Assembly (NCBI RefSeq): GCF_000376445.1
Contig: NZ_AQXI01000001.1
Location: 838,962-902,961 of the forward strand
Direction: 5' to 3'
DNA length: 64,000 nt
Origin: Haladaptatus paucihalophilus DX253
Lineage (GTDB): Archaea; Halobacteriota; Halobacteria; Halobacteriales; Haladaptataceae
Shown here: positions 1 through 64,000 of the stretch, one piece after another
Position numbering within the stretch: position 1 is the stretch's first letter
Layout of the letters: each line of letters starts with the position of its first letter
Program-made: the position numbers and the translations under genes
The notes under the pieces: generated by a model
Databases searched by the model: none
What the model was told of the DNA's origin: nothing
The model's input: the letters and a program-made list of their open reading frames with translations, nothing else

Positions 1-183
1 GCTCATCGCGCTCACGTGCCCGCCGTGTTTCACCTTCGTCTGGAGGGCGGCGTTCAGTGCGAACCGGTCGTTCGGGTTCATCACCGTCGGGGTTTTCCCA
101 CGTTCGAGGTGGCCGTCCTCGTCGAACGACACCTGCCCCTCGCGGAAGTCCGGGACGCCCTTGGTCAACACGACCGAGTGCAT
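1..183 (-). CDS. etfB: Electron transfer flavoprotein beta subunit, N-terminal part
   Basis: The first 61 codons of a gene that runs off the left edge. The product begins MHSVVLTKGVPDFREGQVSF and continues with TVMNPNDRFALNAALQTK, the AMP-binding N-terminal pattern of EtfB/FixA proteins. EtfB pairs with EtfA to carry electrons from acyl-CoA dehydrogenases to the quinone pool. That would suit the beta-oxidation genes at 11.9-16.7 kb, although they are not adjacent. The ATG at 183 is the only good start. The family call rests on a short N-terminus. Confidence 0.85.
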   Translation of the reverse strand, partial: MHSVVLTKGVPDFREGQVSFDEDGHLERGKTPTVMNPNDRFALNAALQTKVKHGGHVSAMS

Positions 184-353
184 CGGTACCTCCTACCGTG
201 AGTGTATTTAGTATGCATACGTCAATCATTACCAATTGCGCCAGTCGTTATTATACTGTCGGAGAGTCAACAAAAATCTGACATACGGCCGCGGGACAAT
301 CGTCTGTTGATGGCTCGTGCTCAGCGGAAACGACGGCGAAAAGGTATCAGCAC

Positions 354-1370
354 TCAGGCTTGTGGGGCCGGGCCGTCGGACCCGCTTCGGTCCCGATGCG
401 TCGTCTCGACCGCTTCCGAAGCGTCCTCGTCGGTATTCTCGGATTTCGCCCTCTCCTCGTCGGTCGATTTTCGCGTGTCGGCTCGCACCATCGTCATCTC
501 GCCGCGGGCGCGCATGGTCCCGTCGGCGGTCGCGTTCTCGTGGAATTCGAGGTCGGTACACGAGACGTCGCCGAGCACCTCCGCACCGTCTTCGAGGACG
601 ACGGTCCCGCTGCGGGTCGTCACGTCGCCGTGAATCCGCGTTCGCTCGCCGACCACGATGTCGCCGCGCGCTCGAAGGCTCCCGAAGACCTCGTTGCCCG
701 CACCGACCGTAATCTCCTCCGCCCGGATGTTGCCGTGAAGGCGACAGTCGTCGCCGACCGTCGCGGGCGTCGAGACGCGCCACGCGTCGTCGCTGACGTG
801 GCCGCTTCGGGGAATCGTCACCGGTTCCGCCTCGCTCTCGTCCACCATCTCGTCGATGATGCCTTGGGCGGCTTCCTCCTCGCCGAGTCGGAGAAGCTGT
901 GAGAGGTAGACGAAGAGGAAGACGACGGTCGGCATCGGGTTGCGGATGACGATCCACCCGTTGGCTTCGAAGCCTTCGTCGATCTGTACGTCGTCGCCGA
1001 TGTCGAGGTCGCCGCTGACCATCAGTTGCCCCGTGACGTGGACGCGCTCGCCCAAATAGGCGTCCTGTCCGACGAGCACGTCGCCATTCACGTCGCACCA
1101 GAGGTCGAGGCGGCAGTCCGATTCGGCCTCGATGTGTCCGCCGAAAGTCGCCCGTTCGCCCGCGATGACGTTGTTCCCGTGAACGCCGAACGCGCCGCTC
1201 GTCTGTGCACCGACGATGATGTCCCCGTCGGTCACGAGGTCGTGTTCTTCGACGGTCGTCCCGTCGGGAATCGAGAGTTCATCCAGTGGGTCGGAACGGA
1301 GCGGCACACATCCTACCAGCAAGTCGCTCGTAATAAAACCTCCCGAGACCGTCAGACGTTCGTCTGCCAC
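354..1370 (-). CDS. Bactofilin-like (polymer-forming cytoskeletal) protein
   Basis: A 338-residue acidic protein made almost entirely of short beta-strand turns of the type GDIIVG, GDVLVGQDAY, GNIRAEEITVG and GDVTTRSGTVVLEDGAEVLGD. This is the periodic pattern of bactofilin or acyltransferase-like beta-helices. A hydrophobic stretch (MPTVVFLFVYLSQLL, about residues 148-162) interrupts the repeats and may be a membrane-interacting insert. The last 50 residues are charged and probably disordered. Bactofilins polymerise into membrane-associated filaments; that role is inferred from the fold only. The start is a GTG, and the ATG 9 bases upstream is in another frame. It is encoded in the same direction as mscS and dacZ. 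Confidence 0.7.
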   Translation of the reverse strand: MADERLTVSGGFITSDLLVGCVPLRSDPLDELSIPDGTTVEEHDLVTDGDIIVGAQTSGAFGVHGNNVIAGERATFGGHIEAESDCRLDLWCDVNGDVLVGQDAYLGERVHVTGQLMVSGDLDIGDDVQIDEGFEANGWIVIRNPMPTVVFLFVYLSQLLRLGEEEAAQGIIDEMVDESEAEPVTIPRSGHVSDDAWRVSTPATVGDDCRLHGNIRAEEITVGAGNEVFGSLRARGDIVVGERTRIHGDVTTRSGTVVLEDGAEVLGDVSCTDLEFHENATADGTMRARGEMTMVRADTRKSTDEERAKSENTDEDASEAVETTHRDRSGSDGPAPQA

Positions 1371-1432
1371 GTTTCAGCCATCGGTCGAAAATCGGCCGCG
1401 TGACCGCGACCGCCACCTTGACCGCGAACCCG

Positions 1433-2209
1433 CTAGTTCCGGAGCCGAACCGCGCCCTTCCGGAAGACGAGATGGTTCGGGATGATGAACTCCTCGCCGT
1501 CGTTCTCGATGTGCGTGACGAACATATCCACCTCCTGGACGATTCCTTGATTGCCCGCGACGCGAATCTCGTCCCCGATGCCGTACGGTTGGTTGAGCAG
1601 GAGGTAGATGCCCGCCGCCGAGGAGCGGAGCAAGTCCCAGAACGCGACCGCGCCGAAGACGATGGCGGCGAGGTCGTACGCGCCGAACAGCACCAGCAAC
1701 GTGAGCACCGCGATACCGATTTGGCTCAGCGCGATGAGCGACGCGATGTAGACGATGCTGTATTTGACGATTCGGGGGATGACGTTGACTTCCGGGAGCT
1801 TGACGCTCCGGAGGCGTTCGCTCACCAGCAGTTCCGCCTTGTCCGCGACGACGAACCCGACGATGAACACGAGCGCCGCGACGAACAACTGCGGTGTAAA
1901 GAGGATGATCTGCCAGAACAGTTGCGTGCTCAGCGGCAGTTCGGCCGTGTTGAGCGCGAGGAGAATCGTGACGCCGTAGATGAACCACGAGGTGAGACGC
2001 GCGATGAGCGAGACCGTCGTGGTTCCGAGGCTTCGGGCGGTGCGTTCGAACGGCGTTCCCTCGACGACCTCGGGGAGGCCGGCGGCCTTGAGGATGCGCA
2101 TGTTCAACCGGCCGAGCAGATATCCCGCGATGCCGCCCGCGATGAGGATGAGGAGTGCGAGGACGATGCGGTACTCCTGTTGGAGGAGTACCTGCCAGTC
2201 CGCCGCCAT
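1433..2209 (-). CDS. Short MscS-family mechanosensitive channel
   Basis: 258 residues with about four membrane helices. The first runs about residues 14-33, and the last leads into a pore-helix-like segment (AAIVFGAVAFWDLLRSSAAGIYLLL). The MscS beta-domain signature follows: YGIGDEIRV, then VQEVDMFVTHIENDG and IIPNHLVF. The protein stops almost at once afterwards, so the large alpha/beta cytoplasmic cage of E. coli MscS is absent. MscS channels release solutes on hypo-osmotic shock. The ATG lies directly against the TAG stop of the upstream dacZ, implying one transcript and coupled translation. Confidence 0.85.
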   Translation of the reverse strand: MAADWQVLLQQEYRIVLALLILIAGGIAGYLLGRLNMRILKAAGLPEVVEGTPFERTARSLGTTTVSLIARLTSWFIYGVTILLALNTAELPLSTQLFWQIILFTPQLFVAALVFIVGFVVADKAELLVSERLRSVKLPEVNVIPRIVKYSIVYIASLIALSQIGIAVLTLLVLFGAYDLAAIVFGAVAFWDLLRSSAAGIYLLLNQPYGIGDEIRVAGNQGIVQEVDMFVTHIENDGEEFIIPNHLVFRKGAVRLRN

Positions 2210-3022
2210 CTAGTACGCCTCCGGGTCGAGTTCGAGGATGATTTCACCGCCCTTGAACGCCCTGACGAGTCCATCACTCTCCGAGAGGACGATGGCCGTC
2301 GCGTTCGTATCGCGGGTGATGGCACCGCCGGCCATGTGCCGTGCGCCGAGACCTTTCGGGATGTCCACGCCCTCCGCGGACGGTTCGAGGTAGCGGTACG
2401 CCGAGACTATCTTCCCCGAGTCGGAGATGACGAACGCGCCATCGAGGCGAGAGAACTCCTTCAGCATGACGTTCACGATGGGGTCGCCGACGTGGACGTG
2501 ACTCTTCTCGAAGGGGTTGTACGACAGCGGACGGGACTTGTTCATCACCTTGCCCGCGTCGCCGACGACGAACAGCGCGCCGACGGGTTTGCCCTTCTGT
2601 CCCTTCTTTCCGAGTTCGATGGCGACTTCGAACACGTCGCGGATGACGCCGGGGTCGGCCCGCGAATTGGCGAACAGGTCGTAGATTCCCGAGTGAACGT
2701 CCTCGTCGGCCCTGACGCGGGTGACGGTATCGATCCCGTCGCCGAACATGTTCGCGATGCACGTCAGTTCGTCACCGTCCTCCGCGAGTCCGTGGTCTAT
2801 CGCCCCTTCGATGCCGAATCGGATGCGGTCTTTGACGCTCTCGAACTCCAGCGGGAGTTCCACGAAGTTGTCCGCGCCGACGTTGTTGTCCGGCGCGACG
2901 ACCACCACGTCGGTGTCGTTCAAGTCCGCGAACCGTTCGTAGTACGACCCGCTCGGGGAGAAGAGAAACACTGCGTCGACACCACCGACGAGGTCCTCCA
3001 GAAGTTCGCTCAGGGTAGCCAT
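2210..3022 (-). CDS. dacZ: Diadenylate cyclase DacZ (c-di-AMP synthase)
   Basis: 270 residues. The N-terminal half is the archaeal DacZ-type regulatory domain and the C-terminal half is a DAC domain. The DGA motif of the active site is at residues 194-196 (SRLDGAFVIS). The second nucleotide-binding motif, equivalent to RHR, is GARHMAGGAITR at about 226-237. DAC enzymes condense two ATP into cyclic di-AMP, which in haloarchaea is linked to osmotic control. I chose ATG 3022 (MATLSELLED) over an in-frame upstream ATG at 3043 because the family begins here. The gene abuts mscS, which fits an osmo-signalling pair. Confidence 0.93.
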   Translation of the reverse strand: MATLSELLEDLVGGVDAVFLFSPSGSYYERFADLNDTDVVVVAPDNNVGADNFVELPLEFESVKDRIRFGIEGAIDHGLAEDGDELTCIANMFGDGIDTVTRVRADEDVHSGIYDLFANSRADPGVIRDVFEVAIELGKKGQKGKPVGALFVVGDAGKVMNKSRPLSYNPFEKSHVHVGDPIVNVMLKEFSRLDGAFVISDSGKIVSAYRYLEPSAEGVDIPKGLGARHMAGGAITRDTNATAIVLSESDGLVRAFKGGEIILELDPEAY

Positions 3023-3156
3023 TACAGAAGGGCACTCAATCACCGAAGAAAAGGTTTGTGGGGGTATATGTCACCAGAAATCTCTTTTTGCGGACCTGTC
3101 TCTCATCGTTGAATGGAGATGTTAGTCCGATTTTGACCCAATCCGTGTTCGAACAC

Positions 3157-3420
3157 TTACATACCCATGTCGGATGCGCGGTCGGGAACCGGCAAGTCGT
3201 TCGGTCGGACGCCGAGCAGTTCCGCCGCGTGGTCGAGCGCCATGTCGAATCCGTAGTACCGTTCGAGTTCCGGACTGTCCGCCGTCTCCCGGACTTTCAG
3301 CATTCCGTACCCTTCGCGGTTCTGGGCGACGGCCGCGGTTCGTCCCTTCCGGTCGAATTCGAGGACGCGTTCGTGATCTGTTTCGAAGTATCGTGCCGTG
3401 ATGTCGTCCGAAGCGGTCAT
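3157..3420 (-). CDS. Conserved haloarchaeal small protein
   Basis: 87 acidic residues starting MTASDDITARYFETDHERVL. It has no cysteines, membrane segment or motif I recognise. The pattern KGRTAAVAQNREGYGMLKV followed by ELERYYGFDMALDHAAELLG looks like a small alpha/beta domain. The start is the ATG at 3420; codons further upstream in this frame look non-coding because they overlap the divergent regulator. It is divergent from the PadR-type gene at 3504 with about 80 bp between the starts. Function unknown. Confidence 0.65.
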   Translation of the reverse strand: MTASDDITARYFETDHERVLEFDRKGRTAAVAQNREGYGMLKVRETADSPELERYYGFDMALDHAAELLGVRPNDLPVPDRASDMGM

Positions 3421-3503
3421 GAACGGCGCTTCGGAGGGGGTACAGTCGAAGCTATCGGTTCCAACCCGAAAACCACGTGAGTCCCGCCGCCCCACACCCG
3501 CAC

Positions 3504-3782
3504 ATGACTCGCTGGCACCAGAGCGGCACCCGTCGGGACATGTGTATCCTCCTCGCCGAGGCCGGGGAACTCCGCGGCCAGAAGCTGAAGACCCGGCTCG
3601 AATCGCACTACGACAAACAGCTCGACCCCAAGCGTTACTACGCCACCCTCGACAGACTCGTCGAGAGCGGCCACGTCGAAAAGCGCGTCGAGGGGCTGTA
3701 CGACGTGTTCTCGCTGACGGACGTCGGAGAAGCGAGACTCCGCGAGCAGTTCGAGTGGATGCGCGAGAAAGTCGAGGAGTGA
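3504..3782 (+). CDS. PadR-family winged-helix transcriptional regulator
   Basis: 92 residues from ATG 3504; a GTG at 3477 would add nine proline-rich residues. The sequence MTRWHQSGTRRDMCILLAEA, then LKTRLESHYDKQLDPKRYYATLDRLVESGHVEKRVEG and VFSLTDVGEARLREQ, matches a PadR N-terminal winged helix: helix-turn-helix, wing, and the typical 'YxLTxxG' strand. It lacks a long C-terminal dimerisation domain, as in PadR subfamily-1 minimal proteins. It probably controls itself or the divergent small gene. Confidence 0.75.
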   Translation: MTRWHQSGTRRDMCILLAEAGELRGQKLKTRLESHYDKQLDPKRYYATLDRLVESGHVEKRVEGLYDVFSLTDVGEARLREQFEWMREKVEE

Positions 3783-3915
3783 CGGGCGGTAGGGGGAACG
3801 GACGGGAGTCGAACGGAGTGGAATCGGTAGCGGACGTACCCATGGGCGCAAAACGTTCGAACGTCGTCTCCGTACCCGAACACCGCTTCCGAAAAAACGA
3901 CGACTTGAGCCCCGT

Positions 3916-4125
3916 TCAGGGCCGATGCGGTCCCGTCCGCCGCGGAACGAACGGCTCGCGCGGTTCGACCGAAATACTACTGACGGGCAGTTCCTGCTCG
4001 TCGAGAACGGCGTGAATCGAGCCGAGAAGCTCCTTGTCCACGTCGTCGGCGTCGATGCCGCGGAACCGGAGGCCGACCTGTTTGATGGCGATACGCTTTT
4101 CCGAAGAAGGTTCGTTGTCGGACAT
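3916..4125 (-). CDS. Small conserved hypothetical protein
   Basis: 69 residues starting MSDNEPSSEKRIAIKQVGLR at ATG 4125. It is acidic overall with a basic C-terminal tail (EPFVPRRTGPHRP). The core reads IKQVGLRFRGIDADDVDKELLGSIHAVL and may form an alpha-beta fold. No function is recognised. Its 5' leader contains a long inverted repeat and a 17-codon open frame (see 4140-4207), so expression may be controlled at the RNA level. Confidence 0.5.
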   Translation of the reverse strand: MSDNEPSSEKRIAIKQVGLRFRGIDADDVDKELLGSIHAVLDEQELPVSSISVEPREPFVPRRTGPHRP

Positions 4126-4139
4126 GCTTCGATAGGTGT

Positions 4140-4207
4140 CGAAGCACACGAGGTCAGTGCTCTACCACTGGCCTTTCGGCGAATACCTCGTCTGCTTCGT
4201 CCGACAT
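4140..4207 (-). promoter_or_regulatory. Structured leader with a 17-codon upstream ORF
   Basis: On the minus strand a 15-base arm (4199-4185) pairs with 4154-4140 with one mismatch (CGAAGCAGACGAGGT with ACCTCGTGTGCTTCG). Between the arms lie GCC-GAAA-GGC, a GNRA-capped hairpin, and CAGTG-GTAGAG-CACTG. Together they would make a three-way junction. A 17-codon frame (MSDEADEVFAERPVVEH) starts at 4207 and ends inside the 3' arm at 4154. A TATA-like ATAGAATTAAC lies at about 4222-4233. The downstream gene starts at 4125, 15 bases after the structure. Whether this is a regulator or a remnant is not known. Confidence 0.45.
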
Positions 4208-4438
4208 ATCAAACGATGGTGAGTTAATTCTATTGGTTCGGTGTGCTCGGAAATCCGAGAAGCGCGCCGTCGAACCGCCGTCCCGTCTCGAATCGGACGG
4301 CCGTCGTGTCCGAGCGTTTCCGCGCCACACTGAAAACGATTCGCGCGCCACACCGCGGACCGTTTCCGCGCCACGCGGCGACCGAACTTCGCACCGCGGC
4401 CCGTAACGTTAACCCGGAATCCGACCGAACGCTCGACC
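4208..4438. other. Intergenic, divergent promoter region
   Basis: About 230 bp between the structured leader and nnr. It holds the TATA-like ATAGAATTAAC on the minus strand near 4222-4233. I see no credible gene. Confidence 0.4.
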
Positions 4439-5863
4439 ATGATCACCGCAGACCGGATGGCCGCCGTGGACGAGAACGCCGAACACCTCGGGGTGCCCCG
4501 CAAGCAGTTGATGGAGTCGAGCGGGAACGCCATCGCCCGCCGCGTCCGCGAGATGGTGTCGCCGGGCGCGCGGGTCTGTATCGTCGCCGGACGGGGAAAT
4601 AACGGCGGCGACGCCTTCGTCGCCGCGCGATTTCTCGACGAGTACGACGTGTCCGTCCTCCTGCTCGGGCGGGCCGAAACAATCGGAACCGACATCGCGC
4701 GGGAGAACTGGGACGCGCTCCGCCGGGCCGAGTACGACGCGACGGAAGTGAAAGACTCCGGCGCGTTCGAACTGCCCGACTGTGACCTCGTTATCGACGC
4801 CATGCTCGGAACCGGCGTGACGGGGGCGCTCCGGGAACCCGCCGCGACCGTCGCCCGGGCCATCAACGACGCCGACGCCGCCGTCCTCGCCGTGGACGTT
4901 CCCTCGGGCGTGAACGCCGATTCCGGCGAGGCCGAGGGCGTGGCCGTCGAAGCCGATGCGGTCGTCACGTTCCACGACATGAAACCCGGCCTCGCCGACC
5001 ACGACGGCGACGTGACCGTGGCCGACATCGGCATCCCCGCCGCCGCGGAGCGGTTCGTCGGGCCGGGCGACCTGCGGAGCGTTCGCGGGGACGTCGGGGG
5101 GCGCGTGTTCGTCATCGGCGGCGGACCGTTCACCGGCGCACCGGCGCTCGCGGCCCAATCGGCGTTGCGGGCGGGCGCGGACCTCTCGTTTGTCGCCGCG
5201 CCGAACACCGTCGCGGGGGAGATTCAGGGCTACGCGGAGGACCTCATCGTCCAACCCTACGACGGCGACCGCCTGACGCCCGAGCAGGTCGATGGCTTGG
5301 TCGAGACGGCCGAATCGTACGACGACACGGTTATCATCGGCCCCGGACTCGGCAACGCCGACGAGACCATCGACGCGGCGACGGACTTCCTCGAATCCTT
5401 CGAGGGTCGGGCGGTCGTGGACGCCGACGCGCTCCCCGCGATTCCCGGCCTCGACACGGACGCGACGCTGGTCTGTACGCCGAACCGGAAGGAACTGGCC
5501 GAGATGGACGGCCCGGACGCGGACGACTTGCGCGAGGTGACGGACGAAATCGAAACCCTCGCGGACGACATCGGGCACGTCGTGCTGGCGAAGGGCGCGA
5601 CGGACGTGATTTCGGACGGCGACCGAACGCGCGTCGTTCGAACGGGCAACACGGGCATGAAAGTGGGCGGCACGGGCGACCTGCTCGCCGGAATCGTCGC
5701 GGGGCTGTTCGGCACGACGGATGCCTTCGACGCCGCGTGCGTCGGGTCGTTCGTCAATGGGCGGGCGGGCGACCTGCTCTACGACGAGCGATACGAGGGT
5801 CTGCTCGCGTCCGACATGCTCGAAACGATTCCGGCCGCGATGTGGGGTGAGGACGATGCGTGA
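4439..5863 (+). CDS. nnr: Bifunctional NAD(P)H-hydrate epimerase / ADP-dependent dehydratase
   Basis: 474 residues with two domains. Residues about 1-215 are the YjeF-N (NnrE) epimerase, with the GRGNNGGDAFVAARFL loop and DAMLGTGVTG. Residues about 220-470 are the ribokinase-like NnrD dehydratase, with VIGGGPFTGAPALAAQSALR, GPGLG and the GNTGMKVGGTGDLLAGIVAG nucleotide loop with its catalytic Asp. The pair repairs hydrated NADH and NADPH in the cytosol. It overlaps moaC by eight bases, so the two are co-transcribed. Confidence 0.93.
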   Translation: MITADRMAAVDENAEHLGVPRKQLMESSGNAIARRVREMVSPGARVCIVAGRGNNGGDAFVAARFLDEYDVSVLLLGRAETIGTDIARENWDALRRAEYDATEVKDSGAFELPDCDLVIDAMLGTGVTGALREPAATVARAINDADAAVLAVDVPSGVNADSGEAEGVAVEADAVVTFHDMKPGLADHDGDVTVADIGIPAAAERFVGPGDLRSVRGDVGGRVFVIGGGPFTGAPALAAQSALRAGADLSFVAAPNTVAGEIQGYAEDLIVQPYDGDRLTPEQVDGLVETAESYDDTVIIGPGLGNADETIDAATDFLESFEGRAVVDADALPAIPGLDTDATLVCTPNRKELAEMDGPDADDLREVTDEIETLADDIGHVVLAKGATDVISDGDRTRVVRTGNTGMKVGGTGDLLAGIVAGLFGTTDAFDAACVGSFVNGRAGDLLYDERYEGLLASDMLETIPAAMWGEDDA

Positions 5864-6368
5864 AAACGAGACGACCGACGAGGAACTGACGACGGACGAG
5901 GAATTGACCCACACGGACGACTCCGGCGAGGTGCAGATGGTGAACGTCGGCGGGAAACCCGACACGGCCCGTCGAGCGGTTGCGCGCGGCGAGATTCACC
6001 TTCAGCAATCGACCGTCGATGCGATTCGGGCGAACGACCTGAAGAAGGGCGACGTGCTGGCGACGGCCCGAATTGGCGCGGTACAGGCGGTGAAACACAC
6101 GTGGGAGACGATTCCGATGTGCCACCAGATACCCATCACGAACGTCGATACCGACTTCGACGTGCGCGACGACCGCGTGGTCCTATCCGTGGCCGTCGAG
6201 ACGACGGGAAAGACCGGATGCGAGATGGAGGCCCTGGAGGGCGTCACGACGGGGCTGAACGTCGTCTGGGACATGGTGAAGGCGGTCGAGAAGGACGACG
6301 ACGGCGGGTATCCCGACACCGCGATTCGTGACGTCCGGGTGGTCGAAAAGGAAAAGCGACCGACGTGA
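5856..6368 (+). CDS. moaC: Cyclic pyranopterin monophosphate synthase MoaC
   Basis: 170 residues. After an acidic N-terminal tail with the near-repeat TTDEELTTDEELT comes the MoaC core: MVNVGGKPDTARRAVARGEI, KKGDVLATARIGAVQAVKHT, IPMCHQIPIT and TGKTGCEMEALEGVTTGLN. The CHQIP and GVEMEALE-type motifs with Lys/Asp are the active-site features. MoaC converts the 3',8-cyclo-GTP made by MoaA to cPMP in molybdenum cofactor synthesis. The ATG lies inside the end of nnr, implying translational coupling, although the functions seem unrelated. Confidence 0.95.
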   Translation: MRENETTDEELTTDEELTHTDDSGEVQMVNVGGKPDTARRAVARGEIHLQQSTVDAIRANDLKKGDVLATARIGAVQAVKHTWETIPMCHQIPITNVDTDFDVRDDRVVLSVAVETTGKTGCEMEALEGVTTGLNVVWDMVKAVEKDDDGGYPDTAIRDVRVVEKEKRPT

Positions 6369-6409
6369 TTCGGCAAGGGTCTTTGCCGCTCGTTCACTAC
6401 GGGTGACTG

Positions 6410-7348
6410 ATGGCCCCCCGTTCCGACGCGTCGGAGAACCGGGAACGCATGACCCCGGAGGAAGCGTTTTCGATACTCGGGAACGAGTTGCGAGTGGAAA
6501 TCCTTCGAGAGCTAGCCACGGAGGCACGCACCGAGGAGACGGTCGCCGGCGGTCCCGGCCTGACGTTTTCACAGCTCTACGAGCGCGTCGATGCGACGAA
6601 CTCGTCGCGGTTCTCGTATCACTTGCAGAAACTCACCGACACGTTCGTCCGCGAAACCGAAACCGGATACAAGCTGACGTACGCGGGTGACAAAATCGTG
6701 CGAACGATTCTCGCCGGGACGTACCACGAACGCCCCGAGTTCGAGCCGATCGAACTCGACGGGCTGTGTCCCAGTTGTCACGAGACGACGCTCCGCGCGA
6801 CGTACGAGGATGAGATGCTGGTGGTTCGGTGCGCGCAGTGTGAACTCCGGTTGTTGTCGTTCCTGCTCTCCCCGGCGCAGACCAAGAATCGTACCCCGAC
6901 GGGGATAATGGACAGCGCCGACCGGTACGTCCGCGACGAGTACTCGATGGTGCTCGACGGGGTTTGCTCGGAGTGCCTCGGTCGGATGACGAATACAATC
7001 CGGCCGGGACAGGAACCCGTCGGCGGAATCTATCTCAGCGTCCACTCGTGCGAGCAGTGTGGGTACCGGGTAACCGCCCCGGTCGAACTGTGTCTCGTCT
7101 ATCATCCGGCGGTCGTCGCGTTCTACTGGGAGCACGGGACGGACATCCGGGACGAATCCCTCTGGAAGCTGTTCGAGTACATACACTCCGACCGATGGCG
7201 GACGGAGTGCCTCTCGTCCGACCCGTACGAATTCAGGGTGACGATGACCGTCGGCGACGACGAACTCCGCGTCGAGGTGGACGAAACGCTGTCGGTGACG
7301 TCCGTCCGCGCGGTCGAGACGCGAATTATAAACGACGAAACATCGTGA
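6410..7348 (+). CDS. Winged-helix regulator with zinc ribbons (haloarchaeal ArsR-like)
   Basis: 312 residues. The N-terminal 100 residues are a winged-helix domain (TPEEAFSILGNELRVEILREL, FSQLYERVDATNSSRFSYHLQKL, YAGDKIVRTI) like the haloarchaeal DUF7347 regulators. The following domain carries two zinc-ribbon-like cysteine sets, CPSC/CAQC and CSEC/CEQC. The C-terminal part binds an unknown ligand. It probably represses or activates the ABC exporter genes that start about 170 bp downstream on the same strand; this is inference from position. Confidence 0.8.
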   Translation: MAPRSDASENRERMTPEEAFSILGNELRVEILRELATEARTEETVAGGPGLTFSQLYERVDATNSSRFSYHLQKLTDTFVRETETGYKLTYAGDKIVRTILAGTYHERPEFEPIELDGLCPSCHETTLRATYEDEMLVVRCAQCELRLLSFLLSPAQTKNRTPTGIMDSADRYVRDEYSMVLDGVCSECLGRMTNTIRPGQEPVGGIYLSVHSCEQCGYRVTAPVELCLVYHPAVVAFYWEHGTDIRDESLWKLFEYIHSDRWRTECLSSDPYEFRVTMTVGDDELRVEVDETLSVTSVRAVETRIINDETS

Positions 7349-7520
7349 CAACCCGCGAGCAAAAGATTCGTTGAGCCATCGCCGGTTCGTTCCGTTCGAG
7401 CGAATCGGAAGTTCCACGACGGATAAAGGTAGCACAAAGAATTTTTAGTTGGATTGTTGTTAGAGGGACGACAAATCGGAACAGGTATCCCCGTCCGAGC
7501 ACCGTTCCGTCGGTAACGCG

Positions 7521-8456
7521 ATGACTGCTATCCAAACGGAATCACTGACGAAGCGGTTCGGCGATGTAGTCGCCGTCTCAGCGCTCGATTTGACCGTCGA
7601 GGAGGGCGAGATATTCGGCTTCCTCGGCCCGAACGGGTGCGGGAAATCGACGACCATCAACATGGTTCTGGATTACGTCCGACCGACGGACGGCCGTGCG
7701 ACCGTGCTGGGGTACGACGCCCAGCGGGAACCGAAGGCGATTCACGAACGCATCGGTATCCTTCCCGACGCGTTCGACCTCTACGGTCGGCTCTCCGGTC
7801 GCAAACACGTCCAGTTCGCCATCGACTCCAAGGGCACGAACGAGGACGTGGACGACATCCTCGAACGCGTCGGTCTCTCGGCGGGTGATGCGGCCCGTCC
7901 CGCCGGCGATTACTCGAAGGGAATGCGCCAGCGCCTCGCGCTCGGTATGGCGCTGGTCGGTGACCCCGAGTTGCTGATTCTCGACGAACCCTCGTCGGGT
8001 CTGGACCCGCACGGCGTCCGCGAGATGCGCCAAATCATCCAGCGGGAGGCCGACCGCGGTACGGCCGTGTTCTTCTCCAGCCACATCCTCAGTCAGGTCG
8101 AGGCGGTCTGTGACCGCGTGGCCATCATGGACGAGGGCGAACTCGTCACCGTCGATACCATCGACGGCCTCCGGGATGCGGTCGGTTCGGGTGCAACCAT
8201 GGAACTGACCGTGAGCGCGACGCCGAGCGTCTCGTTCGACGACATCAACGGCGTGACGAACGCGACGATAGACGGGACCGTCGTCACGGTCACGTACACC
8301 GATTCGAGGGCGAAGGCGAAGGTGATAAACCGCGTCGAGGCGGCGGGCGTCACCGTCGCCGACGTCACGATGGAGGAATCCTCGCTCGAAGACCTCTTCG
8401 AGGTCTACACGAACCACGCCGACGAGTCGCACGTCGATGCGGAGGTGTCGTCGTGA
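7521..8456 (+). CDS. ABC exporter ATP-binding protein
   Basis: 311 residues of the CcmA/DrrA-type ATPase family. Walker A is GPNGCGKST, the signature is DYSKGMRQRLALGMAL, Walker B is LLILDEPSSGLDP, and the switch His is in FFSSHILSQVE. The C-terminal 90 residues are an accessory domain often found in drug- or Na+-exporting ABC systems. The stop overlaps the GTG start of the permease gene by four bases (GTGA), so the two form one transporter. A TATA-like AATTTTTAG sits near 7440-7448. Confidence 0.9.
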   Translation: MTAIQTESLTKRFGDVVAVSALDLTVEEGEIFGFLGPNGCGKSTTINMVLDYVRPTDGRATVLGYDAQREPKAIHERIGILPDAFDLYGRLSGRKHVQFAIDSKGTNEDVDDILERVGLSAGDAARPAGDYSKGMRQRLALGMALVGDPELLILDEPSSGLDPHGVREMRQIIQREADRGTAVFFSSHILSQVEAVCDRVAIMDEGELVTVDTIDGLRDAVGSGATMELTVSATPSVSFDDINGVTNATIDGTVVTVTYTDSRAKAKVINRVEAAGVTVADVTMEESSLEDLFEVYTNHADESHVDAEVSS

Positions 8457-9280
8457 GCGTCCTCGTCGTCGCGCGCAAGGATTTCGAAGACGCGGTTCGC
8501 TCCAAGACGCTGTGGGCGATAACGGCGCTCTTCGTCCTGTTCACCAGCGGAACGGTGTACGCGCTCGACCAGGTGATGGAGTTGAACAACACGTCGGCGC
8601 TCCAGATGCTCACCCTCCCGGCGGGGCTGATAATCCCCATCACGGCGCTCGTGGCCGCGTACCTCGCCATCGCTGGCGAGCGCGAGTCGGGGAGCATCAA
8701 ACTCCTGCTCGGCCTGCCACACACCCGACTGGAGGTCCTGCTCGGGAAACTCCTCGGACGAACCGCCGTCGTCACCGTCGCCATCGGCGAGGCGTTCGTC
8801 GTCACAGCGGGCGTCCTCGCCGCGTTATACGGCACCGTCTCACTGGCGGACTACCTCTCGTTGCTCCTCCTGACCGCGCTGTTCGGCGCTGTGTTCGTCA
8901 GTATCGCCGTCGGAATCTCCGCGGCGACCGCGACCCGGGCGCGAGCGATGGCCGCCGCCGTCGGGGTGTTCGTCACGTTCCAAATTCTCTGGGATTACGT
9001 TCCGATGGGAATCTACTACCTCGTCGAAGGAGCGATACCGGGTGGAGGACCGCTTCCGGCGTGGTACTTCTTGGTTCTGACGCTGAATCCGAAGAATGCC
9101 TACACGTCGGCGTCGGGGCTCTTTTTCCCGAAGGCGCAAGCGACGTCGTTCGCGGCGCGCGTCATCGGCGACCCGCCCTTCTACCTCGACGCGTGGTTCG
9201 GGCTGGTCGTTCTGGCGCTCTGGTTCGTCCTGCCCGCGGCGCTCGGCTACCTCCGATTCCAGCACGTCGACCTCGGGTGA
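8453..9280 (+). CDS. ABC-2 type permease
   Basis: 275 residues starting GTG (MSVLVVARKDFEDAVRSKTLW). The ABC-2 pattern is clear: an N-terminal cytosolic helix, TM1 (LWAITALFVLFTSGTVYAL), a segment with ERESGSIKLLLGLPHTRLEVLLGKLLGR, and then about five further TM helices. The ERESGSIK...P-R-x-x-x-LGK motif is typical of NosY/ABC-2 permeases. It pairs with the ATPase upstream. The substrate cannot be told from the sequence. Confidence 0.9.
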   Translation: MSVLVVARKDFEDAVRSKTLWAITALFVLFTSGTVYALDQVMELNNTSALQMLTLPAGLIIPITALVAAYLAIAGERESGSIKLLLGLPHTRLEVLLGKLLGRTAVVTVAIGEAFVVTAGVLAALYGTVSLADYLSLLLLTALFGAVFVSIAVGISAATATRARAMAAAVGVFVTFQILWDYVPMGIYYLVEGAIPGGGPLPAWYFLVLTLNPKNAYTSASGLFFPKAQATSFAARVIGDPPFYLDAWFGLVVLALWFVLPAALGYLRFQHVDLG

Positions 9281-9286
9281 CGGGAC

Positions 9287-9661
9287 TCACACGGTCGCCG
9301 AATCCGGGTCCTCGGCGGGGGAAACGTACTCCATCCCCCAGTCGCGCATGGCGAGGATGACGGGTTCCAGCGATTCGCCGGTCGCGGTCAGCGAGTACTC
9401 GACGCGGACCGGTTTGTCGTTCACGATTTCGCGGTTCACGAGCCGCTTTTCCCCCAAATCGTCCAAGCTGTCGGACAACACCTTGCTCGAAATTCCGTCC
9501 ACCTCCTCTTTGAGTGCGTTGAAGCCGAGGGGACCGTTCACCAGCAGTCGATGAACGATGACGGGGTGCCACTTCTTCCCGACGAGGGTCGCCGTCGCGG
9601 TGATCGGACACCACTCCTCACCGGCACACCACATCGTCAATCGTTCCGGTTCGTCGCTCAT
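9287..9661 (-). CDS. HxlR-family transcriptional regulator
   Basis: 124 residues. The HxlR winged-helix core reads CPITATATLVGKKWHPVIVHRLL, GFNALKEEVDGISSKVLSDSLDDLGEKRLVNR and RVEYSLTATGESL. Two N-terminal cysteines (WCAGEEWCPI) resemble the redox or aldehyde-sensing cysteines of this family. It is convergent with the ABC permease, with six bases between stops. A palindrome at 9711-9723 lies just upstream of its promoter and is a possible autoregulatory site. Confidence 0.88.
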   Translation of the reverse strand: MSDEPERLTMWCAGEEWCPITATATLVGKKWHPVIVHRLLVNGPLGFNALKEEVDGISSKVLSDSLDDLGEKRLVNREIVNDKPVRVEYSLTATGESLEPVILAMRDWGMEYVSPAEDPDSATV

Positions 9662-9710
9662 ACGGCGAGGTAGGAAGTCGGTCGCTAAAAAGTTACGTTA
9701 CGAAATCGAC

Positions 9711-9723
9711 TTACCGAAGGTAA
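9711..9723. promoter_or_regulatory. Palindromic operator-like site upstream of the HxlR gene
   Basis: TTACCGAAGGTAA is a perfect 5-bp inverted repeat with a 3-base spacer, 50 bp upstream of the HxlR start. Further GTTAC half-sites occur beside it (AGTTACGTTAC, about 9691-9701). The likely TATA element on the minus strand is CTTTTTAG, about 9686-9693. HxlR proteins bind such short dyads as dimers; the link here is inferred. Confidence 0.35.
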
Positions 9724-9947
9724 CCGTATGGTCGGGCTTTCACGGGGAAAACGCGATTTCGTGCGCACCACGGCGAGAGTCCTGCACGCAACGGTTTCGG
9801 ATGGAGAATGTACGTATAATCGAAAGGTTCTCGTTCGACCGTCGCCTATCGAACAGTGGAGAATCATGGTACTGGGTAACACTTATCACTGACCGGTTGC
9901 TACCGGGTATTGGAGAGAAAGTCGATAACGACAGACAACCGAATCGC

Positions 9948-10112
9948 ATGACCACGAGCACGCACGAAGCAGACGATTCCCGACGGGACCGGGACGACGA
10001 CCGATACGCCGAACTCGAAGTGCAGGACGACGCAGTCCTCATTTACGACCAGAAGAATCACACGGCATGGATTTGCTCGAACGGCGCGGTATCGTTATAT
10101 TCGATGCTTTAG
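9948..10112 (+). CDS. Small conserved haloarchaeal protein
   Basis: 54 residues starting MTTSTHEADDSRRDRDDDRY. The second half reads ELEVQDDAVLIYDQKNHTAWICSNGAVSLYSML. The 'yDEL...D..V.IYD..N..AWI.SD..V' pattern is shared by a family of short haloarchaeal proteins (DUF7331-like, from memory). The stop overlaps the convergent hflX stop by two to three bases. The preceding 286 bp (9662-9947) holds no other convincing gene. Function unknown. Confidence 0.6.
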   Translation: MTTSTHEADDSRRDRDDDRYAELEVQDDAVLIYDQKNHTAWICSNGAVSLYSML

Positions 10113-11404
10113 GCCGACGGCGCGGCGGTCAGGTCGCTCGCTTTCGACCGTGACTGCTGAACGATGGACGGACGGGCCTCGAACTCCACGACCACTTCGT
10201 CGTCGGTGTACGTCACGTCCTCCACACGAGCATGGTCGTGAACCCACGAAACGACGCTCATCGTTTCGTCGGTCATCGGCATGACCAACCGTTCGAACTC
10301 CCACGCGGGCAGTTCGATGTCGATCCGCCGTTTCAGTTCCTCGATGTTCACCCCTTCCTTGCCGCTGATAGCCACCGGACTCGGCGCGAGTGCCGACAGC
10401 GCCCGCCGCTTCTCTTCGAGTTCCTCGTCGCTCACGGCGTCTATCTTGTTCAACACGGTGACGATGGGTGCCTGATTGCGCTCGTACAGCGTGTCGTGGC
10501 AGGTGACGAGTTTTTCCCGGATGTCGTCCATCGGCTCGCTCACGTCCACGACCAGCAACACGAGGTCGGCGTAGTACACCGCGTCCAACGTCGATTTGAA
10601 CGACTCCACCAACCAATGCGGCAGGTCGCTGATGAACCCGACCGTATCCGTCACCAACACGTCACGCCGCTCGATGTCGGCCTTCCGGGTCGTGGTGCCG
10701 AGCGTCGTGAACAGGCGGTCTTCGGCCTCCGCCGTGGGGTCCAAGTCGGGGTGTAACTCGTCGTTCTCGCCGATTTCCAACTCCGCCGCGAGTCGCTGGA
10801 GGAGCGTGGATTTCCCCGCATTCGTGTATCCGGCGAGCGCCACGAGGTCGAATCCCGACTCGCGGCGTTTCTGTCTGCGGTCGGCCTCCTTGTCGGCGAT
10901 GACGTCGAGTTCGTCCTTGATACGGCTTATCTGGTCCTTGATGTCCTGTTCGTGGCTCTCGTCGTACTCTCCGAGCCCCATGAACCCCGGCCGCTCGTCG
11001 CGTTTTGCGAGGCTCGTCTTCGCCTCGACGCGCGGCAACTCGTAGCGGAGTTCGGCCAACTCGACCTGCAACTGCGCCTTGCGCGTCTGGGCGCGCTGCC
11101 CGAAGATTTCGAGGATGAGCCGGAATCGGTCGATGACCCGCGTGCCGTCCGGCAGTCGCTGGCCGAGGTTGTACGTCTGATACGGCCCGAGTTGGTTGTC
11201 GAAGATGACCACCCCGGCGCCCCGTTCCGTGACGGTGGCCGCGAGTTCCGCGACTTTCCCTTCGCCGAACTGGTACGCGGCGTCTTCCTCTCTGGATTGC
11301 GTGACTTCCGCGGCGACGTCGTAGCCCGCGGCGCGAGCCAACTCGGCCAGTTCGTCGATGGAAGCTGTTCCGTCGTCTACCCGTTTTGCAAGTATCGCTT
11401 TCAT
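10109..11404 (-). CDS. hflX: GTPase HflX
   Basis: 431 residues in the HflX order. The N-terminal nucleotide-binding domain contains GEGKVAELA and FDNQLGPYQTYNLGQRL with VIDRFRLILEIFGQRA. A coiled-coil follows at about residues 115-185. The G domain has G1 AGYTNAGKST, G3 DTVGFISDLPHWLVESF and G4 NKID. HflX binds the 50S ribosomal subunit and splits or rescues stalled ribosomes. It shares an ATGA overlap with the upstream DUF2209-like gene, so the two form an operon. Confidence 0.95.
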   Translation of the reverse strand: MKAILAKRVDDGTASIDELAELARAAGYDVAAEVTQSREEDAAYQFGEGKVAELAATVTERGAGVVIFDNQLGPYQTYNLGQRLPDGTRVIDRFRLILEIFGQRAQTRKAQLQVELAELRYELPRVEAKTSLAKRDERPGFMGLGEYDESHEQDIKDQISRIKDELDVIADKEADRRQKRRESGFDLVALAGYTNAGKSTLLQRLAAELEIGENDELHPDLDPTAEAEDRLFTTLGTTTRKADIERRDVLVTDTVGFISDLPHWLVESFKSTLDAVYYADLVLLVVDVSEPMDDIREKLVTCHDTLYERNQAPIVTVLNKIDAVSDEELEEKRRALSALAPSPVAISGKEGVNIEELKRRIDIELPAWEFERLVMPMTDETMSVVSWVHDHARVEDVTYTDDEVVVEFEARPSIVQQSRSKASDLTAAPSA

Positions 11405-11757
11405 AGGAGTAGTTTGCGGGCGGCGTACGCGGCGTGGTGTGCGGCCTGCACGGTTTCACGTTCGGCTATGCTCTCGACGTACTTAAAATCAGGTTCGAGA
11501 TACTGTTCGACCATCCACTCCGGTTCCTCGTAGAATTCGCCCCGTTCGGCGACGATGGGTTCCGCCGACGGGTCAGAAACCGCCTCGGCGACGACCCCCG
11601 TCGTCGCGGAAAGCGTCGGTTCGTGGTAGCTGACCGCGAACCCCATCCCTTGGACGCTGTGAAGGCGCGTCGTGCCGACTGTCGCGTGGACCGCGGCGGC
11701 GACCATCAGGTATTCGCCGTCCTCCTCGTGGCGACCGCTGATGTCGATACCCACCAC
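11401..11757 (-). CDS. DUF2209-like protein
   Basis: 118 residues starting MVGIDISGRHEEDGEYLMVAAAVHATVG, with HAAYAARKLLL at the C-terminus. The opening 'GIDISGRHEE.GEYLMVAAAV' is the pattern I recall for archaeal DUF2209, possibly an RNase-H-like fold judging by the D-x-S-G strand. It is directly upstream of hflX with a four-base overlap. Function unknown. Confidence 0.7.
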   Translation of the reverse strand: MVGIDISGRHEEDGEYLMVAAAVHATVGTTRLHSVQGMGFAVSYHEPTLSATTGVVAEAVSDPSAEPIVAERGEFYEEPEWMVEQYLEPDFKYVESIAERETVQAAHHAAYAARKLLL

Positions 11758-11935
11758 GTCAGCCGTGCCGACTCTTCACCTTGATTCGTGCCGCGTTTCC
11801 GTGCACGTGCGCCCGTAGGACACCGAGGTTCTTGAATCTCCCGCTGGATGCGTCGGTCGAAACGACGGCGGGAACCGCCACCGACCTCGTGAAAGTGACG
11901 GCAGTTATTTCTCCCCGCGAACGCCAGTTGGAGAC

Positions 11936-13114
11936 ATGCGAGATGCGTATCTGGTCGGCGCGGCCCAGACGGATTTCGGGTCGTTCCCCGACGAAAGCTA
12001 TCGGTCGCTGTTTCGCACCGCCTTCGAGGCGGCCTGCGACAGCGTTCCGGCGGGCATCGACCCGGACGACGTGGACGAGGCGGTCGTCGGCACGCTCGGC
12101 GTCGGCGGGCGACAACTCGGCCTGTCCGGGCCAGCCGTGACCGAACACGTCGGACTCGACGGAATCCCGTGTACCCGCGTCGAGAACGCCTGTGCGGCGA
12201 GCGGCTACGCCGTCCGGCAGGCCGTGCAGGCCGTCAAGAGCGGCATGGCGGACGTCGTTCTCGCGGGCGGCGTCGAAATCATGACCGACACGTCGAGCGA
12301 CGCGACGAAGTACTGGCTCGGCGTCTCCGGGGAAACCGAGTGGGAGCGACTCTCGGGAACCACGTTCGCGGGGGTCTACGCCCAGATGGCCGACGCGCAC
12401 ATGGAGAAGTACGGCACGACGGCCGAACACCTCTCCCGCGTCGCGGTCAAGAACCACGCCAACGGCGCGAAAAACCCGCACGCCCACCTCGGCTTCGAGT
12501 GCTCCCTGGAGGATGCGATGAACGCCCAAGTCGTCGCGGACCCGCTGACGCTCTATCACTGCTGTCCGACGACCGACGGCGCGGCGTGCGCCATCGTCGC
12601 CAGCGAGGACGTGGTGGACGAGTACACTGACGACCCCATCCGAATCGCGGGCGTCGGCGCGGCCAGCGACCGCGTGGGACTCTTCCAGCGCGACACCTAC
12701 ACCTCCGTTCCGGCGTCCCGCGAGGCCGCCCAGTCCGCCTACGAGATGGCAGGCGTCACGCCCGAGGACATCGACTTCGCCGAGGTGCACGACTGTTTCG
12801 CCATCGCGGAACTGCTCGCCTACGAGGACCTCGGCTTCTGTGAACCCGGCGAAGCGGGCGAGTTCGTCGCCTCCGGCGCGACCGAACTCGGCGGCGAGCG
12901 CCCCGTCAACACGTCCGGCGGACTCAAATCGAAGGGCCACCCCATCGGCGCGACCGGGGCCGGACAGATGGTCGAGGCGTACAAACAGCTCTCCCGGACG
13001 GCGGGCGACCGGCAGGTCGAGGGCGCGACGCGCGGCCTGACCCACAACGTCGGCGGGAGTGGCGGTGCCGCGGTCGTCCACGTGCTCGAAAAGGAATCGG
13101 AGGTGGAGGCATGA
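11936..13114 (+). CDS. Thiolase, SCPx-type (acetyl-CoA C-acetyltransferase family)
   Basis: 392 residues. The nucleophile is Cys86 in RVENACAASG. HDCFAIAELLAYED replaces the NEAF box, and the catalytic His is in KSKGHPIGATGAG. The C-terminal THNVGGSGGAAVVHVL lacks the usual CxG cysteine, as in SCPx-like archaeal thiolases. Such enzymes condense or cleave acyl-CoA. It overlaps by four bases an HMG-CoA-synthase-like/OB-fold fusion gene. In other archaea these three modules form an acetoacetyl-CoA-channelling complex, but here the partner has lost its catalytic residues. Confidence 0.9.
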   Translation: MRDAYLVGAAQTDFGSFPDESYRSLFRTAFEAACDSVPAGIDPDDVDEAVVGTLGVGGRQLGLSGPAVTEHVGLDGIPCTRVENACAASGYAVRQAVQAVKSGMADVVLAGGVEIMTDTSSDATKYWLGVSGETEWERLSGTTFAGVYAQMADAHMEKYGTTAEHLSRVAVKNHANGAKNPHAHLGFECSLEDAMNAQVVADPLTLYHCCPTTDGAACAIVASEDVVDEYTDDPIRIAGVGAASDRVGLFQRDTYTSVPASREAAQSAYEMAGVTPEDIDFAEVHDCFAIAELLAYEDLGFCEPGEAGEFVASGATELGGERPVNTSGGLKSKGHPIGATGAGQMVEAYKQLSRTAGDRQVEGATRGLTHNVGGSGGAAVVHVLEKESEVEA

Positions 13115-14553
13115 CGGGAGACGAAGGGGTACCGGAGATCGCCGCTGTCGGTGCCTACGCCCCGCGATTCCGAATCTCGGCCGACGAGTTCGCCGAGGCG
13201 TGGGGGCAGTTCCACGCCGCCGGAGTGAACGAGAAAGCCGTCCCGGACGCCGACGAGGACGCCCTGACGATGGCCTACGAGGCCGCGACGCGCGCGCTCG
13301 ACGCCGCCGGGAACCCGGACGTTTCCTTCCTCGCGTTCGCTTCTACCACCCCGCCGATGGCCGAGGAGGACGTGACCGCCCGACTCGGCGGGATGCTCGA
13401 CGTACCGTCTGACGCGACGCGACACGTGTTCACGGGAAGCACCCGCGCCGGAACGCGGGCGTTCGTCGCCGGACTCGCGGCGGGACCGTGGGACGACGGC
13501 GTTGGAGTGGTCGTCGCCGCGGATGCCCCCCGCGGCGAACCGGATTCCGCGGAAGACCACGCGGCGGGTGCGGGCGCGGCGGCCTTCGTCCTCGCCGCCG
13601 ACGGCCCCGTCAGCATCCGCGAACGGGCCGAGTACGCCGCCGAATTCCCCGGCACGCGCTTCCGGGCCACCGGCGACGAGAACGTCGAGGGATTGGGCGT
13701 CACGAGTTACGACAGGGAGGCGTTCTCCGAGACGCTCGCCGGGGCGGTCGGGCGATTGGACGCGGACGTCGGGGACGTGGACGCCGCGGCGGTACAGGCC
13801 CCGAACGGCAAACTCCCCTACCGGGCCGCGGGCGCGCTCGGCGTCGGTATCGACGAGGTTCGGGCGGGGGCGCTCGTCCACGAACTCGGCGACACCGGCG
13901 CGGCGAGCGTCCCGTTGAGCCTCGCCAAATCCCTCGCGGACGGCCGCGAACGTATCCTCGCCGCCTCGTTCGGCAGCGGTGCTGGCGCGGACGCGCTCGT
14001 ACTCGAAACGACGGCCGACGTTCCCGTCGCGGCGGCGCTCGCCGGCGACGAACCGGTTTCCTACGCGGAATATCTCCGACTGCGCGGCGACCTCACCTCC
14101 GGTCCGCCGAGCGGCGGCGGGGCCTACGTCAGCGTGCCGTCGTGGCGGCGTACGCTCGACCAACGACACCGACTGCTCGCCGGGAAGTGCCCCGACTGCG
14201 GCGCGCTGAACTTCCCGCCGGAGGGCGCGTGCAACGGCTGTCACTCCTTGGTCGAGTACGAGACGGTGACACTCACCGGCGAAGGGACGGTGGAAGCCGT
14301 GACGACCATCTCGCAGGGCGGTGCGCCGCCGGAGTTCGCGGAACAGCAGGCCAAGTCGGGCGACTTCGACGTGGCGGTCGTCGCCCTCTCGGGACCGGAC
14401 GGCGGCGAAGCGAGCGTCCCGGCGCAGGTGACGGGGACCGCCCCCGGAAGCCTCGAAGTCGGCGACGCCGTGGAGACGACGATGCGCCGCATCTACACGC
14501 AGGAAGGCGTGACGAGGTACGGATTCAAAATTCGTCCACCAGACGGATTGTGA
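13111..14553 (+). CDS. HMG-CoA-synthase-like pseudoenzyme fused to a zinc-ribbon/OB-fold (DUF35) domain
   Basis: 480 residues. Residues 1-305 follow archaeal HMG-CoA synthase closely (VGAYAPRFRIS, NEKAVPDADEDALTMAYEAA, ASFGSGAGADAL). By hand alignment, however, the catalytic Glu, Cys and His are Thr79, Thr111 (STRAGT) and Gln229 (VQAPNGKLP). Residues about 340-480 are a DUF35 module with Cys361/364/375/378 and an OB-fold. In most archaea this module is a separate protein that bridges thiolase and synthase. The protein is therefore more likely a scaffold or acyl-CoA-binding partner of the overlapping thiolase than a synthase. It could also be a chain-shortening or ketoacyl partner of unknown activity. 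Confidence 0.85.
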   Translation: MTGDEGVPEIAAVGAYAPRFRISADEFAEAWGQFHAAGVNEKAVPDADEDALTMAYEAATRALDAAGNPDVSFLAFASTTPPMAEEDVTARLGGMLDVPSDATRHVFTGSTRAGTRAFVAGLAAGPWDDGVGVVVAADAPRGEPDSAEDHAAGAGAAAFVLAADGPVSIRERAEYAAEFPGTRFRATGDENVEGLGVTSYDREAFSETLAGAVGRLDADVGDVDAAAVQAPNGKLPYRAAGALGVGIDEVRAGALVHELGDTGAASVPLSLAKSLADGRERILAASFGSGAGADALVLETTADVPVAAALAGDEPVSYAEYLRLRGDLTSGPPSGGGAYVSVPSWRRTLDQRHRLLAGKCPDCGALNFPPEGACNGCHSLVEYETVTLTGEGTVEAVTTISQGGAPPEFAEQQAKSGDFDVAVVALSGPDGGEASVPAQVTGTAPGSLEVGDAVETTMRRIYTQEGVTRYGFKIRPPDGL

Positions 14554-14942
14554 GCGGGAAAGCACAGCGCTACTCACGGTGGGTAGAAATCTCGGCGATA
14601 GATTTTAAATGAAATACAGAAACGGACAGTCGAACGCGAACCAATCGGTTCGACAGATTGATAACGAAGCTGCCACGTCTGGCGAAATTGGGAACGGTGT
14701 TCGAGCGGTAGGGAGACTCACATCTCCGATATGCGGCGTCGAAAGAAATGCTGTCTCGTGTACCCCTACCCGAGACAATTAACCGATTTCACGGGTACGA
14801 TAAAAGCTTTCTGTAAATAGTCGGCGTTGGGATACGTTCGTTCGAGGCGAACGATGGTGGACTGAGCGTCGTCGTGGTCGGGGAGTCCCGAACCGAGGGC
14901 GGAGAAAAACGCTTTTCGTGGGTCCGCACGCGTTTTTGTACG
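14554..14942. other. Intergenic region of about 390 bp
   Basis: AT-richer than its surroundings, with a TATA-like GATTTTAAATG near 14601-14611. A 57-codon open frame starts at 14609 but its composition looks non-coding. Nothing else is supported. It separates the thiolase pair from the dehydrogenase-hydratase pair. Confidence 0.4.
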
Positions 14943-15878
14943 ATGAAGGTAGGCGTACTCGGAGCGGGGACGATGGGTCACGGAATCGCACAGGTGACGG
15001 CGATGGCGGGCCACGACGTGACGCTCCGCGACATCGAACAGGAGTTCGTGGAGAACGGCATCGAGAGCATCGAGGCGAACCTCCAAGGCGGCGTCGAGCG
15101 CGACAAGGTTTCGGAAGCCGAGAAGGACGCCGCGCTCGACCGGATTTCCGGCACGACCGACCTCGAAGCTGCCGTCGGCGACGCCGATTTGGTGGTCGAA
15201 GCGGTGCCCGAGAAGATGGAGATCAAGCGCGAGACGTTCGAGGACGTTGAGGCGTTCGCGTCCGACGACGCCATCATCGCGTCGAACACCTCCTCGCTCT
15301 CGCTGACCGAAATCGCCAGCGCGTTGGACGACCCGACGCGGGCCATCGGACTGCACTTTTTCAACCCGGTGCACATCATGAAGCTGGTCGAAATCGTGAT
15401 TCCCGAACAGGCCGACCGCGAGACGGTCGATTTCGCCGCGGAGTTCGTGGAGGGCATCGACAAGGTGGGCGTCGAAGTCAACGACTCGCCCGGGTTCGCC
15501 TCCTCGCGTCTGGGCGTCGCGCTCGGCGTCGAGGCCATTCGCATGGTTCAGGAGGGCGTGGCGAGTCCGCGCGACATCGACACGGCGATGGAACTCGGCT
15601 ACAACCACCCGATGGGTCCCATCGAACTCGGCGACGTGGTTGGACTCGACGTCCGCCTCGGAATCCTCGAACACCTCCGCGAGGAACTGGGCGAGCGGTT
15701 CCGCCCGCCACAGATTCTCCGGCAAAAGGTGCGCGCCGGGAAGCTCGGCAAGAAGACCGGCGAGGGATTCTACGTGTGGGAGGACGGCGAAATCGTGGGG
15801 GTCTCCGGCGAAAGCCGGACGGCTCGTCAGTCGGGGTCTGAGGGCGTTTCGGGCGAAATGGAGGACGAGAACCGATGA
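14943..15878 (+). CDS. 3-hydroxyacyl-CoA dehydrogenase
   Basis: 311 residues. The Rossmann motif GVLGAGTMGHGIA is at the N-terminus, so I start at ATG 14943; a longer in-frame GTG start would precede it with unrelated sequence. Catalytic His138 and Glu150 are in GLHFFNPVHIMKLVEIV, and the NAD-domain end is ASNTSSLSLTEIA. The C-terminal helical domain has NDSPGFASSRL and the GKLGKKTGEGFYVW signature. It oxidises (S)-3-hydroxyacyl-CoA with NAD+. The ATGA overlap with the enoyl-CoA hydratase gene gives a two-gene beta-oxidation operon. Confidence 0.95.
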   Translation: MKVGVLGAGTMGHGIAQVTAMAGHDVTLRDIEQEFVENGIESIEANLQGGVERDKVSEAEKDAALDRISGTTDLEAAVGDADLVVEAVPEKMEIKRETFEDVEAFASDDAIIASNTSSLSLTEIASALDDPTRAIGLHFFNPVHIMKLVEIVIPEQADRETVDFAAEFVEGIDKVGVEVNDSPGFASSRLGVALGVEAIRMVQEGVASPRDIDTAMELGYNHPMGPIELGDVVGLDVRLGILEHLREELGERFRPPQILRQKVRAGKLGKKTGEGFYVWEDGEIVGVSGESRTARQSGSEGVSGEMEDENR

Positions 15879-16699
15879 CCGACGACGAAACGCCCGGAAG
15901 CCCCGAACAGGTCGCACACGAGTGCGAGACGGTCGATTTCGACGTCGAGGAGCACGTCGGGATGGTCACGCTGAACCGCCCCGACGCCCGCAACGCGCTG
16001 AATGCGCAACTGCGCGCCGAACTGAAGGACGTGCTCGATGCCGTCGAGGCGTCCTCGGACGTCCGCGTCGTCGTGCTCACGGGCGCACCGGAGGCGAAGG
16101 CGTTCGTCGCCGGGGCTGACGTAACGGAACTCCGGGAGCGGGATGCACACGAGCAGCGCGAAGCGAGCAAGCGACCGCGCGTCTACGAGTACGTGGACGA
16201 CCTCGAAAAGCCGGTCATCGCGGCCATCAACGGTCACGCGCTCGGCGGCGGATGCGAACTCGCGCAGGGCTGTGACGTGCGCATCGCACACGAACGCGCG
16301 AAACTCGGCCAGCCCGAGATCAACCTCGGAATCATGCCCGGCGGCGGCGGCACGCAACGACTCGCGCGGTTGGTCGGCGAGGGGCAGGCCATGCGGTTGA
16401 TTCTCTCCGGGGAAATCATCGACGCGGAGGAGGCATACGACATCGGGCTCGTGGACGAAGTGTGCGCCGACGACGAGTTCGAGGACCGCGTGTACGAACT
16501 CGCGGGACGGATGGCCGACAAAAGCCCGACGGCGCTCGAACTGGCGAAGAAGGCGGTCAAAGCGAGCAGTCGGATGGACTTGGAGGCGGGCATCGAGTAC
16601 GAGGCCGAACTGTTCGCCCTGCTGTTCGCCTCCGAGGACAAAAACGAGGGTATCGACGCCTTCCTCGAAGACCGCGACCCCGAGTGGCAAGAGCGGTAG
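15875..16699 (+). CDS. Enoyl-CoA hydratase (crotonase family)
   Basis: 274 residues. Crotonase features are VTLNRPDARNALN, the oxyanion-hole segment AFVAGADVTEL, and the two catalytic acids Glu128 (HALGGGCELA) and Glu148 (LGQPEINLGIMPGGGGTQRL). Both catalytic glutamates are present, so it is a hydratase rather than an isomerase. It works with the overlapping 3-hydroxyacyl-CoA dehydrogenase in the cytosol. Its stop touches the convergent frameshifted regulator without spacing. Confidence 0.95.
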   Translation: MTDDETPGSPEQVAHECETVDFDVEEHVGMVTLNRPDARNALNAQLRAELKDVLDAVEASSDVRVVVLTGAPEAKAFVAGADVTELRERDAHEQREASKRPRVYEYVDDLEKPVIAAINGHALGGGCELAQGCDVRIAHERAKLGQPEINLGIMPGGGGTQRLARLVGEGQAMRLILSGEIIDAEEAYDIGLVDEVCADDEFEDRVYELAGRMADKSPTALELAKKAVKASSRMDLEAGIEYEAELFALLFASEDKNEGIDAFLEDRDPEWQER

Positions 16700-17493
16700 T
16701 TACGGCCCGCCGATGAGCGTCGCTCGCTCGCGGTAGGTTTCGAACACGTCTTTCGCCCACGCCATCGCGTCGGAGGTGTCGTTCGTGAGGAGACCGCGGA
16801 GTTCACCCCGGTCGTCGTAGACGACGAGGCTGACGCCATCCCGTTCCCCTTCGGTGACGATGAGACCGAACGGAAGCGTCGTGTCTAGCTCCCAAATCGA
16901 GACGTGGTTCGACGCCAGTGCTTCGTTCAACCGCTCGCCGTAATCGGTGATGAGATATTCGACGACCGGACGTTCGAGCACCAGTTCGGCGGCCATCCCT
17001 TCACCGACGGTATGCGGTCGTGAAACAGTTCGACGTACTGTGGAAGTGCGACGGGTGAGATACCCAACACCCGGTCGGCATCGGAAACCATCTCCTCGAA
17101 ATATCGGAGAGGATGGTTCGGTGCGTGTCGTTCGGCGAAAATCGTCGTGGCGCCTTCGACGAGTTCGATGGACACCCTCGAATCGTTCGGGAGAACCGAG
17201 AGCAGTTCTCGGGTTCGATTGACGTCCTCGGCGACGCTTCGAAACGCGCCGTACTCGGATTCGAGCATCCGCCCCGCGAGGGTCAACGCGAGACCCTCGT
17301 CGGTTCGTTCGACGAGTTCGTACTCGTGGAGTTCCCGAACCGCTTTGTAAACCGTTGAGCGGGACACGTCGAGTTCGTCCCTGAGATGTCGTTTCGGTAT
17401 CGGCCCCGACGCGAGAGCGGTGAGAAATCCGGCACGCTTGACGACTGTCGAAAGCAACGCGTCCGGACGCTCACCAGAATCGTTCATACTCAT
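16700..17493 (-). pseudogene. Frameshifted winged-helix regulator (TrmB/FilR1-like)
   Basis: The N-terminal frame (17493 or 17487 down to about 16997) gives an HTH (GPIPKRHLRDELDVSRSTVYKAVREL, VERTDEGLALTLAG) plus a middle effector domain ending VELFHDRIPSVKG. The C-terminal frame (16996 to 16700) continues in a different phase with MAAELVLERPVVEYLITDYG and LPFGLIVTEGERDGVSLVVYDD. Joined, they make one haloarchaeal regulator of about 263 residues of the DUF1724/FilR1 type. The frames meet at GAAGGGATGGCC, where one base is missing. Either a real one-base deletion or a sequencing error explains this. The protein would lose part of its ligand domain but keep the HTH. Confidence 0.75.
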
Positions 17494-17724
17494 CCATCGA
17501 TTCTTCTCCTCCCTTAAAAATATGATTTTAAAAAACAGTAACAATTATAAACATCGGTTAGTTTTCGAGACGGGTTTTCGACTTCGAACCTCGTTTGATT
17601 AATTAAAGTAATAATCACATAGTATAATTATTCGATCGTTCGGACTCGGTTCGGACACCGGTCCCCGCTACGTGCAGGCTCGACACTCCCCGTCGCCGGA
17701 CTACCTGACTGCAAGGAGGGAGAA
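17494..17724. other. AT-rich intergenic region
   Basis: Positions about 17515-17640 are far richer in A and T than the rest of the window, with tracts such as ATGATTTTAAAAAACAG and TTAATTAAAGTAATAATC. An imperfect dyad (AATAATCACATAGTATAATTATT) lies near 17608-17630. It holds promoters for one or both flanking genes. I see no gene. Confidence 0.4.
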
Positions 17725-18072
17725 ATGGTTACGAACACACATACGAACCACCACGACGACACACGCGTTCCATCGACATCGGAACTGTTCTCGATCTACG
17801 GACACCATCAGCGACGTATCGCCCTCCGTTATCTGTTGGACCACGAGTGTCCGGTTTCGTTGGACGAACTCGCCACGTTCGTCGTCGAACACGAAGCCGT
17901 CTGCACTGACGACAGACGATGCGTGTCCATCGAACTGCACCACAATCACCTGCCGCGACTCGACTGCCATGGCTGCATCGAGTACGATATCGACACGAAC
18001 ACCGTGGAGCGCGCGTTCGACGACCCGACGCTCAAAACCGCCTTCGAACGTGCTACTGGTACATTCGGGTGA
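17725..18072 (+). CDS. Haloarchaeal winged-helix protein (DUF7344-like)
   Basis: 115 residues. The core (TSELFSIYGHHQRRIALRYLLDH, SLDELATFVVEHEAV, SIELHHNHLPRLDCHGCIEYDIDTNTVE) is the DUF7344 winged-helix pattern common in haloarchaeal regulators. The same type of domain ends the 42.1-43.0 kb protein. A GTGCGGC...GCCGCAC hairpin follows eight bases after the stop. Target unknown. Confidence 0.75.
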   Translation: MVTNTHTNHHDDTRVPSTSELFSIYGHHQRRIALRYLLDHECPVSLDELATFVVEHEAVCTDDRRCVSIELHHNHLPRLDCHGCIEYDIDTNTVERAFDDPTLKTAFERATGTFG

Positions 18073-18079
18073 ATGTGAG

Positions 18080-18100
18080 GTGCGGCGGTAGAGGCCGCAC
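18080..18100 (+). terminator. Hairpin after the DUF7344-like gene
   Basis: A 7-bp GC stem (GTGCGGC/GCCGCAC) with a 7-base loop, starting eight bases after the stop codon. There is no clear U-tract behind it, so a terminator role is tentative. The 200 bp that follow (18101-18306) hold no gene, only the promoter region of the next gene. Confidence 0.4.
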
Positions 18101-18306
18101 CCGTCAGAGACACATTGCAGTACCGACTGCCTGCTGTGACAGTGAAAACACCGTCCGCAGGCGTTCTCGGAATGTGACTGGTAGGATATATGTCTTTGGT
18201 TAATAATTCGGAGTTGTCTATTTATCCTGTATTTCTTCGGACATATAAGCGACCCGACGGGGGAACGAACGCAAGGTTTAGGCGCACTTGTCGAGCAGTG
18301 TTCGGT

Positions 18307-19143
18307 ATGGCGATTCACAGCGACTGGGGGGACTGGCTGCCACGCGCGGTCGAAGACGCGACGCCGGAGGGTTTTTCGCTCTGGTATCTCGGCTGTAACG
18401 GATTCATCCTGAAGGGGAGCGACGGAACGACGCTGTTCATCGACCCCTACGTCGGGACCGGCGACCCACCGCGAACGGTGCGAATGATCCCCGTTCCGTT
18501 CGACCCGGACGACGTGACGGAGGCGGACGCGGTGCTGGCGACCCACGAACACACCGACCACGTTCACGGGCCGAGTCAAGCCCCCATCCTCGAATCGACG
18601 GGCGCGACGTTCTACGCGCCGGACGACAGCCTCGCTGTCGCGCGCGACGACGAGAAGTGGACCGAGGAGTGGGACGTTTCTCCCGACCAATTCGAAGCGG
18701 TCGAGGAGGGCGACACCTTCGAAGTCGGCGAGTTCACCGTCCACGTCGAACCCGCTCACGACGACGACGCGACCCACCCCGTCTCCTACGTCATCGAACA
18801 CGAGTCGGCCACGTTCTTCCACGGCGGCGACACCAAACCCGGCGACGAACTCGCCGCCATCGGCGAGGAGTACGACATCGACCTCGGCGTGTTGGCGTTC
18901 GGCTCCGACGGCTGGATTCCCGACAAGGAAACCCGCGAGCCGAAGTACACGAAATGGTACAGCGACGAAAACGAAATCGCCGCCGCCGCGGACGCCCTGC
19001 AACTGGACTGCCTGCTTCCGACCCACTGGGACATGTGGAAAGGACTGACGGCGGACCCGACCGCGCTCTACGACCACACGCGGAGTTACGACTACCCCGA
19101 ATCACTCGAAATCGTAGAAATCGGCGACCGCGTTGACCGTTAG
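18307..19143 (+). CDS. Metallo-beta-lactamase-fold hydrolase (UlaG-like)
   Basis: 278 residues from ATG 18307; earlier in-frame codons lie in AT-rich non-coding sequence. The metal-binding motif is THEHTDHVHGP. Further ligands are in VEPAHDDD, FHGGDTKPGDE and a late PTHWDMW. GFSLWYLGCNGFILKGSDGTTLFIDPYVG is typical of the UlaG/L-ascorbate-6-phosphate lactonase branch. The physiological substrate is unknown. The last bases overlap the convergent gene at 19140. Confidence 0.85.
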   Translation: MAIHSDWGDWLPRAVEDATPEGFSLWYLGCNGFILKGSDGTTLFIDPYVGTGDPPRTVRMIPVPFDPDDVTEADAVLATHEHTDHVHGPSQAPILESTGATFYAPDDSLAVARDDEKWTEEWDVSPDQFEAVEEGDTFEVGEFTVHVEPAHDDDATHPVSYVIEHESATFFHGGDTKPGDELAAIGEEYDIDLGVLAFGSDGWIPDKETREPKYTKWYSDENEIAAAADALQLDCLLPTHWDMWKGLTADPTALYDHTRSYDYPESLEIVEIGDRVDR

Positions 19144-19439
19144 TGCGAGTGGCCGGTCGCCTGCTCGAACGTGATGCCGATTCGGTCCTCGAACAGTTCT
19201 CGCGCCTTTTCCTCGATGGCAACGACGTCCTCGCTGGGTTCGCCCTGCGTGTGGTGAACGGCCGCGTGGGCCTGCTGGACGAACGAGACGATAGCCATGT
19301 CGCCGACGACCGTTTCTCGGGATTCGTCCTCTTCGCGGAGGAGGTCGATGAGTCCCGGCGGGAGTTCGATCTCGTCGCTGTTGCCGTCCGGTCCTTCGAT
19401 GGTGTACGTTTCCGTTTCGACGGAGTCGGTATCTACCAT
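19140..19439 (-). CDS. Conserved haloarchaeal protein
   Basis: 99 residues from ATG 19439. It reads MVDTDSVETETYTIEGPDGN, then DEIELPPGLIDLLREED and VVGDMAIVSFVQQAHAAVHHTQGEPSEDVVAIEEKARELFEDR, and ends with HSH. It is acidic and mostly helical. The LPPGLIDLL segment followed by a long helix is seen in a small haloarchaeal family (DUF7545-like, uncertain). Function unknown. Confidence 0.6.
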   Translation of the reverse strand: MVDTDSVETETYTIEGPDGNSDEIELPPGLIDLLREEDESRETVVGDMAIVSFVQQAHAAVHHTQGEPSEDVVAIEEKARELFEDRIGITFEQATGHSH

Positions 19440-19682
19440 ACCTCCGCTTTGACGTGAAGCGTTAAGGGTCTGTGGATGCCGACTGCACCGCGACCGCGGG
19501 TTCAAATTTGTGTCCGTATCGGTACAAGCCATCCGTAACTTTTCTCGAACCAATTCGGCGGAATTCGTACCAAAGGCCACTTAACGCTGTATTCGGTAGG
19601 GAGTAGCGATGAATCTGAAGGAGAAAAATCTCTTTCGTACTATCGTGACACAACTACCACCCGACCCGTCGTCACACGCACA

Positions 19683-20903
19683 ATGGCATCGTTAGTTCTC
19701 GTCGTCGCCGTCGCGCTGACGGCATCGATGTTCATGTCGTGGACGGTGGGCGCGAACAGCAATTCGGCGCCCGTCGCACCCGCCGTCGGGGCGAACGCGC
19801 TGTCCGTCCTCCGCGCCGCGCTCTTGGTCGGGGTCGTCGCCGGACTCGGGGCCATCGTCCAGGGCGGGAGCATCTCCGAAACAATCGGGAAAGACCTCGT
19901 GACCGGCGTGACGATAACGCCGGTCGCGGCCGCGGCGGCCCTGCTGACCGCCGCGACGCTCATCACCATCGGCAACACGCGCGGCTATCCGATTCCCTCG
20001 GCGTTCGCCGTCACGGGGGCGATGGTCGGCGCGGGCATCTCGCTCGGCGGCGGGTTCGCCACGGACGAGTACGTCAGAATCCTCGCCTTCTGGTTCACGA
20101 TTCCTATCGCAAACGCCATCATCGCCTACAGCGTCGCTCGGACGCTCAGAAGCGAGTCGGTGCCGGAATCGGTCGGCATCCCTCTGTTGGCCGGACTGGT
20201 CGGCTACGCCGTCGCCAACATTCAACTGACGGTGACGCCGAAACCGAACGGCGCGCCGGGGTCCATCGCCCGCGCGCTCTCGACCGACTGGCACCTGCTT
20301 CCGAATCACGTTTTCGGAAGCTACACGCTCGGCATGGTCGTCATCAGCGTCGGCTTCGGACTCCTCGCCCTCCTCGCCACCCGGTGGGCGCTCGTGGGTA
20401 ACGAGGAGAAGGGAATCAATCGGTTTCTGGTCGTCCTCGGCCTCATGGTCGTGTTCACGAGCGGCGGGACGCAGGTCGGTCTGGCGACCGGACCGCTCGA
20501 ATCCATCTTCGAAACGGACCTTCACCTGTCCCCGGTGTACCTCCTCGCGCTCGGCGGCCTCGGCATCCTCGTCGGCGCGTGGACCCGCGCACCGCGCCTG
20601 ATTCAGGCCGTCTCACAGGAGTACGCGTCGGTGGGTCCGCGTCGGTCCATCGCCGCGCTCATCCCCGCCTTCCTCATCGCCCAACTCGCAATCGTCCTCG
20701 GTATCCCCATCTCGTTCAACAAGGTGATGATTTCCAGCATCGTCGGCGCTGGCTTGGCCGTTCGCTCGTCCGGGTCCGGCGGCGGCGTTTCGGCGTCCAA
20801 AGCGGGCTACACGCTCGGCGCGTGGGTGTTCTCGATGGTCGGTGCCGGACTCATCAGCTTCGGTCTCTATCGCGTGCTGACGATGATTCCGGGGTTCACG
20901 TGA
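19683..20903 (+). CDS. PiT-family inorganic phosphate transporter
   Basis: 406 residues with about ten membrane helices. The two PiT half-repeats are visible: FMSWTVGANSNSAPVAPAVGANAL near the N-terminus, and IPISFNKVMISSIVGAGLAVRSSG near the C-terminus. It contains GNTRGYPIPSAFAVTGAMVGAG, the internal signature of the first repeat. These low-affinity permeases import phosphate, often as metal-phosphate, with H+ or Na+. No PhoU-like gene is adjacent; an AbrB-PhoU protein lies 12 kb away. Confidence 0.92.
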   Translation: MASLVLVVAVALTASMFMSWTVGANSNSAPVAPAVGANALSVLRAALLVGVVAGLGAIVQGGSISETIGKDLVTGVTITPVAAAAALLTAATLITIGNTRGYPIPSAFAVTGAMVGAGISLGGGFATDEYVRILAFWFTIPIANAIIAYSVARTLRSESVPESVGIPLLAGLVGYAVANIQLTVTPKPNGAPGSIARALSTDWHLLPNHVFGSYTLGMVVISVGFGLLALLATRWALVGNEEKGINRFLVVLGLMVVFTSGGTQVGLATGPLESIFETDLHLSPVYLLALGGLGILVGAWTRAPRLIQAVSQEYASVGPRRSIAALIPAFLIAQLAIVLGIPISFNKVMISSIVGAGLAVRSSGSGGGVSASKAGYTLGAWVFSMVGAGLISFGLYRVLTMIPGFT

Positions 20904-20907
20904 GGGG

Positions 20908-21246
20908 TCACGAAACCAGTTGGTCGAGTATCTCCTCTTCTGCCGCCGCCGTCTTCATCTCCTCCCACGTCTCGAACTCCGTCGTCTCCGCGACGTAGCC
21001 GTCGAGACGGTCGTTCGGAAGTTCGTCCATGTCTCCCGCCTCGTCGAGGTCCCACGAACTCTCCCGATAGAAGGCGCGAAACGAGTCGTACTGGGTGTGA
21101 CTTCGCATGAACTCCTTCGAGAAGAACTCGTCCGAGTCCACCCGGGTTCCCGCCTGTAACTCGAAGACGCGCTCCTGTGCTTCTTCGAGCCGACCGTGAA
21201 GGGGGTCCAGTTCGGAGACGCGAAGGTCGAAGTCCATGCGGGCCAT
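20908..21246 (-). CDS. Hypothetical acidic protein
   Basis: 112 residues (MARMDFDLRVSELDPLHGRL); the ATG at residue 4 is an alternative start. It is mostly helical and rich in Glu and Asp, with QYDSFRAFYRESSWDLDEAGDMDEL and FETWEEMKTAAAEEE. No known motif, signal or membrane segment. It is convergent with the phosphate transporter, four bases apart. Confidence 0.55.
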   Translation of the reverse strand: MARMDFDLRVSELDPLHGRLEEAQERVFELQAGTRVDSDEFFSKEFMRSHTQYDSFRAFYRESSWDLDEAGDMDELPNDRLDGYVAETTEFETWEEMKTAAAEEEILDQLVS

Positions 21247-21320
21247 TACTCGCGTCCAAACACTAAACGCTGTGGCTGGACGTTCACTTCGCGGAAAAAC
21301 GTCGTGCCTTGAATCCTCGA

Positions 21321-22658
21321 TCAGTCGTCGGAGGCCGCCGCACCCTCTTGGGCGGCGCTCGCCTCGCCGAGTTCGGCCGTCTCCAGATAGTCGTCCGCGT
21401 CGAGGGCCGCCTTACAGCCCATTCCCGCGGCGGTCACGGCCTGCTGGTAGTGGTAGTCCACCACGTCGCCCGCGCCGAAGATGCCGGGGACGTCCGTCTT
21501 CGTCTGGTCTCCGCCTTTCCCGCCCTTCGTTCGAATGTAGCCTTCCTCGTCCAGTTCGACGCCCGTGTCTTCGAGGTAGCCCGTGTTCGGCGTGTGGCCG
21601 ATTGCGAGGAACACCGCGCCGATGTCGAAGTCGAACTCCTCGGTTTCGGGGTCGTCGAGTTTCTCGGACGGCTTTCCGTCGGGATTTCGTACCATCGTCA
21701 CGTGGTCCACGCCCCCCTCCGGCGAGCCGTGAATCTCGGTGACTTCGGTGTTCTTCATGACCTCGATTTCGCCGTCGTCGACCTTCTCCTGCAGGCGGTC
21801 CTGCCAGTAGTCCTCGGCGCGGAACTCCTCGCGGCGGTGGACGAGGTACACCTTCTCCGCGAACTTCGTCAGGAAGGTCGCCTCCTCGAAGGCGGCGTCG
21901 CCGCCGCCGACGACGATCATCTCCTCGTCGCGGAAGAACGCGCCGTCACAGGTCGCACAGGTCGAGACGCCGTAGCCCATCAGTTCGTCCTCGCCCGGAA
22001 TCGAAAGCGTGCGGGCGCTCGCGCCGCTGGCCGCGATGAGCGCGTCGGTCGTGTACACGTCGCCGTTCGTGAGCTCGACGCGGAACGGACGGGAGGACTC
22101 GTCAACGTCCTCGATGATGCCGGTCCGCACGTCGGCACCGAAGCGTTCCGCCTGTTCCTGCATGTTGTTGATGAGTTCAGGTCCGCTGATGCCGTCGGGA
22201 AATCCGGGGTAGTTCTCCACGTCCGTCGTGAGCGTCAACTGCCCGCCGGGTTCGTCGCCCTGCAGGACGAGCGGGTCGTTGTTCGACCGGGCGGAGTAGA
22301 TAGCCGCGGTGAGTCCCGAGATGCCGCTCCCCGAAACGATGACTTTCCGGTGTTCCGGGTCGGAATCGACGGTTTCACCGCCGTCGGCCAGCGCGAGGCC
22401 CAGCTTTTCGTCCAGCTCGCCTTCCTCTTCGAGCGCGCAGGTTTCGTCCCAGCCGCCGATGAGTTCGTCGTCGATGAACACTTCCGGGGCGGTTTTTCGC
22501 CCGTCGGCGCGTTCGACCATCTCCTCGAACAGCTCCTCGTCGCGGGTTACGTTGTACGTCTCGTACTCGACTCCTTTTCCGTCGAGGAGTTCTTTGGCCT
22601 TATCGCAATAGGAACAGTTCTCCTTGATGTACATCTCGACACGAGGCTCTTCGTTCAT
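21321..22658 (-). CDS. trxB: Glutaredoxin-thioredoxin reductase fusion
   Basis: 445 residues in two parts. Residues about 5-85 are a glutaredoxin domain with the redox pair C15-S-Y-C18 and the cis-Pro loop KTAPEVFIDDELIGG. Residues about 103-435 are an FAD/NAD(P) thioredoxin reductase with the GSGISG dinucleotide motif (110-115), CATCDGAFF (Cys234/237), GGGDAAFEEATFL and GIFGAGDVVDYHYQQ. The fusion would pass electrons from the flavin directly to its own glutaredoxin domain, a plausible haloarchaeal thiol-disulfide system. Whether NADPH is the donor cannot be read with confidence. Confidence 0.92.
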   Translation of the reverse strand: MNEEPRVEMYIKENCSYCDKAKELLDGKGVEYETYNVTRDEELFEEMVERADGRKTAPEVFIDDELIGGWDETCALEEEGELDEKLGLALADGGETVDSDPEHRKVIVSGSGISGLTAAIYSARSNNDPLVLQGDEPGGQLTLTTDVENYPGFPDGISGPELINNMQEQAERFGADVRTGIIEDVDESSRPFRVELTNGDVYTTDALIAASGASARTLSIPGEDELMGYGVSTCATCDGAFFRDEEMIVVGGGDAAFEEATFLTKFAEKVYLVHRREEFRAEDYWQDRLQEKVDDGEIEVMKNTEVTEIHGSPEGGVDHVTMVRNPDGKPSEKLDDPETEEFDFDIGAVFLAIGHTPNTGYLEDTGVELDEEGYIRTKGGKGGDQTKTDVPGIFGAGDVVDYHYQQAVTAAGMGCKAALDADDYLETAELGEASAAQEGAAASDD

Positions 22659-22771
22659 GGTGCAATATCACTCGTCGTCGTGTATTTACCTTGCGCTGTC
22701 TCCCGTCGTTTCCGGTTTCGCCGTCGAACTCGCTCGAAGGTCTTACCTTCGCGCTCCGCCACGATTCGGCT

Positions 22772-23056
22772 ATGGCCGCAGAGTTAGTCGAGAAGACGAA
22801 CCGCTACGAACGCCTGCTGTCGGAGGCGCTCGACGCCGCCGAAATCGCCGCGCCGACGGACACCCCGATGGGCGAAGCGGCGGTGGACTGCCGGGAGATG
22901 GCCCGGTCGTATCTGGAGGACGGGCGGCATTTCAAGGACGAGGACGATTTCGTCAACGCGCTGGCGTCGTTTTCCTACGGCCACGCGTGGCTCGACGCCG
23001 GGGCGCGCATCGGCGTCTTCGACGTTCCCCGAGAGGGGCATCTGTTCACAGTGTAG
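22772..23056 (+). CDS. DUF357-family protein
   Basis: 94 residues from ATG 22772. All helical: MAAELVEKTNRYERLLSEAL, then AAVDCREMARSYLEDGRHFKDEDDFVNALASFSYGHAWLDAGARIGVF. The 'YLEDGRHF...DFVNALASFSYGHAWLDAGVR.G' pattern is DUF357, a small archaeal helical-bundle family that resembles HEPN/PaREP1 proteins. Function unknown. It stands alone, between trxB and the small HTH gene. Confidence 0.8.
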   Translation: MAAELVEKTNRYERLLSEALDAAEIAAPTDTPMGEAAVDCREMARSYLEDGRHFKDEDDFVNALASFSYGHAWLDAGARIGVFDVPREGHLFTV

Positions 23057-23090
23057 GCCGCATACTGAATCAGTAGGGCGATGCGCTTAC

Positions 23091-23393
23091 GTGGGCAGAG
23101 TGTTTCGGTTGGGGGTGATGGAGGGCGTCCTCTGGTACGTGCTCACCGGTACCCGTGGCGGAGCCAACCGCGTTCGGTTGGTCCGGGCCGTCGACGAGCG
23201 ACCACGGAACGCCAACCAACTCGCGGAGGACTTGGACCTCGATTACAAGACGGTTCGTCACCATCTGGACGTCCTCATGGACAACGGAATCGTCGAGAAC
23301 AGCGGCGACGAGTACGGTGCGGTGTACCTGTTGACTGACCGAGTGCGACAGCACTGGGAGACGGTCGAGGAGATAATCGGGAAGGTGGAATGA
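23091..23393 (+). CDS. Winged-helix regulator, copy 1 of a paralogous pair
   Basis: 100 residues with a GTG start; ATG 23118 (MEGVLWYVLTG) is an equally good start. The HTH reads NRVRLVRAVDERPRNANQLAEDLDLDYKTVRHHLDVLMDNGIVE, a one-wing ArsR-like domain. The gene at 23898 is a clear paralogue with the same LWYVLxGxRGG opening and DYxTVRHHLDVL helix. A three-helix membrane protein lies between them, so all three may act together. Confidence 0.8.
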   Translation: MGRVFRLGVMEGVLWYVLTGTRGGANRVRLVRAVDERPRNANQLAEDLDLDYKTVRHHLDVLMDNGIVENSGDEYGAVYLLTDRVRQHWETVEEIIGKVE

Positions 23394-23451
23394 GTATGGC
23401 CGAATCTGGGAAAGCATATATGCGAACACGATTACAAAGGAGGGACGACGG

Positions 23452-23757
23452 ATGGGAATCTGGATAGACGTCGCGCGGGTTTCCACGGCGCTCAACGTGG
23501 TGTTACTCCTCGGCTTGAGCTACGTGTGGCTCGACAACTACCGTCAGTTTCAGTCGAAACACACGCTCGGTCTCTCCGTGTTTTCCGTCCTCCTTCTCGC
23601 GCAAAACGCGTTGGCGTTCTACATCTACTCGTGGGATAACTTGTTGTCCGTTTGGTTCGCAACCAAGGTTCCCGCCCCCGCGTGGAAAGCGATGCTCGCG
23701 CTTCACGTCCTCGAATTTCTTGCGCTGGTGTTCCTCGCGTGGGTCACGTGGGACTGA
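23452..23757 (+). CDS. Small membrane protein between two HTH genes
   Basis: 101 residues, three hydrophobic helices: VARVSTALNVVLLLGLSYVWL, TLGLSVFSVLLLAQNALAFYIY and AWKAMLALHVLEFLALVFLAWV. It follows the first winged-helix gene by 58 bp and precedes the second. Haloarchaea often pair such small membrane proteins with a one-wing HTH protein, suggesting a membrane-linked sensor or transporter of unknown ligand. No catalytic motif is seen. Confidence 0.75.
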   Translation: MGIWIDVARVSTALNVVLLLGLSYVWLDNYRQFQSKHTLGLSVFSVLLLAQNALAFYIYSWDNLLSVWFATKVPAPAWKAMLALHVLEFLALVFLAWVTWD

Positions 23758-23897
23758 CCTCCTCTTCTCGACCGTCGCCTCTCGGACTAGATGACCATTT
23801 ACGCGTGTTTAGCCACTCCATAGCAAGGGGTCCGGAGGACCTACGAAACGTCCGTGACACCTCGAACTCGAAGCGCACCGACCGGGGCGTGGTCAAG

Positions 23898-24179
23898 GTG
23901 AGCGGAAGCGGGAAACTGTGGTACGTCCTCTCCGGCAGTCGCGGCGGCGCTCGCCGGGCGACCCTACTGGCGGAACTCGCCGAGGAGCCGCGCAATCCGA
24001 ACCGGTTGGCGGCCGACCTCGACATCGACTACAGCACCGTTCGGCATCATCTGGACGTCCTCGTCGAGCACGAGCTCGTCGAAACGGAGACGGGAGATTA
24101 CGGGTCGCGGTACGTCCTATCGGCGGAAACCGAACGGAACTGGGAGGAGGTCGAGCGGATAATCCGAACGGTGTCGTAG
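23898..24179 (+). CDS. Winged-helix regulator, copy 2
   Basis: 93 residues from GTG 23898; GTG 23889 is also possible, and the frame stays open further upstream without coding character. GKLWYVLSGSRGGARRATLL, then PRNPNRLAADLDIDYSTVRHHLDVLVEHELVETETGDYG, matches copy 1 at about half the positions. Both share the 'ERxWExVExII' C-terminus. The duplication probably arose locally around the membrane protein gene. Confidence 0.78.
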   Translation: MSGSGKLWYVLSGSRGGARRATLLAELAEEPRNPNRLAADLDIDYSTVRHHLDVLVEHELVETETGDYGSRYVLSAETERNWEEVERIIRTVS

Positions 24180-24193
24180 CGTCCCGACACGGC

Positions 24194-25387
24194 TCAGCCG
24201 AGGACGCCGAATCCGTTCATCGGACCGAACAGGACGTGAAGCAGGACGCCGACGACGAGCGCGGGTATCGTGGTGTAGATGGACGCCACGACCGCGGCCG
24301 TTTTGTCGATGGCGATGAGCGGGAAGAGGGCGTCCCCGTCCTGACTGATGGCGTTCGCGGTGAGCGCGGAGAACGGTATCGCGCCCTCGGCGTACACACT
24401 GGCGAGCACGATTTGCGGGCCACAGCCGGGAATCAGGCCGACGACGGCACCGGCGATGGGGGCGAGGAGGCCCGCGGCCGCGGCGAGCGCGCCGACGTCG
24501 ATACCGAACAGCAAGACACCGTACTCGTAGAGCAGGTACGCGGCGAGCACCCAGACGGTGACGAAACTCGTTTCCATCGCCGCGTGCGTGAGGGTTTCGT
24601 ACGCATCCCCGAACGATTCGGGTGCCCGACCGACGTGCCCGTCGCCGAGGTAGTGTCGGCCGACGAAGTAGAGATACAACGACAGGGTGGTTCCCGTCAC
24701 TCCGACGACGGTGAACGCTCCGGCATAGGAGGGACCGACGGTGAGCGCGACGTCCGGCGCACCCGCGAGCAGGTACATCACTCCGAGGACGAGCGCGGCG
24801 GCCGCCGACACCCACCAGACCGCGTGAGCCGCGTGACTCAGCGGCGTCAGGACTGACGAGGTTCGTGCGGCCCCCGTTTCACAACCTGCGTCGTACTCGT
24901 GCGTCGGATTGCCGCCGGGACCGTCGGCGGCGAACCCCCCGTCGGTCGCGGTCCGTCCGAACGATGCGACGGCGCGGTCGATTCGGCCGACACCCATCCC
25001 GAAGCGGTCGATGGCGTAGCCGGAGAGGACGGCCGTCACGAAGGCGACGCCGTAGGCGTACAATCCCGCTTTCGGGGCCAGTGCGAGGATGACGAACGCC
25101 GAATCACCGGCGGTCGCGATGAGCGTTGCGACGACGGTGCCGAAGCTAACCGTCCCGCGAACGTACAGCGGCATCATCACGATTGCCCCGCCACAGCCCG
25201 GCGTGAGTCCCATGAGAGCGCCGAACAACGGTTGGAGGCGCTCGTTTTCGGAGAGTCGCTCGACCAGCGCCCCGTTCGTTCGGTACTGGACGAGTCCGAA
25301 GAGGAGGACGGTAACGGCGACGAACGCACTCACCTGCACGTAGCCGTCCCTGACGGATGCGAAGAATATCTCCACAACGTTATTCAT
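24194..25387 (-). CDS. Putative 10-TM manganese/heavy-metal transporter (ArsP_2-like)
   Basis: 397 residues from ATG 25387; a GTG three codons earlier is possible. About ten membrane helices lie in two similar halves, each with a P-G-C-G motif: LTPGCGGAIVMMPLYVRGTVSFGTVVA and LIPGCGPQIVLASVYAEGAIPFSALTA. The central loop (about residues 125-185) is hydrophilic and contains HEYDAGC. This matches the family annotated as 'putative manganese transporter' or 10-TM heavy-metal exporter. An 18-bp dyad over its promoter (25422-25439) suggests control by a DtxR/MntR-type metal repressor. Confidence 0.82.
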   Translation of the reverse strand: MNNVVEIFFASVRDGYVQVSAFVAVTVLLFGLVQYRTNGALVERLSENERLQPLFGALMGLTPGCGGAIVMMPLYVRGTVSFGTVVATLIATAGDSAFVILALAPKAGLYAYGVAFVTAVLSGYAIDRFGMGVGRIDRAVASFGRTATDGGFAADGPGGNPTHEYDAGCETGAARTSSVLTPLSHAAHAVWWVSAAAALVLGVMYLLAGAPDVALTVGPSYAGAFTVVGVTGTTLSLYLYFVGRHYLGDGHVGRAPESFGDAYETLTHAAMETSFVTVWVLAAYLLYEYGVLLFGIDVGALAAAAGLLAPIAGAVVGLIPGCGPQIVLASVYAEGAIPFSALTANAISQDGDALFPLIAIDKTAAVVASIYTTIPALVVGVLLHVLFGPMNGFGVLG

Positions 25388-25421
25388 CCGCTCCACGCTC
25401 CGTTCTGCCTACCGGAGATGG

Positions 25422-25439
25422 TTTTAGACATATCTAAAA
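25422..25439. promoter_or_regulatory. Metal-repressor-like operator upstream of the transporter
   Basis: TTTTAGACATATCTAAAA is an inverted repeat with 7-bp arms and a 4-base spacer. It lies 35-52 bp upstream of the transporter ATG and overlaps the only AT-rich promoter candidate. It resembles the TTTAGG..CCTAAA dyads of DtxR/SirR/MntR regulators, with A in place of G. A second weaker dyad (CACTATACTACATTAGTG) follows near 25450. Confidence 0.45.
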
Positions 25440-25540
25440 GCTAGTTTAGCACTATACTACATTAGTGTTTTGCCCGTCGAACAACCGTCGTCTCTCCTCC
25501 GAAGAACTGAGATAGTGCCATATGATATCAATAGCCGCAA

Positions 25541-25547
25541 TTTTTAT
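25541..25547 (+). promoter_or_regulatory. TATA element of the cold-shock gene
   Basis: TTTTTAT lies 29 bp upstream of the ATG at 25576. Standard archaeal TATA-to-start spacing then predicts transcription beginning within a few bases of the ATG, as is common for haloarchaeal leaderless transcripts. Confidence 0.45.
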
Positions 25548-25575
25548 GCCCGTCACTCCGTTCTATCTACCTGCA

Positions 25576-25770
25576 ATGGCGAAAGGTACGGTAACCTTCT
25601 TTAACGACACCGGCGGCTACGGTTTCATCGAGACTGACGACGCGGACGACGACGTGTTCTTCCACATGGAGGATGTCGGCGGCCCGGACTTAGAGGAGGG
25701 ACAAGAAGTCGAATTCGACATCGAACAGGCGGACAAAGGCCCACGCGCGACGAATCTCCAGCGGCTCTGA
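25576..25770 (+). CDS. cspA: Cold-shock domain protein
   Basis: 64 residues from ATG 25576 (MAKGTVTFFNDTGGYGFIET). The CSD RNA-binding motifs are present as GYGFIET (RNP1-like) and DVFFHMEDV (RNP2-like). In-frame upstream codons (from 25522) overlap the promoter and are rejected. It is a small acidic single-strand nucleic-acid chaperone and probably monocistronic. Confidence 0.95.
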   Translation: MAKGTVTFFNDTGGYGFIETDDADDDVFFHMEDVGGPDLEEGQEVEFDIEQADKGPRATNLQRL

Positions 25771-25866
25771 ACGAATCTCGTTCGGGGGACGAACGACGGA
25801 CAGCGGCCGCTCAGTTTCGGCAGAGCGCCAACAAGATTTTTCTCCTTTCCGACCGATACTGTCGGT

Positions 25867-26046
25867 ATGGTGGAAACCTACGTTCGATTACTCTGCCCGG
25901 AATGCGGAAAACACTGGGAATCCAGTCCCAACGATCTGCCGGAACCCAAACGACAGTTCCACTGTCCGAACTGTCACGCAACGAGACGGACGTCGGAGTT
26001 CACGCGGACCGAGCGCGACCTCGAAACGCTCAAACAACTCCAGTAA
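25867..26046 (+). CDS. Small zinc-finger protein
   Basis: 59 residues read directly from ATG 25867: MVETYVRLLCPECGKHWESS, then CPNCHATRRTSEFTRTERDLETLKQLQ. Two CPxC knuckles (CPECGK and CPNCHA) form one zinc ribbon. The C-terminal half is a helix. It matches a family of short haloarchaeal putative zinc-binding proteins. The 282 bp after it (26047-26328) holds no other gene that I can support. Confidence 0.75.
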   Translation: MVETYVRLLCPECGKHWESSPNDLPEPKRQFHCPNCHATRRTSEFTRTERDLETLKQLQ

Positions 26047-26290
26047 GCCGACGTTGTACTCGGCGAAGGGACCGATTTCGAACGACGGATCTCTTTTTGC
26101 GGTTCGCCGTCTCTCGTCTCCCGTAGCGAACGAGTCGTTTACTCGTCGTTATGCCCCGACACACTCGACGACTGCCCCCTCGAAATCGAACGTGTTCGAG
26201 CGTCAGAACCGGACGATTTCGGAGTCGGCTTCGATACCGACCGGAAACCACCGAAAAGCTGACTATACGGCGTGCTAACGGGACTCAAGA

Positions 26291-26302
26291 TAATAATATA
26301 AC
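26291..26302 (+). promoter_or_regulatory. TATA element upstream of the UPF0058 gene
   Basis: TAATAATATAAC ends 27 bp before the ATG at 26329, which fits a leaderless transcript. Confidence 0.45.
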
Positions 26303-26328
26303 CCTGCAACCGTTACGTTCGTGTGCTT

Positions 26329-26565
26329 ATGAAGAAGCAGGAGCTCATCCACCTTCACGGCCTGCTTGCGGAAGTTGGCAACCATTTCGAGGAACAGGAC
26401 GGGAAACAGATCACGCTGGACGACTACGACTCTCTCGGTGTACGACCGACGTCTATTCATAAATCAAAAACAGACCACAAGGCAGCTGTTTTTGCACTCT
26501 CCGAGGCCATCACCGACGGTATGCGTGCGACCGAACGCGAAGCGGTCGCACCGCAGGCAGACTGA
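26329..26565 (+). CDS. UPF0058-family protein
   Basis: 78 residues (MKKQELIHLHGLLAEVGNHF). The pattern 'KxELIHLHxLLxEV.....E..G.......Y..L.V.P.SIHKSKxDHKAAVFALSxAI' is UPF0058, a small, widely conserved archaeal family of unknown function. A well-spaced TATA element precedes it. Its position next to the archaellin gene may be chance. Confidence 0.85.
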   Translation: MKKQELIHLHGLLAEVGNHFEEQDGKQITLDDYDSLGVRPTSIHKSKTDHKAAVFALSEAITDGMRATEREAVAPQAD

Positions 26566-26768
26566 GCGACGGTACGCCGATTCTCGACGATAACTGATTC
26601 TCCAGTGGCAACTTCCGCTGTTGCTAAATTCTCCTGCCAGAAGTGACAACTTCTGTGCTGTACCGGATTCTCAGACATGATAACGGTCTGTGGGTTATAA
26701 TACATGTCACTCCGTACTCGGACGGTAGTGGACTGACAAATATCAAACAAAAACGCCATAAGACAAAC

Positions 26769-27368
26769 ATGAAAGATAATAAGACAGACAGTTCGTCGCT
26801 GGAACGAGGTCAGGTCGGCATCGGAACACTCATCGTGTTCATCGCGATGGTGCTGGTCGCCGCAATCGCTGCGGGCGTCCTCATCAACACGGCAGGATTC
26901 CTTCAGTCGAAATCCCAACGAACTGGAACGGAGAGTACCGCACAGGTTACCGACCGCGTACACGTGGTCAGCGCGTACGGGAATGTCACGTATAACTCCT
27001 CGATGAATCAACACGTCGTGGATTACGTCAATCTCACGGTGATGAAAGGCTCCGGCGCAGGCGACATCAACCTCTCGAAGGCGACAATCGAGTGGCTCGG
27101 ACCCGACGACGGTCTCATTCTGGTGAACGGAAGCACCCCGGACAAGCAGAACTTCACAGTCGAACCGATTCGTGACACGGATGACACGCTTCCCGTTCTC
27201 GTCAATCAGGACGACCGGTTTAGAATCGTCCTCGATACGGAGAGAATCACCGGCGGACTCAAAGAGCGACAGGAGTTCACGATCAAAATCGTGACTACCG
27301 CGGGTGCGGTGACGTACCACCACAGCATCCCGGAAACGCTCTCGGATAGCCACGCAATCGCGCTATAA
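26769..27368 (+). CDS. Archaellin (archaeal flagellin), stand-alone gene
   Basis: 199 residues from ATG 26769. The class III signal peptide ends [22 protein letters not shown], with cleavage after Gly14 by prepilin peptidase. The hydrophobic helix and [16 protein letters not shown] segment that drive filament assembly follow. Asn-glycosylation sequons occur at YNSS, VNLT, INLS, VNGS and QNFT. No other arl/fla gene is nearby, so this is an orphan filament subunit, perhaps a minor or alternative archaellin. It is shorter in the outer domain than many archaellins. Confidence 0.9.
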
Positions 27369-27399
27369 TCACACCCCTTTGTCAGTTTTTTCAGCCTGC

Positions 27400-28200
27400 T
27401 CAGCGACGCCTATCGTGCCACGCGGGGAACTCCCCGCGGACCTCTTCCACCCGCGTCGGGTCGATGTCCCGGACCACGACTTCCGGTTCGTCGCCCGTGC
27501 TGGCGAGCATCGTTCCCCACGGGTCGTACACCGACGACCGACCGATGAGCGTCGCGTCCTCGTAGGACCCGGACCCGTTGATGGCGGCGACGAAACACTG
27601 GTTTTCGATGGCACGCGCCCGGGTAAGCACTTCCCAGTGTTCGACCCTCGGATACGGCCACGCGCTCGGAACGAGAACCAACGTCGCGCCCGCCTCCGCG
27701 ATGTCGCGGTAGAGTTCGGGAAACCGAAGGTCGTAACACGTCGTCATCCCGACGGTGATTCCATCGAACTCGGCGATGCCGAGCGATTCACCGGGAACAA
27801 GCATCTCGGCTTCCGCCGACTCGTAGCCGAACAGGTGGTGTTTTCGATACACCGCTTTCCGTCGCCCGTCGCGGTCGAAAAAGACGGACGTGTTGGCGAG
27901 GCCCTCCTCGGAGGGGGTTTCGCCGTCGGTTTCCGAGAGGTCCTCGACGATGCTTCCCGCGAGGACGCCGATATCGTGTTCGTCGGCGAGGTCGGAGATT
28001 CGTGAGAGCGTCGGCCCGTCGAGTGCTTCCGCATTTCGCTGGTACGTATCGAAGGCGAAGTAGCCGACGTTGAATATCTCGGGGAGTGCCACGAGGTCCG
28101 CGCCGCGTTCCGCCGCCGATTCGATGGCGTCGGTCGCCCGACGGACGTTCGTTTCCACGTCGCCGCCGTCGATGGCGATTTGGGCGAGTGCGAGTTTCAC
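27400..28200 (-). CDS. Carbon-nitrogen hydrolase (nitrilase superfamily)
   Basis: 266 residues with the complete triad: Glu41 (ALPEIFN), Lys120 (YRKHHLFG) and Cys155 (TCYDLRFPE). The YRKHHLFG and CYDLRFPELYR patterns are those of omega-amidase-like or Nit2-type enzymes. Expected chemistry is hydrolysis of small amides such as 2-oxoglutaramate; the substrate is not proven. The gene overlaps the upstream SRPBCC gene by four bases, so the two share a transcript. Confidence 0.88.
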   Translation of the reverse strand: MKLALAQIAIDGGDVETNVRRATDAIESAAERGADLVALPEIFNVGYFAFDTYQRNAEALDGPTLSRISDLADEHDIGVLAGSIVEDLSETDGETPSEEGLANTSVFFDRDGRRKAVYRKHHLFGYESAEAEMLVPGESLGIAEFDGITVGMTTCYDLRFPELYRDIAEAGATLVLVPSAWPYPRVEHWEVLTRARAIENQCFVAAINGSGSYEDATLIGRSSVYDPWGTMLASTGDEPEVVVRDIDPTRVEEVRGEFPAWHDRRR

Positions 28201-28628
28201 GAGACGACACCGACCTCCTCTTGCAGCTCGGTCTCCAAGTTCGTCAACTCGTCGTCCAGGTGTTTTTTGAAATAGCGCTCGATGCCGGGAACCCGACCCT
28301 CCACGATGAACCGATTGTGGAGTTTACAACCGGAGTCGGTCTCCTCGATAGTGTGCTCGCCCGTGACGCGCATCGCCGATGAGCGACCGACGAACTTCAC
28401 GTATCGAGGTTCCTCGCGGCTCACGTCCTCCGTCTTGACGGGAATCGTTCGGTTCACGAACGGAATCGGGAGTTCGATGTGCCACGTCGCCCTCCTGCCT
28501 CCGGCTTTCGTGTCGTAGTCCGCAACCACGCTGATAGCTTCGGCTCGGCGTTTTGGGTCGGCGATGAAGTCCCACACGTCCTCCGGCGGTACCGGAAGAT
28601 CGAAGGTCCGCTCTACCCGGACAGTCAT
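28197..28628 (-). CDS. SRPBCC-family (CoxG/START-like) protein
   Basis: 143 residues starting MTVRVERTFDLPVPPEDVWDFIADPKRRAEAISVV. The opening helix-grip signature (VPxExVWDFIADPxR) and EHTIEETDSGCKLHNRFIVEG identify the SRPBCC/polyketide-cyclase-like fold, which binds hydrophobic ligands. It is first in a two-gene operon with the nitrilase-family gene. Ligand unknown. Confidence 0.85.
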   Translation of the reverse strand: MTVRVERTFDLPVPPEDVWDFIADPKRRAEAISVVADYDTKAGGRRATWHIELPIPFVNRTIPVKTEDVSREEPRYVKFVGRSSAMRVTGEHTIEETDSGCKLHNRFIVEGRVPGIERYFKKHLDDELTNLETELQEEVGVVS

Positions 28629-28666
28629 ACGACTAGATTAGGCTGTAGCGGTAAAAAGCCAGCCAC

Positions 28667-28891
28667 TTAGCTCGGACTTACTTTCCACGTCGTCGAACGA
28701 GCGCGTCCCCACTTCTCGATGTCCACGTCTTCGGACTTTTCGGCCAGTCGGGGGAGTCGGGAACCGACTTGCTTCGATGAGAGTCCGAGGTGTTTGGCGA
28801 TGTTCTTTGCGCGGAAATAGCGCTCACCACCAGCCACGCTCTCGCGCAGGAATTCGAGGATACGCTGTTCCTCGTTGCTGAACTCTGTCAT
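28667..28891 (-). CDS. Small winged-helix protein (DUF7123-like)
   Basis: 74 residues from ATG 28891 (MTEFSNEEQRILEFLRESVA). It reads EQRILEFLRESVAGGERYFRAKNIAKHLGLSSKQVGSRLPRL, a helix-turn-helix with a following wing and the conserved EKWGRARSTTWKV end. This is a common haloarchaeal small family (DUF7123 from memory). Role unknown; a DNA-binding regulator is likely. Confidence 0.75.
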   Translation of the reverse strand: MTEFSNEEQRILEFLRESVAGGERYFRAKNIAKHLGLSSKQVGSRLPRLAEKSEDVDIEKWGRARSTTWKVSPS

Positions 28892-28958
28892 CCTCACCCC
28901 CACTACGGGCCTGACGGCCTTAACCATTATCCTCCGCCGGACAAGTATCGATTTCGAG

Positions 28959-29147
28959 TCAGTTCTGATAGAGGTGGCTCGCGGCGACCGCGAGGACTCC
29001 CGCAATCATCGCTGCCGCAAAGCCCCACGCGGCGGTTTCCGTCCCCGGCGTGACAAACGTTACCGCTGCACCAGCGATTGCGAGGAGGACGAACAGCACG
29101 GAAAGTCCCGTCCCCATATCCGTCGTAACTGCCTGTGTTCCTGCCAT
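28959..29147 (-). CDS. Small two-helix membrane protein
   Basis: 62 residues (MAGTQAVTTDMGTGLSVLFV). Two hydrophobic helices (GLSVLFVLLAIAGAAVTFV and AAWGFAAAMIAGVLAVAASHL) are separated by a short TPGTET turn. No functional residues are seen. Similar two-TM proteins are common next to haloarchaeal surface-protein genes. Confidence 0.65.
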   Translation of the reverse strand: MAGTQAVTTDMGTGLSVLFVLLAIAGAAVTFVTPGTETAAWGFAAAMIAGVLAVAASHLYQN

Positions 29148-29256
29148 ATGCTCTCTTTTTCGGAGCGGGAACTTAGTTCATTCTACTCGGTGGAGAGACT
29201 ACCACGGTACGACAGTAATTCGAGGGGTTTTTGCCGTCGCTCGACAGGAACCGCGT

Positions 29257-30459
29257 ATGGTCGTGGGAAAACTCAAGGGAATCTTACGTCTCGGAAAGCG
29301 AGGATTTCTCGCAATCGTACTCGTCGTCGCACTCGTCGGCGCAGGCGTGCTGTACGGCGTTCTCGGCGTACCGAGCGTCGTCGGGTTAGACAACGAGTTC
29401 GGAACAGTAACAAATCAGACGACTGGAATCGAAACCGCGCTCGTGGTGAACAATCCGAATCCCATCGCCATCAGCGCGGGCAACACGTCGGTGAACTACA
29501 CCGTCGATATGAACGACGTGACGATGGCGAACGGGAGCAGGTCGAACCTCGGGCTCGACCGCGGCAACACGACGCTTCGGTTCTCCACGCGGATGCGAAA
29601 CGACAAAATCCCAGAGTGGTGGGTGTCGCACATCCGCAACGGCGAGCAAACCACGCTCCGGCTTCAGTCGACGGTTCACTCTTCGCTGGTCGGGCGGTCG
29701 GTGCGCGTGCCCTACAGCCAGCAGATAGAGACGGACATCATCGGCGAGTTCAATTCCTCGGAAACGCGACCCGTGAACGCGAACGCGCCGCTCGTCTCCG
29801 ACCCGGTGCTCTACGTGAACGAAACGAGCGCGAACTGGGGTGCCGTGACGCGCGAGACGACGCCGATTCGGATGCGGATGCGGGTGTACAACCCCAAGAC
29901 GGTGACGTACACGATCAGCGAAATCGGCTACGACATGACGATGAACGGCATCGCCGTCGGGAACGGAACGACCGACCGGCCGTACGCGATTCCCGGCAAG
30001 TCCGAGGAGACGATTCGGATGAAAACCGTCATCCGGAACGAACACCTCGACGACTGGTGGGTCAGTCACCTCCGAAACGGACAGCAGACGGACCTGAAAA
30101 TCTCGTTTTACGCCAACATCGAGCTGCCGAGCGGCAAGACGGTTCGCGTCCCGCTCCGCCAACTCACCTACGAGAAACGGATACAGACCCACATCTTCGA
30201 GAACGACTCGGCCGAGGGCACGCTCCAAGCGAACGGAACGGCGGGCGGTAACTCGATGAAAACGACCGCCAGCGGAACGACGGCGACGACAGCGACGGAG
30301 ACCACGGAGGGCGACGGAACCGCGGCCGGTACGGATGGAACCACGACGACCGTCACGACCGAATCCGCGGCGACCGACGCGACGACCACCACAACCGCGA
30401 CGACGGACGACGGCGGTTTGCTCGGCGGCCTCGGCATCATCGCGCCCCGTTACGACTGA
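29257..30459 (+). CDS. LEA14-type surface protein with two WHy-like repeats and a Thr-rich tail
   Basis: 400 residues from ATG 29257. One N-terminal membrane anchor (GFLAIVLVVALVGAGVLYGVL) precedes two similar domains of about 140 residues. Each has an Asn-Pro-x-x motif (VVNNPNPIAIS; MRVYNPKTVTYTI) and the closing WWVSHIRNGEQT / WWVSHLRNGQQT, as in LEA14/WHy domains. The last 80 residues are Thr-, Ala- and Gly-rich and probably an extracellular O-glycosylated stalk. Many NxS/T sequons fit an exported protein. Role unknown; the family is linked to desiccation and membrane protection in plants. Confidence 0.75.
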   Translation: MVVGKLKGILRLGKRGFLAIVLVVALVGAGVLYGVLGVPSVVGLDNEFGTVTNQTTGIETALVVNNPNPIAISAGNTSVNYTVDMNDVTMANGSRSNLGLDRGNTTLRFSTRMRNDKIPEWWVSHIRNGEQTTLRLQSTVHSSLVGRSVRVPYSQQIETDIIGEFNSSETRPVNANAPLVSDPVLYVNETSANWGAVTRETTPIRMRMRVYNPKTVTYTISEIGYDMTMNGIAVGNGTTDRPYAIPGKSEETIRMKTVIRNEHLDDWWVSHLRNGQQTDLKISFYANIELPSGKTVRVPLRQLTYEKRIQTHIFENDSAEGTLQANGTAGGNSMKTTASGTTATTATETTEGDGTAAGTDGTTTTVTTESAATDATTTTTATTDDGGLLGGLGIIAPRYD

Positions 30460-30602
30460 CGTAGAATTCACCACCACCGATAGAGTTTTTATTCCGGCGG
30501 GAGCAGATGGGTGTATGACACGGAGTACTCACTCTCCTGGTCGAGTTCTTCTCCCGTAATGAGAATACCGTAACCGCAACGCGGGACGGTGAATCGATTC
30601 GA

Positions 30603-31013
30603 GTGGACATCGATGGCGAAACCTTCGAGCTATCGCGCGAAACTGCTACCGACCTGCAGGACGCGGTAGGCGACGCGCTGACCGAGCGCCGCGAGTTCTT
30701 CCGCACGGCAGGGACGTTCCGCGAAGACGGCAGCTACGAGGTTTCCCGCCGCGGTGCCGACTCCGCAGGGAACGCCAAGGTGTTCCAAACGTTCGACGCG
30801 ATGGCGCGGTTGTTCGACCGGCTCCCCGCGCAGTTCACCGCGGAGGACGTCGGCAGAACCGGAATCACGGGGTCGCGCCGCCACCTGCTCATTCGACACT
30901 TCGGGGAACACCCCGATTTCCCGTGTCGGATATCCTCACGAAACCCGCTGACCGCGGAAAAGGAGGACGAGGTGGCCGTCGCTACCGGAACGACGGAGGT
31001 CGGCGCCGACTGA
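30603..31013 (+). CDS. Conserved haloarchaeal protein (DUF7528-like), start possibly damaged
   Basis: 136 residues from GTG 30603 (DIDGETFELSRETATDLQDA, DALTERREFFRTAG, GSYEVSRRGADSAG, RRHLLIRHFGEHPDF). The coding pattern continues upstream in this frame, reading NENTVTATRDGESIRV, but no usable start codon exists there before the stop at 30516. An ATG at 30559 is one base out of phase (ATGAGAATACC; ATGGAGAATACC would be in frame). A one-base deletion at the original start is likely. Function unknown. Confidence 0.65.
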   Translation: MDIDGETFELSRETATDLQDAVGDALTERREFFRTAGTFREDGSYEVSRRGADSAGNAKVFQTFDAMARLFDRLPAQFTAEDVGRTGITGSRRHLLIRHFGEHPDFPCRISSRNPLTAEKEDEVAVATGTTEVGAD

Positions 31014-31090
31014 GGTGCCGACGCGGAACGCATCGAACGGTGTGAAAAAGTCGAAAAACGGGCGCGAAGTCGGTCGAAAATCGGCCGCGT

Positions 31091-32401
31091 CTACGGCGTC
31101 ACGCGGTCGGGGTCGCGCGGGAAGAGGATGGCTTCTTTGATGTTGTCCAGCTCGCCGACCTTCTGGACGAGTCGGTCGATACCGAGGCCGTAGCCGCCGT
31201 GGGGCGGAATGCCGAACCGGAAGGCCTCCAGGTAGAAGTGGAAGTTCTCGGGGTCCGCACCCTGGTCTTCCATGTACTCGCTCATCGTCTCGATATCGTG
31301 TTCACGCTGACCGCCCGAGGAGAGTTCCTGGCCCTTGTAGATGAGGTCGAACTTCCGCGAGGCGATGTCGTCGCCCGGCACGTCCTGTTTGTAGTAGAAC
31401 TTCTCGTCCGGGTAGCCGACGACGAAGAAGGCGGGGTGGCCCTGCTCCTCGAAGTACTCGCCGAGCAGTTTCTCGCCCTTCGTGTCGAGGTCGGTTTCGT
31501 CCTCCGGCACGTGGTCGAACTCCGTGGCGAGGATGTCGCGGGCCTCCTCGAACGTGACGCGCGGGAACGGGTCGGTCGGTACCGCGAGGTCGACGCCGAG
31601 CGTCTCCAGTTCGTCCGTCGCGTTCTCGCTCACCCGTTCGAGCGTGTGGCGAAGCGACTCCTCCTGAACGTCCATCACGTCGTGATGGTCGTCGATGTAC
31701 GCCAACTCGACGTCGAACATCGAGATTTCGGAGACGTGCCGGGAGGTGGCGAACGCTTCCGCGCGGAACGCCGTCCCGGTTTCGTAGATTTTGTCGAATC
31801 CGGCCGCCATGAGCATCTGCTTGTACAACTGGGGACTTTGGGAGAGGAACACTTCCTCGCCGTAGTAGACGACGGGGAACAGTTCCGCGCCGCCCTCCGC
31901 ACCCTCTTGCGAGAGCAGGGGCGTATCGACGTTACGGAATCCCTCGCCGTCGAACCACTCCTCCATCGCGTTGACGAGCTTCGAGCGGAGCGAGAAGACC
32001 GCGTACGCCTCCGGCTTCCGGAGGTCGATGCTCCGGTTGTCGAGCCGCGTCGAGAGGTCCGACTCGATGTCCTTCGCCACTTCCATCGGCAGCGGCGATT
32101 CGGCCGCGTTGATGACCTCGAGTTCGGACGGCATGAGTTCGACGCCGCCCGGCGCTTGGTCGCTCGCTTTCACCGAGCCGGTAATTCGAACGACGTCCTC
32201 CTTCCCGAGGTCGTTCGCCGCCTCGAAGAGGTCCTCGTCGTTCCCTTCCTTGAACACGACCTGCGTCTGCCCTTCCCGGTCGCGGACGATGACGAAGGAG
32301 AGTCCACCGAGGTCTCGAATGTCGTGGACGTGTCCCGCAATGGATACCGTCTCGCCGTCCTGTTCCGCCGTGATGTCGTCAGAATACGTTCGCTCTATCA
32401 T
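31091..32401 (-). CDS. aspS: Aspartyl-tRNA synthetase (archaeal type)
   Basis: 436 residues, the archaeal short form. The N-terminal OB anticodon-binding domain is about residues 15-105 ([25 protein letters not shown]). The class II core follows: [18 protein letters not shown] (motif 1 region), [19 protein letters not shown] (motif 2), [13 protein letters not shown], and [11 protein letters not shown] (motif 3). It charges tRNA(Asp). Archaeal AspRSs of this type often also charge tRNA(Asn); which applies here is not decidable from sequence. Confidence 0.95.
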
Positions 32402-32513
32402 TGTCTCGACTACGCTTCGTATCGTGTTCCCACCGAGTCAGTCGCGGCTATTGATTCTTCCGACTACGGGCCGCAAATCGGTGGAATAATCGGGATAATC
32501 CGGGTGGCTCGAC

Positions 32514-33542
32514 TCAGTTGATGGTCGTGTGCTCGCTCTCCTCGTTGAGCGCCAGATTCGCCGCGATTTCCGCGTTCCGCATGGCGTACTGGGCGGTGTG
32601 CTGGAGGCTGACGAGCACGTCCCGGACTTCGAGCAGGTCGTCGTTCGACATCTCGGGGAGGTCCGAGAGGATGTCCGACTCCCGGTCGCCGAGTTCGTGG
32701 AACTTGTGCCTGACTTCGAGCGTCATGTCGTAGTCGCGCTCGACGCTCGCCTTCACGGCCAGCGCGGTCATCTCGTCCACCTGGTCCGTGAACTCCCGGA
32801 TGCGGCGCATCGTCGAGCTATCGACTTCGAGCGTGTGTCCCTCCGATTCGAGGACGATATCCGCGATGTCCTCCGCGTTGTCCGCCGTGAGTTCGAGATT
32901 CTTCGCTATCGAGCGGTAGCCGATGAGCGGGAAACCGCTGTCCAACCCGATGGCGCGGGCGATGGAGGGGTTCTCGTGTGCCGTGAAGATGAGACGCAAG
33001 AGGAGGACGAATATCTTGTTCGCCTGCCGCTCCCGGTTGAGCGCCCGTTGGGCGAGGTCGGGGTTGCCGTGGGCGAGCGCCTTTACGGCCTCGCCGCGCA
33101 TGGTGCTGCCCGTGTTCTCCAACCGCTCCAGCAGGTTGTCCAAGTCGAAATCCTCGGGGTCCACGGAGCACCGGATGGCGATGCTTTCCGGCGTCTCCTC
33201 GATGACGCCCAACCCCATCAACTGCGTCTCCGCGTTGTAAACGGCGTTGATGTGGCTGCTTTCGAGCGTGTCCTCGCTCACGACGTGGATGACGCGCCGC
33301 CCGAGGACGTACTGGGCGACGATGGCGCGTTCGACCGCATCAGCGTCCAGTTGCTCGGTGTGAATCGTCGCCTCCGACTCCTCGTCGTGGGCCGACTCGG
33401 GCAGGACGGTGAGCGTCCCCTTCCCGCTGATGCGAAGGGACACTTCGTCGCCCTTCTCGACCCCGTGTTGCTGTGCCCACTCCGCCGGAAGGGTCATCGC
33501 CAACGTCGATGGACCCAGCCGCTGTACCTTTCGTGTTTCCAT
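32514..33542 (-). CDS. phoU: AbrB-PhoU family phosphate regulator
   Basis: 342 residues. The N-terminal 55 residues are an AbrB/MazE-like swapped-hairpin DNA-binding domain (RKVQRLGPSTLAMTLPAEWAQQHGVEKGDEV). The rest is two PhoU three-helix bundles (LERLENTGSTMRGEAVKALA; FHELGDRESDILSDL). PhoU proteins modulate phosphate transport. In haloarchaea the AbrB fusion suggests direct transcriptional control. It is 130 bp from aspS and reads in the same direction. No pst genes are next to it. Confidence 0.9.
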   Translation of the reverse strand: METRKVQRLGPSTLAMTLPAEWAQQHGVEKGDEVSLRISGKGTLTVLPESAHDEESEATIHTEQLDADAVERAIVAQYVLGRRVIHVVSEDTLESSHINAVYNAETQLMGLGVIEETPESIAIRCSVDPEDFDLDNLLERLENTGSTMRGEAVKALAHGNPDLAQRALNRERQANKIFVLLLRLIFTAHENPSIARAIGLDSGFPLIGYRSIAKNLELTADNAEDIADIVLESEGHTLEVDSSTMRRIREFTDQVDEMTALAVKASVERDYDMTLEVRHKFHELGDRESDILSDLPEMSNDDLLEVRDVLVSLQHTAQYAMRNAEIAANLALNEESEHTTIN

Positions 33543-33595
33543 ATCCTTGTATCCGCGTAGAAAGCCTTAAACTTCACCGTATGTCACTAAATGCC

Positions 33596-34657
33596 TCACG
33601 ATAGTTTCAACATTCGTCGTTCGAACCGCCCGACGCGCACCTTCCACCAACCGCGCAAGGACTCGTCGACCACCACGTCGCCCGTATCCGCCCGAAGGAT
33701 GCCGGGGCCGTCCAGTTTCGTCTTCGAGGCGACGATTTCGACGTCCGACCGCCGAATCACGGCCGGTGAAATCTGGTGATTTCCGCGTCCGAAGACGAAC
33801 CCTTGCCCGCCGATGAGCGAGACGACGATGACGTTCACGCGGCCGAGCGCGGCGAGGAGTTCCTCCTCGTTCGCGTCGCGGGCGACGACCTCCCCGTCGC
33901 GCCACACGTCCACGCCGAGCGGCGACCCGTCGAACCCCAACTCGGATTTGATGGCTCCGACGATGCTTCCCGCGAGGACGTAGGTGACGCCCGGTTGCAC
34001 GTCGTCCGCGACCCCGGCCGCGAGGCTCTCGACGGTTCCGCCCCCGAGTTGCTTTCCCGACTGGAGCGACTCGGCCACCGGAACGCTGGCGACGGCTTTC
34101 AGTTCGGCCCGCACCTCGCCCGCCCGGTAGGCCTCCTCGTCGATGTCGTTCACCTCGCGCTCCTCCGTGCGGTCGAACGACGCCGCGACCCGTCCCGCCG
34201 CCTTCGGCGTCACCGCGAACACCGAGGAGTAGATTTTCACCCCGGCGGGGACGCCGAGCATCGGCGCGTCGGCCTCGACCTCGGCCAGCGTCTCGGCCAC
34301 GTCCACGGCGGTTCCGTCCCCGCCGACGAACAGAACGAGGTCCACGCCGTCCGCGACCAGTCGGCGAACCGCCTCGCGGGTGTCCGCCGCGCTCGTTTCC
34401 TCCTCGCCGGGTTCGCCGACGATTTCGGGGTCGAACCCGGCCGCCAGCGCTTCCTCGGCCCCCATCTCGCCAGCGTAGGTCAGCAGTTCGGAGTCCGGCG
34501 CGCGGTCGTACAGCGCCGACAGAGCGGCAACGGCCCTGTCGGGAGCGCGTCGCTCCGCTCCGCGCTCCCGCGCCTCCGCGACCTTTCCGTCGGTTCCCTT
34601 CAGGCCGACTCGTCCCCCCATGCCAGCGATTGGGTTGACGACCACGCCGATTCGCAT
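33596..34657 (-). CDS. ATP-NAD kinase family protein
   Basis: 353 residues from ATG 34657 (MRIGVVVNPIAGMGGRVGLK). The diacylglycerol-kinase-like core is clear: NPIAGMGG, VLFVGGDGTAVDVAE (GGDG catalytic loop), LGVPAGVKIYSSVFAVTPKAAG, and VYVLAGSI-type strands. It belongs to the divergent NAD-kinase/AcoX-related group of archaeal ATP-NAD kinases. The acceptor is unverified; NAD phosphorylation is the default. Confidence 0.88.
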   Translation of the reverse strand: MRIGVVVNPIAGMGGRVGLKGTDGKVAEARERGAERRAPDRAVAALSALYDRAPDSELLTYAGEMGAEEALAAGFDPEIVGEPGEEETSAADTREAVRRLVADGVDLVLFVGGDGTAVDVAETLAEVEADAPMLGVPAGVKIYSSVFAVTPKAAGRVAASFDRTEEREVNDIDEEAYRAGEVRAELKAVASVPVAESLQSGKQLGGGTVESLAAGVADDVQPGVTYVLAGSIVGAIKSELGFDGSPLGVDVWRDGEVVARDANEEELLAALGRVNVIVVSLIGGQGFVFGRGNHQISPAVIRRSDVEIVASKTKLDGPGILRADTGDVVVDESLRGWWKVRVGRFERRMLKLS

Positions 34658-35056
34658 ATGGCTGGGGCTTGGGCACCCCGAAGGAAAGGCGTATGGGTAC
34701 CGACAGTCGGACCCCGGACTCGTTTCGTCGCGGGATGTCCTCCATTCGCCGTCCCCGTCCATCCGCGTCACTACGGCCTCCTCGCCAGTCGAACGGATGC
34801 GCCAGCGCGCTTCGCGCGAGGCGGGAGCGACGCGAACGGCGAGCGCATCCCCGCGCTGGCGGGGAGGAGTGGGGACACCGGCGGTACGGGTGCGGGTGCG
34901 GTGCGGGATGCTCGCCGCCAGCCGTCCCCCGAGAAACGCTACGACGAGACGGCAAGGCGAGGCGACGAGACGGCGAAAAGAAAAGCCGTCGCGAGAGAAA
35001 CAGACGCGAGGAAACTGCCGATTATCGACGGGCGACCGGACTACTCCGAAATCGGG
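34658..35056. other. Intergenic region of about 400 bp
   Basis: Between the kinase start and the stop of the ATP-grasp gene. It is GC-rich and purine-rich on the plus strand, with short repeats of GACGAGACGGC and AGGCGA near 34930-34990. Long open frames here are GC-driven. It must hold the promoter of the kinase gene. No gene is supported. Confidence 0.4.
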
Positions 35057-36289
35057 CTAACAGGAGCAGTAGTAGTCGCTGGTTCCGAACTCGGTCTTCA
35101 CGAGCCGGTAGGCGGGACCGACGTCGCTGGGTCGATACACGCCGGTCGTCAGGTCGTCCGAATCCTCGAATCCGACGGAGAGCAACGATTCCCACTGCCC
35201 CGCGGACAGCACGTCCGAGAACCCGGCCTCGCTCGACAGGAGTTTCAGATAGTCGGCGAGATAGACCCACGTCGCGTCGTGCGTCTCGTCGGATTCGAAC
35301 GTCTCACTGACCGCTTCGGCGTAGGCGGCCCCCGGCAGGTCGGCACCGGCCTGCACGGGCAGCGAAATCCACTTCCACGGACGAGTGTTGACGTCGAGGA
35401 GGACGTACTCCTCGCGGTCCCGGTCGTAGACGAACTCCGACTCGCTGATGCCATAATAGCCAGTCTCGTCCAGCACCTTCAGCGCGCGGTCCTCGATTTC
35501 GGGCTGGTCGGTCGCTCGAACCAGACACGAGGTGCCGAACGCTCGCGGGTAGCGAACGCGGGCGTTGCCGACGAACGTCACCGGGTCGCCGGACCGGGGG
35601 ACGTAGGAGGCGAGTGAGCAGTCGCGTCCAGCCGCGATGTTCACCTTCTCCTGTGCCATGACGCGAATTCCGGCGTCGTCGGCCATCGCGGTCACGTCGG
35701 CCAACTCCTCCCGGTCTGCAACCTCGATGACATTGGTGCCGACGGCCTCCTCGAACTCGCGTTTGCGGGCGGGTTTGACCACCAGCGGGAAACCGAGGGC
35801 GTCGGCCGCGTCCTCCGGGTCCGTCTCCGAGAGGCGGTAGGTCTCGGGGTACGGGACGCCCAGCTCCTCGGCTTTCGCGTAGAGCGACTCCTTGTCGAGA
35901 ACGGCGTCGATGGTCTCCCGACCGGCGAACGGCAGGCGGACGCCCTCGGGTTCCGTCCCGGCGAATGCGTGGACCCATTCGTCCATGCACGGGAACGCGA
36001 CGGGTTCGTGGTCCAACTCGGCGGCGAGCGCTTCCACGTCCTCGCGGAACCCCGCCGCATCGTCGAGCGGAAACGTCACCCGTCCGGCGAAGTCCACGGC
36101 GTCGGAGGGCGGTGCGACGCCCAGGCCGTCCCGGTCGATGGCGATGACGGGTACGTCGTGGGCGGAGAGCGCGCGAGCCACGCTCAATCCGGTGACGTGT
36201 GCGTTGCAGACTATCGCCGGTGGTTTGTCGAACGTCGTCTCGGCGAGCGTGCGCCGAAGCCCCTCGAAGGAACGGAATTCGTCGGCCAT
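35057..36289 (-). CDS. ATP-grasp carboxylate-amine ligase
   Basis: 410 residues from ATG 36289 (MADEFRSFEGLRRTLAETTF). The pattern is a preATP-grasp domain (ALSAHDVPVIAIDRDGLGVA), LGFPLVVKPARKREFEEAVG with the ATP-contacting lysine, and a C-terminal ISESEFVYDRDREEYVLLDVNTRPWKW metal-binding triad (E..D.N.R). It resembles the haloarchaeal carboxylate-amine ligase/D-aspartate-ligase-like group. The chain ends DYYCSC. Substrates unknown; the chemistry is acyl-phosphate-dependent amide or peptide bond formation. Confidence 0.85.
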   Translation of the reverse strand: MADEFRSFEGLRRTLAETTFDKPPAIVCNAHVTGLSVARALSAHDVPVIAIDRDGLGVAPPSDAVDFAGRVTFPLDDAAGFREDVEALAAELDHEPVAFPCMDEWVHAFAGTEPEGVRLPFAGRETIDAVLDKESLYAKAEELGVPYPETYRLSETDPEDAADALGFPLVVKPARKREFEEAVGTNVIEVADREELADVTAMADDAGIRVMAQEKVNIAAGRDCSLASYVPRSGDPVTFVGNARVRYPRAFGTSCLVRATDQPEIEDRALKVLDETGYYGISESEFVYDRDREEYVLLDVNTRPWKWISLPVQAGADLPGAAYAEAVSETFESDETHDATWVYLADYLKLLSSEAGFSDVLSAGQWESLLSVGFEDSDDLTTGVYRPSDVGPAYRLVKTEFGTSDYYCSC

Positions 36290-36450
36290 GGATTCGATTT
36301 TCGGAGGGGTACCTAAAGGCTGTTCGACCGGGTGAAAGCCGCCGGTATCTCGGGTGCAGAAACGGAGACAAGAACGAAGAGGAGAGAATTGAGAAGGAGG
36401 GAATTGAGAACCGAATCGAAAATCGGGGTCGCTCGCCGATCGAGTTCGGC

Positions 36451-37629
36451 TTACTCCTCGTCCACCACGAGTCGAATCGGGTAGTCGGTGAAGTTCTCGT
36501 AGCCGTCCTCCGTGACGACGGCGATGTCCTCGATGCGGACGCCGCCGACTTCGGGGTCGTACAGGCCGGGTTCGATGGTGACGACGTGGCCGGGTTCCAA
36601 TTCGCCGCCGCTGGGGCTGAGTCGGGGGTCCTCGTGGACGTCCAGACCGACGCCGTGACCCGTGCTGTGGATGAATCCCGTCTCCGCGTTCGGGTTGCTC
36701 CGGAGCGTGTCGTAGCCCGCCGCCTCGTACACGTCGCACACGGCGGCGTGCACGTCCTCGCCCGTCGCGCCGGGTTCGAGGGCGTCGAAGGCCGCGTCGA
36801 ACGCCTCGTGCGTGAGTTCGTAGCGTTCGCGTATCTCCTCGGACGGTTCGCCGCGGACGAAGGTCCGGGTCATGTCGGCGTGGTACTTCGAGGTCTTGTC
36901 GCGCGGGAAGATGTCGATGATGATGGCTTCGTTCGCCGCGAGCGGGCCGCTGCCGCGGTCGTGCGGGTCCGCCGCCGCCGCGCCGCAAGCCACGATGGTC
37001 TCGTCAAGCGCGGCCCCGTGGCGGAGGAGCGTCACCTCTATCTCCTCTTTCACGCGCTCGCTGGTCAGCGGTTCGCCCTCGTAGTAGAGCAGGCCGTCCT
37101 CTATCGTCGCCGCCGCGAGCAGGTCCTCGGCGGCGCGCATGGACGCCTCGTTCGCTTTCTGGGCGACGCGGACGTGTTCTATCTCCTCGTCCGTCTTCGT
37201 CGCCCGAATGCCCACGAGGACCGAGGAGTCGTCGGGGCGAACGGTCACGCCTGCCTCGCGCAGTCCGTCCGCGGTTCCGACGGGGAACCGGGCGGGGACC
37301 GCCACCGACTCGACGCCGTGGTCGGCGAGGAACTCGGCGATAATGTGGTTCTTCGCCGCCTCCGGTCCGTGTTCGGCGATCTTCTCGTAGTAGTCGTACT
37401 CCGACAGTCGGGAGACGGTTTCGGCGTTGCTCTCCTTTTTCGCCCGACCGTACTCCAGACTGGAGACGAGGAGGTGGACGCCATCGGCGTACAGCGTCGT
37501 GAAGGCGTCCGGCGCGTCGAAACCCGAGAGATACAACTGGTCCGAATCCGTCGAATCGGCGTCGATGAGGAAGCCGTCCACACCCATCGAGTCGAGGGCA
37601 GAATCCAATTCCGAGAGGTCCTGTGCCAT
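36451..37629 (-). CDS. M24-family Xaa-Pro aminopeptidase
   Basis: 392 residues from ATG 37629 (MAQDLSELDSALDSMGVDGF). An N-terminal creatinase-like domain is followed by the pita-bread domain with the five metal ligands: Asp (IIIDIFPRD), Asp (YHADMTRTF), His (FIHSTGHGVGLDVHE), Glu (TIEPGLY) and Glu (GVRIEDIAVV). It releases N-terminal residues preceding proline from peptides. It is divergent from the UspA gene about 195 bp away. Confidence 0.92.
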   Translation of the reverse strand: MAQDLSELDSALDSMGVDGFLIDADSTDSDQLYLSGFDAPDAFTTLYADGVHLLVSSLEYGRAKKESNAETVSRLSEYDYYEKIAEHGPEAAKNHIIAEFLADHGVESVAVPARFPVGTADGLREAGVTVRPDDSSVLVGIRATKTDEEIEHVRVAQKANEASMRAAEDLLAAATIEDGLLYYEGEPLTSERVKEEIEVTLLRHGAALDETIVACGAAAADPHDRGSGPLAANEAIIIDIFPRDKTSKYHADMTRTFVRGEPSEEIRERYELTHEAFDAAFDALEPGATGEDVHAAVCDVYEAAGYDTLRSNPNAETGFIHSTGHGVGLDVHEDPRLSPSGGELEPGHVVTIEPGLYDPEVGGVRIEDIAVVTEDGYENFTDYPIRLVVDEE

Positions 37630-37824
37630 GTCGTTCGAAACAGAGGCGACGACCAAAACGATGTCGGAGCGCGAACGTGTTCCCGGCAACATCGCCCGGG
37701 AACCACCCGCGGACTGCCGAACGGTTCGAGCAATACCGTGATGTCTTCCCGTCGGCGGTCTCGGAACCCACCGCCAGTTTCCGCCGAAATCCACATCCTC
37801 CTTCACGACGAACTACCACTCGTC

Positions 37825-38277
37825 ATGGGAGGGTATTTGGTCGCGCTCGACGGTTCGCCGTCGAGCACGGACGCACTGAACTACGCGGTGGACCTCGCGG
37901 CGGACACGAACGCCTCGGTCACGGCGATTCACGTCGTCGTTCCGACGGAGGTGTTCACGGGGGGCGACGTACCGCCGACAAGTTTCGCCGAGGCGGACCG
38001 CGAACTCCTCTTGACGAGCGTCGAGGACGCGGAAACCCGCGGGCAGGAACTGCTCGACGATGCAGTAGCAAGCGCGGAGCGCGAGGGAGTCGAAATCGAA
38101 ACCGGCCTGCTGTACGGCGAACCCGTCGAGCGCATCACGGAGTTCGCCGAGGACAACGACTTCGACGCCATCTTCGTCGGCCATCGGGGCGCGTCGGAGC
38201 GCTACGAAACCCTGTTCGGCAGCGTAGCGAAACAGGTCGCCGGACGCGCCACGGTTCCCGTCACCATCGTGAGGTGA
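37825..38277 (+). CDS. Universal stress protein UspA family
   Basis: 150 residues from ATG 37825 (MGGYLVALDGSPSSTDALNY). The ATP-binding class motif G-2x-G-9x-G(S/T) is seen as FVGHRGASERYETLFGSVAKQVAGRATVPVTIV. The N-terminal D-x-S strand and the AIHVV strand complete the fold. It is cytosolic and stress-linked; the haloarchaeal genome probably holds many copies. Upstream in-frame codons overlap the Xaa-Pro peptidase gene on the other strand and are not coding. Confidence 0.9.
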   Translation: MGGYLVALDGSPSSTDALNYAVDLAADTNASVTAIHVVVPTEVFTGGDVPPTSFAEADRELLLTSVEDAETRGQELLDDAVASAEREGVEIETGLLYGEPVERITEFAEDNDFDAIFVGHRGASERYETLFGSVAKQVAGRATVPVTIVR

Positions 38278-38400
38278 GGCGACTCCGACCGTCGGGACGG
38301 CACCGACCGGCGCGATATCTTCGCTCGGCGGAATCTCTCCGACCGGCGATATTTTCCGGGGGGCGGTAGTCTGATACCCGTTCGGATAGACGGGTCGGAC

Positions 38401-39690
38401 ATGGACGTCGAAATCTCCCAGTCTGAACTCTCGGGGACGGCGCGGGCACCCCCGTCGAAGAGCTACACGCATCGTGCGATTCTCGCGGCAGGCTACTCCG
38501 GTGGCGCGCTGGTGTTCGACCCGCTCATCAGCGCCGACACGAAAGCGACGATGCGGGCCGTCGACGCCTTCGGCGGCGACGTGACCGACACCGGCGAGGC
38601 CATCGAAATCGACGGCTTCGGCGGCGAACCGACGATCCCCGGGGACGTGCTCGATTGTGCGAACAGCGGGACCACAACCCGACTCGTTTCGGGGACGGCC
38701 GCGCTCGTGGACGGCATTACCGTTTTCACGGGAGACGCGTCGCTCCGCTCGCGGCCGCAAGGACCGATGCTCTCCGCAATCGACCAACTCGGCGGACGCG
38801 GCGAAAGCACCCGCGGCAACGGGAAAGCGCCGCTCGTCCTGAAGGGACCGATTTCGGGCGGAACGGTGTCGATTCCTGGCGACGTGTCGTCACAGTACGT
38901 TTCCGCGCTGTTGATGGCGGGCGCGCTGACCGACGAGGGCGTGACCATCGACCTCGAAACGGAACTCAAGTCGGCCCCCTACGTGGACATCACCCTGGAG
39001 TTGCTGGACGACTTCGGCGTCACCGCCGAGAAACGCGACGGCGGCTACCGCGTCGATGGCGGTCAGTTCTACGAACCGAGCGACGGCGAGTACCACGTCC
39101 CCGGCGATTTCTCCTCCATCTCCTACCTCCTCGCGGCGGGCGCGGTCGCCGCCGATGACGACGAGCGCGTCCGAATCGAGGGCGCGTATCCGAGCGCACA
39201 GGGCGATACGTTCATCGTGGACGTGCTGGACCGCATGGGCGCGGACATCGAGTGGAACCGCAACGACGGCGTGCTCACGGTTCGGCAGTCATCGCTCTCG
39301 GGCGTCACGGTCGACGTCGGCGACACGCCCGACCTCCTTCCGACCATCGCCGCGCTCGGCGCCATCGCCGACGGCGAAACGAGAATCGAAAACTGCGAAC
39401 ACGTCCGCTACAAGGAGACCGACCGCGTGGCCGTGATGGCGAAAGAACTCTCGAACCTCGGAGCGAGCGTCGAAGAGGAAGACGACGCGCTCACGATTTA
39501 CGGCGACGAATCGAACCTCGTTGGCTCGGTCGTGGACGGGCACGGCGACCACCGAATCGTGATGGCGCTCGCGGTCGCCGGACTCGCCGCCGACGGGACG
39601 ACGATGGTCGCCGACGCGGAGCACGTCGACGTGTCGTTCCCCGACTTCTTCGACGTCCTCTACGACCTCGGCGCGGGCGTACAGCGCTGA
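38401..39690 (+). CDS. aroA: 3-phosphoshikimate 1-carboxyvinyltransferase (EPSP synthase)
   Basis: 429 residues. Active-site motifs are [11 protein letters not shown] near the N-terminus, [85 protein letters not shown] and [18 protein letters not shown]. It adds enolpyruvate from PEP to shikimate-3-phosphate. The next pathway gene, aroC, follows 500 bp downstream on the same strand, separated by a lipoprotein gene on the other strand. Confidence 0.97.
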
Positions 39691-39693
39691 GGG

Positions 39694-40083
39694 TCAGTCC
39701 TTCTGGCACGTCGCGGTGACGCCGATTCCGTCCGGTCCGACGTCTATCAAAATGACGTTCGTGTCACAGCCTTCCATCTGCCAGTCCACGGTGCGCCACA
39801 TGCCGTTGTCGAGTTGGACGTTCACCTCGTAGGTGTCCGCTTCGAGGATGTTTCGACGGTTCGCTATCCATCCGGGAAAGAGGTAAAAGTCGGATTTGTA
39901 GTGGTCGCCCGTTCGATTTCCGTCGATAGTCACCGTGACGACCCGCCGCTCGTCGAAGAAATTGCGAACGCGGAGGCTCACCGGTTTCGCGGCGTCGGCA
40001 CCGTTATCGACTGGAAGGCGACTGACACAACCCGCGAAACTTCCTGCGAGACCGAGCAGGGCGGTGAATCGACGCCGATTCAT
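39694..40083 (-). CDS. Small Tat lipoprotein
   Basis: 129 residues starting MNRRRFTALLGLAGSFAGCV. The twin-arginine (RRRF) and lipobox (SFAGC) predict Tat export and lipid anchoring at Cys19, usual for haloarchaeal extracellular lipoproteins. The mature part is beta-rich (SLRVRNFFDERRVVTVTIDG, DTYEVNVQLDNG) with two further cysteines. It lies convergent to aroA, only four bases from its stop, and divergent from aroC. Function unknown. Confidence 0.7.
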   Translation of the reverse strand: MNRRRFTALLGLAGSFAGCVSRLPVDNGADAAKPVSLRVRNFFDERRVVTVTIDGNRTGDHYKSDFYLFPGWIANRRNILEADTYEVNVQLDNGMWRTVDWQMEGCDTNVILIDVGPDGIGVTATCQKD

Positions 40084-40187
40084 CGCCTCCGTCTTCGCGT
40101 TCCGGCTATAAATTTTCTTTCGGCCGTCGTGGCGAAACGTTCCGCGGCCTGTAACCTCTAAATGGTAGGGTGCCAGAGGAACGGGTA

Positions 40188-41336
40188 ATGAACGGAAACC
40201 GATTCGGACGCCTCTTTCAGGTGACGACCTACGGCGAGAGCCACGGGGAAGCCATGGGCGTCACGGTGAGCGGCTGCCCGGCGGGGCTGGAACTCACGAC
40301 CGACGACGTACAGGCCGACTTGGACCGACGGAAACCCGGTCAGTCGATGATATCAACCAGTCGGGACGAACCCGACGCCGTGACCATCAACAGCGGGATT
40401 CAGGACGGTTACACCACGGGAACGCCCATCGGAATGGTCATCCAGAACAAGGACGCCCGCTCGGGAAAGTACGAACCGTTCATCACCGCGCCGCGGCCGA
40501 GCCACGGGGATTTCACCTATTCGGCGAAGTTCGGGACGCGAAACTGGGGCGGCGGCGGTCGGTCGTCCGCGCGCGAGACGGTGAACTGGGTCGCGGCGGG
40601 AGCCATCGCCAAGAAGATACTCTCGTCCGTCGGCATCGAACTGAAAGCCCACGTCAACCAAATCGGCGACGTGCGCTCCGACGACGTGAGTTTCGAGCAG
40701 ATACTCGAACACAGCGAGGAGAACGAAGTCCGATGCGCCGACCCCGACGGCGCCGCCGAGATGCGCGAGCTGATAGACGACTATCAAGAGAAGGGCGACT
40801 CCATCGGCGGGTCGATATACTTCGAAGCGCGCGGCGTTCCGCGCGGGTTGGGCGCACCGCGGTTCGATTCCGTCGAGTCTCGACTCGGACAGGCGATGAT
40901 GTCCATACCGGCGACCACCGCCTTCGAGTTCGGGCTCGGTCGAGAGGCACGCGAATGGGCCGGACACGACCGAAACGACGAGTGGGAGTTCGACGAGAAC
41001 GACGACCCGAGACCCGTGACGAACCGTCACGGCGGCCTTCAGGGCGGCATCACCACGGGCGAACCGATTTACGGCGAGGTTACGCTCCACGCGCCGACCT
41101 CGATTCCGAAAACCCAGACGACGGTCGATTGGGAAACCGGCGAGGAGAAGGACGTGCAGGTCATCGGCCGTCACGACCCCGTGCTCCCGCCCCGCGGCGT
41201 CCCCGTGGTCGAAGCCATGCTCGCGCTGACGCTCGTGGATTTCATGTTGCTCGGCGGACGGGTCAATCCCGACCGACTGGACGACCGACCGGGTGCATAC
41301 GAAACGGACTATCATCCCAGCCGCCCTGAGACGTAA
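40188..41336 (+). CDS. aroC: Chorismate synthase
   Basis: 382 residues from ATG 40188; a GTG six codons earlier is less likely. All family signatures are present: GESHGEAMGVTVSGCPAGL, the FMN-binding RPSHGDFTYSAKFGTRNWGGGGRSSARET, and late NRHGGLQGGITTGEPI with GRHDPVLPPRGVPVVEAM. It converts EPSP to chorismate with reduced FMN. It completes the shikimate pathway step after aroA. Confidence 0.97.
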   Translation: MNGNRFGRLFQVTTYGESHGEAMGVTVSGCPAGLELTTDDVQADLDRRKPGQSMISTSRDEPDAVTINSGIQDGYTTGTPIGMVIQNKDARSGKYEPFITAPRPSHGDFTYSAKFGTRNWGGGGRSSARETVNWVAAGAIAKKILSSVGIELKAHVNQIGDVRSDDVSFEQILEHSEENEVRCADPDGAAEMRELIDDYQEKGDSIGGSIYFEARGVPRGLGAPRFDSVESRLGQAMMSIPATTAFEFGLGREAREWAGHDRNDEWEFDENDDPRPVTNRHGGLQGGITTGEPIYGEVTLHAPTSIPKTQTTVDWETGEEKDVQVIGRHDPVLPPRGVPVVEAMLALTLVDFMLLGGRVNPDRLDDRPGAYETDYHPSRPET

Positions 41337-41376
41337 TTTTATATCGTTTTCGATACATATTGCTGCTGTATCGTAG

Positions 41377-41739
41377 ATGAACAGACCAAATGTCGACAGT
41401 GGCGAAGAAAATGGAGCAAACACCCCGACGCGCGTCGCTTCCGATCCGCACGCGTACCACGTGTATTGTGACACGGCGACACCACGATTTCTGAGCGAAA
41501 CCGTCATCGAATAGGTCGCGTCGATTCAAGGCGTAGACCCGACCAAAACTCGAATTCCGCTGGCTGACGTTATCGACCCCGACGCCCTCGACGCGCTCTT
41601 TACCGACACACGTGAAGGGAAAGGCCGAAAACGGGGCCACATCACGTTCGCGATGGACGGTTTCGCGGTGTTCGCACACTCGAACGGGCACGTATTGCTC
41701 CGTGAACGACCCACTGACGACGAGACGAGCGGCCACTAA
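41377..41739 (+). pseudogene. HalOD1-domain gene with an in-frame amber stop
   Basis: Read through, 120 codons from ATG 41377 encode a HalOD1 output domain: YHVYCDTATPRFLSETVIE, a TAG at 41512-41514 (codon 46), then VASIQGVDPTKTRIPLADVI, DPDALDALFTD and FAMDGFAVFAHSNGHVLLRE, ending at TAA 41737. Intact HalOD1 proteins carry an ordinary residue at this place. The rest of the frame is undamaged over 75 codons, so the stop is recent, a sequence error, or read through. A TATA-like AATTTTATAT lies about 35 bp upstream. HalOD1 domains are small haloarchaeal output modules. Confidence 0.7.
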
Positions 41740-42094
41740 GACTGTCGCATCCGTTCGACGAGCGCCATCGTGCAGTCTCACCCCCTTTTATTCACGAATA
41801 AACTTATTACGAATTGCATCGTACGAGGTGAACAGACGACGGCGAACGGCAGTACTCCGATCGTCGTATTTCGCACCGGTCATCGCGGTTGAACCGGTCG
41901 GCTCCGCCGTCAGAGATGGCTTCGGAAGCGTCCGCTGACGCGCGAGACCGTGTCGCCCTTCACCGTAAAACGATCCCCCCATCCACCGCGAACCACAGAA
42001 CCGAACCAATGACACATCATCTCACCCTTTCCCCTCGGACCACGACCCTCCAGCAGCTATCGCACGCGACGAACGAGCACCGAGACCAGCCGCC
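41740..42094. other. Intergenic region of about 355 bp with a possible small leader ORF
   Basis: Contains an AT-rich promoter-like block (TTTATTCACGAATAAACTTATTACG, about 41788-41812). Near its end is a 29-codon frame from ATG 42009 (MTHHLTLSPRTTTLQQLSHA) whose TGA at 42096-42098 overlaps the ATG of the next gene. This could be a coupled leader peptide, but no composition or homology evidence supports it. Confidence 0.35.
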
Positions 42095-43009
42095 ATGACG
42101 AACGCGAATCTCGATTTCGAGGCAGGAAGATGCATCCTCGTCACCACTCCGGCGAGCGACGACGGTCGTACGGGAGGTCACGCTCTCCCCGCCCTCCCGT
42201 ACGACGAAACGAACGCGCTGGTGGCCGTGACGTGCGATAAGTCCGCCGAGTCGTTCCTCCGAACGTGGCGACGCTCCGTCGGGACGCTCCCCGACCGGGT
42301 TCGACTCGTCGAGGTTGGCGGAGCGATACCGCCCACGGAGGACGGATCATCCGCCGAACGCACCGTACAAGCGGCCGTCGAAGCCGTCCACCGACCGAAC
42401 GACCTCGACGGAATTCTATCGGCGGTCGCGTCCGCGCTCGCGGCGAACGACGGGGAGACGACGGTCGTTTTCGACTCGCTCACGACCGCGTTCGAGCACG
42501 TCTCACCCCGCGAAATAATTCCCTTCTTCGATGCCGTCTCCGAGCGACTCGCGGACGCGAACGCCGTCGGGTACTTCTGTTATCACGGCGCGGCCGACGA
42601 TTCGGAGATTGCTCCCCTACGAGTGTTCGCGGACGAGATGGTCGAAGTCACCGACGAGGGAGGCCGCGACGTTCGCTCGTCCGCGACGATGGTCCGAGAC
42701 GGCCCCGCGCTCGACGGCATGCTCGAGGCGCTCGGTTCGAGGCGTCGGCGTGACGCGCTTCGATACCTTCTCGATACAGACGGGGCGGTCGCTATCGACG
42801 AGTTGGCAACGGCGGTCGCACGACGCGAAATCGGCGAGATGGAACCGGAATCCACCCAGCACCGCCAGTACTACTCGACGCTGTATCAGCTTCACCTCCC
42901 GAAACTCGATTCCGCGGGCCTCATCGATTACGACGAACGGGGCCACCGCGTCTCGGCGCGTGACGGCGCGCGATGGGCGGCGTCGTTTCTCGCCCTCGCC
43001 GAGGAGTAG
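42095..43009 (+). CDS. KaiC-like/winged-helix regulator (DUF7504-DUF7344 type)
   Basis: 304 residues. Residues about 1-205 are a RecA/KaiC-like domain without an obvious Walker A, with GETTVVFDSLTTAFEHVSPREIIPFFDAVSERL and YFCYHGAADDSEIAPLRVFADEMVEV. Residues about 215-300 are a DUF7344 winged helix (LEALGSRRRRDALRYLLD, AIDELATAVARRE, QYYSTLYQLHLPKLDSAGLIDYDERG). This architecture is common in haloarchaeal regulators that may respond to signalling. It is probably cytosolic. It is preceded by a damaged HalOD1 gene. Confidence 0.78.
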   Translation: MTNANLDFEAGRCILVTTPASDDGRTGGHALPALPYDETNALVAVTCDKSAESFLRTWRRSVGTLPDRVRLVEVGGAIPPTEDGSSAERTVQAAVEAVHRPNDLDGILSAVASALAANDGETTVVFDSLTTAFEHVSPREIIPFFDAVSERLADANAVGYFCYHGAADDSEIAPLRVFADEMVEVTDEGGRDVRSSATMVRDGPALDGMLEALGSRRRRDALRYLLDTDGAVAIDELATAVARREIGEMEPESTQHRQYYSTLYQLHLPKLDSAGLIDYDERGHRVSARDGARWAASFLALAEE

Positions 43010-43040
43010 CCCCTTTTAGGCTCGCCGCACAAGCGAACGC

Positions 43041-43670
43041 ATGAACGCGAAACAGGAGGAGCGCTCGAACCCCTTCGGAATGGACGAGGAGTGTACGAAC
43101 TGCGATTTGTGTAACCGCCGTGAACGAGTCGTCCACGGCTACGGCGACGTGGACGCCGACTTCCTGTTCGTCGGCGAGATGCCGAGCGCGGGGGCGGACG
43201 AAACCGGCGTCCCGTTCACCGGCGACGCGGCGGGGGAGCGACTACAGGGACTTCTCGGTCGGCTCGGCATGAACGAGTCCCCGGCGGACGCCGAGGAACC
43301 CGAAATCGAGAACGCGTTTCTCACCTATCTGACGCGCTGTCACCACCCGGAACGCCCGCCGAACGACGGCGAGATAATGACGTGTGAGCCGTACCTGAAC
43401 GCCGAGATTCGGATGATAAACCCCGAAATTCTCGTCCCGGTCGGTGCGGGCGCGCTGGCCGAAATCGCCGCCGAATACACCACGAAGCCCGCGGCGGACA
43501 TCGACATCGTTGACGACCACGCGACGACGATTCGCGGGCGGGGCTTCGAACTCGTGCCGATGATACACCCCGAAGAACAGACGGACGAACAGACGGAAGC
43601 GTTCGTCGAGCACTTCGCCGAGTTGATGGGGACTGACTACCGCCAGACGAAAGGACGACAGGGCCGATAA
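43041..43670 (+). CDS. Uracil-DNA glycosylase (family 4-like)
   Basis: 209 residues. The Fe-S-type cysteine cluster pattern starts CTNCDLCNRR and includes YLTRCHHPERPP. The motif-A region is FVGEMPSAGADETGVPFTGDAAGERL, and motif B is MIHPEEQ where other members have HPS. It removes uracil from DNA. The C-terminus (DYRQTKGRQGR) is encoded by the first unit of a 30-bp tandem repeat that runs on beyond the stop codon, so the tail may be a recent extension. Confidence 0.85.
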   Translation: MNAKQEERSNPFGMDEECTNCDLCNRRERVVHGYGDVDADFLFVGEMPSAGADETGVPFTGDAAGERLQGLLGRLGMNESPADAEEPEIENAFLTYLTRCHHPERPPNDGEIMTCEPYLNAEIRMINPEILVPVGAGALAEIAAEYTTKPAADIDIVDDHATTIRGRGFELVPMIHPEEQTDEQTEAFVEHFAELMGTDYRQTKGRQGR

Positions 43671-43763
43671 CGGCCGACGAAGGGCGGCACGGCCGATACG
43701 AGTCGATGAAAGGGCGGTACGGCCGATAACGGCAGGCGAAAGAGCGACAGGGCCGACAAGCGG
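43643..43763. repeat. Four imperfect tandem repeats of about 30 bp
   Basis: Units begin at about 43643, 43674, 43703 and 43733. Each follows the pattern [cc/tc/ca]g-(a/g)-(c/t)-GAA(A)GGGCG-(g/a)-(c/t)-A-(c/g)-GGCCGATAACGG. The first unit covers the last codons of the glycosylase gene and the rest fill the space to the next gene. It looks like slippage or unequal-crossover expansion. Confidence 0.75.
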
Positions 43764-43774
43764 TCTCGATTTGG

Positions 43775-43984
43775 TTACCAGTACGGGTTCTGCCGCCACC
43801 GTTTTGAGCGACCGCCGACGTGTGCCAGTCCGGCGATGGCCACGACGAGCAGGGCGATGGAGGCGATGCTGGCGGTAACGGCGTCGCCGGTGAGCGTTTG
43901 CGTGACGAACGCGACGAGAGCGCCGACCGTGAGCACCGCCAGAACGGCGACGCCGAGCAGGCCGAGGGGTTTCGTCCAGTGCAT
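43775..43984 (-). CDS. Small two-helix membrane protein
   Basis: 69 residues (MHWTKPLGLLGVAVLAVLTV). Two TM helices (LLGVAVLAVLTVGALVAFV and VTASIASIALLVVAIAGLAHV) are followed by a basic tail GGRSKRWRQNPYW. No catalytic motif. Overlapping frames on the plus strand are not better. Function unknown. Confidence 0.65.
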   Translation of the reverse strand: MHWTKPLGLLGVAVLAVLTVGALVAFVTQTLTGDAVTASIASIALLVVAIAGLAHVGGRSKRWRQNPYW

Positions 43985-44052
43985 GGGCGAAATTGGAACG
44001 AGGAGGCCATAAAATGGTGGCTTTCAAGGCGCTTCCGCACCGACGGGCGGGT

Positions 44053-44805
44053 ATGACCACCATCGCCGTACTGGCCGACCCGCCGCGCGAAGGGTTCGTC
44101 CTGCCGGAACTCCCCGAAACGTCGCCGCTCTCCGCGAGCGAGGCGACCGAACTGTACGCCGCCATGCTGAAGGACACGTTCCTCGCGGCGGCGAACAGCG
44201 GCGGCGAACTGCTCGTCAACTACCGTCCCGACGACCAAATCCCGGACGAGTACGAGGGTGCCGGGAGTTCCGAGGAGGAACTCCGCGCGCTGGCCGAGGA
44301 AGCGCTCGACGACGTGAGCGACGTGCGCTTCGAAGTGCAGGTCGGCGAGACGTTCTCGGGACGCGCCGGAAACACGGCGACGCACCTGCTCGAAGAGGAG
44401 GGGGTGACTTCGGTCGCCATCGTGGACGGCACCGCGCCCATGCTGACGCGGAAGGAGATCGACAGCGCGGCGATGAAACTCCGCCGGAGCGAGGTCGTCC
44501 TCGGCCCCGCGGACGACGGGCGACTATACTACCTCGGCGCGACGGGCACCATCGACTTCGATGACGTGTACACCGTGCCGGAACTCGAAACGGCAACCCA
44601 TCGCGCCGTCGATGCCGGACACGACGTTGACTACCTCCCTTCGATGACGAGCGTGGTGACGGGCGAGGACCTGCGGTCGCTGATTCCCCTGCTGAACGCG
44701 CGTATCGCCGCGGAACGAATCGTCCCGGTCAACACGGCGTCGTACCTCCACGAACTCGGCGTGCGCGTCGAAGAACGGGACGGAGAACGCAAGTTGGTTC
44801 GGTAG
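44053..44805 (+). CDS. DUF2064-like glycosyltransferase-fold protein
   Basis: 250 residues from ATG 44053 (MTTIAVLADPPREGFVLPEL). The order resembles DUF2064/CofC-type GT-A folds: an opening strand, ATELYAAMLKDTFLAA, GVTSVAIVDGTAPMLTRKEIDSAAMKLRRSEVVLGPADDGRLYYLGA, with the DxxxP...GP..DGG-like signature. The family transfers a nucleotide or sugar; the substrate is unknown. The usual N-terminal KxPxPGxVKTRL loop is altered, so activity is uncertain. Confidence 0.6.
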   Translation: MTTIAVLADPPREGFVLPELPETSPLSASEATELYAAMLKDTFLAAANSGGELLVNYRPDDQIPDEYEGAGSSEEELRALAEEALDDVSDVRFEVQVGETFSGRAGNTATHLLEEEGVTSVAIVDGTAPMLTRKEIDSAAMKLRRSEVVLGPADDGRLYYLGATGTIDFDDVYTVPELETATHRAVDAGHDVDYLPSMTSVVTGEDLRSLIPLLNARIAAERIVPVNTASYLHELGVRVEERDGERKLVR

Positions 44806-44838
44806 AACAGTCTCCTTCGTTCGTTGTTCAGACGTCCG

Positions 44839-46287
44839 TCAGTCGGCGGACGGGACCGTACCCGCTTTTTCCGACGATTCGGTTTCGAGCCGCCACCCCG
44901 TGAGCGCCATCACGAACAGGATGGCCGGGGAGAGGAAGCCGAAGAGGTAGTACGGTGCGTAGGAGAGCGTCGAGACGCCGAGCGCACCCGCCATGTAGAT
45001 GGCTCCGGCGTGCCACGGGATGAGCGCGCCCGTCGGCGTCCCGGCGGCTTCGACGGCCCGCGAGAGGTCGCTGCTGTCGAGTCCGTGCTCCTCGTAGAGG
45101 TTGCGAAGCGTCATTCCCGGCACGACGATGCTCATGTACTGCTGGGCGGTGAGCACGTTCGTCACCATCGCGGCCGCACCCGTTCCGGCGACCAGGCCGC
45201 CCACGCTGCTGACCGACTCGGAGAGGCGGTGTGCGAGGACGGCGAGGACGCCCGTCGTCTCGAGCAGTCCGCCGAGAGCGAGCGCCGCGACGACGACGCT
45301 GATGGTCCACGCCGAACCCTGGATTCCGCCGCTCTGGAGCAGTCCGTTGACGAGTTCCATACCCGTCTTCGGTTCGGTTCCGGCCAGCGCAACGTTCCAC
45401 GCGGCCGTGAACGACGCCCCTTGGACGAGGATGGCCGTCCCGACGCCCGAGAAGATTCCCGCGACGAGCGACGGTAGCGCGGGGTATCCTCGGAGCGCCA
45501 GCCCGAACGTCACCACGAGCGGGACGAACACCAGCGGCGAGATGTGGTACGTTCCGAGCAGCGCCTGCTGGATGTTCCCGACGCGACCGGTCGGCACCGC
45601 GCCGCTGGCCCGGAGGCCGAGAATCGCGTAGCCGACGACGGCGAGGCCGAACGCGAGCATCGTCCCGGTTCGCATGCGACGGATGTGGTCGTACAGTTTC
45701 GTGTTCGTCACCGCCGCCGCGAGGTTGGTCGTGTCCGAGAGCGGCGACTGCTTGTCACCGGCGTACGCGCCGGAGAGGATGGCCCCGGCGGTCATCGGCG
45801 CGGGAATCCCGAGTCCCGACCCGATGCCGATGAAGGCGACGCCGAGCGTCCCCACCGTGGTCCACGACGACCCGATGGAGAAGGCGACGAGTCCCGACAG
45901 CACCGCCGTCACGGGGAGGAAGACGGTCGGCGACAGCAGTTTCAGCCCGTAGTACATCAGCCCCGGAATCGTCCCGGAGCTGATCCACGTCGCGATGAGG
46001 GCGTAGATGGTGAACAGGATGAACACGGCCTGTAGCCCCATCAACAGGCTGTCCGCGATTCCGTCGTACAAGTCCTCCCACGAGAGGCCGAGGACGTAGT
46101 AGCCGACGAGACCGGTGAACGCGATGGCCCACAACAGCGGCATGTGGGGGTCCATCCCTAACCACGCCGACCCGACCGCGAGAAAGACGACCGTGGCGAG
46201 GACGGGCAAGAGCGCCTGTCCGAACGAAGGTCGCCTGTCCTCCGGCAACTCGTCGTACGTCAGCGGCTCGAAATCCAGTGATGACAT
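44839..46287 (-). CDS. nhaC: Na+/H+ antiporter, NhaC family
   Basis: 482 residues with about eleven to twelve membrane helices. NhaC features include FSIGSSWTTVGTLGVAFIGIGSGLGIPAPMTAGAILSGAYAGDKQSPLSDTTNLAAAV, carrying the conserved Asp residues of the ion path, and NVLTAQQYMSIVVPGMTL near the C-terminus. It exchanges Na+ for H+ at the cytoplasmic membrane, as expected in a halophile. The start is the ATG at 46287. Confidence 0.93.
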   Translation of the reverse strand: MSSLDFEPLTYDELPEDRRPSFGQALLPVLATVVFLAVGSAWLGMDPHMPLLWAIAFTGLVGYYVLGLSWEDLYDGIADSLLMGLQAVFILFTIYALIATWISSGTIPGLMYYGLKLLSPTVFLPVTAVLSGLVAFSIGSSWTTVGTLGVAFIGIGSGLGIPAPMTAGAILSGAYAGDKQSPLSDTTNLAAAVTNTKLYDHIRRMRTGTMLAFGLAVVGYAILGLRASGAVPTGRVGNIQQALLGTYHISPLVFVPLVVTFGLALRGYPALPSLVAGIFSGVGTAILVQGASFTAAWNVALAGTEPKTGMELVNGLLQSGGIQGSAWTISVVVAALALGGLLETTGVLAVLAHRLSESVSSVGGLVAGTGAAAMVTNVLTAQQYMSIVVPGMTLRNLYEEHGLDSSDLSRAVEAAGTPTGALIPWHAGAIYMAGALGVSTLSYAPYYLFGFLSPAILFVMALTGWRLETESSEKAGTVPSAD

Positions 46288-46434
46288 CGTACCCGGGGAA
46301 ATGCACCAGGGGAATTAAACGGTTGTGATTCAATGTCCTTGAATAATATTTCACTCGCGTAATCTATCTCGATGGATACGTCGGCGAACCGAGACCGACA
46401 CTTCTTAGACCCGGTACCGAGTACACCCGCCCGT

Positions 46435-46517
46435 GGTGGGATGGCAGAGCGGCCTATTGCGCCTGCCTTGAAAGCAGGTGGCGTCATGCCTCTTGGGTTC
46501 AAATCCCAATCCCACCG
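46435..46517 (+). tRNA. tRNA-Ser (UGA)
   Basis: 83 nt. The acceptor GGTGGGA (46435-46441) pairs with TCCCACC (46510-46516), and the discriminator is G. A three-bp D stem, anticodon arm CCTGC-CTTGAAA-GCAGG with anticodon TGA, a long variable arm (around TGGCGTCATGCC) and T arm TTGGG-TTCAAAT-CCCAA complete it. The long variable arm and G73 are serine features. No CCA is encoded. Confidence 0.93.
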
Positions 46518-46951
46518 TTCTCGACACGAACTATCCGTGAGTGTCGAGTGAGGCGATTGGGTTTGAATCAGGCCAGTCACAGCCCGCGAAGCGAGCGATA
46601 GCGAGCGAGCAGGAATGTCTGGACGAGGTTCAACATCCCAATCCCACCGTTCTCGACACGAACTATCCGTGAGTGTCGAGTGAGGCGATTGGGTTTGAAT
46701 CAGGCCAGTCACAGCCCGCGAAGCGAGCGATAGCGAGCGAGCAGGAATGTCTGGACGAGGTTCAACATCCCAATCCCACCGTTCTCGACGCGAGCAACTC
46801 GTGAGCGTCGAGTGAGGCGTTTGGATTTGAATTAGACCGAGGTTCTGCACGGAGTGCAGGTTCTCGGGCGTTGTTCAACATCCCAATCCCACCGTTCTCG
46901 ACGCGAACGAATCGTGAGCGTCGAGTGAGGCGGTTCGAGCCATCGTTCGGT
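46507..46951 (+). repeat. Array of four tRNA-Ser 3' ends separated by hairpin-bearing spacers
   Basis: The 3' end CAATCCCACCGTTCTCGAC recurs at 46507, 46639, 46771 and 46884, spaced 132, 132 and 113 bp. Each copy is followed by the same hairpin, CTCGACAC/GTGTCGAG in the first two and CTCGACGC/GCGTCGAG in the last two; the paired changes keep the stem. The first three copies then lead into a spacer that opens TTGG(G/A)TTTGAA and closes GTTCAACATCC before the next copy. The third spacer (46821-46880) shares its core with the element after tRNA-Thr at 61.6 kb. Open reading frames across the array are repeat artefacts. Confidence 0.9.
46520..46548 (+). terminator. Hairpin directly after tRNA-Ser
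   Basis: CTCGACAC (46520-46527) pairs with GTGTCGAG (46541-46548) three bases after the tRNA. It may end tRNA transcription or guide 3' trimming. It is copied in each unit of the array with compensatory changes. Confidence 0.5.
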
Positions 46952-47599
46952 TTACGACGTCGATTCTTCCGTTTCTCCTTCGAGGTAGTTGACGAGCCGT
47001 GATTCGAACAGGGCGGTGAAGGGCAGGACCAGCAACCAGCTGAAAATAGCGACGAACGGGTCGATGAACGCGATTCCTATCGAGAGGACGAAGACGGTCG
47101 GAGACACGAAAAATCGCGCAGCTCGGATGGCCATCGCACGGGGAGGGAGCCCTTCCTGTACGAGGCGTGTCCGTGCGGCGTGGCCCCACAATCCAGCGAG
47201 GAGGAAGCCCGTGGCGGCGAGCGTTCCCGCATAGAACATGACGCCGAACCGGTCGGGATAGGCGGTGAACAGGGACGTGGCGTAGGGTACGAACGCGACG
47301 AACAGGAGGAAGAGGAGATTGAGCCAGACGAGGCGTTTGTCGGACTTCTCGATGTACACGAACACCCGTCTGTGGAGCACCCAGTACGACCCGATGACGA
47401 GGAAGCTGAACACGTATCCGAACAACTCGTGCCACTGTTCGAAGACGAGAGTGGGAAGCACCGACGCCGGTTCTCCCGCCGGGACTGTCGGCACGGAGAT
47501 GTCCAGCACCAGCAGCGTGATGGCGATGGCGAAGACGCCATCGCTGAACGTGACGAGGCGTTCCGTCTCCTCCGTCTCCCGTGAAAGAAGGCCGCTCAT
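46952..47599 (-). CDS. TMEM175-family potassium channel
   Basis: 215 residues with six hydrophobic helices. The family hallmark is at the first helix: RLVTFSDGVFAIAITLLVLDIS (FSDGxFAIAxTLLVL). Prokaryotic TMEM175 proteins form tetrameric K+ channels from a single six-helix repeat. Its stop lies just inside the edge of the tRNA-end array. K+ handling suits a halophile that balances salt with potassium. Confidence 0.88.
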   Translation of the reverse strand: MSGLLSRETEETERLVTFSDGVFAIAITLLVLDISVPTVPAGEPASVLPTLVFEQWHELFGYVFSFLVIGSYWVLHRRVFVYIEKSDKRLVWLNLLFLLFVAFVPYATSLFTAYPDRFGVMFYAGTLAATGFLLAGLWGHAARTRLVQEGLPPRAMAIRAARFFVSPTVFVLSIGIAFIDPFVAIFSWLLVLPFTALFESRLVNYLEGETEESTS

Positions 47600-47662
47600 G
47601 CGGCCGATGTACGACGTTCACACGCTTTTATCTATCTCCGCGTCGAAATAGACGAGCAGGAA

Positions 47663-48649
47663 TTACGCCGGTTCGAAGCCCGAGTCCGTGACCGCGGCGA
47701 GCGGTTGGGTGGGCACGTCGCGGGACCACGACCATCCGTCGGTTCCGTCCGAGCCGTCGCGGCTGTTGTTCACGTTGCCATCGTTCACCCGGACGATTTC
47801 GATGCCCGAGAGCATGGGGTCTTCCTTCCGGTGGAGGAACTTCACGTTGAGGGTGCCGTCGCGGACGGTGACGGTGTACGATTTCATCGTTCCCCGGTCG
47901 TGACCGAGTTCTTTGTACATGTTGTACTTGTGGAGGACGCGGTTGCCCTCGATTTCGACGTCGAACTCCCGCGGTCCTTCCTTCTTGTGGTCGTTCCAGC
48001 CCGAGTTACCGAGATACGTCTCCGCGAAGTACAGTCTGACCTCGTATTTCCCGCTCCGCACCGGGAAGCGGTACTGCATCTCCGTGTCGTCGGTCCGGTC
48101 GTTCTTCGTGTCGGCGTCGTACCGCCGACTCTGGAACATCGCCTCGGGCGTGCCCGCCGGAACCGCGGGCGTCATGGCGATGGGGTCGTTCGTTCCGTTG
48201 GTGTGACTGCCGCTGACACGCGCGTTCCCGAACCGAACGGGGTCGTTTTCGGAATCTTCCAGCCAGTTCGGGCCAGTGTCCGACGACGAGAGCCATCGGC
48301 CACCGACGTTGACACGGTACCGAACCGTCTTACTCGGTGCCGTCGTCGCTGTCGTCGTTTGTGTCGTCGTTGTGGTCTGTGCCGTCGTGGTGGACGGTCG
48401 CGTGGTGGTCGAAGTCGTTCGTGTCGTTTGCGTCGTTTGCGCTGCCGTCGTGGTCGTGGCGGTCGGCGTCGTCTGTGTCGTTTCGACCGGGGTACTGGTG
48501 GAGTCGTTCGCACCGCCGGACGCCGGTTGGAGCACGCCGCCCGGCACCCCCGTCACGATCAGTATTCCCGCAACGAAGAAAACGACGCCACCGCCGATAA
48601 GTATCCCGTGGATGAATCCTCCGGATGAAGAGCCTGACATGTTTCTCAT
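47663..48649 (-). CDS. Membrane-anchored malectin-like surface protein
   Basis: 328 residues; the ATG at residue 4 is an alternative start. A single N-terminal TM helix (GGFIHGILIGGGVVFFVAGIL) is followed by a Thr/Gln-rich linker of about 60 residues, likely O-glycosylated. A C-terminal malectin-type beta domain comes next (VRYRVNVGGRWLSSSDTGPNW, YEVRLYFAETYLGNSGWNDH, GPREFDVEIEGNRVL). Malectin folds bind carbohydrate. The arrangement predicts an extracellular sugar-binding protein on a stalk; the partner is unknown. Confidence 0.8.
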   Translation of the reverse strand: MRNMSGSSSGGFIHGILIGGGVVFFVAGILIVTGVPGGVLQPASGGANDSTSTPVETTQTTPTATTTTAAQTTQTTRTTSTTTRPSTTTAQTTTTTQTTTATTAPSKTVRYRVNVGGRWLSSSDTGPNWLEDSENDPVRFGNARVSGSHTNGTNDPIAMTPAVPAGTPEAMFQSRRYDADTKNDRTDDTEMQYRFPVRSGKYEVRLYFAETYLGNSGWNDHKKEGPREFDVEIEGNRVLHKYNMYKELGHDRGTMKSYTVTVRDGTLNVKFLHRKEDPMLSGIEIVRVNDGNVNNSRDGSDGTDGWSWSRDVPTQPLAAVTDSGFEPA

Positions 48650-48816
48650 CTCCCCCGCGTATACCGCGCCATGCTCCGAGGTTCAGCAGGCCATCCAGTT
48701 AATTATACACCGGTTAAAGTACAACCGAGACGAAAGTACGTGCGTTATTTTACCGCCCCCATTTGAATGCACCCGAATTCCCGCTAGAGATACAGAACGT
48801 CCAAAAGCGGACGACG
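48650..48816. other. Divergent intergenic region
   Basis: About 165 bp between the divergent malectin-protein gene and the small HTH gene. It is AT-rich near 48700-48750 (AATTATACACCGGTTAAAG), which suits back-to-back promoters. Confidence 0.35.
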
Positions 48817-49023
48817 ATGGTAACCGAACCGCACGAACGCACCGAACAACAGCACGAAACGTTGCGGAGCGCCATGGACAGAGGGTATTACGAGATTCCA
48901 CGGCGAATGACGACCACGGACCTCGCCGAGGAACTCGGCGTCTCACACCAAGCCGTCTCGGAACGGCTTCGGCGCGGTCATCGGTGTCTGGTCGAACACG
49001 GACTCCCCACGCCGAGAAAGTGA
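48817..49023 (+). CDS. Stand-alone HTH_10 (bacterio-opsin activator-type) domain
   Basis: 68 residues from ATG 48817 (MVTEPHERTEQQHETLRSAM). Almost the whole chain is the C-terminal HTH of Bat-like haloarchaeal activators: LRSAMDRGYYEIPRRMTTTDLAEELGVSHQAVSERLRRGHRCLVEH. Full Bat proteins carry sensor and GAF domains in front; here only the DNA-binding part exists. It could be a domesticated remnant or a competitor of larger regulators. Confidence 0.8.
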   Translation: MVTEPHERTEQQHETLRSAMDRGYYEIPRRMTTTDLAEELGVSHQAVSERLRRGHRCLVEHGLPTPRK

Positions 49024-49067
49024 GACAGAAAGCAACCCTTTTGCTCTCCCCTGATAGAGGTGCGAAC

Positions 49068-49388
49068 ATGGACTGGCCTCACGACCCGGATGGTGACGAA
49101 GGGAGCGAGGGAGGACGAAAGTACGGACTCGCTATCCTCGCGAAGAAACTGGACGAGGACGAGGACTTCCCGCTCGAACGCGACGAGTTCGTCGAGGAAC
49201 ACTCCGACGAGCCGATTCGGATCAACTACAAGAAGGTTGTCAGCGTCGGCGACATCTTCGAATACGTCGAACCGACCGAGTTCGAGACGATAACCGACTT
49301 CCACAAAGCCGTCGGCAACGCGATGCGGGCCGGTGGCTTCTGGGACTACCACCCGGTCGGCGAAAACCCCGAGAAGAAACGCGCCTAA
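49068..49388 (+). CDS. DUF5785-family protein
   Basis: 106 residues from ATG 49068 (MDWPHDPDGDEGSEGGRKYG). It continues LAILAKKLDEDEDFPLERDEFVEEHSDEPIRINYKKVVSVGDIFEYVE and ends DFHKAVGNAMRAGGFWDYHP. This is the DUF5785 pattern, a well-conserved haloarchaeal family without known function. The stop is directly adjacent to that of the convergent udk. Confidence 0.82.
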   Translation: MDWPHDPDGDEGSEGGRKYGLAILAKKLDEDEDFPLERDEFVEEHSDEPIRINYKKVVSVGDIFEYVEPTEFETITDFHKAVGNAMRAGGFWDYHPVGENPEKKRA

Positions 49389-50126
49389 CTACTCCGACTT
49401 TTCCGACCATCGCTCGCCGCCACCGTCGGGTGTCGCGGCGGGCGCTTCCGGTCGCTCGGTTCCCTCGTCCGTCGGGAGTCGAATCTCTTCTTCGACGTCC
49501 CACGCGTGCTCCGTTCGCGTCTCCGCACGGACCTTCTCTTCGAGGAGGTTGACCGCGACCCGGTTTGCGCCCTCGGGGATGATGAGGTCGGCGTGCTTTT
49601 TCGTCGGTTCGACGAACTGCTCGTGCATCGGCTTGACCGTCGAGAGGTACTGGTCCATGACGCCTTCGAGGTCGCGTCCGCGGTCCACCACGTCCCGCTC
49701 GATTCGGCGGAGGATACGCACGTCGGCGTCGGTTTCGACGTACACCTGCAGGTCGAGCATCTCGTTGACTTCGGAGTCGTACAGCGCGAGGATGCCTTCG
49801 AGGACCACGACGTCCGTCGGCTCGATCGTGACGCGTTCGTCCTTGCGGTTGTGGACGCTGAAATCGTACTGGGGCATCTCGATGGATTGGCCCGAAAGCA
49901 GCGAGTCGAGATGGTCGCGGAGCAGTTCCCATTCGAACGCCGACGGGTGGTCGTAGTTTATCTCCGTCCGCTCCTCGAAGTCGAGGTGCGAGAGGTCCTT
50001 GTAGTAGTTGTCCATCGGAATACGAGTGACAGAATCACTCCGCGCTTCCGTTATCTCGCGGGCCACTGTCGTCTTCCCCGCGCCAGTGCCCCCCGCGATA
50101 CCGATGACGAACGACGGGATACTCAT
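49389..50126 (-). CDS. udk: Uridine kinase
   Basis: 245 residues. P-loop GIAGGTGAGKTT, then PMDNYYKDLSHLDFEERTEINYDHPSAFEWELL (nucleoside site) and VVVLEGILALYDSEVNEML, and the RRIERDVVDRGRDLEGVMDQYLSTVKPMHEQFVEPTKKHADLIIPEG lid. It phosphorylates uridine and cytidine with ATP or GTP for pyrimidine salvage. The extra acidic C-terminal 40 residues are a halophile-style disordered tail. Confidence 0.95.
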   Translation of the reverse strand: MSIPSFVIGIAGGTGAGKTTVAREITEARSDSVTRIPMDNYYKDLSHLDFEERTEINYDHPSAFEWELLRDHLDSLLSGQSIEMPQYDFSVHNRKDERVTIEPTDVVVLEGILALYDSEVNEMLDLQVYVETDADVRILRRIERDVVDRGRDLEGVMDQYLSTVKPMHEQFVEPTKKHADLIIPEGANRVAVNLLEEKVRAETRTEHAWDVEEEIRLPTDEGTERPEAPAATPDGGGERWSEKSE

Positions 50127-50309
50127 TGTGGGGTGCAGGTGGAAGGGAGATTTGAATCCCCCGGAATCCGAATCGGTCCGAGAACTGACGTTCCGATATT
50201 CTCACGGTTCACCGTCCCATCCCCCAACGATTCCCCACCATCCCATTTTTGAGACGCAAATCACGATTAGGACCGCTTATACGATAGTGCTGCCAACGCA
50301 CGACCAACA

Positions 50310-51068
50310 GTGACGAACGCCCAGATAACGTTGATTCAGATCGACAACTACGGGCCGTGGACCGTGACGCCCGAACCGCGTCGGGAAGTGGACCTTCAAA
50401 CGTTGCAATCGCGCTTGTACGCCGACCTCTCGCAACTCATCGGCAACCGAGAGGGCTACGTCTTCTTCACGCGATTCGACAACATGGTGGCCGTGACGAA
50501 CGGTCTCTCTCTGGACGACCACGCGCTCGTGCAGGAATCGGTCGGCAACCGCTATCCCGTGACCGTCAGTTTGAGCGTCGCCACCGGAACGAATCCAGTG
50601 CAGGCCCTTCACGACGCCACGGAACTGCTACAGGACGCCGGAAGCGCACAGGACCACTCGCGCCGGGAGATTCTCGACGGTCGGACGATAGATGAGGAGT
50701 TCCGGACGGACGACGACGTGCAGATCGCCCACTTCGACGTGAACGACATGACCGGCAACTACACCGACGAGGTGAACGCCTTCGATTCGTTCATCCACAT
50801 CGAGCAGGGGTACGCCGAACTGATGCGCTACATGCGCGAGGCACACGACTCGCTCTCGTTTTTCGTCGGGGGCGACAACGTTATCGCCGTCTGCCCGAAT
50901 CTGACCGAATCGGACTACGAGGACGCGATTCGACACGTCAAGGAGAGCGTCGAAGTCGACCTGAAAGTCGGCGTCGGTCAGGGTCGGGTGCCACAGGACG
51001 CCGGGATGGACGCAAAACACGCGTTGGAAACGTGTCGTGCGACCGGCAGCAAAATCGAGTTCGAGTAG
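50310..51068 (+). CDS. GTP cyclohydrolase III (IIa)
   Basis: 252 residues from GTG 50310 (TNAQITLIQIDNYGPWTVTP). Two GGDEF-like repeats are visible: IQIDNYGPWTVTPEPRRE with LSQLIGNREGYVFFTRFDNMVAVTNGL, and AHFDVNDMTGNYTD with FFVGGDNVIAVCPNL and VGVGQGRVPQDAGMDAKHALE. The enzyme opens GTP to the formylamino-pyrimidine precursor used for archaeal riboflavin and F420. The length is the family norm. Confidence 0.93.
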   Translation: MTNAQITLIQIDNYGPWTVTPEPRREVDLQTLQSRLYADLSQLIGNREGYVFFTRFDNMVAVTNGLSLDDHALVQESVGNRYPVTVSLSVATGTNPVQALHDATELLQDAGSAQDHSRREILDGRTIDEEFRTDDDVQIAHFDVNDMTGNYTDEVNAFDSFIHIEQGYAELMRYMREAHDSLSFFVGGDNVIAVCPNLTESDYEDAIRHVKESVEVDLKVGVGQGRVPQDAGMDAKHALETCRATGSKIEFE

Positions 51069-51207
51069 TCGTCTTCGAATTCGGGTAGCCGTCCCCGAAT
51101 TCGAGACCTCGGTTTCGGGGCCGAAAACGTAGCTAGTACTATTCGACGGACGCGGGAATAAAGATGCCGGGGATACTTTTTAGGACGGTTGTGTCAAACG
51201 TTCACAT

Positions 51208-51786
51208 ATGGACGCTGAAGTCATAGTGCGGGACGTGATGACCCGGGAATACGTCGGGGTCAGCGAATCCGACACGGTGCTGGGTGCGGTTCGCCTCATG
51301 TCGGATGAGGGTGTGGGGAGCGTCGTCGTCCTCCGTGGACGTGAACCGGTCGGAATCATGACGGAGGCGGACGTACTGTCCCTCGTCGCGGACGAGGAAG
51401 AACCCAAGGAAACCACCGTCTCCGAAGCGATGTCGAAGCCGGTCATCTCGATGCGTCCCGACCGTAGCCTCGCCGACGCGGCCGGGATGATGGCACAGCA
51501 GGGAATTCGACGCATCATCATCACCGGGGCCGACGACGAACTGCTCGGCGTCCTCACCGAACGGGACGTCATCTCGGCGTCCGCATCCCCGCCGAGCATC
51601 ACGCGCTCCAACGAACGGGAGCGCGAACGGCAAGCCGCGGACACCGAACTCGGCGGACGAATGGAGACGAACGGAGGGGACAGCGAGTACACGAATCAGA
51701 GCATCTGTGAGGTCTGCGGCGCGCTCACCCACGATTTGACGAACGTCAACGGACAGTTGGTCTGTGCCGACTGCCGCGATTTCTAG
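51208..51786 (+). CDS. Tandem CBS-domain protein with C-terminal zinc ribbon
   Basis: 192 residues. CBS1 (residues about 5-60: VIVRDVMTREYVGVSESDTVLGAVRLM, PVGIMTEADVLSLV) and CBS2 (about 70-128: TVSEAMSKPVISMRPDRSLADAAGMM, LLGVLTERDVIS) form an adenosine-nucleotide-binding pair. An Arg/Glu linker leads to a zinc ribbon (SICEVCGALTHDL, LVCADCRDF; CxxC twice). CBS-Zn proteins sense energy state or act as regulators; the partner is unknown. Confidence 0.88.
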   Translation: MDAEVIVRDVMTREYVGVSESDTVLGAVRLMSDEGVGSVVVLRGREPVGIMTEADVLSLVADEEEPKETTVSEAMSKPVISMRPDRSLADAAGMMAQQGIRRIIITGADDELLGVLTERDVISASASPPSITRSNERERERQAADTELGGRMETNGGDSEYTNQSICEVCGALTHDLTNVNGQLVCADCRDF

Positions 51787-51853
51787 CCGACTCGCTCCTA
51801 CTTCTCCGAAAAATGGTAGCATTTGTTGAATTTTAAAAACGGCTAAAGGTAGA

Positions 51854-51860
51854 TTTATAT
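51854..51860 (+). promoter_or_regulatory. TATA element of the first binding-protein gene
   Basis: TTTATAT ends 28 bp upstream of the ATG at 51888, giving near-leaderless transcription. A GAATTTTAAAAACGG tract lies further upstream. Confidence 0.5.
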
Positions 51861-51887
51861 CGGCTGGGTCGATACCCATCCCTGTCC

Positions 51888-53246
51888 ATGCGATATGATA
51901 TCGAACGGCGTGACGTGTTGAAGGGCCTGGGTACGGCGGGAATCGCCGGACTCGCGGGCTGTATCGGTGGTGGCGGTGCCGGAAACGACAATACGAGCGA
52001 CACCGGTGATGGAGACGGAACCAGTGACGGAGGCGGTGGCGGCACGAACAGCGGCGGTCCCGACGTCATCAACGTCATCGGCTACCCCGAGAGCGGTATC
52101 CAGCTGTTCCGCGACTACTACAAGAGCACCGACGGGAAGCAGAAGATAATCGTCCCCGACGGCCTGCGCGACTCGAAACTGCCGAAGCAGGTCAGCAACG
52201 ACATGGCGAACGTCACCGGGACCGCGCCGGCGGCTTCCGGGCCGAACCAGCAGGCGTTCACGGAGATGTACAAAGACGAGTACGACCGTGAACCAGGCGT
52301 GTTCAACTCCCACACCTACGACGCAGTTGCCATCCTCATTCTTGCCAACGTGGCAGCGGGGGCCAACAACGGGGAGAAAATCCGCGACCAGATGCGTCGT
52401 GTCGCCAATCCCGGCGGGCAGAAATACGGCCCCGAGGACCTCGTGGATGCCGTCAAGGCCGCCTCACGCGGCGAGGACATCAACTACCAAGGCGCATCGA
52501 GCGTCGTGGACTTCGACAAAAAAGGAGACCCGGCGTCCGCGGCCTACGACGTTTGGAAGTTCGACTCCAGTGCCGACGGTGGCATCAAGACGGAGGATAC
52601 CATCAAATTCGAAGGCGAACCGAGCGGTAAGATGGCGGACAGTTCTCCCGGCGGCAAGAACCGAAAAGTCAAGGTCGGTATCCTGCTTCCCGAAACCGGC
52701 GACCTCGGGTCGACCGGGAGCCTGATGATAAACGCGGCGAAGATACCGGTCAAACAGGTCAACGACGCCGGCATCAACATCACTGTGGACTCCCAAATTG
52801 AGGATTCACAGACAAAGAAACAGGCGTCGCTCAGCGGCGCAAACGCGCTCGTCAGCGCCGGGTACCCTGCCATCTGTGGTCCCGCGTCGTCCGGGAACAA
52901 CATCCCCGTGAGCCAGCAGGTGTACATCAAGCAGGGTATCGTCGGCTGTTCGCCGTCCAGCACCGCGCTGACGGTGACGAACCTGAACGACGATGACTAC
53001 GTGTTCCGCACCGCGCCGAGCGACCTGCTCCAAGGCAAAGTCATGGCACAGGTCGCGTCCGAGCGATTGAGCGGCAAGACGGCCTCGACGCTGTTCGTCA
53101 ACAACAGCTACGGTCAACAGCTGTCCGACAAGTTCTCGAACACCTTCACCGACAAGTACGACGGCACGATGCTCCAGAAGGTGTCGTTCAACAAGGGCGA
53201 ATCGTCGTACACGTCCGTCATCAAGAAGGCGATGAGTTCGAACTGA
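51888..53246 (+). CDS. Branched-chain-amino-acid-type ABC binding protein, circularly permuted (copy 1)
   Basis: 452 residues. A Tat-type lipobox signal (RRDVLKGLGTAGIAGLAGC, Cys25) and Gly/Asp-rich linker lead directly into what is normally the C-terminal half of a LivJ-type protein, about residues 58-245: VINVIGYPESGIQLFRDYY, NVTGTAPAASGPNQQAF, NSHTYDAVAILILANVAAG. A linker follows. Then comes the half that normally starts the mature protein, residues 259-452: RKVKVGILLPETGDLGSTGS, YPAICGPASSGNNIPVSQQV, FRTAPSDLLQGKVMAQVA. The chain ends IKKAMSSN; joining this to residue 58 (PDVINVIGYP) restores the canonical sequence. It is presumably exported and serves the liv permease on the other strand. 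Confidence 0.88.
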   Translation: MRYDIERRDVLKGLGTAGIAGLAGCIGGGGAGNDNTSDTGDGDGTSDGGGGGTNSGGPDVINVIGYPESGIQLFRDYYKSTDGKQKIIVPDGLRDSKLPKQVSNDMANVTGTAPAASGPNQQAFTEMYKDEYDREPGVFNSHTYDAVAILILANVAAGANNGEKIRDQMRRVANPGGQKYGPEDLVDAVKAASRGEDINYQGASSVVDFDKKGDPASAAYDVWKFDSSADGGIKTEDTIKFEGEPSGKMADSSPGGKNRKVKVGILLPETGDLGSTGSLMINAAKIPVKQVNDAGINITVDSQIEDSQTKKQASLSGANALVSAGYPAICGPASSGNNIPVSQQVYIKQGIVGCSPSSTALTVTNLNDDDYVFRTAPSDLLQGKVMAQVASERLSGKTASTLFVNNSYGQQLSDKFSNTFTDKYDGTMLQKVSFNKGESSYTSVIKKAMSSN

Positions 53247-53360
53247 CCGCGCGTCTCACTCGTTCGGCCGTTTTCTCGGGAAAAAACGTCAGTCGCGCTG
53301 ACTGCTGGTGTATCGACCGCCGGACGATGAACCGACTGCCATCTATAATGATAGTTTAAG

Positions 53361-53366
53361 ATATAC
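53361..53366 (+). promoter_or_regulatory. TATA-like element of the second binding-protein gene
   Basis: ATATAC within TTTAAGATATACTTTT (53355-53370) lies 34 bp upstream of the ATG at 53400. Its own promoter means copy 2 can be expressed without copy 1. An imperfect hairpin (CAGTC/GACTG) at 53290-53304, after copy 1, may end the first transcript. Confidence 0.4.
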
Positions 53367-53399
53367 TTTTCCCTCGGAACGGTGAGGGTTCCACCGGGT

Positions 53400-54671
53400 A
53401 TGAGTCAGAAAATCGACCGTCGCGCCTACCTTCGAGCGGCAGGTGCAGCGACAACCGTGGGGCTGATGGGAACGCTCCAACAGGGGGGTGGACCGGATAT
53501 GCTCACCGTCATCGGCTATCCGGAGAGCGGAATTCAGCTGTTCCGCGACTTCTACGCGACCGGACGGGACGTTCCCGTCCTCGTGCCGGACGGGCTACAG
53601 AGTTCCAGCCTTCCGAAGGAAGTAGGTAACAACATGCAGAACGTGACCGGGACGGCACCCGCCGCCGCCGGTCCGAACCAACAGGCGTTCACGAAACTGT
53701 TCCGCGACCGTTACGACTCGCCGCCGGGCGTGTTCACGGCCCAGTCGTACGATTCCGTGGCGATTCTCATCCTCGCCAACGCGGCGGCGGGAGAGAACGA
53801 CGGGCAGAAGATCCGCGACCAGATGCGTCGCGTCGCCAATCCGCCGGGAACCGAGTACGGCCCGGAAAACTTGGTCGACGCCGTGAAAGCCGCCGCGAAC
53901 GGCGAAGACATCAACTACCAAGGCGCATCGAGTTCGACGAACTTCGACGCGAACGGCGACCCGGCGTCCGCGGCCTACGACGTCTGGAAGTTCGCACCGC
54001 AGACCGAAGACGGAATTCGAGTCGTCAACACCCGACAGTTCCAGAGCAACGCGGGCGGTCCGGAAGCGAACAACGCACCGGGAGGATTGGGTCGAACCAT
54101 CAGGGTCGGCATCCTGTTGCCACAGACCGGCGACCTCGCGTCCGTCGGCGGCCCGATGATTCAGGCGTCGAGAATCCCGATTCAGCAGGTGAACGAGGGG
54201 AACGTCGACCTCCAAGTCGAAACGCAAGTCGAGGACACCCAGACCGCTCGGCAGGCGTCGCTCAGCGGCGCGAACGCCCTCGTCAACGCGGGCTTCCCCG
54301 CCATCTCCGGTCCGGCGTCCTCGGGGAACAACATCCCCGTTGCGAGCGAGGTGTTTATCCCGAACCAAATCGTCGGCTGTTCGCCGTCCAGCACGGCCAT
54401 AACCGTCACGCGCCTGCAGGACGACGACTACATCTTCCGCACCGCGCCGAGCGACCTGCTCCAAGGCGGAGTGATGGCACAGGTCGCCGGTGAGCGCATC
54501 GGCGCGCAATCCGCCGCGACGCTGTACGTCAACAACGATTACGGCCAGCAACTGTCGAACCAGTTCGCACAGAAGTTCCAGCAGGACCAAGGCGGCAACG
54601 TCACTAACCAGGTGGCGTTCAACAAAGGGGAGTCGTCGTACTCCTCCGTCATTCAACAGGCGCTCGGCTGA
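53400..54671 (+). CDS. Branched-chain-amino-acid-type ABC binding protein, circularly permuted (copy 2)
   Basis: 423 residues from ATG 53400. The signal has twin arginines (KIDRRAYLRAAGAATTVGLMG) but no lipobox Cys, so the mature form may be free or anchored otherwise. The order is again permuted. C-half first: LTVIGYPESGIQLFRDFY, NVTGTAPAAAGPNQQAF, QSYDSVAILILANAAAG. Then a linker and the N-half: RTIRVGILLPQTGDLASVGG, FPAISGPASSGNNIPVASEV, FRTAPSDLLQGGVMAQVAGE, ending SSVIQQALG. It shares the same cut point as copy 1, so the duplication came after the permutation. The linker differs completely between copies. The ligand may differ. Confidence 0.87.
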   Translation: MSQKIDRRAYLRAAGAATTVGLMGTLQQGGGPDMLTVIGYPESGIQLFRDFYATGRDVPVLVPDGLQSSSLPKEVGNNMQNVTGTAPAAAGPNQQAFTKLFRDRYDSPPGVFTAQSYDSVAILILANAAAGENDGQKIRDQMRRVANPPGTEYGPENLVDAVKAAANGEDINYQGASSSTNFDANGDPASAAYDVWKFAPQTEDGIRVVNTRQFQSNAGGPEANNAPGGLGRTIRVGILLPQTGDLASVGGPMIQASRIPIQQVNEGNVDLQVETQVEDTQTARQASLSGANALVNAGFPAISGPASSGNNIPVASEVFIPNQIVGCSPSSTAITVTRLQDDDYIFRTAPSDLLQGGVMAQVAGERIGAQSAATLYVNNDYGQQLSNQFAQKFQQDQGGNVTNQVAFNKGESSYSSVIQQALG

Positions 54672-54679
54672 GCGCGCCG

Positions 54680-55525
54680 CTACGCCCGATTTTTGTGCGT
54701 CGTCCCCGACGCGCCGTCGCTCGTCCAGTTCCCACGAGTCCCGACCAACCGGTTGTCGCTCTCGTTCGAGCGCGCCACGACCGCCGCTCCGTCGGGATTC
54801 GAAAGCGTCGCGTTCCGTATCTCGTTGTTCCGTGAATCGACGAGCAGGAGGGCCTCGTCGGTCGAACGAACGACGGCATCCGTGGCCCGTCCGTTCCGGT
54901 CTCCGAGCAACGCGATGCCGGTTTTGCTCCGTACGACCGAGGCGTTGTTCACTGTCACGTCTCGGGAGTCGGCGACGAACAGGCCGACCGAACTCATATC
55001 CCGGACGACGCCGTTCGAGACGACGCTCCCGTCGGAGTCGCGCACGAAAATCCCGGTGAAGCCGTTCGTCGCCGTCACGCGTCCGACCCGCGACTCCGGG
55101 GAGTCGGAAACCGTCACGCCGTCCCCGGTGTGCCACGTCGTCACGTTCGTCACGGTCCCCCCGCGGGCCCCCTCGTATCGAACGCCGAACGTCCAGTTGA
55201 CGGCCGTCAGATCTCGCACCGTGACGTTCCGTCCCGTCACCGCGATACCCGTCGTGTTCTCCCGAAACGTGTGCCCGTCGATTACGTGTCCGTTCCCGTC
55301 GAGAACCACGTCGTCGGCGGTGATTCGAACGCACGACTCCGCGCGCTCGTCGATATCGTCGGTGAGAACGTAGCGCCCTGAATCACGTATCACCGAACAG
55401 GAATCGAGGCGAGTCGGCGGGTCGTCGAAGGCGGGCGTGGCGGGTGTTGGTACCCCAAACACGAAGACGAACGCGGCCACGACCGCAACCGCGAGCACCG
55501 GGGCCACCCACCGTGAACGCGCCAT
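54680..55525 (-). CDS. Secreted beta-helix (NosD/CASH-like) protein
   Basis: 281 residues from ATG 55525 (MARSRWVAPVLAVAVVAAFV), with an N-terminal signal or anchor helix. The opening YVLTDDIDE...CVRITADDVVLDGNGHVIDG is the typical start of NosD-like right-handed beta-helices. The rungs then repeat: ENTTGIAVTGRNVTVRDLT, ESRVGRVTATNGFTGIFVRDS. Such proteins bind surface carbohydrate or assist copper-site assembly. A nos operon is not present, so the role is open. It lies between the permuted binding-protein genes (convergent) and livF. Confidence 0.75.
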   Translation of the reverse strand: MARSRWVAPVLAVAVVAAFVFVFGVPTPATPAFDDPPTRLDSCSVIRDSGRYVLTDDIDERAESCVRITADDVVLDGNGHVIDGHTFRENTTGIAVTGRNVTVRDLTAVNWTFGVRYEGARGGTVTNVTTWHTGDGVTVSDSPESRVGRVTATNGFTGIFVRDSDGSVVSNGVVRDMSSVGLFVADSRDVTVNNASVVRSKTGIALLGDRNGRATDAVVRSTDEALLLVDSRNNEIRNATLSNPDGAAVVARSNESDNRLVGTRGNWTSDGASGTTHKNRA

Positions 55526-55664
55526 GGATGCAACACGCACCGCTCGTGCTTGTCGGTTGTGGCGAAGCGAGGTGAAGAAACGAGCGGGTGAAGCGGGAGC
55601 GGAGGTGCGAGGAAACGAGCGGAAGACAGGGGAGCGGACTACGAGCGGAAGACGAGGGAGCGGA

Positions 55665-56372
55665 CTATCCGCCGAGGAACTCCTGTCGAACCTCGTCATC
55701 CGCCAGCAGCGCGTCCCCGGTGTCCATGAAGCGGTTGCCGCCCTGCACGAGCACGTAGCCGCGGTCACAGCGCCGCAGGGCCTCTTTTGCGTTCTGTTCG
55801 ACCATCAGGATGGCCGTCCCGCTCTCGTTGATTTCGTCCACCTTGTCGAACATCTCGGCCACGAGGTCGGGGGCCAATCCCGCGCTGGGTTCGTCCAGCA
55901 TCAGCAGGTCGGGGTCCAGCATGAGCGCGCGGCCCATCGCCAGCATCTGCTGTTGTCCGCCGGACATCGTGCCCGCCTTCTGGTCCCTGCGCTCGTCCAG
56001 AATCGGGAACCGGTCGAACACCTCAGCGAGGGCGTCTTCGGGCACCTCGTCGAGGATGTACGCGCCCATCTCCAAGTTCTCCTGCACGGAGAGCGTCGGA
56101 AACACGTTGTCGTTCTGCGGGACGTAGCCGAGGCCGAGGTGGATGATGTCCTCCGGCGCGTCCCCCTGAATCTCCCCCCCGTCGAACGTGACCGTCCCGC
56201 CCATGTATGTCGTCAGCCCGAAGACGGACTTCATCACGGTCGATTTCCCGGCCCCGTTCGGGCCGACGATGGTGACGTACTCGCCGTCCTCGACGCGCAT
56301 ATCGACGTTGTTCAGGATTTGCAGGTCCTCGCCGTATCCCGCATCGAGTCCGTCCACTTCGAGGAGCGCCAT
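55665..56372 (-). CDS. livF: Branched-chain amino acid ABC transporter ATP-binding protein LivF
   Basis: 235 residues. Walker A GPNGAGKST, signature GTMSGGQQQMLAMGRALM, Walker B LLMLDEPSAGLAP, and switch His replaced by Gln in ILMVEQNAKEAL, as in LivF. The VPQNDNVFPTLSVQENLEMGAY Q-loop region is characteristic. Its ATG overlaps the livG stop by one base. It works with LivG and the LivH/LivM channel to import branched-chain or related amino acids. Confidence 0.93.
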   Translation of the reverse strand: MALLEVDGLDAGYGEDLQILNNVDMRVEDGEYVTIVGPNGAGKSTVMKSVFGLTTYMGGTVTFDGGEIQGDAPEDIIHLGLGYVPQNDNVFPTLSVQENLEMGAYILDEVPEDALAEVFDRFPILDERRDQKAGTMSGGQQQMLAMGRALMLDPDLLMLDEPSAGLAPDLVAEMFDKVDEINESGTAILMVEQNAKEALRRCDRGYVLVQGGNRFMDTGDALLADDEVRQEFLGG

Positions 56373-57205
56373 CAGATTTCCTCCCCGAGGTAGGCGTCGA
56401 TGACCTGTTCGTTCGAACGGATGGCCGCGGGTTTCCCCTCGGCAAGCACTTTGCCTTGATGCATGACGATGACGTGTTCGCAGTTGTTCATGATGACGTC
56501 CATGTCGTGTTCGACCAACAGGAACGTGTAGCCGCGTTCACGGAGTTCGTGAACGTGTTTGAGCAGTTTCTTCTCCAGCGACGGGTTGACGCCCGCGAGC
56601 GGTTCGTCCAGCAGGACCATCTGCGGGTCGGTCATGAGCGCCCGCGCCATCTCCAGCAGTTTTCGCTGCCCGCCGGAGAGGTTGCCCGCGTACTCGCTCG
56701 CGAGGTGGTCGATTTCGAAGAACTCCAGCATCTCCCACGACCGTTCGAGCATCTCCTCTTCCTGCTCCCGAACGTCGCCCCGCAATCCGGGCGTCACCGA
56801 CCGCCAAAGCCGTTCGCCCTCCTGCGCTTTCGGGGCGAGCATCATGTTCTCCAAGACGGTCATCTCGGAGAGTTCGCGGGCTATCTGAAACGTCCTGACC
56901 ATGCCGCGGTCGGCTATCTGATACGGCTGGAGTCCCGTAATCTCGTCGTCGTTGAAGTACACCGCGCCGCTGTCCGGTTGATAGACGCCCGTGATGAGGT
57001 TGAACGTCGTGGACTTCCCCGCGCCGTTCGGGCCGATGAGGCCGGTGAACGACCCCTGTTCGACGGAGAACGTCGCGCCATCGACCGCCGTGATGCCGCC
57101 GAAGGTCTTCCGGAGGTTCTCGACGCGAAGCGGCGTCTCGCTCAGGTCCGCCACCTCGTTTCCGATGTCGAGCGTCTCGGTTTCGGCCGTCTCGCTCGCG
57201 GTCAT
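56372..57205 (-). CDS. livG: Branched-chain amino acid ABC transporter ATP-binding protein LivG
   Basis: 277 residues. Walker A GPNGAGKST, the RTFQIARELSEMTVLENMMLAP region, signature NLSGGQRKLLEMARALM, Walker B MVLLDEPLAGVNP, and His switch LVEHDMDVIM as in LivG. A 30-residue acidic N-terminus precedes the core. It overlaps livM by four bases. Together with livF it powers the transporter. Confidence 0.93.
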   Translation of the reverse strand: MTASETAETETLDIGNEVADLSETPLRVENLRKTFGGITAVDGATFSVEQGSFTGLIGPNGAGKSTTFNLITGVYQPDSGAVYFNDDEITGLQPYQIADRGMVRTFQIARELSEMTVLENMMLAPKAQEGERLWRSVTPGLRGDVREQEEEMLERSWEMLEFFEIDHLASEYAGNLSGGQRKLLEMARALMTDPQMVLLDEPLAGVNPSLEKKLLKHVHELRERGYTFLLVEHDMDVIMNNCEHVIVMHQGKVLAEGKPAAIRSNEQVIDAYLGEEI

Positions 57206-58515
57206 TGCTCCTCACCTCCGTCCGCCGCGGGCGTCGGTTTCGCCTCGCCGGAGCCGCCGCCGGGACGCGAGAGCGGGATGCTCGCCGCTTCCTCCTTGCG
57301 GTGGCCGAGGACGCCCTCGGGCCGGTGTTGCATTATCCAGATGAGGACGGCCCCCATGATGACCAACTGAAGCGCGTTGATGTTGTTGATGATGTACGCG
57401 ACCATCGGCGTGATGTGGCCGTTGAACAGCGGGCCGACCGCATCCGCGAACGTGTTCGGCGCGCCGGACACGTTGTACACCTGCCGGATGATGTTCTTGA
57501 GGTAGAGCGGTCCCTGATACAGCAACCCGGCGAACACCGCCGCGCCGAGGACGCTCCCGGTGTTCGACCCGGCACCGCCGATGATGAGGGCCAACCACAC
57601 GAAGAACGTCACCTGCGGCTTGAACGAGGTCGGCGTGATGGCACCTTGGCGCATCTGCCAGAGGATGCCCGCCAGCCCCATCAGCGCACAGCCGAGCATG
57701 AACGACTTGATCTTGAACACGTCGGTGTTCTTTCCGAGGGAGTTCGCCACCTCCTCGTCCTCGCGGATGGCCTTGAGCACGCGCCCGAACGGCGATTCAC
57801 CGGTCCGCTTCATCAGCCAGTAGAACGCCGCCACGAATCCCATCAGGATGACGGCGTAGGTCAGCGAGTTGAGCACCGGTCCGATGGACCCGCCGACGAG
57901 CGGATTGAGCGCGTCGTCGAGCGCGCCGTACGGGGCGCTGTCGAACAGCGGTTGCAGCGGGTCTTCGAAGTTCAACAACAGACCGCGACCGCCGCCGGTT
58001 CCGAGCGTCTTGCCGAACAGCGTGAACGTCTGGAACTGGTCCGACATCACGATGAAGCGGATGATCTCGGAGGTCGCGATGGTCACGATGGCGAGGTAGT
58101 CCGCCCGCAACCGGAGCGCCGGAAGCGCGACGAGCAACCCGAGAATCGCCGCCGCGAGCATCCCCGCGAGGATGCCGACCCACAGCGGGAGGCCGAGACC
58201 GGAGACGGTCGCGGCACCGGCGGTCGCGCTCGCGGGGGGTTTCGAGACGATGGCCATCGTGTACAAGCCGACCGCCATGAACCCCGCGATGCCGATGTTG
58301 AACAGGCCCGTGTATCCCCAGTGGAGGTTCAACGCGAGCGCCAACATCCCGTACACGCCGATGAGGAACGTGAGGCGTGCGAGGGAGTTCAACTGGCCAC
58401 GGAGCGAGTAGCCGAGCGCCGACCCCGCCAAGAGGTACAGCACGTAGATGGCCAGCAGTACGCCGAGGATGAGCATCGTGTCGTTGATCTCGAAATCGCG
58501 GACGCTCGAACTCAT
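57202..58515 (-). CDS. livM: Branched-chain amino acid ABC transporter permease LivM
   Basis: 437 residues from ATG 58515 (MSSSVRDFEINDTMLILGVL). About nine to ten membrane helices, with the LivM segments ALNLHWGYTGLFNIGIAGFMAVGLYTM and RVLKAIREDEEVANSLGKNTDVFKIKSFMLGCALMGLAGILWQM (EAA-like loop to the ATPases). The last 45 residues are a polar cytosolic tail. The start overlaps livH by four bases. The longer open frame upstream lies within livH in another frame. Confidence 0.93.
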   Translation of the reverse strand: MSSSVRDFEINDTMLILGVLLAIYVLYLLAGSALGYSLRGQLNSLARLTFLIGVYGMLALALNLHWGYTGLFNIGIAGFMAVGLYTMAIVSKPPASATAGAATVSGLGLPLWVGILAGMLAAAILGLLVALPALRLRADYLAIVTIATSEIIRFIVMSDQFQTFTLFGKTLGTGGGRGLLLNFEDPLQPLFDSAPYGALDDALNPLVGGSIGPVLNSLTYAVILMGFVAAFYWLMKRTGESPFGRVLKAIREDEEVANSLGKNTDVFKIKSFMLGCALMGLAGILWQMRQGAITPTSFKPQVTFFVWLALIIGGAGSNTGSVLGAAVFAGLLYQGPLYLKNIIRQVYNVSGAPNTFADAVGPLFNGHITPMVAYIINNINALQLVIMGAVLIWIMQHRPEGVLGHRKEEAASIPLSRPGGGSGEAKPTPAADGGEEQ

Positions 58516-59627
58516 GCGGTCGTCCTCCCGGCGAACAGACCCTGTGGCTTGAACAGCAAGATGAGGATCATCATGCCGAACGCGGCGGCGCGGCCGAAGG
58601 CGCTCGGAATCCATATGATGGAGAGGTTCCACGTCAGCCCGATGACCAACCCACCCAGAATCGCGCCGTAAATCGACCCGATGCCGCCGAGGATGACCGC
58701 GGCGAATATCGGGAGCAAGAGGAGCCACCCGAACTGGAAGACGATGGTTCCCTTCCAGAGTACCAACAGGTAGCCTGCGATGCCGGTCAGACCGCCGCCG
58801 ATGATCCACGTCCAGCGGATGACGCGTTCGGTCGGAATGCCGCTGATGCGAGCGAGGTCCTCGTTGTCGGCCATCGCGCGCATCGCCTTGCCGAGTTTCG
58901 TCCGCTGCAACAGCAGGTGAACGCCGATCATCAAGCCGACCGTGCAGACGAGGAGCGTCAGGTCGTGTGCCGTCACGCGGACGGTTCCGTCCCAGAGCAA
59001 CAGGTTCCACTTGGGGATATCCTGTAGCGCCGTCGTTCCGCGGTTCTCGGTCGAGAAGACGAACACGATGAGGTAGCGGAGCACGAACGCCACGCCGACG
59101 CTCGTGATGAGGAGCGAAATCCCTTCCGCGTCCCGCATCGGTCGGTAGACGATACGGTCGATGAGGAGCGCCAGTACGACGGTGCTAACACCGGCGAACA
59201 CCAGCCCCAAGACGACCGCTATCGGGGTCGTCGCGATGGTGATACCGAGACTGCTGGCGTAGACGGAGCCGCCCGCGCCGACCAGCAACAGCCCCGCGAT
59301 GTTGTTGCTCCCCAACCCCGCGATGAGGTACGTAACTGCCCACCCCGAGAACGCGCCACTCGTGATGTAGTCTCCGTGCGAGAAGTTTGCGAAATTCAGT
59401 ATGCTGTACGTCATCGAAAGCCCGATTCCGGCGAGACCGATGATGAGTCCCCGCATGAGGCCGTTCCACACGAGTGACCCTACGTCGGAAACCAGTAGGT
59501 CGCCGGACAGCAGGCGATTGATGAAGTCGAAAACGAGGAGTACCCCGACCAGTCCGACGACCACCAGCAGCGGTCGTTCGACGATGAGGCGACGTCCACG
59601 TGAATAGGTCTCATTTACGCCGTTCAT
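58512..59627 (-). CDS. livH: Branched-chain amino acid ABC transporter permease LivH
   Basis: 371 residues. LivH features are GLAGIGLSMTYSILNFANFSHGDYITSGAF near the first helices and LGKAMRAMADNEDLARISGIPTERVIRWTWIIGGGLTGIAGYLLVLW (EAA-like loop). FAAVILGGIGSIYGAILGGLVIGL lies near the C-terminus. It has about eight to nine membrane helices. It is the first gene of livHMGF, all overlapping by one to four bases. A good TATA element lies upstream at 59664-59671. The binding proteins for the system are encoded on the other strand, facing it. Confidence 0.93.
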   Translation of the reverse strand: MNGVNETYSRGRRLIVERPLLVVVGLVGVLLVFDFINRLLSGDLLVSDVGSLVWNGLMRGLIIGLAGIGLSMTYSILNFANFSHGDYITSGAFSGWAVTYLIAGLGSNNIAGLLLVGAGGSVYASSLGITIATTPIAVVLGLVFAGVSTVVLALLIDRIVYRPMRDAEGISLLITSVGVAFVLRYLIVFVFSTENRGTTALQDIPKWNLLLWDGTVRVTAHDLTLLVCTVGLMIGVHLLLQRTKLGKAMRAMADNEDLARISGIPTERVIRWTWIIGGGLTGIAGYLLVLWKGTIVFQFGWLLLLPIFAAVILGGIGSIYGAILGGLVIGLTWNLSIIWIPSAFGRAAAFGMMILILLFKPQGLFAGRTTA

Positions 59628-59663
59628 TGATAACTCTCCACACGATAACCGGTTCCGGTAAGA

Positions 59664-59671
59664 CTATTAAA
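59664..59671 (-). promoter_or_regulatory. TATA element of the livHMGF operon
   Basis: On the minus strand GAAAGGTTTAATAG reads BRE-TATA, about 37 bp from the livH ATG at 59627, giving a leader of roughly 10-15 bases. The divergent 166 bp to pgk (59672-59837) is AT-rich with no gene. Confidence 0.5.
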
Positions 59672-59837
59672 CCTTTCCGACAGAGCGGTCCAGCGAATTT
59701 CAGTAACGGCGGCATACTAACAGCTCTCGGAGAGGAATGTGGAGAAAAGAAATAATCCGTCTATTTACTCGAAAACGTGTTTATTTCCAGCACGGATTAC
59801 CGACACACATATGCCGGGCGGTGTTGCAGGCACACGT

Positions 59838-61037
59838 ATGCCCATACAGACCCTTGACGACCTCGCCGTCCAAGGGACGACCCTCGGCGTGCGCATCGAC
59901 ATCAACAGTCCGTTGACCGATTCCGGTGAGCTCGCCGATGACGCGCGTCTGTTGGCGCACGTCGATACCCTCTCGGAGCTGTTGGAGCGCGGCGGAAAGG
60001 TCGCGATCCTCGCCCACCAGGGCAGACCCGGAAGCGACGATTTCGCCGGGCTCGGCGCACACGCGGAGCGATTGGACGAACTGCTCTCCTTCCCGGTTTC
60101 TTACTGCGATGCGACGTTCTCCGCCGACGCGCGCCGCGCCGTGTCGAACCTCAACGAGGGAGAGGCGGTGCTCTTGGAGAACACCCGCTTCTACAGCGAG
60201 GAGTACATGGAGTTCCCGGCGGAACAAGCCGCCCAAACCCACCTCGTGGACCGCCTCGTCCCCGTCCTCGACGCCTACGTCAACGACGCGTTCGCGGCCG
60301 CACACCGGTCACAGCCCTCCCTCGTCGGGTTTCCGACCCGGCTGCCGGGGTACGCCGGGCGCGTCATGGAGCGCGAAGTGGACGTGCTCGGCGACATCGA
60401 ATCGACGCCGCGCCCGCGAACGTACGTGGTCGGCGGCGCGAAGGTCTCCGACTCCATCGCGGTCGCGAAAAACGTGCTGGAGCGCGACCTCGCGGACCAC
60501 GTGCTGACGGCCGGTGTCGTCGGGAACGTCTTCTTGTTCGCCGACGGCGCGGACCTCGGCGACGCCAGCGCGGACTTCATCCACGACGAGGGATACTGGG
60601 ATTACATCGACGACGCCGCCGAACTGCTCGACACGTACAGCGACCGAATCCATCTCCCGAAGGACGCTGCGGTCGAACGGGACGGCGAGCGCGTCGAACT
60701 CACCCGCGAGGAGTTCCCGCCGAACGAAGACGAGGGTGCGATGGACGTCGGCGATGCCACCATCACAGCCTACTCCGAGATCCTCCGCGATTCCGGGACC
60801 GTCATCCTCAACGGCCCAGCTGGCGTGTTCGAGGACGACACCTTCGCCACGGGCACCCGCGAGATGTACACCGCGGCCGCGAATGCCGAGTTCAGCATCG
60901 TCGGCGGCGGCGACACCGCGGCCGCGATTCGGAAGTTCGACCTCGGCGGGTTCGACCACGTTAGCACCGGCGGGGGCGCGTGTCTTCGGATGCTCACCGG
61001 CGACGAACTCCCGGCGTTGCAAGCGCTATCGCAATAG
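59838..61037 (+). CDS. pgk: Phosphoglycerate kinase
   Basis: 399 residues from ATG 59838 (MPIQTLDDLAVQGTTLGVRI); an ATG nine codons upstream gives an unlikely extension. The PGK pattern is present: RIDINSPLTDSGELADDARL, ILAHQGRPGSDDF, LLENTRFYSEE, LDAYVNDAFAAAHRSQPSLVGF, VVGGAKVSDSIAV, ILNGPAGVFEDDTFATGTREM and the C-terminal STGGGACLRMLTG. The typical archaeal RxDxNxP start is shortened to VRIDINSP. It interconverts 1,3-bisphosphoglycerate and 3-phosphoglycerate. A GNAT gene follows with zero spacing. Confidence 0.95.
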   Translation: MPIQTLDDLAVQGTTLGVRIDINSPLTDSGELADDARLLAHVDTLSELLERGGKVAILAHQGRPGSDDFAGLGAHAERLDELLSFPVSYCDATFSADARRAVSNLNEGEAVLLENTRFYSEEYMEFPAEQAAQTHLVDRLVPVLDAYVNDAFAAAHRSQPSLVGFPTRLPGYAGRVMEREVDVLGDIESTPRPRTYVVGGAKVSDSIAVAKNVLERDLADHVLTAGVVGNVFLFADGADLGDASADFIHDEGYWDYIDDAAELLDTYSDRIHLPKDAAVERDGERVELTREEFPPNEDEGAMDVGDATITAYSEILRDSGTVILNGPAGVFEDDTFATGTREMYTAAANAEFSIVGGGDTAAAIRKFDLGGFDHVSTGGGACLRMLTGDELPALQALSQ

Positions 61038-61514
61038 ATGGTTACGATAGAGGCCGCGACCAGCGCGGACATCGACCACGTTACCGACCGCTGGGTCGAA
61101 CTCGCCCGCGACCAGCGCGACCACGGGTCACACCTCCTCGCGGAGGAGAACCGCGGTGCGGTCCGCGATGCGGTCGCGCGCCACGTCATCGAAAACGACC
61201 TGCTCGTCGCCCGAGACGAGGGTATCGTGGGATTCGTGATGTTCGAACTGGAGACGGGTCTCTACCGGCACTCGACCGCTCGCGGAATCGTCCAGAACAT
61301 CTACGTCGAACCCGCGTCGCGGAACGAGGGCGTCGGGTCGGCGCTCCTCGCCGCCGCGGAGGAAAAACTCCGAGAGCGGGGCGCGGAGGTGCTGGCGCTC
61401 GAAGTGCTGGCGCGAAACGAGAACGCCCGCAGACTGTACGAAAACAGGGGTTACGAACCACATCGAATCGAGATGGAAAAATCGGACGAAAACGATAACC
61501 ACTCAAAGGAGTAG
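61038..61514 (+). CDS. GNAT-family N-acetyltransferase
   Basis: 158 residues starting directly after the pgk stop. The acetyl-CoA site is IVQNIYVEPASRNEGVGSALLAAAEEKLRERG (R/Q-x-x-G-x-G/A as RNEGVGSALL), followed by LEVLARNENARRLYENRGYEPHRIEM, the usual motif A and B. It could acetylate a protein N-terminus or a small amine; the substrate is not evident. It is probably co-transcribed with pgk. tRNA-Thr lies 17 bases after its stop. Confidence 0.88.
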   Translation: MVTIEAATSADIDHVTDRWVELARDQRDHGSHLLAEENRGAVRDAVARHVIENDLLVARDEGIVGFVMFELETGLYRHSTARGIVQNIYVEPASRNEGVGSALLAAAEEKLRERGAEVLALEVLARNENARRLYENRGYEPHRIEMEKSDENDNHSKE

Positions 61515-61531
61515 CGACAACTGGCAGTTGC

Positions 61532-61605
61532 GCCAAGGGAGCTTGGGTGGTTCAAGCACTCGATTTGTAATCGAGAATACGTGGGTTCAAATCCCACCCT
61601 TGGCT
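61532..61605 (+). tRNA. tRNA-Thr (UGU)
   Basis: 74 nt. The acceptor GCCAAGG (61532-61538) pairs with CCTTGGC (61598-61604), and the discriminator is T. D stem GCTT/AAGC, anticodon arm CTCGA-TTTGTAA-TCGAG with anticodon TGT, T arm GTGGG-TTCAAAT-CCCAC. The 3' CCA is not encoded. Position 8 is G rather than U, slightly unusual. Confidence 0.9.
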
Positions 61606-61715
61606 TGTGCAGGCGACTGTTCCGTCGCCTGCGCAACCTTCTTGGATTTGAAGCAGACCGAGGTTCGACGCGAAGCGTCGGTTCTCGGGCGTGGTTCAAA
61701 TCCCACCCTTGGCTT
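61606..61715 (+). repeat. tRNA-3'-end duplication element after tRNA-Thr
   Basis: The tRNA is followed by a strong hairpin (GCAGGCGAC 61609-61617 with GTCGCCTGC 61624-61632). Then comes an element from 61642 opening TTGGATTTGAAGCAGACCGA, with inner stem CGACGC-GAA-GCGTCG and GGTTCTCGGGCG. It closes with a second copy of the tRNA 3' end, GGTTCAAATCCCACCCTTGG, to about 61715. The two 3' ends are 109 bp apart. The core matches the third spacer after tRNA-Ser (46821-46880) at most positions, but the inner stem sequence differs with paired changes. Confidence 0.85.
61609..61632 (+). terminator. Hairpin directly after tRNA-Thr
   Basis: A perfect 9-bp GC-rich stem with a 6-base loop (TGTTCC), four bases after the tRNA. 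It sits in the same place as the hairpin after tRNA-Ser, with a different sequence. Confidence 0.5.
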
Positions 61716-61957
61716 TCTATCTGCGCCCGTTTTCGGTGCGGAAGGCGCTCGACTTTTGTGAAATTGTATCGACGCTCGAAGCCATTCCTCCTCGACTGTT
61801 TTCTCGATATACATGGGAATCGTGTCGACGATTCTCTTCGAAACGATTCGTTGATTCCGTTTTCGCCACGGAAATTGCCGTTGCACTACCAAAGCAAGTT
61901 ATTACCTAGCACAAGAGGGCATGAATATTTACCAACAATTGAAAAATAAACTACGGG
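61716..61957. other. Intergenic region after the tRNA-Thr element
   Basis: About 240 bp. It is AT-rich towards the end (AATATTTACCAACAATTGAAAAATAAACTACGG), acting as the promoter of the next gene. Earlier sequence holds no gene I can support, and the short open frames lack coding character. Confidence 0.4.
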
Positions 61958-63445
61958 ATGGGAGATAAAATTTGGCAGTTGGACAGGCGGACGATGCTCG
62001 GAGCGACTGGAACCGTCGGCGCGAACGCGATGCTCGGCGATACCGCGCTGGCAAATCGAACGGAGGACGACGATGAGACGAGGGAATCGGGGTGCTCTGC
62101 CGTGGAGCGGTTACTCGAACGCGCATCCGAGAAGTTTCCCGGCGGTATCGTCTCCGTGTACGCGAAGGAGGCCGGGGCGGACGGCGATGTCCTCGCAAGT
62201 CATCAGGCGGACACGGTGGTCAAACCGGCATCGAACACGAAGCTGCTCACCACCGCATTGGCGTTCGAACATGTGGGACCGGACGAACGGTTCGAGACCA
62301 GTGTCGTCGGCGACGGGTCGATAACCGGGAATCAACTCCACGGCGACCTCGTGCTACGCGGCACCGGTGACGTGTTGTCCACCGCCGACCTCGAACGATT
62401 GGCGGAACAGGTCGCGGAGAACGGAGTACGGACGGTTCACGGCGACCTCGTGGCCGACATCACCGCGTTCGACACCTCTGGGTACGGCCCCGTCTTTTCG
62501 GTTCGCGGCCCCGGGTACCCCGAGGGATGGACGTGGGAGGACCCGCAGTACTCTTACGGCGCACCGAGTTCGACGCTCGCGCTCCACTGGAACAAGGTGT
62601 CCCTCACCGCCAAGCGAACCGAGAACGGCATCGACCTCGCCGTCGAACCCGACTCGGAGTTCGTCACCGTCGAATCGCACCTCTCCACGGCACCCGAAGG
62701 GGCGAACGGCTATTTCTACACCTATCTCGACCGGGTGAACGGCACCATCTACGCCATCGGCGAACTGCCGCCGGGATACGAGGAGACGGAACTGGCACCC
62801 GTGATGCGACCCGACGAACACGCGACAGCGGTGTTCAGGGACCGCCTCGCGGACGCAGGCGTCTCCGTCAAAGGTGATGTCGTCCTCCAAACGGAACCCA
62901 CGGAGCGGGAGGCGGCGTTCGAGACGAGCATCGAATCCGAACCGCTCCACGAGACGACCGGTCCGATGCTGTTGTACTCGAACAACGTCGATGCCGACCA
63001 ACTCGCATTGATGACGGCCCGCCGTGCGCTCGATGACGGGTCGTTCGACGCGTGGACGGAGCTAACCGGCGCCTACTTCGAGAGCTTGGGTTCTCCCGCA
63101 ACCGTTTTCCGGGACGGCTCCGGGCTCTCGCAGTTCAACCTCGTTTCGGCGGCGGACATGGTTTCCCTGCTCGAATGGATACGGAAGAAGCCGTGGTCGG
63201 AGACGCTCATCGGGTCGCTTCCGACGCCGGGCGAGGGCACGCTCGCGTATCGGTTGCGGGACGTGGACGTTCCGGTTCACGCGAAGACGGGAACGGTTCG
63301 CGGAACACGTGCGCTTTCGGGTGTCATCGAGCGGCCGACGGACCCGGACGTACTGTTCTCTATCCTCATGTCGAACGTGACCGTCGGACTCGGCGATGCT
63401 CGCAACTATCAGGACGATTTGGTTCGTGCGCTCATCGACGCGTAA
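61958..63445 (+). CDS. D-alanyl-D-alanine carboxypeptidase homologue (S13/PBP4-type)
   Basis: 495 residues. It has a Tat-like signal (LDRRTMLGATGTVGANAML). The penicillin-binding-protein motifs are complete: S92-N-T-K95 (KPASNTKLLTTALAFEH), a SxN-type LYSNNVDADQLAL, and the KTG box HAKTGTVRGTRALSG. The S13 inserted domain lies at about residues 130-260 (ELHGDLVLRGTGDVLSTADLERL). The family cleaves D-Ala-D-Ala peptides of peptidoglycan, which haloarchaea lack, so the real substrate is probably another exported peptide or amide. It is probably exported. Confidence 0.9.
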   Translation: MGDKIWQLDRRTMLGATGTVGANAMLGDTALANRTEDDDETRESGCSAVERLLERASEKFPGGIVSVYAKEAGADGDVLASHQADTVVKPASNTKLLTTALAFEHVGPDERFETSVVGDGSITGNQLHGDLVLRGTGDVLSTADLERLAEQVAENGVRTVHGDLVADITAFDTSGYGPVFSVRGPGYPEGWTWEDPQYSYGAPSSTLALHWNKVSLTAKRTENGIDLAVEPDSEFVTVESHLSTAPEGANGYFYTYLDRVNGTIYAIGELPPGYEETELAPVMRPDEHATAVFRDRLADAGVSVKGDVVLQTEPTEREAAFETSIESEPLHETTGPMLLYSNNVDADQLALMTARRALDDGSFDAWTELTGAYFESLGSPATVFRDGSGLSQFNLVSAADMVSLLEWIRKKPWSETLIGSLPTPGEGTLAYRLRDVDVPVHAKTGTVRGTRALSGVIERPTDPDVLFSILMSNVTVGLGDARNYQDDLVRALIDA

Positions 63446-63647
63446 CCGTTGTCGATGACGAATTCGGTGACCGGTATGCCCGGATTTACGGGGACCGATT
63501 CCGACTGTGCGTCTCACGACACGACCGCCCGTGGACATGATTAGCGACCGCTTAACGCCGAATTCCGCATTGTGAACTGTTGCTCGCCGTTCCTGCCAAC
63601 ACAATTATCGGACGGTTTTATACTGCCTCCGAGCCTGTTCCTTCTCC
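63446..63647. other. Intergenic region
   Basis: About 200 bp with no credible gene. GACGGTTTTATACTGCC near 63611-63627 is TATA-like and is followed by the ATG at 63648. Confidence 0.4.
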
Positions 63648-64000
63648 ATGAGTCGCACCCAGAGTGTCCCCCTCTGGATGGCGTCGCCCGAGGAGTTCCA
63701 GAGTACGCTCAAGATGGTACTCAGTACGGCGTACAAAAACGACCGCCGGTTCGACCGAGCATGGACGTTTCGCTATCCCGACGACACACCGGATTTGATG
63801 GCGGAGATAACCCACCTCGAAAAGGGTGGGACGAAAGAGATAACGAACCCTCCCCAGCCGACGAAGCCGCCCGAGCAGGCCGTTCTCAAGGACTTCCGCG
63901 ACGTGCTCGGCGACCTCTTGTTGAAGGGGTACCGTCGAGGGATCGACTTCGACCGAGCGTGGACGTTCCGCTACCCGGACGCCGAGCACCCCGACCTGAT
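63648..64000 (+). CDS. Repeat protein of unknown function, partial
   Basis: At least 117 residues from ATG 63648 (MSRTQSVPLWMASPEEFQST), open at the right edge. The same segment occurs twice about 70 residues apart: DRRFDRAWTFRYPDDTPDLM and RGIDFDRAWTFRYPDAEHPDLM, separated by a Pro/Lys-rich linker (NPPQPTKPPEQ). This is a tandem domain duplication of a unit I do not recognise. No signal peptide. The remaining part lies outside the window. Confidence 0.6.
   Translation, partial: MSRTQSVPLWMASPEEFQSTLKMVLSTAYKNDRRFDRAWTFRYPDDTPDLMAEITHLEKGGTKEITNPPQPTKPPEQAVLKDFRDVLGDLLLKGYRRGIDFDRAWTFRYPDAEHPDL

Follow-up and report, generated by a model that had tools for sequence, protein, structure and literature searches.

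A type I binding protein that is circularly permuted in nature has been described from Treponema pallidum, where TpMglB-2 (Tp0684) was solved and proposed as 'Type Ic / Cluster Bc', with the cut in the N-lobe and a strand order of 5-4-6-1-2-3 (PMC4990184). In the present study, two tandem genes for LivJ-type binding proteins were analyzed in a stretch of 64,000 nucleotides (the window) from the haloarchaeon Haladaptatus paucihalophilus DX253. An earlier, sequence-only reading of the window had proposed that both are circularly permuted. Its remark that no permuted type I binding protein had been described was wrong, as shown by TpMglB-2; our literature search, with most subscription papers outside its coverage, revealed no earlier report of a permuted haloarchaeal LivJ.

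Organization of the Locus

The features of the locus are listed in Table 1. The genetic link of the binding protein (SBP) pair to LivHMGF genes was shown by Pfam matches to the adjacent livFGMH and by locus comparison. The signal of copy 1 matched TIGR01409 with an E value of 0.0098, just below the model cut-off. For copy 2, the ATG at 53400 was preferred over the GTG at 53382 as start, since a GMSxKIDRR stretch was conserved in relatives. Between the SBP pair and livF, a NosD/beta-helix gene was detected (54680–55615, minus strand; PF05048, PF13229), which had no tblastn match in the other loci scanned.

TABLE 1. Features of the binding protein locus, with positions numbered from the first base of the window.
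Feature	Position	Strand	Evidence
Copy 1, permuted LivJ/HAAT-type binding protein, Tat lipoprotein, 452 aa	51888..53246	+	Pfam PF13458 permuted; AlphaFold pTM 0.83
Copy 1, twin-arginine signal peptide, lipobox LAGC (Cys25)	51888..51962	+	Sequence; TIGR01409
Copy 1, spacer, G/S/D-rich	51963..52058	+	pLDDT mostly <50
Copy 1, canonical C-terminal half, placed first, residues 58–247	52059..52628	+	Pfam, BLAST
Copy 1, linker from old C-terminus to old N-terminus, limits approximate	52629..52655	+	
Copy 1, canonical N-terminal half, placed last, residues 257–452	52656..53243	+	Pfam, BLAST
Copy 2, tandem paralogue, same permutation, 423 aa, Tat-type signal without lipobox Cys	53400..54671	+	Pfam PF13458
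Copy 2, canonical C-terminal half, placed first	53493..54059	+	
Copy 2, canonical N-terminal half, placed last	54093..54668	+	
livF, ABC ATPase of linked importer	55665..56372	-	Pfam PF00005; SBP-linked in most examined loci
livG, ABC ATPase, BCA_ABC_TP_C tail	56372..57205	-	Pfam
livM, permease, start approximate	57202..58530	-	PF02653
livH, permease	58512..59627	-	PF02653
GTP cyclohydrolase III and CBS-domain genes, upstream syntenic markers	50310..51786	+	Common to loci with canonical SBP

The same order of neighbours was found to recur across genera (udk, GTP cyclohydrolase III, CBS gene, SBP, convergent livF-livG-livM-livH, pgk); not every locus had all of these markers. The SBP at this place was permuted in the window and in eight further loci, and canonical at the equivalent place in five loci. 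Thus, the permuted and canonical SBPs share one place and are orthologues in place, not a new family inserted elsewhere. Besides, two genomes of the same family (G019 and G022) were found to have tandem pairs of canonical SBPs of a distant clade beside liv genes and pgk, showing that tandem SBP duplication occurs in this neighbourhood.

Order of the Halves in the Two Binding Proteins

The colinear N-to-C order expected of the Peripla_BP_6/HAAT family was absent in both copies. Copy 1 matched positions 189–311 of the PF13458 profile at 52053–52403 and then positions 1–190 at 52665–53243, and in copy 2 profile positions 188–311 came first, followed by 1–187; the Peripla_BP_6 scores of the two copies were 102 and 104 bits compared to a cut-off of 31.7. 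BLAST comparison with a single-copy canonical homologue gave two HSPs, out of order, for each protein. When the canonical haloarchaeal homologue was doubled, one HSP was obtained for each, covering residues 58–451 of copy 1 (42.6% identity, E 1.25e-114) and residues 32–422 of copy 2 (49.5% identity, E 1.86e-134). Both halves were 43–52% identical to canonical relatives. On the solved chain 3td9, the end of the permuted profile aligned to residue 202 and the PDV start to residue 205, leaving no gap of more than two residues at the join. Judged from their sequences, both proteins are permuted derivatives of Peripla_BP_6/HAAT rather than ordinary members.

These results bear out the central claim of the sequence-only reading, circular permutation of a LivJ-type protein, both by the Pfam order and by the comparison with a doubled canonical protein that it had proposed, in which each copy gave a single colinear match. 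The coordinates, order of halves, shared cut and separate signal peptides and linkers were found by sequence and Pfam as it had described them. Its statement that joining the C-terminus of copy 1 to residue 58 restores the usual order also holds, residue 58 (PDV) following directly after 452 in canonical homologues.

Predicted Fold and Cut Site

An AlphaFold2 model of copy 1, built on 58 permuted sequences, gave a single confident fold (mean pLDDT 84.7), in which pLDDT fell below 50 only at residues 1–54 (signal and spacer). The structure prediction suggested earlier as a check thus points to one globular protein. Foldseek, which aligns in sequence order and returned half-chain matches and no whole-chain superposition, gave LivJ-type structures as best matches to the model over approximately 190–205 columns, corresponding to one chain half, with an rmsd of 2.2–2.6 A for the best of them. 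Matches of half length are what a permuted version of the LivJ fold would be expected to give.

In the copy 1 model and 3td9, the cut lies between helix 442–449 and strand 60–64, after the first lobe crossover (FRTAPSD), and was therefore placed in the C-lobe according to the known LivJ domain plan. Seven residues from both halves (D91, G92, S335, S355, P356, S358, and T359) were invariant in the aligned permuted proteins; by analogy with LivJ, such positions presumably line the amino-acid site.

Distribution and Selection

A sample of 393 genomes of the order was searched, 392 of them drawn evenly and one being that of the window, and a genome was regarded as a permuted carrier when it gave a single colinear match with E under about 1e-90. 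A close permuted relative was found in 159 genomes and a canonical-order relative in 177, with both forms present in 43 and neither in 100. The search for the same N–C order in other haloarchaea, which had also been proposed from the sequence, thus showed the permuted form to be widespread. The two forms were negatively associated across the 393 genomes (odds ratio 0.28, kinship uncorrected). Genera with named permuted carriers are, among others, Haladaptatus, Halorubrum, Haloferax, Haloquadratum, and Halobellus, as well as Halogeometricum, Halorussus, Halostella, Natrialba, and Natronorubrum. Outside the order, only the canonical order was found among the relatives listed from 295 genomes drawn across the phylum.

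Seven comparisons with congeners, covering both copies, gave dN/dS values of about 0.10–0.21, which shows that both copies are under purifying selection. Apart from the permuted pair, three congeners had a further SBP of canonical order, located on another contig and accompanied by liv genes of its own, and Haloquadratum walsbyi J07HQW2 had two permuted matches approximately 11 kb apart on one scaffold.

Number of Permutation Events

In a tree of 83 SBP sequences with the halves put back into one order, the permuted proteins fell into four well-supported clades (A, which contains the window proteins, B, C, and D) that were separated among canonical proteins. A single permuted clade was rejected when both halves were combined (AU p 0.019), and so was a grouping of clades A and B (AU p 0.023), but a grouping of C and D was not (p 0.36); by these sequences the permuted proteins would represent three to four separate clades. 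The unpermuted livFGHM genes, analyzed in a quick tree of 1295 columns from 56 loci to which operon transfer could contribute, showed the same division as the SBP, at least three changes being required by its strong branches, and rejected a single clade of permuted operons (p 0.0004). Since both the SBP tree and the linked livFGHM genes reject a single origin, recurrence is held to be likely, and the permutation probably arose more than once. A more specific proposal, which in our judgement stands at even odds, is that the SBP at one orthologous transporter locus was permuted at least three times at the same loop within haloarchaea, with permuted and canonical forms replacing each other in place. 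Chain topology would then have evolved in parallel, perhaps owing to the shift of the lipid tether to the other lobe.

An unlikely, though not negligible, alternative is that the scattered pattern was produced by a single ancient permutation, followed either by several reversals or by transfer or gene conversion between copies of the two forms. The cut was identical within a few residues across all clades, the permuted proteins ending in SYTSxxxxALxx or close variants and starting after the spacer with PDxxxVIGYP or VGFP, and this is more simply explained by one event. Neither half alone rejected a single permuted clade (p 0.145 for the C-half and 0.076 for the N-half), and the 43 genomes with both forms would allow conversion within each colinear half. 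On the other hand, one gain would require eight losses by parsimony compared to four gains, a single clade is rejected by the combined halves and by livFGHM as given above, and the canonical genes inspected near permuted clades had no obvious junction scar. The linkers point both ways: those of clades A and C showed a weak likeness (1% of shuffles), those of A and B none beyond chance, and the linker homology test revealed no clear linker common to the clades.

The Tandem Pair and Its Anchoring

The two window copies grouped together within clade A of the 83-sequence tree. In a FastTree analysis with more relatives, the clades of copy 1 and copy 2 were near each other without being exact sisters, and a single Halomicrococcus gene was placed with full support as the sister of copy 2. 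Like copy 2, the Halomicrococcus gene has no lipobox Cys. Together, these findings place the duplication before the genus Haladaptatus; Halomicrococcus has probably lost copy 1. These sequence relationships support a later origin of the tandem pair, by duplication after the permutation. The route proposed earlier, in which duplication of a normal gene and loss of the outer halves preceded a second duplication, was thus supported in its second step by the copies lying in one clade; its first step is plausible, and no intermediate or remnant of it was found.

The lipobox was kept in most permuted proteins, with a median spacer of 20–38 residues depending on the clade. It lacks its Cys in Halomicrococcus and in those copy 2 genes of Haladaptatus that were examined, with the Tat-type signal kept (53400–53492 in the window). 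Anchoring may therefore differ between the two copies, and copy 2 may be released or held via an uncleaved signal.

Proposed Function and Origin

Both genes would encode secreted SBPs of the adjacent LivHMGF-type (HAAT) ABC importer, exported via the Tat route, with copy 1 lipid-anchored. The usual two-lobe clamp would close on the predicted ligand, probably an amino acid, which would be handed to LivHM. The fold and cleft would be kept, and the membrane-anchored N-terminus, formerly on the N-lobe, would now be on the C-lobe. The genes at the conserved locus would have been canonical at first and would have been rearranged at the same site more than once in haloarchaea, most likely through a tandem duplication from which the outer halves were then lost, and a later duplication would have given the pair seen here. 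We assign a probability of about 0.7 to this explanation as a whole, that is, permuted SBPs of the importer under purifying selection whose order changed in place by repeated duplication and trimming.

Circular permutation has a standard explanation in duplication with trimming (PMC3320104). Neither remnants of half genes nor intermediates with three halves were found in the loci scanned, where the only tandem cases were the permuted pairs of Haladaptatus and the canonical pairs of G019 and G022. Fission and fusion, by which halves that were once separate polypeptides were rejoined in the other order, is likewise a recognised route (PMC3320104); we consider it improbable here, as no split halves were present in the fetched loci scanned and the canonical gene was contiguous at the cut, also in relatives outside the order. 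That there is no permutation at all, the first domain being unrelated or the genes an assembly artefact, has practically no probability: the first half matches the end of Peripla_BP_6 and shares approximately 51% identity with the C-half in canonical homologues, and the presence of the permuted gene in 159 of the 393 genomes, and in many independently sequenced named genomes, speaks against chance and agrees with the earlier view that it is not an assembly join.

Natural circular permutations are usually regarded as old, one-time events that set distant proteins apart. In this case, permuted and canonical forms are orthologues of 43–52% identity at one locus across an archaeal order, so that their ancestry, the selection of the cut site and any effect on fitness are directly testable, also in Haloferax, which serves as a genus for genetic work. 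Permuted genes of this type are scored as fragments by end-to-end family models. Should the repetition be true, the cut loop would be a preferred site, and the lobe that bears the membrane anchor may matter.

Comparison with Known Systems

Natural permutations explained by duplication are also known from DNA methyltransferases and saposin/swaposin, whose folds and functions are unrelated to those of the window proteins; intermediates have been documented for the DNA methyltransferases (PMC3320104), whereas none was found here. With canonical LivJ/HAAT proteins (PF13458; 3td9, 4gnr, 1z15), the window proteins have in common the two halves, the conserved residues and the linkage to LivHMGF genes, but they differ from them in the swapped order of the halves, the termini at a C-lobe loop and the linker joining the old ends.

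A closely related case is TpMglB-2, likewise a natural circular permutation of a lipid-tethered type I binding protein, in which binding and conformational change are kept (PMC4990184). TpMglB-2 is bacterial, belongs to the glucose-binding MglB family and is cut in the N-lobe, whereas the window proteins are archaeal, belong to the LivJ family and are cut in the C-lobe. The N-lobe cut that defines Type Ic is thus absent, and the Pfam matches at E ≤ 0.01 included no sugar-binding (MglB-type) family. The permuted part of TpMglB-2 is only 13% identical to EcMglB, far below the identity of the window halves to their canonical relatives, and the window proteins have canonical orthologues at the same locus. 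The kind is already known through TpMglB-2, and the window represents a distinct archaeal case within the LivJ family.
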